NCBI GenBank assembly: GCA_001692895.1
Contig: KV748280.1
Location: forward strand, 186,001 to 250,000
Source of the DNA: Cenococcum geophilum 1.58
Taxonomy: Eukaryota > Ascomycota > Dothideomycetes > Gloniales > Gloniaceae
Length of the DNA stretch: 64,000 nt
Direction of reading: 5' to 3'
How positions within the stretch are numbered: the first letter of the stretch is position 1; each line of letters opens with the position of its first letter. Below, piece after piece: positions 1 to 64,000 of the stretch. A program made the translations under genes and the position numbers. The notes under the pieces are model-generated. The model saw nothing but the letters and a program-made list of their open reading frames with translations. It was not told the DNA's origin and ran no database searches.

Positions 1-2567
1 CTTCCACTTAATATAATATATTAAGCCATGCTCGTCCATTTGTTTATTATATATATTAAGAATCTTCTTAAATTCCCACTTGTCTGTGATATTACCGTTA
101 TTATCCCTTTTAGCTATCCTGCCTATAATATTACGATGTTCTTCTTTATTAATACGTGCTTAGCCGGGGATCTTTTTAGGGAACTAGAGGCGGACTTTTA
201 AAGTATAGAAAGACTTATTAACACGAATGTGGTTTAGGAGGTCCACTATAATAGATCCTCTATAGGTAGCTAAGACGGGCTAGGGTCTATCCCAGTTATC
301 GTCCTACTTCCTCTTAGGCCGATTAGTCTTTATATTTTTAAGGCTAACCATAACTATATCATCTTTTTTAAATATTATACCTTCGTCCCGTTTTATATTA
401 GTGTTGTCTTTATAGCGTTGCTAGAAGATGCGAGCTAGGGCCTTAAGCTGAGTTAGGATACGCTTAAAGCGGTTCGCAATGGTATTAGCTTATAGGTACT
501 CCTTCTTTACATATACGGATAGGGCTGATAGCTGGGGGCCCGCTGGTTTAACGCCCAGACGTGGGTTATAGCCATAGTTAGCGAAGAACGGTAAGATTCC
601 CGTGGTCTCGTTAACCTAATTATTTATGGCAAACTTAGTAAGGGGAAGCCAATCTACCTAGTTGTCTTAGGTGAAGCTCACGAAGGCGCGTAGGTACTTA
701 TTTATTGCTGCATTAACGATCTTAGTCTAACCATCTGTTTCGGGGTGCTATGCAGAACTAGGGCTTAGAGTTACTTTTAGGCGCTAGTTTAGGCGGCGCC
801 AGAAGTTAGAAACGAATAAGGAGCCTCTATCGGAGACGATAGTACTTAAGGCGCCGTATAACTTATAGACAGTGTAGGTAAATACTTTGATAAGCTCCTT
901 AGTGTCTAGGCTAGTGATAAGAATAAAGTGTCTTATCTTCATCAGGCGGTCAATAACAACAAAGATATATCTGTATATTTTGTCATTATAAAGGCACTTA
1001 GGCAGGTCAACGACGTAGTTAATAGAGATATCAGTCTATAGGCGGACTGGTAGTTCTAGTAGTTTTAGGAAACCGGGCGGGGCTAAGCGTGGGGTCTTTA
1101 TGCGGAAGTAGAGAGCGCAGTCTTTTATAAAGGTAGCCGTGAACTATAAAATACCTAGCCACCAATAGGTTCGGTTAAGGAGGTTTAGCGTTTTAACGCG
1201 GCCCGGGTGGCCCGTAGGGCCCGAACTGTATATACGGTATACAACTTTTAGTTAGAGTTTAGGTAAATCAGGGACAAATACTTAATTCCTATAGTAGATT
1301 AGGCCGTCAATAATCGAGCATTCGGATTTATTACAGCGGAGTAGCTTCCTAATCTGCTTAGGCCAACGGCGTGCTTTATGGCCTTCTTATTCACGTAGCG
1401 CAGCCAATATATCCCTAGCGAGTTTATTCTCCTTATAGGCGTTCTTAATAAGCTTCTTAAGGGGTTTTTGCTCAGGCTCTAGGTCCATTACTACAATAAA
1501 GTCTTTAACGCTCTAGTCTTGGGATTCGCTTAGTAGCTCTTCTAGGATAGTAGGGTCGACTTTCTTTAGTGGTAGGATAATACGGTCTTGGTATTATAGT
1601 TGTTTATTATTAGTATTAGCAGGCGCAACGCCTAAAAGGCGGCTTAGGGCGTTTAGGATTATAGCTTTAGTGCTAGGTCTATAGGTAATAACAAAGTTAA
1701 ACTGGGAGAGGAATTTAGCCCAACGGACTTAACGCTAGTTTAGTTGTTTCGTTATTATAAAGGTCTAAAGGTTCTTATAGTCCGTAATAATCTTAAATAG
1801 TTATTCGGTTCCTTATAGTTTAGGGCGCTATTCTTTTAGTGCTTTTACAATTGCTAGGAGCTCCTTGTTGTATATCTTATAGTTATATTTAGGGGCGGAG
1901 TGTTTAGCAGAGAAGAATGCGACTGGCTTAAGTTTGCCATCTTTATTAGCTTAGTAAAGCACTCCTCCTAAGGCCTAGTTTAAGGCCTCTATCTCTACTA
2001 CAGTCTTCTTTATATAGTCGTAGTACGCTAAGACCGGTGCTATAGTAAACGCTATTTTTAGGGTCTGGAACGCCTGTGTTTAATCAGGGCCCTATAACCA
2101 GCTAGTGCTCTTCTTTAGTAGTCTAGTTATGGGCTTAACTACCTTAAAATAGCCTTAGATAAATCGTTGGTAGAAGTTCGCGAAGCTAAGAAATTGCTAT
2201 AATTCCTTGACTGACGTCGGGTCTTTCTATTCTTATAGGGCTTACACCTTCTTAGGGTCCATGGTTATGCCGTTGGTCGAGATAATTAAGCTAAGGTATT
2301 TTATTTTAGTAGCATAGAACTTAGACTTATTAATATCAATCTAGAGTCTAGCGTTACTAAGTCTCTAGATAGTTTTATTTACGTATTTTGTGTGCTTAGT
2401 ACGTGTTTTTAAGAAGATAAGGATATTATTAAGGTATATAGTGCAGTAGTTATTAAGGGCGTTATGTAAAATATGGTTAATATAGTTCTAGAACATAGCG
2501 GGTGCGTTATAGAGACTAAATGGGGTAACTAGCATCTTATAGAGTCCAAACCGGGTAATGAATGCTA

Positions 2568-2718
2568 TCCCTTAGCACGGTAGCGTCCTACGATTAAGTG
2601 GTCTGTGCGCGAACACCAGAATCAAAAGTACGCGTATGGCCACGGAGCCTTGATCCTATTGATTTTATTGGCTAGCTCTTATCGATACCGGTAGGACGCG
2701 AAGTACCGTGCTAAGGGA
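2568..2718. mobile_element. 151-bp MITE with 15-bp perfect TIRs and TA target duplication
   Basis: The element has exact 15-bp terminal inverted repeats (TCCCTTAGCACGGTA at the left, its reverse complement at the right), and similarity continues inward. It is flanked by TA at 2566-2567 and 2719-2720. A TA duplication and short TIRs indicate a Tc1/mariner-type non-autonomous element. It sits in the reverse transcriptase part of Gypsy A. It still has many CpA/TpG steps while the surrounding Gypsy sequence has almost none, so it either inserted after RIP or was too short or too rare to be targeted. No coding capacity. Confidence 0.85.
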
Positions 2719-3844
2719 TAAGCCACTTATGGCCTTCCGCGATCCGGATCTGGTTAAACGCAGTAATTACGTTAAGCTTAGTAAAGTACTTAGCACTACA
2801 GAGTGCGTTAAGTGTCTCGCGGACTAGTGGCAATGGGTACCAATTCTTAATAGTAACTATATTTAGGCCTCGGTAGTCGTAGTAGATTTATATACCGCCG
2901 CCAGGTTTTATAGTAAGAAGAAGTAGCGCAGCGGCTAGTGAGGTTAATTCGCGGATAAAGCCTTTATTTAGCATCTCGTTAATCTACTTCTTTATATAGC
3001 TAAGTTTAGTAGGTAAAAGTAGTCTGTTTTTATAGTACGGGGCTTATTTTCCGGGTATAATCTTAATTTTATAGTCCCACGGTCGGTAAGGGGGTAGCTT
3101 ATCTACGTTCTTAGAGAGGAAGTATTTAATATATTCGCGGAACTCCTTTAGTAGGCGTTATAAGATGTCTTTATAGGTCAGTCCTAGTTTTCCTTTTAGG
3201 AATTTCTCAATATCTATATCGACTATTTTTCGGCATAGAAGCTCAGGTTTAGTTTTTAGATTTGTCTTAAGGAAGTTATAGAAATAAGGGGGTAGCGCTT
3301 TACGGGCTTCCTCTATTATATAGTTACCTTCCACCAGCTAGCAAAAGGACTCTTTAGATAGACTCGGTACTTCTATTAAGCCTATAGGCAGTTCTTTAAG
3401 TAGCTATCGGTGCTCTTCTTGTTTAACTAGTTCCCTTAGCTCTGCTATATAAATCCTTATTACCTTTACACCTTTTTATTTATAAAACTGGGTAAAATTA
3501 ACAGCGTAAGTGCACTTAATGTTATCTAGGTTAGGGCGTGTCTGGTCTTCCGGTGCTATGGCTAGGCTTACGCGGTTTAGTCGGCCCAAGGGGGGGAAGA
3601 TAAGGTGGCGGCCTTATATGGTACGCGCGGGAGACAGGTGTAAGGTTAAGCGTTGCGGAGAGGAGGTCTTAATTGCTCTAGTTTTGGTCTTAGTTATAAC
3701 GCTCTTAGCTGTTATACGTGCGGTCGCGTATATATATGGCAAATAACTTAGGGTTAGGTGTCTTATTAGCTAACCTAGGTTAAGCGGGTGTATATAGGGG
3801 ACTTATAGTTCTAGTAGTATTATAGTATAGGTAGAAGACAGTAG

Positions 3845-3985
3845 ATTACGGTAGAACTTGGTAGACGGTTGTAGTGGAACTTAGTAGGCAGTTACAGTAG
3901 AACTTAGTAGACAGTTACGGTGGAACTTAGTAGAAAGTTACGGTGGAACTTAGTAGATAGTTGCGGTAGAACTTAGTGGTGTTTA
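3845..3985. repeat. 23-bp minisatellite inside Gypsy A
   Basis: About six imperfect copies of a 23-bp unit of the type ACGGTGGAACTTAGTAGA plus five bases lie between the protease and gag-side parts of Gypsy A. Differences between copies are mostly transitions, as expected from RIP. Confidence 0.75.
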
Positions 3986-6504
3986 TTTTCTTAGGAATGG
4001 GGTAGTGGTCCAGTCTTCTAGGATCTCCGCTTCGTTTACTGCGTATATTAGCTTATTAGTGTTAGGTACCTCTTCTACTATTAGCTAATAGTATCTAATT
4101 ATTGGCCGTGTAATGCGTCTGCATAGTGCTACTCGGTTACAGTTAGGGATATGCTATAGAAGATAGTTGTAGGCATAGTAATTAGAGTTAAACTTAAGCT
4201 CTAGAACGGGGAAGTCTATTCTTAGGTTATACTTTTTAAGCTAGGGCATTCTAAGGATTACTAGTGTTAAGGGTAATAACTTCGTGACGTAAAAAAGCAT
4301 AGATTCTATATAGTGGCCAATTATTATTTTTGCTGTAAAGTAATGGGTAATAAAGCTAGATGGGAGTCCGTTGGTAAGGCGGAGTGGTTTTAAGACTAGG
4401 AGTCTTTTTATTATAATATTATGCTTTTTTATAAGCGAGTCTTTATCTATAAACGCTGGTGCTGTACTACCACTATTAACGAGGCTTACTGTTTTAATAA
4501 AAACTTCTAGGAGTGGGTTGCGTAATAAGGAGAGGTAGGTCTAAATAAGGATGGCATTTCTATCGTTGTTTAATATTCTAAGGTTAAGTGGTAGCTGGCT
4601 TAGAATAAAGTCTAACTAATTTAGTAGCATAGATCTAATCCTTTTATCCTCCTCCCTGTATGGTTCTAACCCTTAGAGGCGACTTAGTCTAAGGGTTAGC
4701 CTTTTAATGACTAAGTTGTGGGGCTTGGCTGGTGGCTGTGGTCTTGGCTAGTATATCCTAACATATTAGTCTCTGACGGTGTATATATACTAGGGGGTAC
4801 TTCTCTAATAATATGGCCGGTTTCACGATTGGTAGCAGTACAGAGCACTTGTCCGTAGTTTGTGTACGGGACTATTGGCTGGGGCTATATTAGGGAGGGA
4901 AATCGCGGGGGTAGGTATCTGTGTCCGAATCTACGTCCTCGTCCCCGGTTACCGCCTTAATTACTATCCCCTCTGCTAAAAAATCTGCCGCGGCTAGGAG
5001 GGGGTTAGCGCGGTGGCATTGGAAGGGGGTTTAGGTTTATTTAGGGGTCGTAAGCATCTTTCTAGTAGCTAGATTAACCACATGCTATACAGAGTCTGTT
5101 GTTTATATAATATCTTTAGACGTCGTTAGGGAGGCTACTACTACCGCTACCGAATTTAATGGCGTTAAGGTCTATTAGGTCATTCTATAGTACTAGTGCT
5201 AAGGTATTATTGTTAGGTAATATAGGTCGATATCCGCCAGCGGTGTTTGGCTTAGCGGTATTTAGCTTAGTGTAGTGGGCATAGTTCTATAGGTTGTAAG
5301 CAAACACGTCTATTTGCTTACTCCAGCCCTTATAGTTAGCATTATCAATCTTACGGCTAAGGGTAAGGGCTAGGTCCTTTATTTTAGGGGAAATATTCCT
5401 CCTAAGTAAATCTACCTTTTATTCCTTAGTCTTATTTGCTTTAATTATTAACTTATTAAGCTCTACTTTCCAAGACTAGTAGTTACGCTCGCCTTGGTAT
5501 AAAGTATCCAACTTATTTTTAGCCGCTTGGGTTATATCTATGGTCTTATAATATCTTCTTATATATATAAATATGGACTCTTAGTTAGAAAAGGACCATT
5601 TGCTTAGGTTATTTGGGTATATACGTAGTATATTAAGGCTATATTTGATATAGTTATAGGCCTTATTTATTAGCATGTCTAATATATAGAGGACTTCGTT
5701 TATTAGGGTTTTAAAGCAACTTATATCCCTTCGGAAAACGCCTTAGATTTTTATTTCCTATATTTTAAATTTTTCTTACTTTTTAATTAGTAATCCCTTG
5801 CCGTTAAATAGGGTTAAATCTTTTACTTTACGCTTTTTTCTACGGGGCTTAGCTAGAGGAGGGGAGCTAGTTATAGGGTTTGTGTTCTTATTGGTAATGG
5901 CTTAAGTAAGTATAGCAATCTGAGAGCTTAGACTTTATATGGTCTCAGTATATGCGAAAGCTTACTATTTATATTATTATATACGTAGTTTAAGCGTTAT
6001 AAGGGAGTTAATTCTATACTAAGCTTCTTTAAGTTGGGACTTTATAGTCCAACCTTTATTATAGACCGTTTGGAGACCGCTCTTAATACTAGTTAAAAAG
6101 GTTATATATATAGAGAAGTGCTAGAAGGTTTCTACTATATTAAGGTCCTTAGGGTACTTAGGACCATTCCTAATCGCCCAGGCAATATTAGTGTGGGTGG
6201 TATTAAAGAGGCGGGCAAGTGCTTCGCGTGTGTTCGTTAACGGGGTATTATTTATATTTTAGTCACCCATTTTGAGGGATCTAGGTGGGGTAATTGAAAT
6301 CTTGTAAGGCTAACTATAATATTAAGGTTATTAAGACTGTCTGGGACTATACTGAGGCTATACTAAGGTTATGCTAAGACTGTGGTATGGTGTTATTGGT
6401 CGCGCCAGGTCGCGATTATACTGGGAAAAACAGAGACTATAGATGGGGGCTGTAAACTAGGACGATAAAGATCGCGACGGGGCGCAAGAGGAGATACCAC
6501 AAAC

Positions 6505-6689
6505 TGTTACGGTGCTGCAATAAAGTAGACTAAATAACTATGTTGTGGTATAAAGAGGAGAAGAAGGTAAAAGGGGGTATTATATACAGATAGTAGGGCC
6601 AGCCGCTAAGGCGCTAGTGGTGGGCCAGCTAACGGTAGGAAACAGTACGAGATAGTATGAACAGTATGCGACAGGTTAGTGCCGTGATA
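6505..6689 (-). repeat. 5' LTR of Gypsy A (about 185 bp)
   Basis: The segment is bounded by short inverted ends: TGTTACGGTGCTG on the + strand at the low end and a CCGTGATA-type end at 6689. It lies directly upstream of the gag start and abuts outer Gypsy B sequence at 6690. Its partner LTR is outside the window, so the limits rest on the terminal inverted repeat and on the homology break with B. Confidence 0.7.
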
Positions 6690-7617
6690 TATAGGGAGCT
6701 TAATAATAAAGTTAATTAAGATATCCTTCTATCTTTAGTCTGGAATAAGTAGTAGCTTTAGAAAGCTATTATATATCTTATATAAAGCCTTAGCTTATTA
6801 GCAGGTATAGCAGCTAAAGATGTATCTTTATATCGTATTATATATATTTAGCTAGTAATATTCTTATTAGAGTAGTTCTAGGGTTTTTCCTTAGCCTAGG
6901 TAACTAGCTACTAGTAGGTTATATATATGTTTAAGGAGCTTAAGCTTAAGCTTGTTATAGTTAGGTATAACTAAGTAGCTCCTATAGTATAAGCGGTCTC
7001 TATAAGCTTTATATTTACTTAAAGAAATTCTTTTAAAGTATCTAATACTACCTTAGATTAGCTTAAGCGTCTCTTAGATAAACTTATTATTTGGGTATTT
7101 ATTAACTATTAACTATTTAATTAATTAATTAGTTATTTTAAGGACGTATATTATAACGTCTTTAATAGGAGGGTTAAATAGCTTAGGGCGAAGTAGGGTT
7201 AATTATAGTAGGTATACGCTTTTTTTTATATTAGTATATCTTGTAAACGTTGGGTTAAGGTATTAGGTTTTTAACCTTAAACGCCTAAGCAGTATATAAT
7301 TAAGAATTAGAAATAAAATAAATATTCTAACTAGTACGCTTAATAATAACTTAGCTATTTTATAGTTATAAAGTACTATAGATTCTTATAGTTATTAAAG
7401 ACCTTATTTAGAAATATGGCGCCTTCTAGTTTAGGTTACCATTATTTAAAATATCTAATAATAGCTAATAATTCCTTATTATAGATCTTGTAGTTATATT
7501 TAGCTAAACTTATTTATTTTAAGAGATATACTATAGGGTACAGTACTTTTTCCTTATTATACTAAAACAGAATGCCTCTAGTAATATAGTTAGATAAATT
7601 AGCTTCTATAACACTCT

Positions 7618-7954
7618 TATTACAGGACACCTCTATAACACCTTATACACATCCACCTAGTTCTACTAACGCAGCAAGAAGAGACTAACCGCGAGACAGC
7701 AATCTGCCGCATTCTGCTATATTTTGTTAAGTCTACTAAATCCTACTAAGTTCTGCTAGGACCGCTACTTAAATCCTACTCTGCTCTATATATATATTAA
7801 CTAAGCAACTAAACTAATAATATATACTCTTTCTTCCCGTTTCCTTACTTTCTTTCCTTATATAACGTCTTAATTTTATTATATAGTTTATATATATAGC
7901 TTAATAATATCTACTTCGTTATATATTATTATTGCTTATACTTACTCTATAATA
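7618..7954 (+). repeat. 5' LTR of inner Gypsy B
   Basis: A 337-bp LTR paired with 13,404-13,762. The preceding five bases are ACTCT, matching those after the 3' LTR. It is more AT-shifted than the 3' LTR. Confidence 0.9.
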
Positions 7955-8522
7955 CTACGTTGCGTTAACCTTATATACTACCCTTTAAAATATAGAATAA
8001 CCCTAAAACCCCTATAATAGCCGCTAGTATTATATCTATATTCTAAAAATAATTAGTAAAGATATAGAAGTCTTTTATAAACGCCCTTATATAAAATTAA
8101 GCTACCTTAACTTAATAATAAGCTAAATAAGATACACGATACTAGTAATTAATTAAGGAACTCTAAGAAGAAGTCTATACCCTTAAGGTGCCTATACTAG
8201 GGCCCTAAGACTAAACGCTATCTTTAAAGATAAATATATAGAATAAGAGTCCTAAACTTATAGTAGTTATTTACCCTAAACTAACTACTATATTATAATA
8301 ATCTAAATAACTACTAGACCTTCTAATATTTACTAGCAAATAATAAAAACTCTAATTATTTTTAAGCTAGCTTAAAAATAAACTAACTAGTAATACTAAT
8401 TGCTACTTAACTAAAGTTAACTAACTTTGCTACGCCCTAAGTTAACTAAGAGGAAATATAGCTAATCTTATTAAACCTTTATAACTAAACTTAGTATAAA
8501 GTTTAATTGTACTTCTTAAAGC

Positions 8523-8727
8523 TGTTACGGCACTGATGTGCGTAACCGGATAGGGCCTAGTTAGGGGGGTTCGCTTAAGGGCTTGGCTCTATATATATAG
8601 ACGTGTTCTTTCCACGACCTTCTTTTACTCCTCATCTTGATATCCGAGTCTATAGATATTCCAATTGTATAGGCTTACATACGTCCTAGACGGCGCTTGT
8701 GCCTCGATTGACTAAGTCGCTGTGACA
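8523..8727 (+). repeat. Solo LTR (205 bp) inserted in the gag part of inner Gypsy B
   Basis: The segment starts TGTTACGG, ends CTGTGACA and is flanked by a perfect 5-bp duplication AAAGC (8518-8522 and 8728-8732). Outer Gypsy B (about 22,000-22,050) has the uninterrupted site, which confirms the insertion. No internal region remains, so it is a solo LTR from LTR-LTR recombination. Its 3' half (TTGACTAAGTCGCT and flanking motifs) resembles the LTR of the Gypsy E fragment at 52,603-52,818. It is only lightly RIPped. Confidence 0.85.
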
Positions 8728-11700
8728 AAAGCTATATATAGTAACCTAAACCACTAAGCCACTACTTAAAGGTAGATAAATTATATAGCTTAAAAAATAA
8801 AAAGCTTTCTAATATACTTCTTTAAATTTAACTATTACGTAAAAAAATACGCTAGAACAACTCTGTACTAATTAATAGCCTTATTAAATCCCTAAGCCCT
8901 AAACTAAAAACCTTCCTAATTAGCGTAGACCTACTAAAAGCTTTTAATGCCTTTATAAACGTTATTAATAAATGGTATAATAATATACTATACCTAACAC
9001 CGAAGCCTACTCCTTAATACAATATAACAGCTCTATAAATATCTACTAAGTTATTATCTCAGCTTAAGCACCCTAATGCTATAGATAATAATACTAGGAC
9101 CCTAGGATATATACTACTAGGGTCCTTTAAATAAGAATGACGCACTAAGCTAGGCCTTTACTTTAAATATAGAAATAACTCCTATCTCTCTAACTACTGC
9201 TCCACCTCTTTCTAAAAAGATCTATAAATAGTTAATGCTACTAGTTATTTACCGCCTTAATCCTTTAGTTATTACCCCTAATCTTTACCCAGTTCTAGCC
9301 CTATATTTAGTAAATACCACTTATAAAAATAAAGCTATAACTAACGCGCTATAAAAACTCCTTTTTAATTACCTCTAAGAGGAAGATCCTAGAGCTAAGT
9401 TACTCTCTAAAATAGCGCTGCCTTAGGATCTTATTAAATACTTTAGATATTATAAACTCTAACTCTTAGGATTGTAGCATAATAGTTAACTATTATTTTT
9501 AATAGAATAATTAATAGGTTAATACTTAAGTCCTAATTAATATAAATGCTAGTAGTATAGGATTTATTAATAACATCTTTATATAAGATAATAGTTTTAC
9601 TCTAACCCCCCTTAACCAGCATATTAATATATTTAGATTTAATGGTAGACGGACTATCTTAGGCTATATTACCTATATAGCGACCCTAAAACTCTAATAC
9701 CTAAACTATAAAGAATTAATTAAGCTCTTTATAACTACCCTAGGTTACGTAATAATTTTTAAATAACCCTAGATAAAGCTATATAAAGTAACTATTAATT
9801 AAAACAATTTTAAGCTTCTATTTACCGCCTCCTATTATAAGCAAAAGTGCCTTATAACTTACTACTTGGACCCTAAACTAAAATTTAAAAAATCTACTAG
9901 GATCTACTAGTCTAAAATTTCCACTAATGTCTACCCTATACCTAAAAAGTCTACCTAATTCTACTACCCTAAGAATTCTACCAAATTCTACTAATATAAG
10001 ATTTCCGCTAATGTCTACTAAGGACCTAAAAATTATACTAAACTATATAAACCGACTTTAACTACTATACCGCCCCAAACTAAGTAGAAGCTTAAGCTTA
10101 ATATATAAAGGTACTAGAAGAACTGGTATTCTACTATAAAAAGGATACTTAAAGAACCTAAACCTAAATCTAATACTAAACCCAAACCTAAATCTAATAC
10201 TAACTTTATATTTAATACTAAACCTAAACCTAAATAAGAGACTATATAAGAAACTAAGAATAATCTAAGCTTATTTAATACCTTAGATATTTATATAATT
10301 AGAGCTACCCTATTAGTATAACTTGCTAAAAAACCTAAATATATAATCTTTACTGTTATAATAGCCAATATTAAAAAGGCCTTAACACTAAAGAAGCATA
10401 CTAACCCTGCTATAAAAGTGCTAATATACTACTATAAGCATCTAAAAGTATTTTTTATAAAAGGAAGCCAATAAATTAGTAGAGTACTAACTATATAACT
10501 ATAAGATTATACTTAAAGAAGGAAAAGAGCTGGGATTTGGACCCCTATATAAAATGTTTTAAAATAAACTCTAAGTGCTACGGAAGTACTTAGATAAATA
10601 CCTTAGTAAAGGATTTATTAAAGCAAGCTCTTCGCCTATAGCTATAGCTATAATCTTTATTAAGAAACCTAGTGGTGGTTTATGCTTTTATATAGACTAC
10701 CAAGCTCTTAACGCTATTACTATTAAGAATTAATACCTACTCCCGTTAATTTAAATAACATTAAACCAACTAAGTAAGGCTTTCTACTATATAAAACTTA
10801 ACCTTATCTATGTATTTAACCGCCTCCGTATTATAAAAGAAGATAAATAGCTTACTATATTCCGCACTAGATATAGACTATTTAAATACTTAGTAATGCC
10901 ATTTAGCCTTATAAATGCCCCAAGTTTATTTTAATACTTTATAAATAATACCCTATAATCTTACCTAGACGTTTTCTATACTGCTTATATTAATAATATC
11001 TTAGTATATAGTAATAACCTAGCTAAATATAAAAAATACGTTAATCTTGTTTTAAAAGCCCTATATAGAGCTAGCCTATAATTAGATATAGATAAATGCA
11101 AGTTCTATAAAATAGAAGTCCTATATCTTAGACTTATTATTTCTATAGATAGTATATAAATGGACCTAAAGAAGATTAAAGTAATTATAAACTGGTAAGA
11201 ACCTAAGAATATTAAAAATGTAAGAGCCTTTATAGGATTTACTAACTTCTACTAATAGTTTATTAATAACTTCTCCGCCTTAGTTTTACCCCTTATAGCT
11301 TTAACCTAAAAGGATAAAGCCTTTATCTTTAATAAAGAATGTAAGAAGGCCTTTACCTATCTAAAAGTTATATTTACTACTGCACCTATACTCTAATACT
11401 TTAACCTAAACTAAAAGAGTGTTATAGAGGCTAACTTATCTAACTACGTTACTAGAGGTATTCTGTCCTAGTATAATAAGGAAGGAATACTATATCCTAT
11501 AGCATACTTCTTAAAATAATTAAATTTAGCTAAATATAACTATAAGATCTATAATAAGGAATTATTGGCTATTATTAGATATTTTAAATAATAGTAACTC
11601 AAACTAGAAGGCGCTGGATTTCCAATTAAGGTCCTTAGCAATTATAAGAATTTATAGTACTTTACGACTATAAAACAGTTAAGTTATTATTAGGCCCGCT

Positions 11701-13403
11701 AGGTAGAATATCTATCTTATTTCTAATTCTTAATTATATACCGCCTAGGCATTTAAGGTTAGAAACCTAATACCCTAACCTAATGTTTATAAGATATACC
11801 AGTATAAGAAAAAGTGCGTGCCTACTATAATTAAACCCTACTTCGCCCCAAACTATTTAACCCTTTTATTAAAAATATTATAATACACGTCCTTAAAATA
11901 ACTATTTAATTAATTAAATGGATAATAGTTAATAAATACCTAAATAACAAGTTTATCTAAGATGGCGTTAGACGCTTTAAAAGGATTTCTCTAAGTAAAT
12001 ACGAAGCCTATAGAGACCGTTTATACTATTAGAACCGCCTAGTAGTACCTAATTACAACAAACTTAAGCTTAAGCTTCTTAAATATATATATAATCTACT
12101 AGTAGCCGGTTACCTAGGCTGAGGAAAAACCCTAGAACTGCTTTAATAAGAATACTATTAGCTAAACATGTATAATATAATACAAAGATATATCTCTAGC
12201 TACTATATCTGCTGACAAGCTAAAGCTTTATATAAGACATATAACGGCTTTCTAAAGCCACTGCTTGTTCTAGACTAAAAATAGAAGGATATCTTAATTA
12301 ACTTTGTTATTAAGCTCCCTATAAGTAAAGGCTATATAAATATTATAGTAGTTATAGACTAATTATCTAAGATAAGACACTTAATTGCCTACCCTAATAT
12401 ATTAACACCTGCTATTGCCTAACTGTTCCTAGATTACATATAGAAACTTTATAAACTCCCTAAAATAATTTATCTCTAATAAAGGCAGCTAGTTTATCTC
12501 TATATTTTAAAAAGAACTAACTACCTAACTCCGTATTAAAGCACTATTATCTATAGTATACTACCTAGAGATAGATAGTTAAATGAAATATATAAATGCT
12601 ATAATAGAATAATATATTCGGATATATATATTATATTTATAAGATAACTAAATAGACTAGCTTATATTCACCAAGTATATAATAAATAACTCCGTCTTAG
12701 AAACCATAAAGATCTCCCTATTTCTGGCTAACTACAGCTAGCATCTATAAATGGGTTTTAAACACTTTAGTAATGTTCCTTACCCCGCTTATTAGGCCTT
12801 ATAAGTTATAAAAGTAAATAAATTTATAAAGAAGATGGAAGAACTATAAGAGTTTCTTACTAATAAAATAATATAGGCCTAATTGGTCTATAAAGCCGCA
12901 GTAAATAAGAACTAAACCCTAGCACTGGCCTATTAAGTAAGTAACTTTATTTAGCTAGATATAAGAAATCTAAACACAAAATAACCTACTAGGAAACTTA
13001 ATTAGAAGAACCCTGGCCCTTATAAGGTTAAAAAGGTTGTCTTTCCTTATACCTACTAACTAAAGCTCCCTAATATAGTTAAAATCCACCCTGTATTCTA
13101 TACGTCAGTCCTCTGCCCTACTGCCCCTATATTAGACGCCCTGCCTAGATAGGTTTAGGACCCTCCTCTACTAGTTAAGGTAAATGGTAAGAATGAGTAC
13201 TTTATTAAAAAAGTTAATAATATTAAGTATAACAAACAGAAATGTAAATATATATACCTTATAAAATAGAAAGGTTTTACTAAACCCTTATAGGAACCCG
13301 TTAACTCTATAGGACTTATATAAGCCGTAAAAGACTTTTATAAACTCTACCTAGAACTACTATAGCCCTATCTCGCAGAAGCTTAAGTTTAAAGGGGGGG
13401 TAC

Positions 13404-13762
13404 TATTATGGGACACCTCTATAACACTTTACACACGTTTACCTGTTTCCACCAACGTAGCAAAAAGAGACTAACCGCGAGACGGCAATGTGATAGTAAT
13501 CTGCCAGTAATCTGCCGCATTCTGCTATATTCTGCCAAGTTTACTAAATCCTACTAAGTTCTACTAGGACCGCTACTTAAATCCTACTCTACTCTATATA
13601 TATATCAACTAAGCAACCAAACCAATAATATATACCCTTTCTTCCTGTTTCCTTACTTTCTTTCCTTACGTAACATCTTAATTCTATTACATAGTTTATA
13701 TACATAGCTTAATAATATCTACTTTATTATATATTATTATCGCTTATACTCACTCCGTAACA
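13404..13762 (+). repeat. 3' LTR of inner Gypsy B
   Basis: A 359-bp LTR following a G-rich polypurine tract. It is about 22 bp longer than the 5' LTR because a short stretch around GTAATCTGCCAGTAATCTGCC is expanded. It ends ...CGTAACA and is followed by the target duplication ACTCT. It keeps more CpA steps than its partner. Confidence 0.9.
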
Positions 13763-14949
13763 ACTCTTTTAGTTTAGGTTAAAGTATTAAAGTATATGCG
13801 CGGTAGTAAATATGACTTTTAGATAGGTAAAGGCCTTTTTATATTCCTTATTAAAGATAAAGGCTTTGTTTTTTTAGGTTAGAGCTATAAAGGGTAAAAC
13901 CAAAGCAGAGAAGTTATTAATAAACCATTAGTAGAAGTTAGTAAATCCTATTAATGCCCTTATATTCTTAACATTCTTAGGTTCTTACCAGTTTATAATT
14001 ACTTTAATCTTCTTTAGGTCCATTTATATACTATCTATAGAAATAATAAGTCTAAGATATAGGACTTCTATTTTATAGAACTTGCATTTATCTATATCTA
14101 ATTATAGGCTAGCTCTATATAGGGCTTTTAAAACAAGATTAACGTATTTTTTATATTTAGCTAGGTTATTACTATATACTAAGATATTATTAATATAAGC
14201 AGTATAGAAAACGTCTAGGTAAGATTATAGGGTATTATTTATAAAGTATTAAAATAAACTTGGGGCATTTATAAGGCTAAATGGCATTACTAAGTATTTA
14301 AATAGTCTATATCTAGTGCGGAATATAGTAAGCTATTTATCTTCTTTTATAATACGGAGGCGGTTAAATACATAGATAAGGTTAAGTTTTATATAGTAGC
14401 AAGCCTTACTTAATTAGTTTAGTGTCTTTTAAATTAATAGAAATGGGTATTAATTTTTAATAGTAATAGCGTTAAGAGCTTAGTAGTTTATATAAAAGTG
14501 TAAACCACTACTAGGTTTCTTAATAAAGATTATAGCTATAGCTATAGGCAAAGAACTTACTCTAATAAATCCTTTACTTAGGTGTTTATCTAAGTACTTC
14601 TATAGCACTTAGATTTTATTTTAGAACATTCTATATAGGGGTCTAAATCCTAGCTGTTTTCTTTCTTTAAGTATAATCTTATAGTTATATAGTTAGTGTT
14701 TTACTATCTTATTAGCTTCCTTTTATAAAAATACCTCTAGGTTTTTATAGTGGTATATTAGTACTTTTATAGTAGGGTTAGTATATTTCTTTAGTGCTAG
14801 GGCCTTTTTAATATCAGCTATTATAACAGTAAAGATTATATATTTAGGTTTCTTGGCAAGTTATACTAATAAAGTAGCTCTAATTATATAATAATAATAA
14901 TTTATTGCTTAACGTCCGATTTAGATCCCTATTAGGCCCACGCGGACTA

Positions 14950-17900
14950 CTCCTTATTTATATATAGGGAGAAAACTCAACGTAAGAAAGACTTAACTTG
15001 AGAAAACCCTATAATCCATCTCCCCGCCTCTTAGGACTCGCCTATAAGGCGCCTATAAGGCGCCTACAAGTTACCTATAGTGCTCCTACTACCTTACTTT
15101 TTAACCTCCTTAGGAACCACTGCTGCCGTAACTAGCCTATAGACGCGCTAGTATTGTATACTTTACTCTGCTACTATAGAGTTATTAAGGGGCGCCCGTT
15201 ACTCGCCCCCCTACCCTCTATTATTATTACCTTTATAACCTAGAACTAGTTTAGTATATTTTAGCTAATAAGCTACTAGGTAACCGCCTTAAGGCCTTTT
15301 TATGTTAAGAGTAGTGTCTTATAGTTCTTTATGCTAGCTACTAAGAGCATTACTTCTTAGTTAGTGCGTAAGGGGTATAACAGTATTACATGTTTTAGTG
15401 TCTGTCTTAGCCAGCTATATTTACATCTTAGGCTACCTACTAGGACACCCACCTAGTAGAGCTAGTCTTTTAGTCCTATTATTCCTATTCTTAAAAGCGT
15501 TGCCATTATATTTTCTACCTTTATTAGGCCTTTTTAAAGCCCTAGGGTATCTACCCCCTATAGCGTTAACTATGCTATAGCTTAGGTTCCTCTTGCCTTA
15601 GTTAGCCTCTGTACCTTTAACTCCTATACGCCTCTTTAGTGTTGGTCCAGCCAGTATTGTATTACGGTAGATAGTTTCCCGGCGTTCTTTTATACTCTAC
15701 TTTAGCTCCTTTCTCTCTCTTGCTATTATCCTTACTGGCCTCTTACGCGTTTTTCTTTCTCCTCTATATAGGCCTAGGCCCTAAAGCAGCACTATTCTTC
15801 TTCTACTTTCTTTACCTATTTCTTTAATATATCTTCCCTACTTTAGGGTTGTTAGTTTGTTCTCCTATAAGGCGCCCTAGAGTCCCTCTATAGTTTATTT
15901 AGGCGTGTTTTAATATACTTTATAATATTAGAGTTGCGTTTCTTTTGCGCCCTTTATATTACAGTGGCTTTAATATATAGTTATAGGGGGGGAATATTAG
16001 CTTCCTTCTTAAGTAGAGCTGTAGCCGTTCGCTTATATCCGCCTATTATACTCTAGAGGTAGGCTATTTAGACCTTTTAAAGTAGTTTAAGGAGCGATTT
16101 AGGGGGGCCTTTCTTAGATTCTCTAATGGCCTAGATACTAGACCTATACATTATAGTTAGCCGGACAACTGCTGTGTATAATAGGCGTAACCTTTGAAAG
16201 CATAGACCCTATATAGAATTAACAATTCTAGATAATACGATGTACTATACTTAGCCCTTATAGGCCCCTTGCGCCATATATACGCTTTACTGGAGCTTAC
16301 TATCTACCTATACTCCTAATACTCTTAGGCCCTAAACTAGTTAACCCCTAAAGCCTTAAATACAAATTATGTGCTAGAGATCTATAAATTGGTTGCGTTT
16401 TCTTATAAAATAGATTAGCTGGTATTTCTCTGGTAAGAATTAAACTCTATATCGTCTTGCCTATTCTATATAGGTATTATATACTTTCTCTAGTGTTCTA
16501 CAATTCTCTACGGCTGTTGGCCCGTATATAATTAGGTTTATATTATTAATAAAGCCTATTCCCTAGGTCGCCCCTTCCTTAAAGGAGTTAAGCAGGTTGC
16601 TTATAAAGAAAAGGAAGAGTATAGGTGAGAGGGGTGATTTTTGTGGTATTTCTATTGCAACTGCGATAGGGGGGCTTTGGTATCTGCTAAAGACTAATAA
16701 TATTTTTTTTTAACCCGTAAACCCTTAAATAAATTATATAATCTATTCTGGGAAGCCTTTTACCCTAAAAATATATAGGAGACACTTATAGGGTATATTA
16801 TTGTAGGCGCCACTAATATCTAGGCTGAGCATTAATACTATAAAGTCCCTTCGCATCGCCTATGCAGATTTAATAGTGGCAGCGAGTAGCGTAAGTACTA
16901 ATAGTGTTAAGCGGTTCTTTCTTGCCCCTATTTAGCTTTATAGTAGTAAGGCGTATTCCTTAGCCGTATCTACTATATAGTCCACTATTACCCTTTCTAA
17001 GATCTTGCTAAGGGTATTCTCTAAGGCAATAGGGTGGTAGCTTCCTAGGAGTAAGTAGTCTGCTTTACCTTCTTTGCGTAGGACAAACGTTATTATAGCT
17101 CTTTTAAGTCTTAGGTAGTAGCCTATTATAAAGTATGCTCTAGCTACATCTATAAGCTAAGGTGCTATTAGTAGTCTATAGGTCTTTAGGGCTTTATTTA
17201 GGATCCTATTTAGTCCTAGTGCTATATTATTTAAAAGGCGGCTAATAGTTCTAGCCATTTCTTCGGTTGTTATATTACTGTTAACCCTTAGGCAAGTTAC
17301 TAGTGCTTCGCCCGTAATATTACTAAGGTCTACTAAAGCTAGTTAAGGGGAAAATCTTTTTATAAGGATCTTTGCCTTCTTATTATTATTACTTATAGCT
17401 AGTAATTTACCTAGTCTTTATAGGGGCGGAAGGTATAGGTCTTCTACTAAACGTCCTGCCTTTTTCTTTACCTATTTTACTATCTTCTAAAGACCTTTAT
17501 TATAGGGGAGGCTTAGGTTAGTAGTATGCTTATTTATAAACCATCTCTAGCTATTCCTTACTTCTTTTTTTAGGGTATTCTTTAGCTGGTTTCTTATGTC
17601 TTTATATTATCTCTTATCTTTAGAATTATAGCTACTTGTATATTTTCTTCTTACTCATTATTAGCTAGCAATAAGAATTGCGTATTGTGCGGACCATATA
17701 TATTACGCGTAGGGGCCCGGTTTTAAGACCGGGTAGTACTCTTCTAGCCCATTTTTAATTGCTGCCTAGATCCTTTCTAGTCTTCGGTTAATTTCCTTAG
17801 GGGTAGCCAATAAGCCTCACTCGTTTAGTATTGGGTGGATTTCTTCTAGGTCTTAAAGTTATTGTTTAACTATATTAAGGAAGCTGTTTATCTTAAGCTT

Positions 17901-18640
17901 TCTTATTGCGTATCTTTTGCTATTTAGTTACGCCTTAATATCTAGATCTAGCTNTATCTANATNGGGATATAGTCTAANGNNAGTNCCTATTCTTCTTTA
18001 GGNTTNCACCTTTTAAGTCTCTAGTATAGGCCTTTATCTATAAATATAAGGTTAATTATACTTCTAGCGGTGCCTTATTGCCATATAATTGCTCCTAGGG
18101 GGGTAGCCAGCTTAAGGCCCCCGGTGTCTATAGCTCTTAGTAGGCACTCTACCTATTATTTAGCAGTAATATAAATACCCCCCTACCGCGGGTAGTAGAG
18201 GTTTATATCTCCTAATAGGATAGACTTTGTGCCTTTAGTTTCTAGTAAGCTTATTACTAATATAATATTCTCTATTTATGGGACCCCTTTGACCCTAGGG
18301 TTATATATATTAATAATCTGTACCGGTCCCCTATATATCTAAATTGTTATTACTATAATATCTAGGTTAACTGCCTACTATAACCATAAGAATAGGCTAA
18401 TAGCCTTACTAATTATAAAGCATACGCGTATAGCTGCTTTTGGTTTATATAGGAGCTAGAATCCTTAGGGGCAGTATATTAATTATATATAGGCATTATA
18501 ATACGGCTCTTGTATAGTAAGGATATAGTATTTCTTTAGGTCTAGGCTGTCTAGTAAGGGCCTTACGGGACAGTAGTTTGTATTGCTGTAGTTATACTAT
18601 ATAATGGATAGGTAGCGGACCCCTAGCGAGGGTCCTTTGC
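14950..18640 (-). pseudogene. LINE ORF2 (endonuclease, reverse transcriptase), RIP-degraded
   Basis: In order on the minus strand, endonuclease motifs include IQEPY (near 18,500), NIYNPR (near 18,300) and LLGDINLYYP (near 18,200; family form GDFNLHHP). Next comes the reverse transcriptase with PQKSPLSPILFLF (near 16,620; family form PQGSPLSP) and the catalytic block GFINNINLIIYG near 16,540. There the usual FVDD reads INN, the GAT-to-AAT change expected from RIP, so catalysis is lost. A C-terminal region (about 15,000-15,900) may be RNase H. Nine N bases fall in the endonuclease part. Confidence 0.8.
17954..18006. other. Cluster of nine ambiguous bases (N)
   Basis: Single Ns occur at 17,954, 17,961, 17,964, 17,979, 17,981, 17,982, 17,986, 18,003 and 18,006, all inside the LINE endonuclease region. 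Scattered single Ns rather than a gap suggest base-call conflict, for example reads from several divergent LINE copies merged at this point. Confidence 0.95.
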
Positions 18641-20370
18641 CTCTCCTTTATTCCTTACTTCTTCTATTTCTACTTTCTCTAGGACATTTAGAACTTCTAT
18701 TTCTTATATCTATACCCTAGTTACTACTTATTTTATATAAAGCTTTCCATTTCTGTATTTTATGTTCCTACTAGCGCTTCTATATCTAAATCTATTATTA
18801 TCTCCGGTTCTTCCCCTATTTTTACTAGTTAGCTATATACCCTTTAAGAGTTAGCTACGAATATTATATTTACCGCGTTAAGTCTAATTCTTAATTATCC
18901 TGGTCTTAAGCTTACTATAACTATCCATAAGGGTCTTTCTATAGGGCGTCCTCTCCCTTATATTCCCTATAACCCTTATATCCCTATACAGTCTGGTAAT
19001 ATCGCGCGGCGTTACTTTTAGCCTATTAAGGCTTAGGATAGCTGGCCTAGCCCCCTAGTATTAAAGGTAGGAAACGCTAGAAAGGCACCTGCGCCCTTTT
19101 GGCTTATTACCTATTATTTCCATTTATATAACCTAGTGTGCAGTTATTCCCGTAGCTATTAAGCCCTTACCTTCCATTTCCTATATTTAATATAGTTTTC
19201 TCTCTCCTACGCCTTATATATGCTTCGGTAGCAGTTTATATATTTTATTTAGTCTTAGTTTAAGTAATGTCTTGTATTATAGGGGCCTATATAGTGGCCG
19301 CAGCACACCTATACTACGTATGTGAATTAGGTGTGTCCCTATTATATATAGTAATAGTATTATTTTAGGCGGAGTCTATAGTTATAGAGCCTTGTGTTGT
19401 ATATAAGGCCATTTATAATAATACCTTTTTAAATAAGAAGTTTTTGTATTCCTAGTGTATATATGCTAATAATAAGGGAGCTATATATTTAACTAGTGCC
19501 TCCCTAGCGAGTCTCTAGCGACCCTTATATTCTTTTATTATTTTTATTATATACTTAGTTTGCATTTTCCTATTATAGATATTTGATTTAGGTAATCTTA
19601 AGTCCTAGTATAAGGCGTTCCGTTTGTTTTACTATCTTATATATAGTTGCTGTATTATCCACCTAGCGTCCCTTTTTTACCCTAAGGCTTAGGGGAACCG
19701 CTAAGACTTTAACTAGGTAATCTTCGCGGAGTACTTTTATGCCAATATATTCTTCTAGCCTATCCCCTACCCTTACGGCTCGTTCCTTTACCTATTAGTC
19801 CCTTAGGGTAACTCTAATATCTCCGCTCCTAAGGTATTAGATTATAATAGCGTTATAGACCTCTTTATAAATCTCTATAAGGACTTCTGTTTCTAATTAT
19901 TCCCTAAGCCCCTCTACTTTTTCTATATTTAGTTATATTATAATTATATACCCAGATATTATTTTTAGGGGGGTAGGTTCCCTATATTGTAGAAGCGCAA
20001 CTATAGCGGCCTAGGTGCAGTTCGCCAGTAAGGAAGGGTTTTATTTATTTTTAATTTTGCTTAGCCGTTAGAGAATTTAATTAAGGGTTTACTAGAGGGG
20101 CGCCTAAGGTTCACTAGACTAGCGGAGCTATTCTACTAGCTATATTAGTTTATTATAGCTAACGGTTACTCCCTTACAACTATAGATACTAGACGCGTCT
20201 AATAGGCTTTATATTTTATTAGATGCCTTCTTAATAGAGGTCTTTCCGCTTTGTGGTGTGGTATTCGCCCATTCTTATTATAGAGGGCCATTGCTAGGCG
20301 TGGTTCTGGTGGACGCGCGCGAGTGCGAACCACCGTCGTTTGACGTGTGCCTCCCCTGCGATGCGTGCAT
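18640..20370 (-). pseudogene. LINE ORF1 (gag-like RNA-binding protein), RIP-degraded
   Basis: The likely start is the ATG at 20,370 (reads MHASQGRHTSNDGG, then SHSRAST). The frame continues through a recognisable Tad1-type ORF1 body, including RSGDIRVTLRDQ near 19,800 and GDRLEEYIGIKVLREDY near 19,750, and ends in a Lys/Gln-rich tail near 18,650. Interruptions are almost all TAA/TAG at expected Gln codons or Trp codons changed by RIP. Tad1 ORF1 proteins bind the element's RNA and usually carry CCHC knuckles. I could not place the knuckles with confidence. Non-functional. Confidence 0.7.
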
Positions 20371-22582
20371 CTTAGGGGGATTCTCTGGGTGTTTTTTCAG
20401 GGTTCTTTTGGTTGGTTTTGGTCTTTTTTAGGCCGGGTGCAGCAAGAGCTCTAGCGGGCAGTTAGCTCTAATTATATAAATATCTAAGGTATTAAGCTAG
20501 CTTAGATTATCCTTAGTTTCTTATATAGTCTTTTATTTAGATTTAGGTTTAGTATTAGATATAGAGTTAGTATTAGATTTAGGTTTAGGTTCTTTAAGTA
20601 TCCTTTTTATAGTAAAATACTAGTTCTTCTAGTACCTTTATATATTAAGTTTAAGCTTCTACTTAGTTTAGGGTAGTATAGTAGTTAAGATTAGTTTATA
20701 TGGTTTAGTATAATTTTTAGGTTCTTAATAGACATTAATAAAAATCTTATATTAGTGGAATTTAGTAGAATTCTTAGGTTAGTAGAATTAGGTAGACTTT
20801 TTAAGTCTAGGGCATATATTAGTAGAAATTTTAGACTAATAGATTCTGGTAGATTTTTTAAGTTCTAGTTTTAGGTCTAAGTAGTAAGTTATAAGGCACT
20901 TCTGTTTATAATAAGAGGCGGTAAATAAAAGCTTAAGGTTATTTTAATTAATGGTTACCTTATATAGCTTTATTTAGGGTTATTTAAGAATTACTAAATA
21001 ACCTAAGGTGATAATAAAAAGCCTAATTGGTTCTTTATAGTTTAGGTATTAAAGTCTTAAAAATACTATATAGGTAATACGGTTTAAAATAGTGCGTTTA
21101 CTATTAAATTTAAATATATTAATATGCTAGTTAAGGGGGGTTAGGGTAAAACTATTATTTTATATAAAGATCTTATTAATAAATTCTATATTACTAGTAC
21201 CTATATTAATTAGGACTTAAGTATTAACCTATTAATTATGTTATTAAAGATAATAGTTAACTATTATACTGCGATCCTAAGAGTTAGAGTTTATAATATC
21301 TAAAGTATTTAATAAGATTCTAAGATAGCACTATTCTAGAAAGTAACTTAGCTCTAGGACCTTCCTTTTAGAGGTAATTAGGGAGGAGTTCTTATAGCGT
21401 ATTAGTTATAGCTTAATTTTTATAAGTAGTGCTTACTAAATATAGGGCTAAAACTAGGTAATGATTAGGGGTAATAACTAGAGGATTAAGGCGGTAAATA
21501 ACTAGTAATATTAACTGTTTATAAATTTTTTTAGAAAGCGGTAGAGTAGTAGTTAAAGAGATAGAAGTTATTTCTATATTTAAAGCAAAGGCCTAGATTA
21601 GTACGTTATTCTTATTTAGAAAACCCTAGTAGTATATATCCTAGGGTCTTAGTGTTAATATCTATAGCATTAGGGTGCTTAAGCTAAGATAATAACTTAG
21701 TAAATATTTATGGGGCTATTATATTATATTAAGAAGTAGGCTTTAGTATTAAGTGTAGTATATTATTATACTATTTACTAACAATATTTATGTTGATATT
21801 AAGGGCTTCTAGTAGGTCTATACTAATTAAAAAAGTTTTTAGTTTAGGGCTTAAGGATTTAATAAGGCTATTAATTAGTATAGAGTTATTTAGCCTATTT
21901 CCTTTATATAACGGTTAAATTTAGAGAAGTATACTAGAAAGCCTTTTAATTCTTAAATTATATAGTTTATCTTCCTTTAAGTAGTAACTTAGTAGTTTAG
22001 GTTACTATATATAGCTTTAAGAAGCATAACTAGACTTTATACTAAGCTTGGTTATAGAGGTTTAATAAAGTTAGCTATATCTTCTTTTAGTTAACTTACG
22101 GTATAGCAGAGTTAGTTAGCTTTAGTTAAGTAGTAATTAGTATTACTAGTTAGTTTATTTCTAAGCTAGCTTAAAAATAATTAGAGTTCTTATTATTTAC
22201 TAATAAATATTAAAGGGTCTAGTAGTTATTTAGATTATTATAATATAGTAGTTAGTTTAAGGTAAATAACTACTATAGGTTTAGGACTCTTATTCTATAT
22301 ATTTATCTCTAAAAAATAGCGTTTAGTCTTAGGGGCCTAATATAGGCATGTTAAGGGTACGGATTTCTTCTTAAAGGTTCTTAATTATTTACTAGTATTA
22401 TACTTCTTATTTAGCTTATTATTAAGTTAAAGTGGTTTAGTTTTATATAAGGGCGTTTATAAAGGACTTCTATATTTTTACTAATTATTTTTAGAGTATA
22501 GATATAATACTAGCGGCTGTTATAGGGGCTTTAGGGTTATTTTATATTTTAAAGGGTAATATATAGGGTTAACGCAATATAG

Positions 22583-22963
22583 TATTATAAAGTAAGTATA
22601 AGCGATAATAATATATAGTAAAGTTAATATTATTAAGCTATATATATAAACTATATAATAAAGTTAAAACGTTATATAAGGAAAGAAAGTAAGAAAAAGG
22701 GGAAGAAAGGGTATATATTATTAATTTAGTTACTTAGTTAATATATATATAGAGTAGAATAAGATTTAAGTAGCAGTCCTAGCAGAACTTAATAGGATTT
22801 ACTAGACTTAGCAGAGTATAGTAAAATACGGCAGATTGCTATTAAATTGCTATAGATTGCTAGCAGATTGCCATTAGGTTACCATTTCGCGGTTAGTTTC
22901 TTTTTACTATAGTAGTGGAAATAGGTAGATATATATAAGGTATTATAGAGGTGTCCTATAACA
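22583..22963 (-). repeat. 5' LTR of outer Gypsy B (about 381 bp)
   Basis: It aligns over its whole length, as reverse complement, with the two LTRs of inner B. It begins at the counterpart of the inner LTR's 3' end and finishes with the GAGGTGTCCTATAACA-type 5' end. It is somewhat longer than the inner LTRs because of extra copies of a short motif related to ATTGCTAGCAG. Confidence 0.85.
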
Positions 22964-24470
22964 TAGAGGCTCTAAACTATTAATTAGCGGTGTTTTTAAT
23001 AATATGCTAATTATATACTAATTTCCTAACTAGGTTTAATGCCTGCCTACCTATCCTGCCTATCCTACCTATTCTACCTATTCTACCTATTCTACTTATC
23101 CTACCTATCCTACCTATTTTACCGCCCTACCTATTTGTGCCTACCTACCTATATCTACTTATCTATATCTATAATTTAGGGGAGAGGTTAGCCCAATTAA
23201 AGGCTCTGCTTAATTTAATTGCGATTAATTATATTAGTTTAAATTATTCTCTATAGGCGTTCGCTAGCTATATATTTAAACAGTAGTTATTTAGGGTGCC
23301 TCCCTAGGAGGCCTTAATTTAATTTAATTTAGTAATAGACTAATATTAAGGCTCTGGTTTAATTTAATTAATTAATTTAATTAATTATAGTGTTTACTAG
23401 CTGGTTATTTAAATAATTATTATCTAGCTTTAGCAACGGCCGTCTAGTTCTAGCAACAATTATCTAGTTCCGGTAATGGTTATTTAGTTTTGGCACTAGT
23501 TCTCTTCTATCTACCTACTTACCTACCTATATTAGTATCTAATTTAATTTAAGGAAGGAGTCGGCCCAATTAAAGGCTCTAATTAATTTAGATTATTCTC
23601 TATAACTGTTCGCTAGCTATATATTTAAATAGTAGTTATTTAAGGTACCTCCCTAAGAGGCTTTAATTTAATTTAGTAATAGGCCAATATTAAATTTAAT
23701 TAATTAATTAATTAAATCGTTTATAGCATTTACTTGCTAGTTATTTAAAAGGTTATTATCTAGTTCTAGTAAAAATTATCTAGTTTTAGTAATAGTTATT
23801 TAGCTTTTAAACGGTTATCTAGTTCTAGCAACAGTTATTTAGTTCTAGTAATAGTTACCTAGTTCTAGCTATAGTTATCTAGTAGCTGCCGTTCTAGTAG
23901 CTCCCTAAGTAAAAAGGATATAAAGAAGGAAGGGTAAAAAATAAGGTGGTATTTAGGTATATAAGGGGTATATAAAGGCATGTATAGAGCCTATTAGGAA
24001 TATAGTAGGGACCTAATAGTAATATATGTTATATAAAGCTTCGTGCAGAGCCTTTATATATAGAGCTTCGCGCAGAGCCTTATATAGAGCTTTTGTGTAT
24101 ATATAGAGCTTTATATAGGGCTTTATACAGAGCCTTATATAGAACCTTAGTAGTATTACTTAAGGGGTATATATAGGGGGGGGGGGTATTAGGAGGGGTA
24201 TTGCTTAGGGGGATCCTGCTAGGAACTTAATAGGATAATTAGGAAATACTAGTTTCCTATTAAAAGCCTATTAGGATAATTAGGAAATACTAGTTTCCTA
24301 TTAGAAGCCTATTAGGATAGAAGGCTCCTATTAGGAGCGTATTAGGATAATTAGAATAATTAGGAAAATTAAAATCCTGCTAGAAGCCTGCTAGGAACCT
24401 ATTAGGACAATTAGGACTATTAAAAGGCTTTTAGAATCTTAGCACCCTAAAAAAATGCTAATATATATTG
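22964..24470 (+). repeat. Element X, left arm of a giant palindrome
   Basis: This arm pairs as reverse complement with 48,113-49,780 plus 25,310-25,529. In order it holds: a junction stretch (GAGGCTCTAAAC and onward), a (CCTATCCTA)n array (about 23,040-23,115), two copies of an AT-rich module of about 350 bp (about 23,165-23,535 and 23,536-23,890) each ending in CTAGTTCTAGCAACAGTTAT-type repeats, a spacer, an AGAGCTTYRYRCAG-type array (about 24,030-24,150), a poly-G run, and the CCTATTAGGATAATTAGGA repeats (24,230-24,470) flanking the loop. The outer end is cut by Gypsy B at 22,963. No coding potential recognised. Confidence 0.8.
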
Positions 24471-25309
24471 CTTCTTTTATATAACTAGTTTTAGGCTTAA
24501 CTATAATGCTATGCTTTAATTTTAGGTAGCTTTAAAAGCTAGAAGTTAACTATATAGCGTATAACTCTATATAGTGTTTATAATAGAATAAAAAATAGGC
24601 ATTTTTATTTTGTATGGGCCTATTACTACCTAGTAGATAGGTATACTCCTATATTAAAAAAGCTAAGCAACTGTAATAGGACTGGCCCAGTTATTGTAGG
24701 AATGTCTTAATAAAACACTTAACAGATAAATTTTAACGCTTTAATTAAATTCTACTAAATATTACTAGTTTTATTAACTCCTACCAAGTTCTAATAAATT
24801 AATTAAATTTTATTAAAGTCTGTTAAAGACCGCGTGCGTATATATATATATATATTAACCACTAAGATCCCTAACTATTTAATTATAAGATTCTTTCGTT
24901 ATTTCTTTCTCTTCTTTACGTAACGTTTTGTTCTCTATAAGAGCTATATAACCTTAGATTTAAATAGAATTTATATTATTTTTTTTAAATCTTTCCTAAA
25001 GTCTCTTTAAGCCCTTACAGCGACCTTTTATATATTTTAATTTAGAGGTATTAACAGAGTTAAGAGCCTCTAATTCTACTTCTAAAGCCATATTTATATA
25101 ATAATAAAGATAAAGAAGGCGATTAAATTTTTATTTAGTGTATGCCAAGACCTATCGCGATAAGATTTATCTAAAACTACCCTAAGGTAGGTAACAAATA
25201 GCCTAATAACTACGTTGTTATTTAGTCGGTAATTAGTAATAGAAATAGGTAATAAGTTATTTAATAAGACATTTAATAAGATATATAATGGTAAGTATAT
25301 TAGTATTTT
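24471..25309. other. Loop of palindrome X, content unrecognised
   Basis: About 840 bp lie between the two CCTATTAGGA-rich inner arm segments. It is RIP-biased. I see no long frame and no clear transposon domain. The stretch from about 24,690 to 24,960 (CTACTAAATATTACTAG-type motifs, then a CTTTCGTTATTTC pyrimidine-rich stretch) has the look of a degraded LTR, but no partner copy is in the window. Confidence 0.5.
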
Positions 25310-25529
25310 ATTGGGGTGCTAAAATCCTAGAGACCTTTTAATAGTCCTAATTGTCCTAATAGGTTCCTAGTAGGCTCCTAGCAGGATTTTAATTCCCTTA
25401 ATCGTCCTAATTGTCCTAATGCGCTCCTAATAGAACCCTTTTATCCTAATACGCTTTTAATAAGAGCCTTCTATCCTAATACGCTCCTAATAGGAAACTA
25501 ATAGAAAACTAATATTTCCTAATTATCCT
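25310..25529 (-). repeat. Element X, inner part of the right arm (CCTATTAGGA repeats)
   Basis: The reverse complement matches 24,235-24,470 nearly throughout. Its continuation, after removing Gypsy C and one copy of the target duplication ATTAG, is 48,113 onward: the reverse complement then reads into CCAGGAACCTAAT, matching the left arm at about 24,225. Gypsy C therefore inserted into the right arm. Confidence 0.8.
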
Positions 25530-25534
25530 ATTAG

Positions 25535-25782
25535 TATAATAGGCTCGTACAATTACTTCTAAACCAAAGCTTATAGATTGCTACTATATAAGAATACTAA
25601 GCTAAGGAGAAGAAGAAGACTAATAGAGACTAGTAAGATATAAAGGGGTTATTAAGGCGCTAGTAGTAAGCAAGCTAATAGCAACTTAGCAGAATATGGC
25701 AGAATTTGGCAGATTGCCTAAAAAATGGCAGATTGCCTAGAAAACGGCAAAGTAGTAGGTAACGTGCTCTAGCACTGTTATA
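25535..25782 (-). repeat. 3' LTR of Gypsy C
   Basis: A 248-bp LTR aligning with 47,865-48,107 across its length, including the AGTAGTAGGTRACGTGCTCT stretch. It is preceded by ATTAG and followed by the polypurine tract. Confidence 0.9.
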
Positions 25783-28700
25783 TTACCCCCCCTTCTAAAA
25801 AAGCCTGCCCTTAGGCTTTGTCTAAGTTCTTTATTATTGTTTAAATTATTATAGTTATCTAACCCCTCTTCCTAGCATTTAATCTAGCTGTCTAGTTTAC
25901 GTGGTGGTCTAGGGAGGTCTAGGTAGGCTAGGTGGAAATCTCGCAGCTTATAGGAAAAGTACTTATAATTAGACACGGGGTACTATTCTGGATCTTTATT
26001 ATAACCTACCTAGCTCGCATAGTATTTTAAGGTACTACAGTCCTTCTTAACTACTAAGATGTCTTTAACTTCTTATTCCTCGTCCTCTACAACCTAAATT
26101 GGCGGTAGGGGGTTATTGTGCTATCTAGGTAATAGGTTGTCTGCGACCTTTTGCAGTCAGTTTAGAGAGAAGATAGGGTAGATCTTTATTAACTCTAGTA
26201 GTTTAGCCCTAACAGAGTGCCCTACCTTTTTCAGGATCTTATAGGGGCCAGCTGTTTGGTGGTCTAGTTTATAGCTCGGCCTTTAGGTTTTTTAGTTTTT
26301 TGTTAACACCTATACCTTATCTTCTATTTAGAAATCTACCTTATAGCAATATTGGTTTATATTGGCCTCTTTCTTCTCTTATACCCTTTTTATAGTTACT
26401 TAGATAGTCTCTTAGGCTCTATATATTCTCTTAACGAATATCTAGGCCTCTTTATAGCTAAGGCGTTTGCGGGCTATTATAGGTCCTATAGGTCTGTCCT
26501 AATTAAAGAATATTCGTGGCTTGTATCTATAAAGTAACTTAAATAGTAACATTCCTATACTATTATGGGGGAGCGTAAGCTATGTATAGTCTATTATAGG
26601 CAGCAGTTCTAACTAGTTGTTCTAGTAGTAGTTAATAAAGGGATAAAGTTGCTAGTTGAGGTACTAGTTTATAATCTTGGTTTAGCTATTAGTTTAAGGG
26701 TAGAATATAGTAGAGAGCTTAATCTTAATCCTAAGGATGCGGTAGAATTTGTCCTAGAAGTCTAATATAAACTAAGGTCTATAGTTAGAGATAATGGACT
26801 TAGGAGCGCTATAGATCTAGTAAATGTTGTTAACATATATATAGGCTATATTTTTTACAGTTATAGTTTTAAAGCAAGGAAGGGAAATAGCTTACTTAGT
26901 TAGTTAGTTAACTACTATAAAAGCTATATTATAGCCATATTTGTCCTTTAGGAATAATTTAAAGTCCATTATAATATATTGCTAAGGGTGTTTAGGAACT
27001 AGTAGTAGTTATAGCCATCTAGGAGTTTAATCCCTAGGGGTATCTATATGTTTATAAGCATAACAGTTTTAATAAATTATTCTATATTAAATAGGAGTCC
27101 TTACTAATAGTAATAGGGCGTTAGTAGTTAGTAGGTCTTATTTTAGCTAGGGTACGCTATAGAGACTTAATAGTAGGCTTTGCGGATTAGCTCTATTTAT
27201 AGGTTATTAATATTTAGAACTATAAGCCGTTCTTAGTATAAGAGTAGTCCGTCTTTTATTTCCAAATTAGGGTTATTTTCTATAGCTTAGTCGCGGAGGG
27301 CTTTTAAGGATTTAGCTATACGGTTCGCGATTAAGATACAATTAATTAGTCCTATTGGTTTATCCAAAATCTCTCCTTTTAAGGGTGCTAGCTTATTCTA
27401 TTTGGGGCTTAGTTCCTTAAGAATATATAGGTCAAGCTATTTAGGATGGAGGAGGGCATGTATCTAGTGCTAGGCTTTTCGCTTATCTTATAGTTCCACG
27501 TCCTATTCTCTCTAGGTAAGAGTATTAGCCTTAGAATTTTATCTACTAGAGCGGTATATAATTGTAAAGAAGAATTAAGAGAGTATTTTAGCCTACTAGG
27601 CCTGTTAACTGGTAAGCTGCTTTATTGTTATAAAATACTTAAGGGCTTTATAATTAGTATAGACTTTAATCTAAAAGTCTGTGCTTTTAATCTCTGCGCG
27701 CTACTAGGACAGTAATTATATATTAGCTAGTATTTCCTTATTATATACCTTATAGTTATACTTAGCTAGGGCTATTATCTTTAAGAAAAATGTAATAGGG
27801 TACTACTTGCTATATAAGTATAACTATAAGAGAACCCCTGCTACTACTCTATTGAAGGCATTCGTTTCTAGCATAGATTTAAGGTCTAGGTTATAGTAAT
27901 AGAAAATTAGGAAGGAGGTAAGTTGGTCCTTTAACTCCTTAAAAGCTTTTATATAATTATTATTAAAAATAAAAGGCGTGTTATTCTTAGTTAGCTATAT
28001 AAGAGGCTTAGCTATAACCCTATAGTTACGGATAAACTAATAGTAGAAGTTATAAAAGCTAAGAAAGAACTAGATACTTTTTATAGTATAAGGGGGTTTT
28101 TAGTTATAGATTGCCTTAACCTTCTTAGGGTTAACTTTAATTCCTTTTATGCTAATAATAAACCTAAGGTACTTTGTGCGTTTGACTCTAAATTTATATT
28201 TCTTAATATTAACTTATAAGCCCATATTCCGCAGCCTACTTAGGACCTTCTTAATGTAAACTTAGTGCTTAAGTTTATTATCTAAGTATATAAGAATATC
28301 GTTTAGGTATACTGTATAGAATTTATTAAGGTAATTAAAAAGAATATTATTTATATACCGTTGGTATATAGCTGGCCCATTTATTAGTTAAAAAGGAAGG
28401 ACTTTATATTTATAAGAACCGTAGTAGGTACGAAATATTATTAGATCTTTTAATATAGAGTCCATCCTAATCTAGTAGAAAGCTTACTAGATATTAAGTT
28501 TAGTAAAGATTTTAGCTTAGCTTAGATATATAAGGGTTTTATTAATTAGGGGGAGAGGGTAATAATCTTTCTAAGTAATAGTGTTTAGTTTCTAATAGTT
28601 AATATAGAAATAAAGACCTTTATTAGGCTTCTTTATAAATAGAATAGGGAAAGTAAAAGGGGCCTAACTTGGCTTATTAAACCCTTTATAGAGGTTATTA

Positions 28701-30619
28701 ATTAAGTATTACTTTATTGCTTTTAGTTTCTCTATAGTTTGCTAGTAAAGGGGGCTATAACCTAAAGAGTTATTAGTCTCTAATTAAATTTTATAATTAT
28801 AGGTTTAGTAGAGGGGTAGTATATTTAAGGCTATTTTTAAGAACGCGTCTTTATAGTCTAAGAGGTATATAGGGAGGAGGCGCTTAACTAGCTCCTTATT
28901 AGTTTCCTCTACTAGCCCTTCTTCCTTCTTATTAATAATCCAGTTAATTTTATATAGGCTAGTTATAAAGACCTTATTATCCTTCTAATATATATTAAAG
29001 TAAAAACCTATAGCGCTAATTACTACAATGTCTACTATAGGGGGTTATATAATAGTAGGGGTGTCCGCGGCCTTAGGGGCCTTTAGCATATTAGCGTTAT
29101 TTTTACTCCTTTTAGCTCTTGTTGCATCTTCTAAAGGTTATCCTCTATGTTCTATTAGTACGTCCTCTTCCCTATTAGCTAAATCTTTGCAATTTAGAAG
29201 TTATTTATATTACTATCCATATCACTTCTATAAGTAAAGTTCTTCTTAACTATAGTTCTTTAGGGGAGTATCCTTATTAGTATAGAGTTCCTACTAGCCT
29301 TGCGGTAGGTATCTTCTTAAGTAAAGGCTAGGTTACGGTCCCTAACATCCTATTAGTAAATAGGGTTAGCCTTTACAGCTAATATTTTATAGTTAGTGCG
29401 GATTTCTCTAATAAAGGAGGGTAACTTTGGTCTATTCTCCGGCTAGACAAACTATCTTTATTAAATATTTAGCTAAATATTAAAGTAGGACATCTATTTT
29501 CGGCTAAGGATTATATTATAGGACCCTAGGTCTAGGATATAGAAGGGGATACTAAATTAGCGCCGTCTATTAATAGCGATATATAGCTTTAAAATATAAG
29601 TAACCGGCTTACTAGCTTAGCCGTTATAGCCTTTTACTTAAACAGGCTTCTTTAGTTAGGTAGCATTTATATTTAAGAACTTATCAATATTATTTGCATA
29701 AGTAGTATTAATAAAGGCAAAGCTATTTACTCTAGTATTAATAAGGGCAGTTATATTAACTCTATATCCATTTTAAGATACAATATATAGAACTATAAAG
29801 TATTTTCCACCTATTAGCTAATTTAGATTAATTTCTTTAAGATTAATAGAATACCTAAGGGGGGGGTTTTTCCTAGGGTTTTTCTTTTTTTAACTTGTTA
29901 GACGTTTCTTTTTCCTCTATTTCCTTAATATTACCTATATCCTTTGGCTCTAGGCAGGATAAGATAAAGTAACTATCCTTTTTATAATTAAAGTATATAA
30001 CCATAGCAGGGTTAACTAGGGTATTATAATAAGTATTGGCTAAAGGTGTAGTATGTAATAGGTTAGGCGAGGCTTATAGGTAGGTAGTTATAACCGCTTT
30101 TAGTATAAGGGCGGTTATAGTTTATCTTCTAATAACAGCTTCTGTTAGTATAGTAGATAGGTTCTAGTTACTATAGAATTACTTTAGTTAGTTAAAACAG
30201 GTATTAATTTGTTTTAGTTCTAAATTTAGCGACAAATATTAGGTTGTAAGTCTTTAGTAGGTTAGTAAGTCGTCTAAGGCTACCGCGATCTTCTTTTATA
30301 GTTAGACTGTTAGCTTATTATATAGGTCTAAATAGTAGTTCTTAATGGGAACCTAACCTTCCCCTACTAAGTATAAGAATTAGGTTTAAAACTTAGCAAA
30401 GGAGTGGGATGGTTTTATTATTAGGTAATTATACTTATATCTAGCATCCTATATTTTATTTAGATTTATATAGATAGTAGCTAGGTGCTATAGCATCTTA
30501 TTAACCAATATAAATTAGATAGGGGATTTATCTTTAAATTTAGCTTAAAGGTGTCGCTACGCATCTTCTATAGTTCGTCTAAAGACGTAGAGCATTTTAG
30601 CTTCTTTAGAAGTAAAATA

Positions 30620-31039
30620 TATAACGGAGCCTCGTAGTAAGAACTACGGTGGACTCGTTAATAGGCTAGGTATATAGGTATTGCCAGAAGTTAATAACGT
30701 AATAACAATTGGTGGAGTGGTTGCCTAATAAATTAACTCTAATTGTATTCTAAGAATTACTATAAGGAAGGAACTATCTAGGTAGGGACCGAGGGTCCTT
30801 AAATATATAACCGTACTCCTATAAAATCCTCCTTATATATAATATACGTGTTATATATATTATACATATTATACACCGCGTACACTATATATACTACGTA
30901 TAATATTATATAACTCGCTTACTACTCTTTGTTATATAGTTCTACGGGTTCTATCCTAGACTATACCTATATTAACTAACTAGCTTCTTCTAACTCTTCT
31001 TTAAGTAGTCGTAATATTATACTTAAAGCGTTCGTAATA
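30620..31039 (-). repeat. 3' LTR of Gypsy D
   Basis: A 420-bp LTR. It is collinear with 46,781-47,200 and, more distantly, with 51,820-52,242. It includes a run of imperfect TATACGTATTATAC-type steps near 30,840-30,910. A purine-rich tract on the minus strand borders it at 31,040-31,055. Confidence 0.9.
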
Positions 31040-34000
31040 CCATCTCCTTTCTCTCTATTTTTATCCTTAAAGATACCTAATATCTCTAAGTTGTTTACTA
31101 GAGGTATAATATCCGTCTAATTAATTTAGTTAATATTGTTACTTATAATGCCTAAAGCCTCTTCTTCTTTATAAGCGCAACGTTATGCTTACACTATTAC
31201 TGTAATACTATTGCTTAGTGAAATAATACCATCTCTATATTCTTGCTATTTAAGAGAGGGGTTAGTATATATTATACTGGCAAGTCCTTTGTCTTAATAA
31301 CCCTCTTTTTATTTAAAGTGCACTAAAGCAAACGTTTAATCGTCTTACGATATTCGCTTTACTTCTAACGCTAAATATACGCGTCCTATAACTCTTAATA
31401 GTCTTTAAGTTCCCTAAGTAATTTATTATAGGGTCTTATATTTAATTTGCTGCTATAAAGCTTAATAATAAGCTGTCCGTTACTTTGGCGGAACTTTATT
31501 ATTTATATAACGCTAAGAAGGAGGCCGCTAATGCTTAATAACGGGCTCTTAACTTTCGTCTTACTGCGTCTACTTAGTTAATTTGTATTAAGAAAGTTTA
31601 TAAGAAGGTTCGTTTAAAGGAGTAGAAACTTATTTAATAAGGTTTACAGGAACTTAGTAATAAAAGAATGGATTCTCTTTTAATAGAGAAGGAAATAACT
31701 CTAAGTAGTTTAGTAGTTGCTCTTCCTAAATCCCCCTTAGGTGACTTATTCTTTAGTAATTTCTCTTTATTAATATTGCCTACCCTTTTTTCTTCTAATA
31801 CTCCTATACCTTTTCTATAGCGTTCTTTAGGTTCTCTAGTAGCTCCTAGGTAGTCTTATTATAGCCTATCTACTTTACTTTATATTATATTTTATCGTCT
31901 ACGTCCTTATAACTAATAATCTTTAAAACTTACTATTTATCTTCTTCTTATCCTCTATACGTATCTGCTTTGTAAACTGGTGGCTTAATATTCCTATATA
32001 CTGGCTTTAGCATTGCAATATACTATATAGGGTAGATCTTTATCCTGGCTAGTAGGTTTAACTTAAATATAATTAGTAAAATTTTCTATATAATTTTAAA
32101 AGGTCCTAGTCTAATATAGTCTAACTTCTTACTTAGTTATTAATTCTTGAAATTTTTATATAGTAGCTATACTTTATCTCCCTCCTTAAGATCTAGTCCC
32201 TTAGATCTCTTAGCATCGTAGTACTTTTTTATCCTTTACTATACTACCTTAGCTATTTCCGTAAGGTCTATATAAAGATTTATTAAACTCTTTATTCTTT
32301 ACTTAGCTATACTACTTATCTTCTTTACTTAATATAGTAATAATAAGGTCCTTAGCTTATATCTATAATTCGCCTTAAATAGTAACATGCCTATTCCTTC
32401 TTATAGTATTATATTATATATAAACTGTATAACTAGTAATAGCGATACCTAATTATTCTATACATAATTAATATAATGCCTTAGATACTGTTCTAGTATC
32501 TAATTTAATCTTTCCGTTTAACTATCTGTCTATAGATAATATATAGTAGAAGTTGCTACTTAAACTCCTTACTCTACTAAGAATACTTCCTAAAATACTA
32601 CTATAAATCTTGGATCCCTATCTAATATAATTTTACTTAGTGCTCCGTGTTTTATAAACACTTCTTTAATATAAATTCTAGCGACATCTTCCGCTAATAT
32701 TTCTTTTATGCATGCTATAAAGTATCCCCACTTTATAAGCTTGTCTACTATTACTAAGATTACATTATAATCTTATCCGGTGATAGGATCTTTTAACTTT
32801 AGTAACTTAATAATAAAGTCCTATAATATAACCTCCTATAGTCTCTCTGGTATTTTAACTAGTTATAGCCCCCTATATAGCTTATGCCTTATTAGTTTAT
32901 TTCTTTAGCAATTTAAATATTCTTTTATAACTTATCTGGCTAGTCCCTAAATTCTATTAATAATATACTCCTCTTAAAGTCTTAACACTAAGCCTATAGC
33001 TTTATTATGTCCTTAAGTTAGTCCTTTATAAAATAACTTAATAAACTCCTTTGCAATAAATCTCGGCATATATATTACTTCTTAATTCTTATACTACTCT
33101 AAGTCTAGATCCTCTGCCTATATATTTTAGATCTTTTATATCTAATTACTCTCTAGTAATTTATAGATCTTCTCTTCTTATATTACTATAATTTTTAGAT
33201 AATTATATCTAATTAATCTATCTATATCTTTTTGCAATAAAGCCCCTAATGGCTTTTCATTATTTTATAGTTTAGCCCTTCTACTTAGAGCATTTACTCG
33301 TGCATTCTCTATACCCTTAGTATACTAAATTTTAAAATAGTATTCTATAAGCATCTCCGCCTATCTAACCTATTTATAATTAAGTTCTTTTATTATTAAA
33401 AACCCCATTAGGTTTTTATAATCCGTCTTAACTATAAATAGTTTTTCTATACCTTATAAGAATAATCTCTATTTCCTTAATGCTATAACTATACCTAATA
33501 ACTCCTTATTATAGATGTTATAGTTTAGTTCTAGTAGTATTATCTTTTAACTATAATATACTACTAGGTGCTATCTATCCTTATATTTTTATAGAAAGTA
33601 CGCTCCTAGTATATAGTCTAATATATCCGTTTTAACTACTGTCTCTAACTATAGTTAATAGATTTTAAGAACTAGCTCCTAGGTAAACAACTATTTAATT
33701 TTTTTAAACAGTTCCTTTTATTCCTCTCCCTATACCTATAGTTTTTCCTTCTTTATTAATCTTATAAGTGGCTTAATATTCTTTAACTATTAAGCTATAA
33801 ACCTTCTATAGTAATTGTAGAACCCTAAAAATAACCTTAACTGCGTTATATTTTCTAGTTCTTACCAATTTATTATAGCCTTAATTTTCTTTAGATCTAT
33901 ACTAAGTTGGCCTAGTTTAATAATAAATTTAATAAAATCCGTCTTCCTAGTAAAGAACTCGTATTTCTTAATTGCTGCTAGTATCTATTCTTTCTATAGT

Positions 34001-36049
34001 CTCTTTAAGACCTATTTAACGTATTCTCTATATTCTTCCTTACTTATTAAGTAGATAATAATATTATTAAGATATACTATAACAAATTTATCCAAGTATT
34101 CTCTTAATATATTGTTAATATATTTCTAAAACGTTGCTAGTATGTTTATAAGCCTAAATTATATAACTAGTAGTTTATATAGTCCTTTCTTTAACCTAAA
34201 GGCTGCTTTTTATTTGTTGCCTTTCTTAATCCTAATTTAATAGTACGCCTATCTTAAATCTATCTTTATAAAGATTTGCGCATTACTAATCCTATCTTAG
34301 ATTTCGCTAATTAAGGGTAAAGGATACCTATCCTTCCTAGTGATGCTGTTTAACTATCTATAGTTAATATATAGCCTAAGTTTTCTATTCTTCTTTAGTA
34401 TAAACAGTACTAGATATCCTACTAATAACTATAATAGTCTAATGTATCCTTTTTAAAGATTTTCCTAAACAAACTCCTTAAGTGCCTATAACTCTTTTTC
34501 TATTAACTTATAAGTTAGGTAGAACCTTAAACTTATTTTTAGTTCTAATTCTATCTTATAGTCCTATGCTATATATTCTAACAGCTTTTTACTTTTTAGT
34601 AACTATAGTTTCTTGCTATATTTATAGTATCTCTTTAGTATATAACTTAATCCTTAATTATTTTCCTTATATATCGCTCCAACTTAGTACTATACTAACT
34701 TAGTTTGTTATTATATCTTACGTTATTATATATGTTTAATATTAACCTAACCTATAACCTAATTAATCTTTAGATTATATTCCTGTAACTAAGGCATTCC
34801 TAATACTGCCTTATTATTCCCTAATAGTAATATATTAAAAGACATCTTAACTTATCTCCCTTTAATAGTTATCTAAATTAGTCCTGTTTTAAGATTAATA
34901 ATGCCTCCTCTATAGGCTATTAGATCTCCTAAAATTGTTACTAATAAATAAGGGTGCTCTTTTTGCCTGTGTGGTAGCCCTATTCTTTTAACTACTACTA
35001 GTAAGATATGGTTTTATATCGCTCTACTATCTACTAACGCTTTAAACTGCTAATCTTGCTATTTAACTCTTAGATTTAGGTGTTATCCTTAAATTCCTTT
35101 AAGGGTTTAAGGCTCTATTACTAGCTCCCTCTAGTTTTATAGGCCTCTACTTTTCCTAACTATTAACTGCTTAATTCTATTATACTTAGCTTATTTTTTT
35201 AGCTAATGTCTAGTTTGCTTTTTATCTTTAATATACTATAGATAGGTATTCTTTAAATATTTCTACTATTATTATTTATCTAAGCATTCTTCTATAAGGA
35301 ACCTTTTTAGTTAAAGTATTAAACTTCCTTCCTCTTAGACTTCTGCTGGATGCTAGCCGTGTATATACTTAGCATTTTTATACTATTGTTTATCTATTAT
35401 CTAGTATATCCTTATAGGGTATTTCCGGTTTTTTTCCTTCGGATTCTTATATATTTTATATATATTGTCTATATATGCAATCTATAATAGTATATAGTAT
35501 ATTAGGTGCTTTAGGTTAACTCTTAACTTATTTTCGTTTTTAAGTTTAAACCTCTATCGCACTAATTTAAACGTTATAACTTTATTTATAGGTACTAAGA
35601 CGCGTCTCTCGCTTCTCTAGTCCTCTAATTATTCCTTTAGATCCTTTAATATTATAATTAAGGCTCCCTTAATATAATTTATCGCTTTTTCTATAATTAG
35701 GTAGTCTTAGATAACTTTTTCGTCTAACTATATATAGAAATCTTCCTACTCATTATTGTGTCGTTGCCTATACTACTTTTAGTACAGCTATTAGAGTATA
35801 TACAGTCTATTTATAAGGAAGTATCTTCTTATTACTATGTTATAATAGCCTTTTATATATCGTTCTTTAAACCTAGTAGGAATCCCTAGATCCTCTTTAT
35901 TTTTTAGTTTAGTAAGCTACTTAGCTCTTAGTATGCCTATCTTAGGTCTATTAGTAATTCTTTATACTAGTGCTTTATCCTTTATACGTCCTAACATCGG
36001 GAAAATATTCGCAGGATGAGATTTAAGTAGACTTTAGTTTTCGCGTTTC

Positions 36050-36420
36050 GCGTAATTAATATGTAATTTAACTAACTTAACACGCAATTGACCAACTTAA
36101 TATATAGTTAACCTACTTAATATGCAATTTAACTAACTTAATATATAGTTAACCTACTTAATATGCAATTTAACCAACTTAATACATAGTTAACCTACTT
36201 AATATGCAATTTAACCAACTTAATATGTAGTTAACCTACTTAATATGCAATTTAACTAACTTAATATATAGTTAACCTACTTAATATATAATTTAACTAA
36301 CTTAATATACAGTTAACCTACTTAATAACTTTAAAGCTAACTATATATCCTTTAACACGTAGTTAACCTACTTAATAACTTTAAAAGCTAACTGTATATT
36401 TCTTAATGTGCAATTAAGGT
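36050..36420. repeat. About 40-bp tandem array (ATGCAATTTAACYAACTTAA type)
   Basis: Seven or eight imperfect units with alternating sub-motifs ATGCAATTTAACCAACTTAA and TATATAGTTAACCTACTTAA. A small related cluster (TTGCGCGTAGG, GGCAACTCGACTAACTAG on one strand or the other) lies at about 44,380-44,500 on the far side of the X-type/Copia block. The array may therefore have been one piece of Gypsy D before that block inserted. Confidence 0.75.
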
Positions 36421-36499
36421 AAAGTTATATACCTATATTTATTTAATATATTATATATCTTATATATTTAACAATCTTATATAATCTTATAGACTTTAT

Positions 36500-37085
36500 T
36501 ACTTAGAGGCTCTGTATAAGGCTTTATACGAAGCTCTATATATAAAGGCTCTGTATAAAGCTCTACGTATAAAGGCTCTATACAAAGCTCTACACGAAGC
36601 TCTATGTATAGAGGCTCTGTATAAAGCTCTGCGTATAGAGGCTCTGTATAAAGCTCTGTATAAAGCTTTATATAAGGCTTTATACGAGGCTCTATACAAA
36701 GCTTTGCGTATAAAGGCTCTACACAAAGCTCTACACAAAGCTCTATGTATAGAGGCTCTGTATAAAGCTCTGCGTATAGAGGCTCTGTATAAAGCTCTGT
36801 ATAAAGCTTTGTATAAGGCTTTATACAAGGCTCTACACGAAGCTCTGCGTATAGAGGCTCTATATAAAGCTCTGCACGAAGCTCTGTACGAGGCTCTGCG
36901 CGAAGCTCTGTACGAAGCTCTGCGCGAGGGTCTGCGCGAAGCTCTGCATATAGAGGCTCTGCATGAGGCTCTGCGAGAAGCTCTGCGTATAGAGGCTCTG
37001 CACGAGGCTTTGCGCGAAGCTCTGCGTATAAAGGCTCTGTATGAGGCTCTGCGCGAAGCTCTGTGTATAGAGGCTCTATATGAAG
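36500..37085. repeat. 12/15-bp tandem array with a RIP gradient
   Basis: Several dozen units on AAAGCTCTGTAT and AGAGGCTCTGCGTAT. Unit length divisible by three keeps long frames open on both strands (Lys-Ala-Leu-Tyr and Arg-Ala-Leu-Tyr repeats). The two frames overlap on opposite strands and encode only the repeat, so I do not call a gene. Left units are TATAAAGCTTTATA-like. Right units keep GCGCGAAGCTCTGCGC forms, so RIP damage falls off toward the Copia LTR. Confidence 0.9.
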
Positions 37086-37204
37086 TTTTGCATCGGGTCC
37101 CTGTTATATTTCCAATAGCCTCTATACGTGCCTCTACCCTATATAGCTACCTTATTTTTTACCCTTCCTTCCTTCTTTATATCCTCCCTACCTAGAGAGG
37201 CATC

Positions 37205-37377
37205 TGTTAGATAATCTGTATTCTCTAGAGGCGTAGACCGTGTACGAGTCACGTGTATTGTAAACCTCTTCATCTTAGCCCAAGGGCCCTAGGTTTAAGG
37301 TCAATCAACCTGAAGATAAGATTATCAATCAATTAACCCATTTTATCAATGAATAGCTTAATACGAGTTTTGTGATA
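37205..37377 (+). repeat. 5' LTR of Copia
   Basis: 173 bp, same length as the 3' LTR. The two differ at roughly twenty positions, apparently all transitions. This copy keeps more C and G. Confidence 0.92.
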
Positions 37378-40300
37378 GTTATAAGCCTGGTCCGCCGACT
37401 TAAGAAGCTATTCAGTCATTACTTAATTATTTGAAGAAATTCTACCTTATCGTTAGACTCTGATACCTCATTGTTAAGACGCAGACTCTGATAGAAATCC
37501 TACCTCAATCGTTACAGGACGATTCTTCCACGAGATTCTATGAGATTCTATAAGATTCTACCTTAATCGTCAAAGGACGATTTTGATGATAAGGACGATC
37601 CTGATAAGGATGATCCCGACGACAAAATTCTATCTCAATTCCTCCTTTGCCTATCAGTCAAATGACTCCACCGACGAGTTTGTCGACGACGATCATTCTC
37701 AATAAGTCAGAAGACTGGGAGCAATGGATCTGGCAACTATAAGCCCTTATGGATCAGTAAATTTGGGCCCACGTTGACCCAGCCACAGAAGCACCTTAAG
37801 AAGGTCTACTTGAAAAACCACCTTATCTAAAGGTCACAGATTTCAATGAGAATGCAACCTTATATGCACAGCTCTTGACGAATCAACAGAGAGCGTACGA
37901 GAATAGTAGACGATACTACGACTAAGACATAAAGTACTTCCTGAAACAGGAAGAGCATCTGCAATAGATACGCACCTAGATCACGTCTACAGTATTGATT
38001 TAGAAAAAGCTACTACTTAACCCTTCCTTAACAGTTAAAGAATGGCTATCTTAACTAAAGGAGAACATAGAACCTACCTCGTCGTTTATTAGGAAAAAGG
38101 TATAATACTAGTATACGGAAGCCCTTAAGGGGTGTAAATAGTTGTCAAAATTAAACTAATGGCTAGATTAATGGGAACACGTAATATCCCTAGGAGAGAA
38201 GTATAAGATACCTTAAATATCCGAAGGAATCTGGCTTTAAGATTTAGCAGACGTTATTTAACCTTTTAGCGACGCTTACTATATAAAGTACACTATCGAG
38301 TTAAATAACCCTTAGAAGTTAAGATCTTCTAAATATTATAGAGTAGTAAAGGAGCTGCAAGAAGGACTTATAAGACCCTTAAAGAAAGCCAATGCTACTA
38401 TAAGAGGAAGTACCTTTAATGCAGACTTTGTAGAGTAAGCGATTAAGGATTACTTTAATACTACTAAAGGTTTACGAAGAGGAGAGGCCTTAGTACGTAA
38501 TAGATGCTTAAAGAGAGCCGGGATACTAGTGGATAAGAAGACGTTTTATAAGAAGCTAACACCTAAGTGCTTAGCGTGCGGAATATAAGGATATTCCCTA
38601 TAGGATTATTAGTGTTTATTTAAAGATAAGAGACCTATAGGAGTTATAATTAAAGATGCTCGTATTAAAAGGGCACTAAAGAAGGTAGAAAAGAATAAGG
38701 AGCTCACTAACTAAGTTATAAAGATTAGACTTAAAGAATAAGAAGATAAGGCTTAATAATAATAGGATAAGAGTTAGGAAGTTAAGATTAAGGGAGAAGC
38801 TAATGCAATATTCCTAGAATCGTATTATACTGGTTAACTCCATTTACTAAAGCTATTAACTATTCTTAACTTAGGAACCACTCTCCATATCTTTAATAAC
38901 CTCTTTTGTTTCTATAACTTTAGGAAAGCTCTAAGATATAAATATATTATCGCCGGCAGCTCAGAAGTGCCTATACTAAGCTACGGCAATGTCACTATCT
39001 AAGTTATAAAACTAGATAAAAGTAAGGGAAACCTATATCTTAAGGACGTTGCCTTTTATACGGACTTTAATACGAATCTAGTATTATTCCGTCTACTTTA
39101 AAAATAAGGGTACTACTAGGATAATAAAGGAGATAATAATCTTCTAGTTCGGAAGGATAATATAATCCTATGTTAAATAGAAGAACGTTATAGATAATAG
39201 ACTATTAAATACGTCTAATTAGGAAGCTTAAAATCCGCATTTAATATTAGCCGTCTGCCGCGCTACTAATGGAAGTATAGAGTATTGTTAAGAGACGTTT
39301 GTCTAGATTTAAAAGGTAATGTATATTTATAGCATCTGCGTTTAGGTTATCTAGGACCTATAAGCCTTCATTATTTAGGTATTAACGCCTTAGGAGTTAA
39401 GCTTTAAGGCCTAAAGACAACGGAATGTTAATATTGCAGTCTCGCTAAAATTAAGCGTTAGGTCTTAAGAAGGTTCTTAAAACAGAATATTAATAAACCT
39501 TATCTTAACCTCCATATTAACTAAACTAACCTTAAGGAAGTACATACTAGCTTCGTATAAGTTATACTTATCTATAATACCTTCTTAGGAAGAACCTTTT
39601 TGTATTTTATGATAACGCATAATAAGGAGAAGGAGATACTACAAGTACTTAAAGATTTTATCCAATGGATTTGTCTAAGGTATAACCTTAAAGTTAACAC
39701 TATTAGATTAAACAACGAGCTTAGGAGAAGGAGAACTCTTAAATAGCTACGGGCCTAAGGGATTATATTTAAGCCTTTAGCGCTATATACCTAAGCATAA
39801 AACGGTACCGCCGAACGTTTAGGGGGTATAATTATTAAGAGAGCACGTATAATAAGAATTGCTACTAATCTACCACACAACCTATAGAACGAGATAGTTA
39901 ACTACGCAGTCTACCTTTAAGATTGAACGCTACGGGAAAGCAATGGATAGAAATCGCTATATAAGAGGTTCTATACCTTCCTAGCTAATAGAAGATTAAG
40001 AAAGCCGTAACTGGCGCATCTAAAAGCCTACGGCTGTAGAGCGTACGCAATAACGTCGGACGCCTAGCTGAAGAAGAAAAGGCTAAGTAAGCTAGATCCG
40101 CGAGCCTATATTGGCTACCTCGTTGGCTATAACTCTACCAATATTTATAGGATCTGGATCTTATATAAAGGTATCGTCATCTCTACTAGGGACGTTATCT
40201 TCAATAAAAAGACGTTCTTTAACGGTAAGCGAACGGATATCTTAAAGGACCTACATGCTAAATTAGACACGCTAATTGAGAAGATTTAACTCCCTAATAC

Positions 40301-42720
40301 CCTGACTAAGAATAAGGTCCTTCTAGAAGATAATGAAGAAGTATTTAAACCGTTAATTTAAGAGGAAGACGATGACATTGATGAGCCAGTTCGAACCTTT
40401 GATGAGTTAGCAGATCTTAAGCTTGTAAGAGCTCTTAAAGATGTATACTATACGCTACCTCTAATAGAAGAAGATAAAGAATCTCTATGTTCCTTTTATA
40501 TTGAGTATCCTATAAAGTTAGATATATAAGGTACTGATTAAGACGTCGCCTATTAAGTAGGAGACGGGTTTTATACTTAGGGGGTGTTTAACGACTTAGT
40601 TAAAGACTTATTTAAGGAAGCCTGTGATAATAGGTTTAAAGACTTTGTTACTAAAAGGATTACGTTAGCCTATTACGGCGCCTTTTTAGTAGGAAGGAAG
40701 TTTAACCTTAATAGTTGACTTAACGATAGTAAGCTGAAATTAGGTAGAATACGTAATGTTAGATTATATAGGAAGAACTTAACTCCGCTACCTTAGTCGA
40801 TCCGCGACCTTAATACGCATCCTCTTCAAGATCAGTTCTAAGAAGCTTAATGAGCTTACCTGTAATTTTATTATTAAATAAGGTTGTTTTAAGAAACAGA
40901 TAAGAAGTACGCAAAGGGTTAGTAGGTCCTTAGCTTAATGTAGGTATTTGTTTACAAGACGGATAAGTACGGATTTCTCCAGAAATATAAGGCACGCTTA
41001 GTAGTTTGCGGAAATTAATAGGCCCTAGGAGACCTACCTATGAGAGCTACTATATTAGCTAGTACAACCTTCCGAACCCTTATAGCGATTACCGTAAAAT
41101 TTAACCTAGAGACGATATAGATAGATATAGTTAATGTGTTTGTCTATTGCGATCTTAATAAGGTTATCTATATAAAGCTACTACTAGGGTTTAATAAAGG
41201 AAAGACAGATAAAGTACTGCGCTTAAGAAAAGCCCTTTATAGATTATAACGATTACTACTATTATAGCAGAAGAATTTCACAAGCTCGCTAATAGAATTA
41301 GGTTTTAAAGAGGTACCCTAAAAGCCGTGCGTTATGCTAAAAGGTAAAATAGTTATCTTCTTTTATGTTAATAATATTGTCTTCTGCTACTAAAAGATAG
41401 ATAAGAAGAAAGCTTAAGAAGCAATTAAGGAGCTGAGTAAGGAATACTAGATAAGTACCCTTAGCAAACTAAAATAGTTCCTAGGAATCTATATGCTACG
41501 CAATTATAGCTAGAGGCTCCTATAGCTATCCTAGGAAGCCTATATTAAGAAGATAGCTAATTAGTATAAGATAGATCTTAAAGGGTGTCTTCTAGATACT
41601 TCTATGGCAGAATTAGAACTTCTCCCTACTAATTACCAATTAATCCGTCTAACGCGTCCGTCCCCTAATACAGACCTATTAGTCCGTCCTATATCCCTAC
41701 TAGCCTCTATAATACTATATTAGAGAAAATTAGGTTTAGTACTCTATATAGCTACTATAACGCGTCCAGATATTGCCTTCGCAGTATTACGGCTAGTAAG
41801 GTTTAATTAAAACTTAAGCTAAGAGCATTATTAAGCGGTATATAGAGTTATCCAGTATCTATATAGCACGAGAAGCAGAGAAATCCACTATAGAGGAGAT
41901 AAGGAAGGAATAAACGGTAGAGGGAGAGATAAAGGAATACGCGATAAAGGACAAGATAATAGAAGAGACGGTAGAAGCAAAGCGTAATTATTTATCTGTG
42001 CTAGCGATGCATTATTTACGGACAACTTTGTTAATAGAAAGAGCTTATAAGGATATATTATAAAGCTATTTAGGGGGCTAATCGCCTAGAGAGCAAATAA
42101 GCAGGGTATAGTTATAACGTTAAGCACAGAAGCCGAGTTGCTAGCCCTATTGTAGATAGCAAAGGAAGCTATCTTTATTAGTAGGCTGTTTAAAGTAATA
42201 ACACTACGCCTAAATAAGCCCTTAATTATTAAATGCGATAATACCTAGACGCTCTAACTAATTATAAAAGATACGGTAAAGCTAATTACAAAGCTTTAAT
42301 ACGTTAACATCTATTAATACTGGCTACGTTAGGAATACGTAATAAGACAAGTACGATTTTAATAGACAGCGATGAAGGAGATGATTGCTAATAGACTTAC
42401 AAAGGCCCTACCTAAGTAGAGGTTTTAAAGCTTCGTTAATATAATTAGAATAGTAGATATTAAGGAGCGGCTAAACAAGGAGAAGCAATTAGAGGACCTA
42501 AGGGATAGTATTAGAGCAAGACGGAAGGATTTAGATAAGATTACAGTTTAATTAACGCATTAACGAGTATAAAAAGGGTCGCTAAGGCGCTAGCCGTAAG
42601 CGAGCTAATAGCGATTTTCTATACCGGGCATGGAAAATCCTAATTAGTTGGCAGAAGTTGGCAGAATTTAGTAGGAAGATGGTTAGCTTTAACCTTAAAG
42701 AGCTTGAAGCTAAGGGGGTG

Positions 42721-42893
42721 TGTTAAATAATCTGTATTCTCTAGAGGCGTAGACCGTACACAAGTCACGTGCATTGTAAACCTCTTTATCTTAGCCTAAG
42801 GGCCCTAGGTCTAAGGTCAATCAACCTAAAGATAAGATTATTAATTAATTAACCTATTTTATTAATAAATAGCTTAATATGAGTTTCGTAACA
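42721..42893 (+). repeat. 3' LTR of Copia
   Basis: 173 bp partner of 37,205-37,377, directly after a purine tract. Beyond it the X-type sequence resumes (CCAGAACGGCAGCTAG). Confidence 0.92.
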
Positions 42894-42904
42894 GTACCAG
42901 AACG

Positions 42905-43805
42905 GCAGCTAGTAGAGGACCGTTGCTAGAACTAGACGACCGTCGCTAGCTAAACAACTATCGCTAGAACTAGATAACTGTTGCCAAAGCTAGACGATCG
43001 TCGCTAGAACTAGACGACCGTCGCTAGCTAGACAACCGTTACTAGAACTAGACGACCGTCGCTAGCTAGACAACCGTTACTAGAACTAGACGACTGTCGC
43101 TAGAACTAGATAACCGTCGCTAGCTAGACGACCATTACTAGAACTAGATAACCGTTGCCAGAACTAGACAACTATTGCTAGCTAGACGACTGTTACTAGA
43201 ACTAGATAACTGTTACTAAAGCTAGATAACCGTACTAGAACTAGACGACTGTTACTAAAACTAGATAACCGTCGCTAGAACTAGACGACTATTACTAAAA
43301 CTAGACAACCGTTACTAGAACTAGATAACCGTTGCTAAAGCTAGATAACCGTCGCTAGAACTAGACAACTATTGCTAGAGCTAGACGACCGTCGCTAGAA
43401 CTAGATAACCGTCGCTAGCCAGACGACCGTTACTAGAACTAGACGACCGTTATTAAAGCTAGACAATCGTCGCTAAAACTAGACAACCGTCGCTAGCTAG
43501 ACGACCGTTACTAGAACCAGATAACCGTTGCTAGAGCTAAACAATTATTGCTAGAACTAAACGACTATCGCTAGCTAGACGACCGTTACTAGAACTAGAT
43601 AACCGTCGCCAGAACTAGACAACTGTCGCTAAAACTAAATAACCGTCGCTAGCTAGATAACCGTTACTAGAACTAGATAACCGTTGCTAGAACTAGATAA
43701 CCGTTACTAAAACTAGATAACTGTTGCTAGAGCTAGACGACCGTCGCTAGAACTAGATAACCGTTGCTAGAACTAGATAACCGTCGCTAAAGCTAGACGA
43801 TAATA
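42905..43805. repeat. About 20-bp minisatellite (CTAGAACTAGATAACCGTTG type)
   Basis: Roughly 40 imperfect units. The differences are mostly C/T and G/A, with a CTAGCTAGACGACCGTTA variant interspersed at intervals. The same unit appears in only 3-6 copies in each arm of palindrome X. Confidence 0.9.
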
Positions 43806-43859
43806 ACTAGCTAGCCAATACTATAAACGATTTAATTAATTAATTAAATTAAGGTAGCA

Positions 43860-44215
43860 TAGACAGGTAGGTATAAATAGGTAGATACTAATAGGTAGGT
43901 AGATATAGATAGGTAGGTAGATATAGATAGGTAAGTAGATACAGATAGGCAAGTAGATATAAATAGGTAGGTAGATACTAATAGGTAGGTAAATATAAAT
44001 AGGTAGATAGATGCAGATAAGTAAATATAAATAGGTAGGTAGATATAGATAGGTAAGTAGATATAGATAGGTAGGTAAATACTAACGGGTAGGTAAATAT
44101 AGATAGGTAGGTAGATATAGATAGGTAGGTAAATATAAATAGGTAGATATAAATAGGTAGGCGATACAAATAGGTAGGCGATGTAGGTAGGTAGGTAAGT
44201 TAATAGATAGATAGG
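43860..44215. repeat. 18-bp minisatellite (ATAGGTAGGTAGATATAG)
   Basis: About 20 imperfect units following a short AT-rich module. The Tyr/Leu/Ser/Thr-rich open frame on the minus strand (43,978-44,169) is a by-product of the repeat. Confidence 0.9.
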
Positions 44216-46780
44216 TAGAAGAGAACTATCGCTGTATTATATTAAATTATCTAAAATAATAATATTTATTTTACTAGCCTTATAAATAGCTTTAAAATAG
44301 CTTTTATTTATTTAAAATATATTATTAGTATAAAAGAGGTAAATATAATTATGGTTACTAAATGTGTAGATTGCTAGTAGGTTGCGCGTAGGTTGTGCGC
44401 AGGTTGCGCGTAGGCTACGCGTAGGCTGCGTGTTAAAAAAACACGACATAGGCTAGTTAGTCGAGTTGCCAAATGCCCTTAACTGCGCGCTAATTGCGTC
44501 AACCACTAACCATTAAGGCCATTTAAAGGGTATTATATTTTGCCGATAAATATACTAAATCTCTTATCTAGTTTCTGTTCTTATTATAAGGTAATTCTTA
44601 CTCTAAATTCCTTTATAGTTTCTTTCTTTTTATATCTTACGAGTGGATTTTTAAAGTCTTCTTGCTTCTTAATCTTAGTATTAAACTCTTAATCTTTAGT
44701 CTAAATATCTTATTTAACTAGTAAGTCCTTTAGGTCTATGTATCTGTCTCCTAATTTAACTACTGTTTATATTACAGATTCTCTAATCTATAGTAAAGCC
44801 GCTTACTTCTTACTTATAGGTATTCTTATTTATACTCTAAACTCTTAACCCCTTAGATTCTTTAATCCTAAGCTTGCCTCTTTCTTAAGCTACGCTTTAG
44901 CCTTAGTTTAACTAGGCTTTACTAGTATTTTTATCTCATCTTAAGAGTCTTAAATCTTACTTATCTTATCTTAAGAATCTTATACTATTAGGAACACTTA
45001 TCCTGAGCTTATTTATATATTCTTAAACTAAGCCGCTGCTCTACTTTATTAGTTATCGTCTATTATAGGTCCTTAAGCATGCCTTATCTCTTCTTAAGAA
45101 TTTTAGTCGTTTTTTATCTCGTCTTAAAAATCTTAAGCCTTTGGCCTTTTACCTTTATCGAGTAGTAAGCTAGCACTAGCAGTTATCTACTTACTTAATT
45201 GTCTTTAGATATTGCTCCTTTTATCTTATAAAGCGATAGATGCCGTATTTAACGGTGTTATAATACCTATTACTAAACCTTGCTCTATAGCGGTTTCAGT
45301 CTCTGCTTCTATTATATTATTAAGGTTTAGATACCCCTAGTTAGTTCCTTTACTATCCTTATCGCTGTTAATTAATAAGTACTCTAACTCTATTATTATT
45401 GTTATTAATTATTATCCGCACGTTACTATAATATCTTAATTTAGCTTATAGAGTCGATCTTATTCTTTATCTAACTCTTTAGTTCCTTTAAGTCCTCTTA
45501 ACTTTAGCTCTTATGGCTAATAGCTTATACCGTACTTAGCGTCTTTATAAATTTGGTATACGTTATTATAATAAAACGCAAAACTTCTAATTAAACACTC
45601 TTTTGTTCCTTATAGTGCACTATTATCCCTCTATATATATATGTCACATACTATTAGTCTAGTTCCCTTTATTACGTAATAACTCTAACTACTTCTATAG
45701 TCTTTAGCGAAATAACCCTATTTTCTATAATTTATATAAGCTCCGTTTTTAAACTATTACTTTTGCTATAGAGTCTGCTTAAACGTCTTCTGCTACTAAG
45801 ATCCTTAGTTTAGCCTATGCTCCTTAGTCCTATAATTACTTAATCCTTAACTTCTAGGTTTCTATAGTTATTTTCCCTATCTCTTATAGGTTTCTTTAGT
45901 ACCGCTTAGGTCTATTAGCTCTGCGCTATACTATAGTTTCTAATTTAGCTTTAGTTATTATATACTCTACGTTTTATATAACTATGGAACTTTATCCTAG
46001 CCTTTCTTAGCCTATTCCCTTTGGAAGATCCTATTGTCGATCTTAATTACTTAATCTATTAATTCCCTTAGGGTATCCGCATCTTCTATTAGAATAATTA
46101 CGTCCTAGACTTTAGCCTTAAGTCTCTATTTATACTGTGCTATAAGTGCCTTATTGTTCTATTTAACCTATATAGCAAGTATTTAAAACTATATTATATA
46201 CTTAATTGCTAAAGTTTACTATATTAGGTCCTAAAGCTTTTTTTTTACTATAGTTATTATTTCTAAGTCCCTAAATATCTATATTAATTATTCCGCGAAT
46301 CCTACCCAGCTAGAAAATATAAATTATACCTCTTAATTAGTAGTAGTTATTCCGTTAGTCTGTATTTCCGTTAAGTAGGGTTTAAACTATTTAAGTGCCT
46401 ATCCCGTTAGGAATAGTCCTACATAGGCTATCTAATCTATTATTATAGCTAACTTAGCCCCTTCTTATATGACTTTAAAATGTATTTACGTTAGGAATCC
46501 TTTAAGCTTTAATCTCTCCCCTAAGAATTATTTAATTAAAGGTAACTTAACCTTTACTACTCTGATCCTATTAAGTCTTTCTTTAAGTATTTAGTTGTTT
46601 TTATTTAACCTATTAATGATTTCCTATAACTACCCAACCATAACTGGTTGTGAGTTAGTATCTTGTATACTTATATCTCCACTTAACCTTAAAGTGGTTA
46701 CTGCCGTTAACGGCGTTGTAGTAGCTGCTTTTAGTAGCATATTATTTAACTTCTTAAAACCATAACTGTAATAGTAATTA

Positions 46781-47200
46781 TATAATAGAGCCTTATAGTA
46801 AGAACTACGGTGGACTTGTTAATGGGCTAGGTATATAGGTATTGCTAGAAGTCAACAACGTAATAATAACTAGTAGAGTGGTTGCCTAACAGATTAACTC
46901 TAATTATATTCTAAGAATTACTATAAGGAAGGAACTATCTAGGTAAGGACTAAGGGTCCTTAAATATATAACCGTACTCCTATAAAATCCTCCTTATACG
47001 TAATATACGTGTTATACGTATTATACGTATCGTACACCGCGTATACTGCGTATACTGCGTATAATATTATATAACTCGCTTACCACTCTTTATTATATAG
47101 TTCTACGGGTTCTATCCTGGACCGTGCCTATATTAACTAACTAGCTTCTTCCGACTCTTCTCCAAGTAGTTATAATATTGTACTTAAAGCGTTTGTAATA
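46781..47200 (-). repeat. 5' LTR of Gypsy D
   Basis: A 420-bp partner of 30,620-31,039, followed by AAATA (47,201-47,205), then Gypsy C gag sequence resumes. Confidence 0.9.
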
Positions 47201-47864
47201 AAATAGTCTTAATTAATGCGGAGTTTTCCTCGCACTTAGATTCTCTAGTTCTTAAAGGTTAGGTCTATACCGTCTAATAATAGTAAGGGGTTAAGGAGCT
47301 TAACGGACTTTAATTACTTTGTTATTATATCCGTATTCTTGGGTATATTATATTTAGTTAAGCAAATAGGTTAACTAAGGCTTTGTAAAGGGGAGGCTAA
47401 ACTATTTTATAAGGTAGTAAGGCTTTCCAGAATCTCCTTTAGAGTCTCTTATATGCTCTAGGCTTAAAGACAATTAACCTTCTAATTGGCTGTAAGGGTA
47501 TAAATCTACTCGCGTATATCTATAACGTTGTTATTGTCTTTAATTTCTAATCCTAGCTAGATCTCGTGTTCCTCTTAAGTAGAGGTAGGTCTTTTAAATA
47601 AGCTTGCTTCAGGTGCTATTATTAGCTTCTTAAGGATTATTGGAATTATATAGTTTGGTTTTAATTCTGGGGTTCTTTTAGGGATATAGATTAAGTACAG
47701 TCTGGCCTATAAAAGTGGGATATTATTAGGGCCTTCCTAGGCATAGTAGTATAAGTTTTTTTGGTGTCTAAGTATAACGTATTAACGCGTCGTTATAAAT
47801 GGAGGTCTTTTTTTTAGGGTAGGATATTATTAAGGCCTCCCCAGGCAATATAGGGGGAGCTTAG

Positions 47865-48107
47865 TATAATATAACGGGCTTGTATAATCGCTTCTAAGCC
47901 AAAGCTTATAAATTACTACTATATAAGAATACTAAGCTAAGGAGAAAAAGAAGACTAGTAAGATATAAAGGGGTTGTTAAGGCGCTAGTAGTAAGTGAGC
48001 TAATAGCAACTTGGCAGAATATGGTAGAATTTGGCAGATTACCTAGAAAACGGCAAATTGCCTAGGAAACGGCAAAGTAGTAGGTGACGTGCTCTAGTAC
48101 TGTCACA
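47865..48107 (-). repeat. 5' LTR of Gypsy C
   Basis: A 243-bp partner of the 25,535-25,782 LTR, followed by ATTAG (48,108-48,112), the duplicate of 25,530-25,534. It is less RIPped than the 3' LTR. Confidence 0.9.
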
Positions 48108-48194
48108 ATTAGGTTCCTGGCAGAATACCCCCTAAGTAATACCCCTTTTAACACCCTCCCTTAAAGCAACACCCTATATATACCTCTTAAGCAA

Positions 48195-48500
48195 TACTAC
48201 TAAGGCTCTATATAAGGCTCTATATAAAGCCCTATATAAAGCTCTGCATAAAGCCCTATATAAAGCTCTATATAAAGCTTTATACAAAACTCTATACAAA
48301 ACTCTATATAAAGCTCTATATAAAGTTCTATATAAAGCTTTATATATAAAGGCTCTGCACAAAGCTCTATATAAAGCTCTATATAAAGCTCTGCGTAAAA
48401 CTCTATACGAAGCTTTATATAAAGCTCTATGTATATATAAAAGCTCTGCATAAGGCTCTGCGCAAAGCTCTGCGTATAGAGGCTCTATATAAAGCTCCAT
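48195..48500. repeat. 12/15-bp tandem array (AAAGCTCTATAT type), right arm of X
   Basis: Units of 12 and 15 bp built on AAAGCTCTRYRY. Because units are multiples of three and lack stops in several frames, two long overlapping frames (Lys-Ala-Leu-Tyr type and Glu-Leu-Tyr-Ile type) stay open on the minus strand. These are not convincing genes. Confidence 0.9.
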
Positions 48501-49429
48501 ATAACATATATTACTATTAGGTCCCTATTATATTCCTAATAGGCTCTATATATACCTTTATATACCCCTTATATACCTTTATATATCCCTTATATACTTA
48601 AATACCACTTTATTTTTTACCCTTTCTTTTTTATATGCTCCCTACTTAGGGAGCCACTAGAATAGCAGCCACTAAATAATCGTAGCTAAAACTAGACGAC
48701 TATTGCTAGAACTAGATAACCATTTAAAAGCTAGATAACTATTACCAGAACTAAATAACCTTTACTAGAACTAGATAATAACCTTTTAAATAACTAGCCA
48801 GTAAATACTATAAACGATTTAATTAATTAATTAATTAAATTTAATATTGGCCTATTACTAAATTAAATTAAGGCCTTCTAGGGAAGCACCTTAAATAATT
48901 ACCGTTTAAATATATAGCTAGTAAACGGCTATAGAGAATAGTCTAAATTAATTAGAGCCTTTAATTGGGCCGACCCCTCCCCTAAATTAAATTAGATACT
49001 AATATAGGTAGGTAGATAGGTAGGTAAAAGAGAACTATTACTAGAACTAGATAACTATTAGATAACCATTACCAGAACTAGATAACTATTACTAGAACTA
49101 AACGGCCGTTGCCAAAGCTAGATAATAATTATTTAAATAACTAGCTAGCAAACACTACGATTAATTTAATTAATTGATTAAATCGAACTGGAGCCTTAAT
49201 ATTAGCCTATTACTAAATTAAATTAAATTAAGGCCTCCTAGGGAGGCACCCTAAATAACTACTGTTTAAATATATAGCTAGCGAACGCCTATAGAGAACA
49301 ATTTAAATTAATATAATTAATTGCAATTAAATTAAGCAGAGCCTTTAATTAGGCCAACCTCTCCCCTAAATTATAGATATAGATAGGTAGGTATAGATAG
49401 GTAGGCATAAATAGGTAGGGCGGTAAGAT

Positions 49430-49690
49430 AGGTAGGATAGGTAGGATAGGTAGGATAGGTAGGATAGGTAGGATAGGTAGGATAGGTAGGATAGGTAGGA
49501 TAGGTAGGATAGGTAGGATAGGTAGGATAGGTAGGATAGGTAGGATAGGTAGGATAGGTAGGATAGGTAGGATAGGTAGATAGGTAGGATAGGTAGGATA
49601 GGTAGGATAGGTAGGATAGGTAGGATAGGTAGGATAGGTAGGATAGGTAGGATAGGTAGAATAGGTAGGATAGGTAGGATAGGTAGGCAG
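49430..49690. repeat. 9-bp tandem array (GGTAGGATA)n
   Basis: About 28 nearly identical copies of GGTAGGATA. The left-arm counterpart at 23,040-23,115 has only a handful of degenerate CCTATCCTA units, so the array either expanded here or shrank there. The open frame of Tyr/Leu/Ser and Tyr/Pro/Thr repeats on the minus strand is a by-product of the 9-bp unit, not a gene. Confidence 0.95.
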
Positions 49691-49780
49691 TCACTAGACC
49701 TAATTAGGAAATTAGTATACGGCTAGTAGATTATTAGGAACACCGCTAATTAACGGTTTAGAGCCTCTGCGAGAGCCTTA

Positions 49781-50519
49781 CCCCTTATCTTCTTAATTAA
49801 TGCTTAACGCCTAAGTAGATATAGATATAGACACGGATACGGACATAGGGGTAGGTAGGAAGGATCGATTTAAATTATTTAGATAGCTTAAAGTATCCTA
49901 TATATAGAATAGGGCCTAAAATTAAACTAATTTTTATATTTTAACTGCTATAAATACTAGGGTATTAATACACCTTATTTTAAAATCTAGAATTTTTATT
50001 TTAATTATTGTCCTAATTGTCCTAATTGTTCTAATTTTCCTAATTTTCCTAATGGTCCTAATGGTCCTAATGGTCCTAGAGGTCCTAGAGGTCCTAAAGG
50101 TCCTAAAGGTCCTAGAGGTCCGTATAGTCCGGGCGACCTCCTAATAGGTTCCTAATAGAAAGCCGAGTGTAAGTGTTTTCTAAAGCTCCTAATAGCCCTA
50201 ACAGGAGCTATTAGGAACCTATTAGTACTATTAGGAGGTATAAACATTTTCCTAATATAGCGGGGTAGTAAGACATAGGGTTCTAGTCTTAAAGATAGTA
50301 GTAAGATGGTAGTAAGGAAATCCGATTTAGTTTAATATACCCCTAGCTATATAGAGCCTTCTAGGCTGCTATAGAGTATCAAAAAGTTATAATAGCAATT
50401 TAGCGTTAAGTATAAGAGCCTAATTATAAACTTTGATAATTTATTATTAAGCCGTTGTTGAAATATTAAAGAACGATTTTTAGATTTTTTTGGTAGGGTA
50501 GCGACTTGCTTATACTGGC
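49781..50519. other. Gene-free stretch with a 9-bp GGTCCTAAT/GGTCCTAGA array
   Basis: About ten 9-bp units (GGTCCTAAT, GGTCCTAGA, GGTCCTAAA) lie at about 50,040-50,125. They are followed by CCTAATAG/CTATTAGGA inverted motifs (50,130-50,250) like those next to the loop of X. The stretch may be outer X sequence, but the left arm is cut before this point, so this cannot be tested inside the window. No frame is recognised. Confidence 0.6.
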
Positions 50520-52242
50520 CACTTGCTTATAAATTACGTTATTATCTAATTCTTATATACTTTAGAGTTCCCTTAACTTAGGCTCCTATAGCCAATAGCT
50601 TGCGCCTTATTTAACGTCCTTATAAATTAAATATGCGTTATTATAATAAAACGTAAAGTATTAAATCAAACACTCCTTTATCCCTTATAGTACACCAGCA
50701 TCTTTTTATACCCCTATATCTTAAACTAATCCAGTACCCTTTACTACGTTAGTACTCTAACAGTTTCTACAGTTTAGCGTAATAGCCCTATTTTCCGCAA
50801 TTTATATAAGCTCCTTTTTTAAACTACCTATCTTACTATAAAGTTTACCTAAACGTCTTTTACTACTAAGATCCCTAGTTTAGCCTCTGCTCCTTAGTTC
50901 TTTAATTACTTAATCCTTAACCTTTAGGTTTCCATAGTTTTCCATTTCCTCTTTAGGTTTCTTTAGTACCGCTTAAGTTTATTACCTCTACGCTATACCA
51001 TAGTTTAGACACCTATTATGCCTTCTTTATATATATTAGTCCTTATTACCCTTTACTTATTTTATCGCTTTAGTGTAGCCGGTTATAAATCTTAATAGCT
51101 TATTTAATTAACTCCCTTATATTACTTAAGTCGTTTATTAGTATTATTATATTTTAGACTTTAGCTTTTAACCCTTGTCGGTATTATACCATTAGCACCC
51201 GTTAGTTCCATTTATTTTATACTGCTAAGGTCTATAACTATATCATATAGTCTATTACTAATCCCTTTTATATAGGTAGATAAATCTCTCCTTTTACCGT
51301 TACTATTAATTCTAGATCTCCGTAGGCCTACTAATAAATCTATTCTAGTTTAAGAATATATACCGCACTTCTAAATTAGTAGTTATTAACCTATTAGCTT
51401 ATATATTTATAAAATAGGGTTTAAACCACTCTAATACCTAACCTGTTAAGAATAGTCCTATATACGCTACTTGGATAATTAGTTCCGCTAGTTTGGTTTC
51501 TTTATATTAGATCTTTAGCCGTATCTATATAAGGAATCCATTTAGCTTATACTTTGCTCCTATAAATCTTTTAATTAATAGCATTTTAATCTTTTCTCTC
51601 TTTATATCTTATAACTACTTAACTAATACTAGTTAGTTATGATTTACTTAAGCTATAAAGTCTTTAAGTTATGCCACTATAACCATTTATAAGTCATTAT
51701 CTTATATACTAGTATCTCCTCCTAACCCTAAGATTGTTACTACCATAGATAGCGTTATAACTAGTGCTTTAGGTAGCATCTTATTCAATATCGTTTTACT
51801 ATAACTATGGTAGTAAATATATAATAAAGACTTATAGGAGATACTACAGTAGACTTATTAATGGGCTAGGTATATAGGTAAACATAATAATAAGATCTAA
51901 TTATAGAGTAAGTGCCTAATAGATTAACTCTAATTATATTCTAAGATTTACTATAAAGAGAGAACTATCTAAGGTAGGGACTGTGGTCCTTTAAATATAC
52001 AATACTGCGCCTAAGAAATATACTAAGTACGTTGGTATATTAGTACATTAGTACGTTAGTACGTCCTACGTTTCTATATTCTTACATTTCTATATTTTAA
52101 ACTAGTCCCGTAGCATATTATATAACTTAACTACCCCTTGTCCTATAGTTTAACTAGTTTTAGCGCCTTCCGTGTTTCCACCACTAGTCCGTTTATATCC
52201 TCCCTAAGTAGTCGTACTACTACTAATATAAGGTCTGTAACA
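50520..52242 (-). mobile_element. Gypsy D-related fragment: gag part plus 5' LTR
   Basis: The LTR at 51,820-52,242 is collinear with the Gypsy D LTRs but diverged and with its own internal repeats (GTACGTTAGTAC near 52,040). The gag region (about 50,520-51,790) is collinear with 45,440-46,750. Protease, RT, RNase H and integrase are missing. A broken remnant, probably an older or sister family to D. Confidence 0.8.
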
Positions 52243-52602
52243 TTAAACGTAAGGTAGTTAGATTTAAGATTAAGGACTAACTCCCATTTAGAAGAATAAG
52301 TAAAAATATACTATTATAAATAGTATTAGATAGTAAGAAATACTAGAAGGAAAGAGTATAATAGATATATAATAAGAATGGATACTATAAAAAGGAAGGA
52401 ACGTATGTAAAGGTATTAGCATAATATTAGTGGCCAAACTTTATAAAACTATTAAGAGATATACGGGAGAATATTTTAGGTACTAGAAATATTTACCTAA
52501 GCAAGAAAAGGAATCCTTATATTTAACTTAAATAGCTACCCTTTAGGAATAGGTCTTAATATATTATTTATATACTAATAGCTAAATCGGGAAAGCAGTA
52601 TC
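52243..52602. other. 360 bp without recognisable feature
   Basis: AT-rich, TpA-rich sequence between the D-related LTR and the Gypsy E LTR. I see no long frame, tandem repeat or match to another part of the window. Confidence 0.6.
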
Positions 52603-52818
52603 TGTTAGCGACTTAGTCAATTAAGGCATGGATATGGCAAGAGAGACGCGTAAGCTTATACAATTAGATTATCTATAAACAAGAATTTAAAGCTAGAGAA
52701 AAGGAAAGGAAATAGATAAGCAGCGCCCCGTAAAGTTTTATACAATCATTTAATTACATAATTACAGCTATCTGCTAAGTTCTGCTAAGTTCTACCAAGT
52801 TCTGCCAGTACTATAATA
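52603..52818 (-). repeat. 3' LTR of Gypsy E
   Basis: 216 bp, bounded by TGTTAGCG and CTATAATA. Its 5' half on the + strand (GCGACTTAGTCAATTAAGGC and onward) matches, as reverse complement, the end of the solo LTR at 8523-8727. The interior differs. Confidence 0.75.
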
Positions 52819-54320
52819 TTACCCCCCCTCTAAAAAAGCCTGCCCTTGGGCTTTATAGTCCATATTATACCTATAGGGCGTTCTTATCTTTATACTCTTC
52901 TAGCAACTTACTATCTTTATTATACTAGTATTCCATCTATTTGTCTAGGTATTTTAGCGGTTTAGGTTTATTAGGGTAACAGCTATAGAACTTCTAAAGC
53001 TTATGGGGATTACCTATAAAGTTCTATATAGGGTACTAAGTGGGGTCCGGGTTATATCCTTTTTAATTAATATAATACTTTAGCGTTTCCCTTGCAAGTT
53101 TATAGGCCAGTATTTCTTTAATTTTCTATTTATTATTGCTATTAACTTAAATCGACAGGGGCGGTTTATTCTTTTATTTAGGTAATAGGTTATTTATAGT
53201 TTTCTATAGCTTATCCGGCGAGAAAATAAAATAGACCTTAATTAAATCTAGGAGCTTTACTTTATATAAGTTACCTATCTTCTTAAGGACTTTATATAGT
53301 CCTACTATCTAATAGTCTAGCTTACGGCTAGGCCGTTCTATCTTTTAGTTCTTTATTATAACCTAGACTATATCGCCTATAGTAAAGTTAGGCTCGCGCC
53401 TATGCTCATTCGCCTACTATTTATTAATTTTTAGGCTTTTTCTATATTTATATAGGCTACCGTCTAGGCTTCTTCTAAGTTCTTAACGTACTGCTAGGCT
53501 TCCCTACAGAATAGTTTTTTGCATACAGTCTGTGGTTCTTTTAGTCTTTCCTAGTTAAAGCTTATATAGGGTAAGTAGCCTATATCTAGCTAAATAGGGG
53601 CAAATCTAGTAGAGTTATAGGGTAGGGTTGCTTGGACATAGTCTATTAGGGGTAATAGCTTAGCCTAGTTATCTTAGAAGTAGTTAATAAAAGGCTGGAG
53701 TCTCTGGTCTAAATATTAATTTATAGTCTCTATCTAGCCGTCTATTTAGGGGTAGTATACTATAGAAAGCTTTAGCCTAATATCTAAAATCTAGGTAAAC
53801 TTGTTCTAAAAGATTAATATAAACCACGGCCCGTAGTTAGACACAATAGTATTTAATAGTCCGTAAATTTGGTAGACGTAGTGGATATATAGTCAAGCCG
53901 CCTTTTTAGTATTAATATTCTTATAATAGGGGATTAAGAACGGGCGCTTACTAAAGTAGTTAACTAAAATTATAACTATATTGTATCTATTACGGTCTAT
54001 AGGTAGCTTATAGAAATTTATAAAGATATACTACTAGGGGCGTTCTAGTATTAGAAGTGTTTTTAATAGTCCTAGGGTTTTATTTTAGGGAATTATAGAT
54101 CTACGGTAGCTGTCGCAGTTCCGTACGTAACAGTTAATATCTATAACTATTCTAGGCCAGTAGTAACGGTTACTAATAATCTTGCAAGTCTTATTCTTTT
54201 TAGGGTAGGCTATAGAGACTTAGGTATATACTTTAGCGATAATCTAAGTCCGTAAGTTCTGTTTCTCTACTACTACTATATCGTTTTAGGCCACCGTTAA
54301 GGGGGCTATTAAGTATAGCG
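52603..54320 (-). mobile_element. Gypsy E: 3' fragment (LTR plus integrase)
   Basis: A 3' LTR (52,603-52,818) is followed by the minus-strand polypurine tract (TTACCCCCCC on the + strand) and a pol C-terminus: an integrase core at about 53,300-54,300 and a tail at 52,860-53,300. The tract and adjoining bases (TCTAAAAAAGCCTGCCCTT) are nearly the same as at the corresponding place in Gypsy C (25,783-25,815), so E and C are related. RT, gag and the 5' LTR are missing, and homology stops near 54,320. Broken and truncated. Confidence 0.8.
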
Positions 54321-54335
54321 ACGATTGAATAAGGC

Positions 54336-54366
54336 CTACGTACGTAGCTGCGTACGTAGCTACGTA
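54336..54366. repeat. 12-bp repeat with palindromic TACGTACGTA core
   Basis: About 2.5 copies of CGTACGTAGCTG/A at the junction between the Gypsy E fragment and the Tc1-like remnant. Confidence 0.7.
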
Positions 54367-54379
54367 TAAGAGCGGTAGA

Positions 54380-55670
54380 AGGGGTACTCCAAGTTTATGT
54401 TTTGGGGTTGCTTTATATACGACTTTAAAGGCCCTTACTATATTTAGAAGCCCCAAATAACAAAGAAATTTAATAAATTAAAATCTATTATTAAGATCTG
54501 GAATTAAGCTCTAGAGCTAAGGGTATATAAGGCCTAGAAAAAGAATTAAGCTGCTAAAAGGACCCTATATAAACTATGTTATAAGAGGCAAATAGGCGGC
54601 GCTCTTGCTAAATGGAAGTTTACGGCGTTATATAGAGCTTTAACTCATTTAAATAGAGGTAGAATTAACTAGTGGCGATATTTAACGAATATTTTAATAC
54701 CAAAACTTCTTCCGTTTGCCTAGAGTTTTATATAACAGTTACTTAAATCCTAATACAATTATATAGGAAGATAAGGCTACTTCTTATATTGCAAAGATTC
54801 ACTAAACCTACTTTAACGCTTGCGAGATCTAACGTCTTTTTTGGCTAGGTAATTTGCCTAATCTAAATATAATTAAGCCCTGTTGGGGCTACCTAAAACG
54901 GATTACTATAAAAAGAGGCCTACTTACCTCCCGCGCAGCTACGGAGAAGGCTTAGCTTAGAGCTTAGCAAGATCTTAAGTAGTGGCGAATTTAGTAGTGG
55001 ATTGAGAGGATCCCTTCCTATATTAAGAAGGTTATAGAACTTAAAGGAGGCAACAATTATAGAGAGGGAGCAGATAAAAAGCAGCGAAGCTGGAAGTAGC
55101 TCCGTGAGGAAGCCAATTGTAAGCTCTCTATAATTGTTAAGGTGCTTAAAACGGGCTACAAGATATTGCGCAATTACTATAGTCTACCTAACGCCTATTT
55201 ATAATTCTTCCTACCTACGCAGAGCTGTGAGGAAATTAAAGAGATTACTAAGGAAGAGTGGCAAAAAGTAGCTAATTTGGTGGTTCCAAATCGACGTTAA
55301 AATACTTAAGGCTCTGGCTTAATTGTAGATCGACAGCTCTATAACCAGAGACTCTAAAGAAACGATCGCAATTAGGTAATTAAACGGGTAGAGAGCCAGG
55401 TAGAGAGCTAGGTAGAGAGCCAAGAACAATAGAGGCAATTAAGGCCTCGAAAACCTCGAAAGCCTGTAGAATATAAGGTGCGGTGGAACGAGGTTAATTA
55501 GGTAAATGCTAGACACTAAAACACCACGTTTTGGAAGCTATATAGACAATATACTGGTATCAAAAGCTTAAATCAAGCTGATCGAGTTGATTTTGGTGAG
55601 GTCTTGGCGCTTAAAACCACGCTTTTCCTAAATAGGAAGGAGAAATCTCTTTCTGGGCCGTCCTCCGTAC
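54380..55670 (+). pseudogene. Tc1-like DNA transposon transposase, 5'-truncated and RIPped
   Basis: A DDE transposase of the fungal Tc1 type. The catalytic block EDKATSYIAKIH (from 54,772) carries one Asp. It is followed by LGNLPNLNIIKPCWGYLK, family form GNSPDLNxIEPCWxYLK. Here the second Asp reads Asn and Glu reads Lys, both G-to-A changes expected from RIP. Next is WIERIPSYIKKVIELKGGN (near 55,000-55,050). Upstream sequence (54,390-54,770) reads FMFWGCF and LIPKLLPFAQ in a different frame, so at least one frameshift lies near 54,740. The N-terminal DNA-binding domain is missing. Downstream, about 190 codons continue open apart from TAA/TAG stops (EEWQKVANLVVPNRR near 55,270, TTFWKLYRQYTGIKSLNQAD near 55,530). 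The MULE-like element is inserted at its 3' end. Confidence 0.75.
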
Positions 55671-55712
55671 GAGTCTAAAGGTCGGAGAGTGTAGCCGAAA
55701 GCTCCGGGAGTG
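55671..55712 (+). repeat. Left TIR of the MULE-like element
   Basis: It starts GAGTCTAAAGGTCGG directly after CCTCCGTAC. The longest shared block with the right TIR is GCCGAAAGCTCCG. Mismatches are mostly transversions, so they are not RIP. Confidence 0.75.
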
Positions 55713-57079
55713 TTCAAATACGCCACGTCGCAAAATCTTACACTTAATGAACTTTAGCCCCGTGCGCGCACACCTAATGAGCTTTTAATACAAAATTCTT
55801 TAAAATTATCGCGATTAATATATTAAAGCTATATATTATTATATAATATTACAACCATACCCTATCTTTAGCGTATTTAAGATCGTGCAAATCTTAGCAT
55901 TAAAAATGGCCAATAATACGCAAGCATCCTAAAGTGCGCAAAGATGTATCTAGGATAGATTAATAATATATCCAGGATATAATCCAGATACCCTTACGCA
56001 CCTGCCTATCTTAAGTAGTTCTTCTATACTACTGCCAATAGAAGAAACTTAGCCTTTAATTAAAGACTTAGAACAATTACGGAAGGACTTCTTCTATAAA
56101 GGGCAACGGGTGCAGAAGGAACGCATATGTGTAAACATTAAAGATAGTAATTAGGATATATCCGGCTTATATTGGGAGTACCACCAAGATATTTAATCCC
56201 AAATACCCATACTATAACGATCTGCTAATGCCTCTTCTTTAACGATAGTAGTAAGTAGAATTATATAACGCGAGCTATATATAATATATAAACTAATTAT
56301 CTCTATAATATAGCCAGGCTTAATATTAATTACATAAACTAGATCGCTTGTAGTAGAAAGACTTATATTTAGTTAAGAGATACCGGAATATCCTATATCC
56401 TCTAAGCACGGGATTAGATATATTATAGATTTGTCTGGCCTATAGCTAAATAATAAGAATATTATAAAGATATACAAAAATGTAAGACACTATATCCTAG
56501 ATAGATCTTATATATAACTTGGTTCTAATATAGATAGATGCAATACTCATATATATTAAAGAATAAAATAAGTATAATATACCCTCTTCTTGGCCTCCAA
56601 AAGTGTTTTAAAAGACAGATACCCTATTTAGGCGTGTTTTGTTACGAATATTTAGACCCTTAACTATAAAACTTTCATCACAAGTAAATTACAGTGGAGG
56701 ACTGGGAAAGAATACGTAAATTGTGAGAAAAAGTATAATATATCTATAATATTATGCTACTATATCTAAGTTATAATATAGACGTCGCGAACTCTTATAT
56801 ATTTCCTTGGCGATTTAATAGAATTAAATTAAGATAACATTAAACGAAGAGACATAAACACGTAAGACATTTATTTATATTATCTATTTTTATTAACATA
56901 TATATAGGCTTTATAATAGTATTTGTTATGCATTTTAGCACTAGATTGCCTGTATAGAGTAGAGTGCTAGTTGCAAGCCATATCTTTATATTGTAAAGTA
57001 CACGGTTAGTGTCTAATAGATTCTAAATATATTACTACTATAACTAAGCTATAACTAGTCACTTATAGATAGACCTGTG
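55713..57079. other. Left interior of the MULE-like element, no gene placed
   Basis: AT-rich. On the minus strand at about 55,951-56,002 there is an intron-like stretch (GTGCGTAAGG, then GATTATATCC, then TAATCTATCCTAG) sharing the ATTATATCC core of the introns at the other end of the element. Short readable pieces occur, but I could not fix a frame. The transposase gene probably begins within this stretch. Confidence 0.5.
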
Positions 57080-57115
57080 GTAAGTATATACTATACTAAG
57101 GGAAGTCAAATATAG

Positions 57116-59000
57116 AACCATGAAAAACACTACCAAAAGTCTCTTTCTTTAGTTTCAAAATACTTATTAAAATATTTAAGAGATTTACTTAACTAAGGCT
57201 ATTAGGGTACCCTAGAAACCTATGCAGCGGTAGAGCATAGGAAGAAAAGATCAGATGATTGCGGTAAGTTATTATAATATGTATATAACTATGATATAAC
57301 TATAATATAATACTAATATATCTAGGTTGTAACCACGCCCAAGGGCCTAGAAAATGGGTACTAGCCCTATATAACGTGGAGTTTAATTATATATAGCCAG
57401 ATAATATTAAGGATTGCCCTTATATTATTTTAACTTCTTACGGCAAATATATGCATCCTCTAGCGCCTCCGTCGAAGGTTCTAATACAGCTTATTAAAGA
57501 ACTTTAATAATAAATCCAGCGACAGTTGGGGCTAGGGCTTACTCTAAGTATATTATATCCAAGCTATATTAATACTCTATCCTTACTCTATTAGGCTCTT
57601 TTACATATAGCCCTTTAATAAAAAAGTTTTGCGAAAAATATGATGTTACTAGCCTTCTAAGCCTTTATTAAAGCCTAGCAAATCTTAATAAGATTCGATA
57701 CATAATTAAAAAGTAACAGCTTTTATTATTTCTACAAGGTTAAGATATACAAGGGGTAATATTTAAAAAGCATCTATATTATAAAACTGGTCCTAAATAT
57801 ATATAAGATATATTCCACGAAAATAGTAAGCTAATAATTACATACTTTCAAAAAGGCTAGGCAGAAATACTATTAACGTTAAAAACGTTTAAAATTAATA
57901 TGTCGTTTAAACGAGTTGGTACAGCTAGGCTAGATAAGGTTGTAATTGCTGTAAATATCCCTAGAATTAATAAAGGTATTATATAACCTAGTTATATCAC
58001 GGTTATATCTTTATTCTAATAAGGCTATAGTTATTACACTAATAAGAGTTTTTATAAACCAAGCCATGGGCCGATTAGCAGAGATATATTAACAACTTTT
58101 CCATACTATATTCCGCTTATATAAGAATTACGGCTATCTAACTTATTGGAGTTATATCCATAAACGTGGATTTTATATAGCTCTTATGGATATAGATAGG
58201 GCGCAGGCAAAAGGTATTTTATAATGCGTATGTGTTAAAGATATTACTGAAATATATTAGGGCTTGGCCTTTACCTAGTAGATATTAACCCCTCGCAGAC
58301 CTAGCAGGGCTATATAAAGTCTGCAATTATATATTACCAAATCCACATTCTTCGCAGTATTTATTAGGTTATTAGAGCCGGAAATATAGGCTAAGATAGT
58401 GTTAGGCAACACATGGCTTCGATTATAGAGGCTATAAGCCGTAAGCAATACTACAAAATTTTGGACGCGATTAAAGGTATAAAGATATTATATCCCTAAT
58501 TAATCTATACTATATCTATATTCTAACATTTACGGTTATAGAAAAGTACAGCAATAACCATAAAATTGTAAACTAGTGTTAACATAAGCGATATATATAT
58601 ATTGCATCTGGAATAAATCTATATTATAGTAAAATGGACAGTAATATATTCTCTATAATTATAAAGAATACAAACGCTATTAAATGCTCCTATTTTTAAG
58701 CGAATAATCTTGGGCGTCGATTAAGCCTTTTAGCTACTATTTTAATGTTAGTATATCTTATATATCCGTAATATAGTATTATAATAACAATTATAGTGGA
58801 CAAAGAATTGATGTTTTTAATTTTAAAGCGTGGAAGGCGTATTATTAGCATGGGATTTTATATATATCGCGAACTATATCTATTACCGAAAGAATAGCTC
58901 TAGTAAAGAAGCGTAAATATATAGATTTATTATGGCTCTAATATAGATATATCGCTAATATAATCTGCTATAATTCTATGAGTTTTAAAAGAGCTAGAAA
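57116..59000 (+). pseudogene. Probable DDE (Mutator-like) transposase gene, multi-exon, RIPped
   Basis: The frame runs 57,116-57,263, an intron 57,264-57,325 (GTAAGT to CTAG), then 383 codons to 58,476 in which every stop is TAA or TAG, the RIP pattern for Gln. It reads HRKKRSDDCG then CNHAQGPRKWVLALYNVEF, then ILTSYGKYMHPLAPPSKV. Further on it has VITLIRVFINQ, YIHKRGFYIALMDIDRAQAKG (probable second catalytic Asp) and, after one or more introns between 58,477 and 58,610, NTNAIKCSYFQANNLGRRL. From memory of related fungal proteins the last motif is NTNAxExxHF, with Glu as the third catalytic residue; here it reads Lys, a G-to-A change. The first catalytic Asp and the N-terminus are not placed, and the 3' end is approximate. 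Family assignment rests on motifs plus TIR/TSD structure. Confidence 0.6.
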
Positions 59001-59808
59001 AATTAAGAAAACAGGCCTGTACTGGCAAAGGAAAAGCTAATGCTATATCTATAAGTATTAAAGAGGATAAAGATTTTGATTTTAATAATATTATATTAGA
59101 TATATTATCTTCCAGAACTAATATACGCCCATAGTTGTAATTATGAAGTTCGCGAGGCGCACGATTAAAATCTCGCTCATAATCTCTTGCCTCTGTTTGC
59201 TCCGGTATATTATATTCTAGATCTTACCAAATTCTATAAAGCTAATATTTTTTAGTATCCTCTATTATAATATTAAATGATAGACAGGTTTCGCTCTCTT
59301 TTAGGCCTATTTCACCGTTAGGTAGGATTATCTAGATATATCCTTAATATATCTAGCTTATAAGCTAACTGTATCTAAGATATAAGAGTAGCTTATAGTC
59401 CTTACTTTGTACAACTGTTACTTAATAAGCTTAATTCTCACAACAGTTAATGCTATAGCAATCCTAATTAAATATTCATAAGCAAGAAGCCCGGGTTTTA
59501 CGTATGGAAGCTAAAGCAAAAGTAATTAAACTATAAAATCGGAAGATGGAATTGGAGCTTAGAAAATTAGAATGAGAACTTGGTTAATATAAATTTTTAT
59601 ATTTATAAGCATAAAGGGCAGAGGTTATATTAAGGTAATTACCTAGATAGAGTAACATTATAATGTCTAAGAGAAAGCCTAACCTAAATTCTCTGCGCTA
59701 TGCCTATGCTCCGCGCAATGTTCTATGGCCTATGTATAATGCTTTATAGTGTCCACGATATAACTAGGATATAACTAGTATATATCTAAGATGTATAAAC
59801 GCCTTAAC

Positions 59809-61900
59809 CTATTTAACCCACACGGTGTAGTCCTCCTTAGCATTAAACGACTCCCCATTATTAAAGTCATCTATAACCTTTGGCAGCATTGTATTAGGTA
59901 AAATAAAGTTCTATTTATAATTAGATTATAGATATATTAGTAATATAATTAAAAACTATAAGCATACCTTGTTAAACCAGATATACGTACCCCAGTTAAA
60001 TAAGCATACTATTTGCGTTAGATCTAAGATATAACAGAAATATAACTAGCAAACTTACTCTTACTACTAGTTCTACATAAAAAATATTTCTGATTCTTAG
60101 GCTTGCCAATAACCTTAAACATCGCGACGCGATTAGGCTATATTAAAGTTAGATTATAGTTATATAGTAATTATAACTGCCTAAACTTACCTTGCCCTTA
60201 GAGGTTAATGGAATTCTAGAATGGAATATAATACGTATCTGCTTAACTAGCTCCTCTATATAATCCGGTTAGATCTATAATATAATAAGATTATAAATAA
60301 TAACATACCTAGATCTGCTGAAGTTGCTTTGCGTTTTCTATAACCTTTGGCCGTTAAGGGTGCATTTTTAGTTAGGGGGGCTAAAATATATTAGCAATAT
60401 ATCCTAGATAGAAGAACATTAGTTCAAACCATTATAATATATTCTAGCCTTTCTTACTACTTTACTAATAGGGCATATGACCTGTAGTTCCTCCTTCGTA
60501 TAAATAGCTCTATAAAGTGTCTTTTAAGCCGCTAAAATAAGTTAGATCTAGGATATAATATAGATATATGGATAAACATACTATCTAAATTATCCAATTC
60601 CAGTTCTTTTTAACCTCTAGGCTTTATACTCCTAATTATATAGCCTCCACCTTTCTTTATTTTAAGGTTAGAAGGAGCTTATAATGTGGACACATCTAGG
60701 ATTTTACTGGAAAATGCGACTTAATATGCTTAATTAATCCTCCATAACTATTTACGAATTTTTTTTCCTAAGCGCAAACAGTGTGCTCGGCATTTAGATC
60801 CTATTATAGTTAGATTTAGGATATAATAAAGATATATAGCACTTATAACTTACAGTCTTCCTAATAGCACAATCCTATCTATAGAAAATCTCCTCTGGTA
60901 GAATATGGATGAGGAAATGTTTGCTGTGGGGCTATATTTAGGTTACATCTTGGATATAAGCTAGATATATACTAGATATTACCTTAATATAAAAGAATAG
61001 AATCTACCCTGGGCGCTTATTAAGTCTAAGATACTATACCTTAGTATATTAAGCGGGGGCACCAGAAATGCGCCTCTTTATAGTATTTGGCTGAAGAGTA
61101 GCATTATAAGTGCTAGAACCCTCGCCCTCACTACCATCCGAGTCTAGATTAGAATATGGCCTAGAAGCTACTACCCTATTCGCCGGAGTGCTATATATAG
61201 CTATTATAGTGGCGTTTGGATCTTGTATAGAGTCGCTAGGGCTACTAAGGACTTCGTTAATAATCTATTAAGGTTAGATTATAGATATAACGTGGTTTTA
61301 TCTAAAATATAACTTATATCTTTTACGACCTCCATCCCAGTAAAAGTATTCACCTTCCTATTTTACAGAAAATTCTCGGTCTATATCCTAATTAGATCCT
61401 TCTTATAACCACCAGAAGTTACTTTACCTTATTATGAAATTGCGTATTTAGACTATCGAGTGGTGTCTATTTTATGTTAGATTATGGATATAACCTAAAT
61501 ATATACCTACGCTACTTATATAGGAGTTATCGCAGTTGTTCTCTAGAGGCTAAAAGGGATTTGGTGGCAACTAATATGGTTAGGTTAGATTATAATAATA
61601 ATAGGGATAGAATATTAATAAATACCTCTCCTACTCCAGATTGCTGGTTCTCTAGGCTCTATAGCTACATTAGATCCTTAATAAAACCTTAATATAACCT
61701 TAACATAACCTCCCAAAACTTACCTCATCTATATTATTACTAAGCTCTTTTAAAATCGTGTTGGATAATAGGAAGTATTTAATTAAAGCTTGCAAACAGC
61801 TATAACGACGTTATAATCGAAATATAATCGCGTTATCGACTCTAAACGTGATGCGATGAGAATTCAATTGTGTACTAAGTGAAGCTGTGTCGGAGTCAAA
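59809..61900 (-). pseudogene. Intron-rich gene of unknown function carried by the MULE-like element
   Basis: Exons on + coordinates in transcript order are: about 61,900-61,724; 61,664-61,626; 61,570-61,507; 61,466-61,327; 61,264-60,983; 60,931-60,854; 60,800-60,582; 60,531-60,309; 60,255-60,191; 60,137-60,059; 60,008-59,968; 59,910-59,809. Exon lengths keep one phase throughout (39; 64+140; 282; 78; 219; 223+65; 79+41; 102), and interruptions are almost only TAA/TAG. One TGA lies in the 60,309-60,531 exon. This coordinated phase is strong evidence for a real gene, about 480 residues. Readable pieces include SNLDSDGSEGEGSSTYNATL (acidic, low complexity), LIKHIKSH (a possible degenerate C2H2 His pair), RIIFHSRIPLTSKGK, FKVIGKPKNQKYFLCR, WGTYIWFNK and VIDDFNNGESFNAKEDY. 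No start ATG is visible and I do not recognise the family. The TAG at 59,809-59,811 is taken as the end but could be a RIP stop. Confidence 0.65.
59911..61723 (-). other. Eleven short introns with a shared core (introner-like)
   Basis: Introns (+ coordinates) are 61,665-61,723, 61,571-61,625, 61,467-61,506, 61,265-61,326, 60,932-60,982, 60,801-60,853, 60,532-60,581, 60,256-60,308, 60,138-60,190, 60,009-60,058 and 59,911-59,967; lengths are 40-62 nt. All start GTAAGT/GTATGT-like and end TAG. Ten carry ATCTAAC/ATCTAAT about 8-15 nt before the 3' end; the one at 60,932-60,982 has ATGTAAC. Several share TTATATCC or TTATATCT, 2-4 bases, then ATCTAAC: for example TTATATCCTAGATCTAAC (60,532-60,581), TTATATCCTAAATCTAAC (60,801-60,853) and TTATATCTTAGATCTAAC (60,009-60,058). 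This exceeds ordinary branch-site consensus. Confidence 0.65.
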
Positions 61901-61937
61901 ATATCAACACTAGCCGAGGTTTTAGTGCCTTGGCGGG

Positions 61938-61979
61938 CACTAACGGAGCTTTCGGCAACACTGGCCGAGCTGTATGCTC
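61938..61979 (-). repeat. Right TIR of the MULE-like element
   Basis: Reads GAGCATACAGCTCGG inward on the minus strand, directly bordered by the second CCTCCGTAC (61,980-61,988). Alignment with the left TIR needs no gaps over 42 bp. Confidence 0.75.
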
Positions 61980-62280
61980 CCTCCGTACAGTGATGTCAAA
62001 ATTATAAATTCGCTACGCGCATCCAATCTCGCTTGGTTGCCACCAACTGTACATAGTAATTGTAGCGAAGCCGTATACTTGGCTGCAAGAACCTTCGCGA
62101 TCCCGCAGTGTCGTAATCTTCATTAAATATCGTAAGGTTTCCACCCGTATTATTAATATTGCTAAATTTCATCGACCTCTCTGCAAAGAGAGCGTTGTAT
62201 TTGCATTTTTGGCGGTCATAAGAGAGGTGTAGTTACGGGGGAGAAGGGGGAGAAGAGGAAGCGTATATCTTCAATTTAGT

Positions 62281-62345
62281 TCTCCTGGCCAACCAAAGCG
62301 AATCTCCAGGGCAACCAAGGCGATTCTCCAGGGCAACCAAAAAGG
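62281..62345. repeat. 22-bp direct repeat, nearly three copies
   Basis: Units start TCTCCAGGGCAACCAA (first unit TCTCCTGGCCAACCAA) at 62,281, 62,303 and 62,325. Function unknown. Confidence 0.85.
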
Positions 62346-62436
62346 TTCTTGCGCGTAGCCACAACCGTTCGCTTCAATTACAAGCGAGACTAGATGCGGG
62401 TACCAAATTTAAAATTTCGCAGCGCCGCTAAAGGGG

Positions 62437-62522
62437 GGGGTGCAGTGCCAAGCTGCACCGTGCATGAACACCGTACCGAGCTGTATGGTGTCCATGCACG
62501 GTGCAGCTTGGCATTGCACCCC
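62437..62522. repeat. Near-perfect palindrome: 40-bp arms, 6-bp loop
   Basis: Arms 62,437-62,476 and 62,483-62,522 pair at 37 of 40 positions. The three mismatches are all transitions. Core motifs include GCCAAGCTGCACCGTGCATG. TAAAG occurs on both sides (62,429-62,433 and 62,530-62,534), which may be a target duplication. It is GC-rich and unlike the RIPped DNA. It could be a foldback-type MITE, or a transcribed hairpin at the 3' side of the HET-type gene. Confidence 0.85.
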
Positions 62523-62856
62523 AGCGGGTTAAAGGATAGAGAACTAACAGAATGCAGCAGCTTAGCGATCCTCGTGCCCGTTCTCGGCCGCCAGCGACAG
62601 CGCTGTCCATCCGCGTCTGTTCAAGTCGACGTTGGTAAGCTCAGTCGACTTCTCTTCAAACAACTCTAATGCCCCGCCATCTGGGAATAGAATTGAGGTC
62701 TTCTTGAGAGCCTTTGTTCAAAGTAGGATAATGTGATATTCTGTCTCAGTTCTAATCTGCAGGTTTCGGCTCAAATATGTATGGGATCACCTAATTATGC
62801 CTTAATTTGCCTAAGGCACCTAGAACGCGACACATTCTTGGCATCATATCACATAA

Positions 62857-64000
62857 CTAGACGAGAACAATGTCTTCCAGATCCTCAAAGTCATCCGGCC
62901 ATAGCTCTCCGTTCATGATCCCATGCACATAGCAATGTGTGACCAGCCGATAGCCACCTTCCACCGGTTTCAAGACGAGCGGCTGTTCCAGCCCGCTCAC
63001 AATTGCAATCTTGTCTCCCGTCCCCAACGATTCTGGAAGAGGATCCGCGGCAGTGCCGAACCGGTTGTTCTCCGTGTAGAAGAAGCACTTGTCCTGACAA
63101 AAGCCAATCGCCAGTCCATGGAACCTCAATCCTGCTTCTCCTAAAGCACCACCCCGAAGTCGCGCTATAGAAGTTTCAGGTGGAAGTGTTTGACGAATCT
63201 GCTGGAGATAGTCTTCGCGTTCGGATTGTCCACGGGGGATGGTTCCTCCTTGGCCCATCGACTCGAGAAGCCTCTCAAGCAGGCCAATTTCCCCCAACCG
63301 CATGGTATTAAACCACGTTTCGAATGCCCCGCCTAACAGGTTGGCTTCGGGGCTGTCATTAACAAGCGTCCGCCGAAGAGCTTCCCCGGAATCAATACCG
63401 CCAGAATAATCCGCCCACTGACTCATATCCACCCAAGACTCCATCACCAGATAGCTAGGCTCCAAGGTAGCCAGGTCCATCCGAGGTCTGGGTTGATCCG
63501 AAGTCGCGCGATTGCCGTTGTTTATCAAGAGAGGATCAGCCTTGAAAATCACAGTATCCACGATTTTGCCTTTCAAGATCAGTGCTTTCCTATCGTCCGA
63601 AAAATCCCAAAGCGCAATTGAATCTCGGTCTGAGGCTGCAAATCTACCCCGCGTCACGGCGTATCTGGAATCGGTGTTGGCCCAGCCATTCTCCGAAAAG
63701 TCGGGTACCCACGATGGAAGATCATCCTGACGGCGTGCAGACGGAACGTGATATAGAATCTGAAGGTACTCGTCAGCCTGGATACAGGAGATGACAGCTT
63801 CTCTAAAGACATCTTCGATAGGCTTCCTATAATCTGGCAAATCAAACGCGATTTCTAGTTCCTGAAAGATACCGAATAAGCTGAAGATCCTGTCTTTCGG
63901 CTCCGTCGCGCCTTTCCGTCGGATATTCTCGAGAATCGCAAAGACCAAAGGATCATTTTCCGGGTTGGGGAGGAATCTGGCGGCATTTTCTTCTACCGTG
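62857..64000 (-). CDS. HET-type (heterokaryon incompatibility) protein, C-terminal part; gene runs off the right edge
   Basis: The frame is open from the window edge to the stop at 62,857-62,859, at least 380 codons, with normal codon use and no RIP stops. Motifs typical of the region behind a HET domain are GATEPKDRIFSLFGI (near 63,900), LPSWVPDFSENGW (near 63,700) and a C-terminal GTGDKIAIVSGLEQPLVLK followed by GGYRLVTHCYVHGIMNGE (about 62,910-63,030), the usual end of this family. The HET domain itself, which triggers cell death when incompatible hyphae fuse, is expected upstream, beyond 64,000. A TTG near 63,948 is not a credible start because the same frame continues upstream (reads VEENAARFLPNPENDPLV). 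The allele or ligand recognised cannot be told from the sequence. It is the only intact host gene in the window and lies 0.9 kb from the transposon block. Confidence 0.9.
   Translation of the reverse strand, partial: TVEENAARFLPNPENDPLVFAILENIRRKGATEPKDRIFSLFGIFQELEIAFDLPDYRKPIEDVFREAVISCIQADEYLQILYHVPSARRQDDLPSWVPDFSENGWANTDSRYAVTRGRFAASDRDSIALWDFSDDRKALILKGKIVDTVIFKADPLLINNGNRATSDQPRPRMDLATLEPSYLVMESWVDMSQWADYSGGIDSGEALRRTLVNDSPEANLLGGAFETWFNTMRLGEIGLLERLLESMGQGGTIPRGQSEREDYLQQIRQTLPPETSIARLRGGALGEAGLRFHGLAIGFCQDKCFFYTENNRFGTAADPLPESLGTGDKIAIVSGLEQPLVLKPVEGGYRLVTHCYVHGIMNGELWPDDFEDLEDIVLV

What the first reader, a model, noticed from the sequence alone, without database searches (positions are those of the whole stretch)
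59911..61723. Introner-like introns inside a transposon-borne gene
Eleven 40-62 nt introns preserve phase across twelve exons, and many share TTATATCC/T plus a short gap plus ATCTAAC. Shared intron bodies are the mark of introner-like elements (described in Dothideomycetes, established knowledge). Finding them concentrated in a mobile element suggests a route by which introns multiply or spread. AT bias from RIP could exaggerate the likeness.
Basis: partly seen in the sequence, partly recalled or inferred. Interest (0 to 1): 0.8.

Follow-up and report, generated by a model that had tools for sequence, protein, structure and literature searches.

The report
Transposon introns built from 11-base repeats
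The introns of a fungal jumping gene look alike because each is a worn row of about 11-base repeats that includes the splicing branch site, and they mostly grow or shrink by whole repeats; introns of a sample of ordinary genes in the same genome do not show this.

Summary
The likeness between introns is real. I count 13 candidate introns (40-62 nt) in 59911-61723, minus strand; they match each other far beyond dinucleotide shuffles (z 13.1; 6.3 upstream of the branch site), while 14 host kinase introns do not (z 0.4). They do not look like introners. They are degenerate tandem arrays of an 11-nt unit that includes the branch site: lag-11 identity 0.53 against 0.34 in shuffles (0 of 2000 reach it; host flat; exons flat). 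Three introns of the convergent putative transposase gene in the same element show it too (z 5.3), as do 8 introns of an open transposase relative, 36% identical (C110, z 7.3): other unit, and 3 of 4 comparable intron positions shared, one not. RIP therefore does not explain it. Between copies, 6 of 7 counted intron length changes are multiples of 11, 0 of 6 elsewhere. The element is a 6.3-kb transposon with 42-nt inverted ends and a 9-bp target duplication. Shown: period, unit steps, sharing across families. Inferred: slippage-like unit turnover. Not shown: splicing, function, other species.

The parts
55671..61979 (.). DNA transposon (6.3 kb) that holds both genes
   Evidence: most copy alignments end at or near 61979 and at 55671; ends read
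55662..55670 (.). target-site duplication CCTCCGTAC, left copy
61980..61988 (.). target-site duplication CCTCCGTAC, right copy
55671..55712 (+). terminal inverted repeat, left arm
   Evidence: pair I15, 42 nt, 79% complementary
61938..61979 (-). terminal inverted repeat, right arm
   Evidence: pair I15
59812..61790 (-). broken multi-intron gene of unknown function (extent approximate); weak DUF3716 match, E 0.0095, below Pfam's cut-off
61665..61723 (-). candidate intron 1 (59 nt; acceptor uncertain); lacks 22 nt in L014 and 11 nt in L027; 33 nt longer in L032
61571..61625 (-). candidate intron 2 (55 nt); lacks 11 nt in L026
61467..61510 (-). candidate intron 3 (44 nt)
61388..61427 (-). candidate intron 4 (40 nt); boundaries uncertain; 29 nt shorter in the divergent subfamily
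61265..61326 (-). candidate intron 5 (62 nt); donor uncertain
60932..60982 (-). candidate intron 6 (51 nt)
60801..60853 (-). candidate intron 7 (53 nt)
60532..60581 (-). candidate intron 8 (50 nt)
60381..60429 (-). candidate intron 9 (49 nt); boundaries uncertain
60256..60308 (-). candidate intron 10 (53 nt)
60138..60190 (-). candidate intron 11 (53 nt); 11 nt longer in L014
60009..60058 (-). candidate intron 12 (50 nt)
59911..59967 (-). candidate intron 13 (57 nt)
57100..59586 (+). convergent gene for a putative DDE transposase (broken here; extent approximate, start not mapped)
57264..57325 (+). transposase intron (62 nt here; 73 or 95 nt in other copies, 23 nt in L014)
57548..57594 (+). transposase intron (47 nt), same place as C110 intron 2
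57976..58030 (+). transposase intron (55 nt), same place as C110 intron 4

Best explanation
The introns are degenerate minisatellites. Each is a tandem array of about 11-nt units, one of which as a rule holds the branch site (about ATATCCTAGAT/CTAACTTAGAT in this element, CTAACRTGTTT in the related family). Arrays gain and lose whole units, probably by replication slippage or unequal exchange, while donor, branch site and acceptor are held by the need to splice. Repeated birth of units keeps introns of one transposon lineage alike and lets two lineages differ in unit while most introns compared stay in place. Shown: the period, its absence from exons and from 14 host introns, unit-sized length changes, presence in both genes and in two transposase families, independence of RIP. 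Inferred: slippage as the engine, and birth and death of units as the reason for the likeness. Not shown: splicing.
For: Lag 11 in the 13 introns: 0.534 against 0.338 in shuffles, 0 of 2000 reach it; lag 22 z 6.0; lags 9, 10, 12, 13 at z 0.9, -3.3, -1.9, 1.4; exons z -1.6 (with intron 6 about 10 nt misplaced). Upstream of the branch site alone, 12 of the 13 introns (one too short): z 5.5. Three introns of the convergent gene: 0.625 against 0.346, z 5.3. C110, open: 8 introns 0.469 against 0.282, z 7.3; exons z 1.3. RIPed family-2 member on C3, 7 introns placed by exon homology: z 6.8. Host kinase introns (14): z -0.2. Length changes of 4 nt or more: minus-gene introns -11, -22, -11, +11 (4 of 4 multiples of 11) against -16, -41, -6, +24 elsewhere (0 of 4; Fisher 0.029); transposase intron 1 is 62, 73 or 95 nt, with one -39 exception. 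One 11-nt profile shared by all introns of a gene fits best: z 18.6 minus gene, 27.1 C110, host 0.8; only 6 shuffles per period, and other periods reach z 7.2 and 8.0 at 13 nt.
Against: Intron 4 of the divergent subfamily is 29 nt shorter, and L014 lost 39 nt from transposase intron 1; neither is a multiple of 11. Single introns are often weak: in C110, 3 of 8 have z under 2 at lag 11. Arrays of periods 9, 10 and 12 are as common as 11 outside the element, and spaced TAAC patterns give 34, 58 and 78 places for periods 10, 11 and 12 (controls 8, 11, 22), so the period is not special genome-wide. The segment 59747-59801 has lag 11 but is not a mapped intron. No RNA evidence.
Confidence: 0.66

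Rival explanations
1. Selection for repeated branch-site-like signals: extra phased branch sites are kept because they make splicing robust, for example against mutation of repeats.
For: The fitted units are in phase with the branch site in most introns of both families (12 of 13 minus-gene introns by eye); the pattern is there in an open copy.
Against: Upstream units are mostly not CTAAC (ATATC, GAACA and others); length steps of 11 need a mutational process anyway.
Confidence: 0.17
2. The arrays are only the element's share of a genome-wide habit: short 9-12 nt tandem repeats are common in this genome's repeat DNA, and introns are where they are tolerated.
For: Arrays of periods 9-12 are frequent outside the element and in spaced-pattern counts; other repeats carry 11-nt arrays outside recognised introns.
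Against: In copies of the element (not independent) period 11 has 162 of 390 arrays, periods 9, 10 and 12 have 43, 11 and 3; in the window copy only lag 11 gives segments among lags 8-14.
Confidence: 0.2
3. Introner-like elements: intron bodies copied by transposition into new sites of the transposon's genes.
For: Introns of one element share sequence beyond composition; C110 intron 3 has no counterpart in the window's element.
Against: Likeness is in 11-nt units, not in whole bodies; 3 of 4 comparable positions are shared at 36% protein identity; the core word was found in this element family, two hits unexamined.
Confidence: 0.07
4. RIP or AT bias makes unrelated introns look alike.
For: Copies differ largely by C-to-T and G-to-A changes and hold many stops.
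Against: Dinucleotide shuffles do not reproduce it; the open C110 gene shows it; point mutation does not change length.
Confidence: 0.02

Closest known systems
Intron gain by DNA repeat expansion in Cryptococcus (PMC2395259; abstract and passages seen)
   Same: tandem repeat expansion changes introns in a fungal gene; slippage is among the causes proposed
   Different: there a repeat of about 107 nt holding a whole intron is multiplied and intron number changes; here 11-nt units lie inside each intron
Introners (PMC9860276; passages seen)
   Same: introns share sequence; a mobile element is involved
   Different: likeness lies in short units, most comparable positions are shared between families, no spread beyond this element family was seen
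Minisatellites in fungal introns (recalled in general, no call)
   Same: tandem units that change number
   Different: here each intron set tested in two transposase families and in a partner gene shows one period, mostly in phase with the branch site
Mutator-like DNA transposons
   Same: inverted ends and 9-bp target duplication
   Different: Pfam's MULE model does not detect the transposase
Stwintrons of Hypoxylaceae and Xylariaceae (PMC8469720, PMC12403724; listing only)
   Same: sequence-similar fungal introns that multiply
   Different: those are nested introns; nesting was not searched for here

Membership tests
Introner / introner-like element | near-identical intron bodies at many sites | tested here: not met
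   introns of one gene align far better than shuffles but share 11-nt units, not whole bodies
Introner / introner-like element | spread over many unrelated genes | tested here: not met
   core word only: 46 of 48 places are in or near this element family, 2 unexamined
Introner / introner-like element | recent gain at new positions | tested here: inconclusive
   partner gene: 3 of 4 comparable positions shared with C110, C110 intron 3 not; no homologue to test the minus-strand gene
Introner / introner-like element | own inverted ends or target duplications | not tested
   no systematic search at single introns
Mutator-like transposon | terminal inverted repeats and 8-11 bp target duplication (lengths recalled) | tested here: met
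   42-nt arms, 79% complementary; 9-bp duplication in the window copy and the C55 copy
Mutator-like transposon | MULE transposase domain (PF10551) | tested here: not met
   no Pfam match for the two transposase proteins sent; 82 PF10551 places, none in the window's element or at C110
Mutator-like transposon | catalytic DDE residues | tested here: inconclusive
   VDMSFKR, SDMDG and NAVEQ read by eye in C110; no structure made
Minisatellite | tandem units of one period that vary in number between copies | tested here: met
   neighbouring units are only about 50% identical
Spliceosomal intron | removed from RNA | not testable with these tools
   no RNA data; frame and exon homology support the transposase introns only

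The most novel reading that the evidence does not exclude
A transposon lineage rebuilds its introns in place: introns, most of them at conserved positions, are continually regenerated from one 11-nt branch-site module, so that all introns of a lineage converge on that lineage's own module. This would be concerted intron evolution with the branch site as the seed of the repeat; an intron present in one family only (C110 intron 3) may even have been born from it.
Probability: 0.3. Interest if true: 0.82.

Novelty: new variant of a known kind. Interest (0 to 1): 0.62.

Why it matters
How intron bodies arise and change is an open question. Here are introns whose sequence can be read as a repeat unit, in many copies per genome, with length changes mostly in steps of one unit and mostly conserved positions between lineages. 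That makes intron growth, shrinkage and turnover countable, and offers a case where likeness between introns imitates introners without evident transposition of introns.

Tried and rejected
Introner reading: not favoured, see rivals. RIP artefact: rejected with the open C110 gene. C110 is called open because a 9-exon chain without stops spans it; the model forbids stops, one search lists no stops in two exons, none in two and one TGA in a third match that runs past an exon end. A link to the 11-12 bp periodicity that RIP uses to sense homology in Neurospora (PMC4858203, passages): noted, not tested; the same paper reports little or no effect of periods 11-15 in another setting. Pfam and PDB gave no transposase family. 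DUF3716 led to another repeat family with its own 11-nt arrays. Three PF10551 loci as a control gave almost no introns. My notes give a 10-bp target duplication; one search corrects it to 9 bp. C110 intron 2 was called as 41 nt and used as 59 nt after comparison with family 2. Intron 6 of the minus gene was misplaced, corrected; intron 5 was shifted only. Searches used RIP-aware letters for the three transposase introns, another the window's own. Rows left out: the indel count covers 19 copies and not L031-L035, whose differences (29 nt, about 126 nt, and +33 nt in L032) are told apart; some places counted as outside introns may be unmapped transposase introns.

Full report
The gene and its carrier. 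The stretch 59911-61723 lies on the minus strand inside a repeated element (58 matches in the own assembly of 177.2 Mb and 162 contigs, a lower bound; by size I recall Cenococcum geophilum, which no call tested). Most copy alignments end at or near 61979 and at 55671. The ends are inverted repeats of 42 nt (79% complementary), flanked by the 9-bp duplication CCTCCGTAC; the copy on C55 has TAGAGGTCA on both sides. A second gene on the plus strand, convergent with the first, encodes a putative transposase. Pfam's MULE model does not see it, so I call it Mutator-like by its ends only.

The observation. I list 13 candidate introns of 40-62 nt. They resemble each other beyond dinucleotide composition: mean pairwise score 13.71 against 9.81 (z 13.1), and 9.95 against 8.45 (z 6.3) when branch site and acceptor are removed. 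Fourteen introns from host kinase genes (16 stretches picked for signs of an intron, 14 introns called) give z 0.4 and -0.9.

What the likeness is. The introns have an 11-nt period: identity at lag 11 is 0.534 against 0.338, 0 of 2000 shuffles reach it, lag 22 gives z 6.0, and lags 9, 10, 12 and 13 give z 0.9, -3.3, -1.9 and 1.4. Exons give z -1.6, host introns z -0.2. Upstream of the branch site alone, lag 11 gives z 5.5 (12 of 13 introns). In the element, stretches of at least 69% identity over 26 nt occur six times at lag 11 and never at lags 8-10 and 12-14; five of the six overlap mapped introns of the two genes, one (59747-59801) does not. A single 11-nt profile fits all introns of the gene best (z 18.6; next 7.2 at 13 nt; 6 shuffles per period), with the branch site in the same phase in 12 of 13 by reading of the fitted register.

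The convergent gene and its relatives. Three introns of the plus-strand gene have the same period (z 5.3). A relative exists in RIPed copies (28-34% identical in most tblastn matches) and as an open copy on C110 (36% over 256 aligned residues). C110 has 8 introns by a splice model that knows nothing of periods but forbids stops; lag 11 is 0.469 against 0.282 (z 7.3, 0 of 2000), its exons z 1.3. Exon homology places 7 of these introns in three family-2 members; the 7 introns of one member give z 6.8. The unit there is about CTAACRTGTTT, unlike the unit of the window's element. Positions: C110 introns 1, 2 and 4 have counterparts at the same place in the window's transposase gene, C110 intron 3 has none; introns 5-8 could not be compared. 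So the period is neither RIP nor composition, three of four introns compared are older than the split of the two families, and one was gained or lost since.

How it changes. Among 19 copies, the four intron length changes of 4 nt or more in the minus-gene region are -11, -22, -11 and +11, and the four elsewhere are -16, -41, -6 and +24. Intron 1 of the transposase is 62, 73 or 95 nt long, with one copy that lost 39 nt. Together 6 of 7 intron changes are multiples of 11 and 0 of 6 others (Fisher 0.0047; some of the others may lie in unmapped transposase introns). Copy L032 of the divergent subfamily has 33 nt more in intron 1. Against this, intron 4 is 29 nt shorter in the divergent subfamily.

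Is it the genome's habit? Outside the element in 166,107 fetched bases, arrays of periods 9, 10, 11 and 12 number 78, 60, 55 and 52 (of 634); inside copies of the element, which are not independent, they number 43, 11, 162 and 3 (of 390). With stricter cut-offs (score 40 or more, at least 2.4 copies) the outside counts are 20, 25, 40 and 34. Genome-wide, three-step TAAC..TAAC..TAGG patterns give 34, 58 and 78 places for periods 10, 11 and 12 with controls 8, 11 and 22. So short arrays are common here and 11 is not clearly special for the genome; it dominates in this transposon. Whether introns of other transposons have their own periods was not settled: three poorly placed introns from three PF10551 loci give z 1.2.

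Mechanism. I think the introns are minisatellites under splicing constraint: units are duplicated or lost, donor, branch site and acceptor persist, and new units are copied from their neighbours. Slippage is inferred. A part for selection on extra branch-site-like units is not excluded.

Prior work. Five searches showed no listed title or start of abstract that describes introns made of 11-nt units; only the listed rows were seen, in an open-access library. Closest is repeat expansion of whole introns in Cryptococcus (PMC2395259, abstract and passages). The introner survey PMC9860276 has no mention of Cenococcum in its main text (term search).

Noticed in passing
locus L059 + L084 (C110:139300-141700): An open copy of the transposase relative, about 640 codons in 9 exons by my model, among many RIPed relatives.
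   Followed up: partly
C110 intron 3 (in L059/L084) against window 57600-57976: An intron present in C110 and three family-2 members checked but absent from the window's transposase gene: a gain or loss to date.
   Followed up: partly
loci L052-L054: Repeats with DUF3716 (55 matches at E 1 or better in the genome) carry 11-nt arrays such as CTACTACTGCC.
   Followed up: partly
loci L031-L035: The divergent subfamily has about 126 nt more inside exon 3 of the minus-strand gene, possibly a small insertion.
   Followed up: no
window 54279-55669: Neighbouring repeat with ends of about 80 nt that recur in reverse, abutting the element's target duplication.
   Followed up: no
window 48201-48433: Long run of 12-nt repeats (TATATAAAGCTC type), seen as overlapping inverted pairs.
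   Followed up: no
window 62280-62341: 22-nt tandem repeat TTCTCCAGGGCAACCAAAGCGA, 2.8 copies, just outside the element.
   Followed up: no
copies of the element, e.g. window 61100-61300: Differences between copies cluster at CG, which reads CG, TG, CA or TA, so the mutation looks CpG-directed (by eye).
   Followed up: no
locus L020, plus-strand transposase intron 1: Nearly perfect run of the 11-mer ATAACTATAAT, which looks like a fresh expansion.
   Followed up: partly
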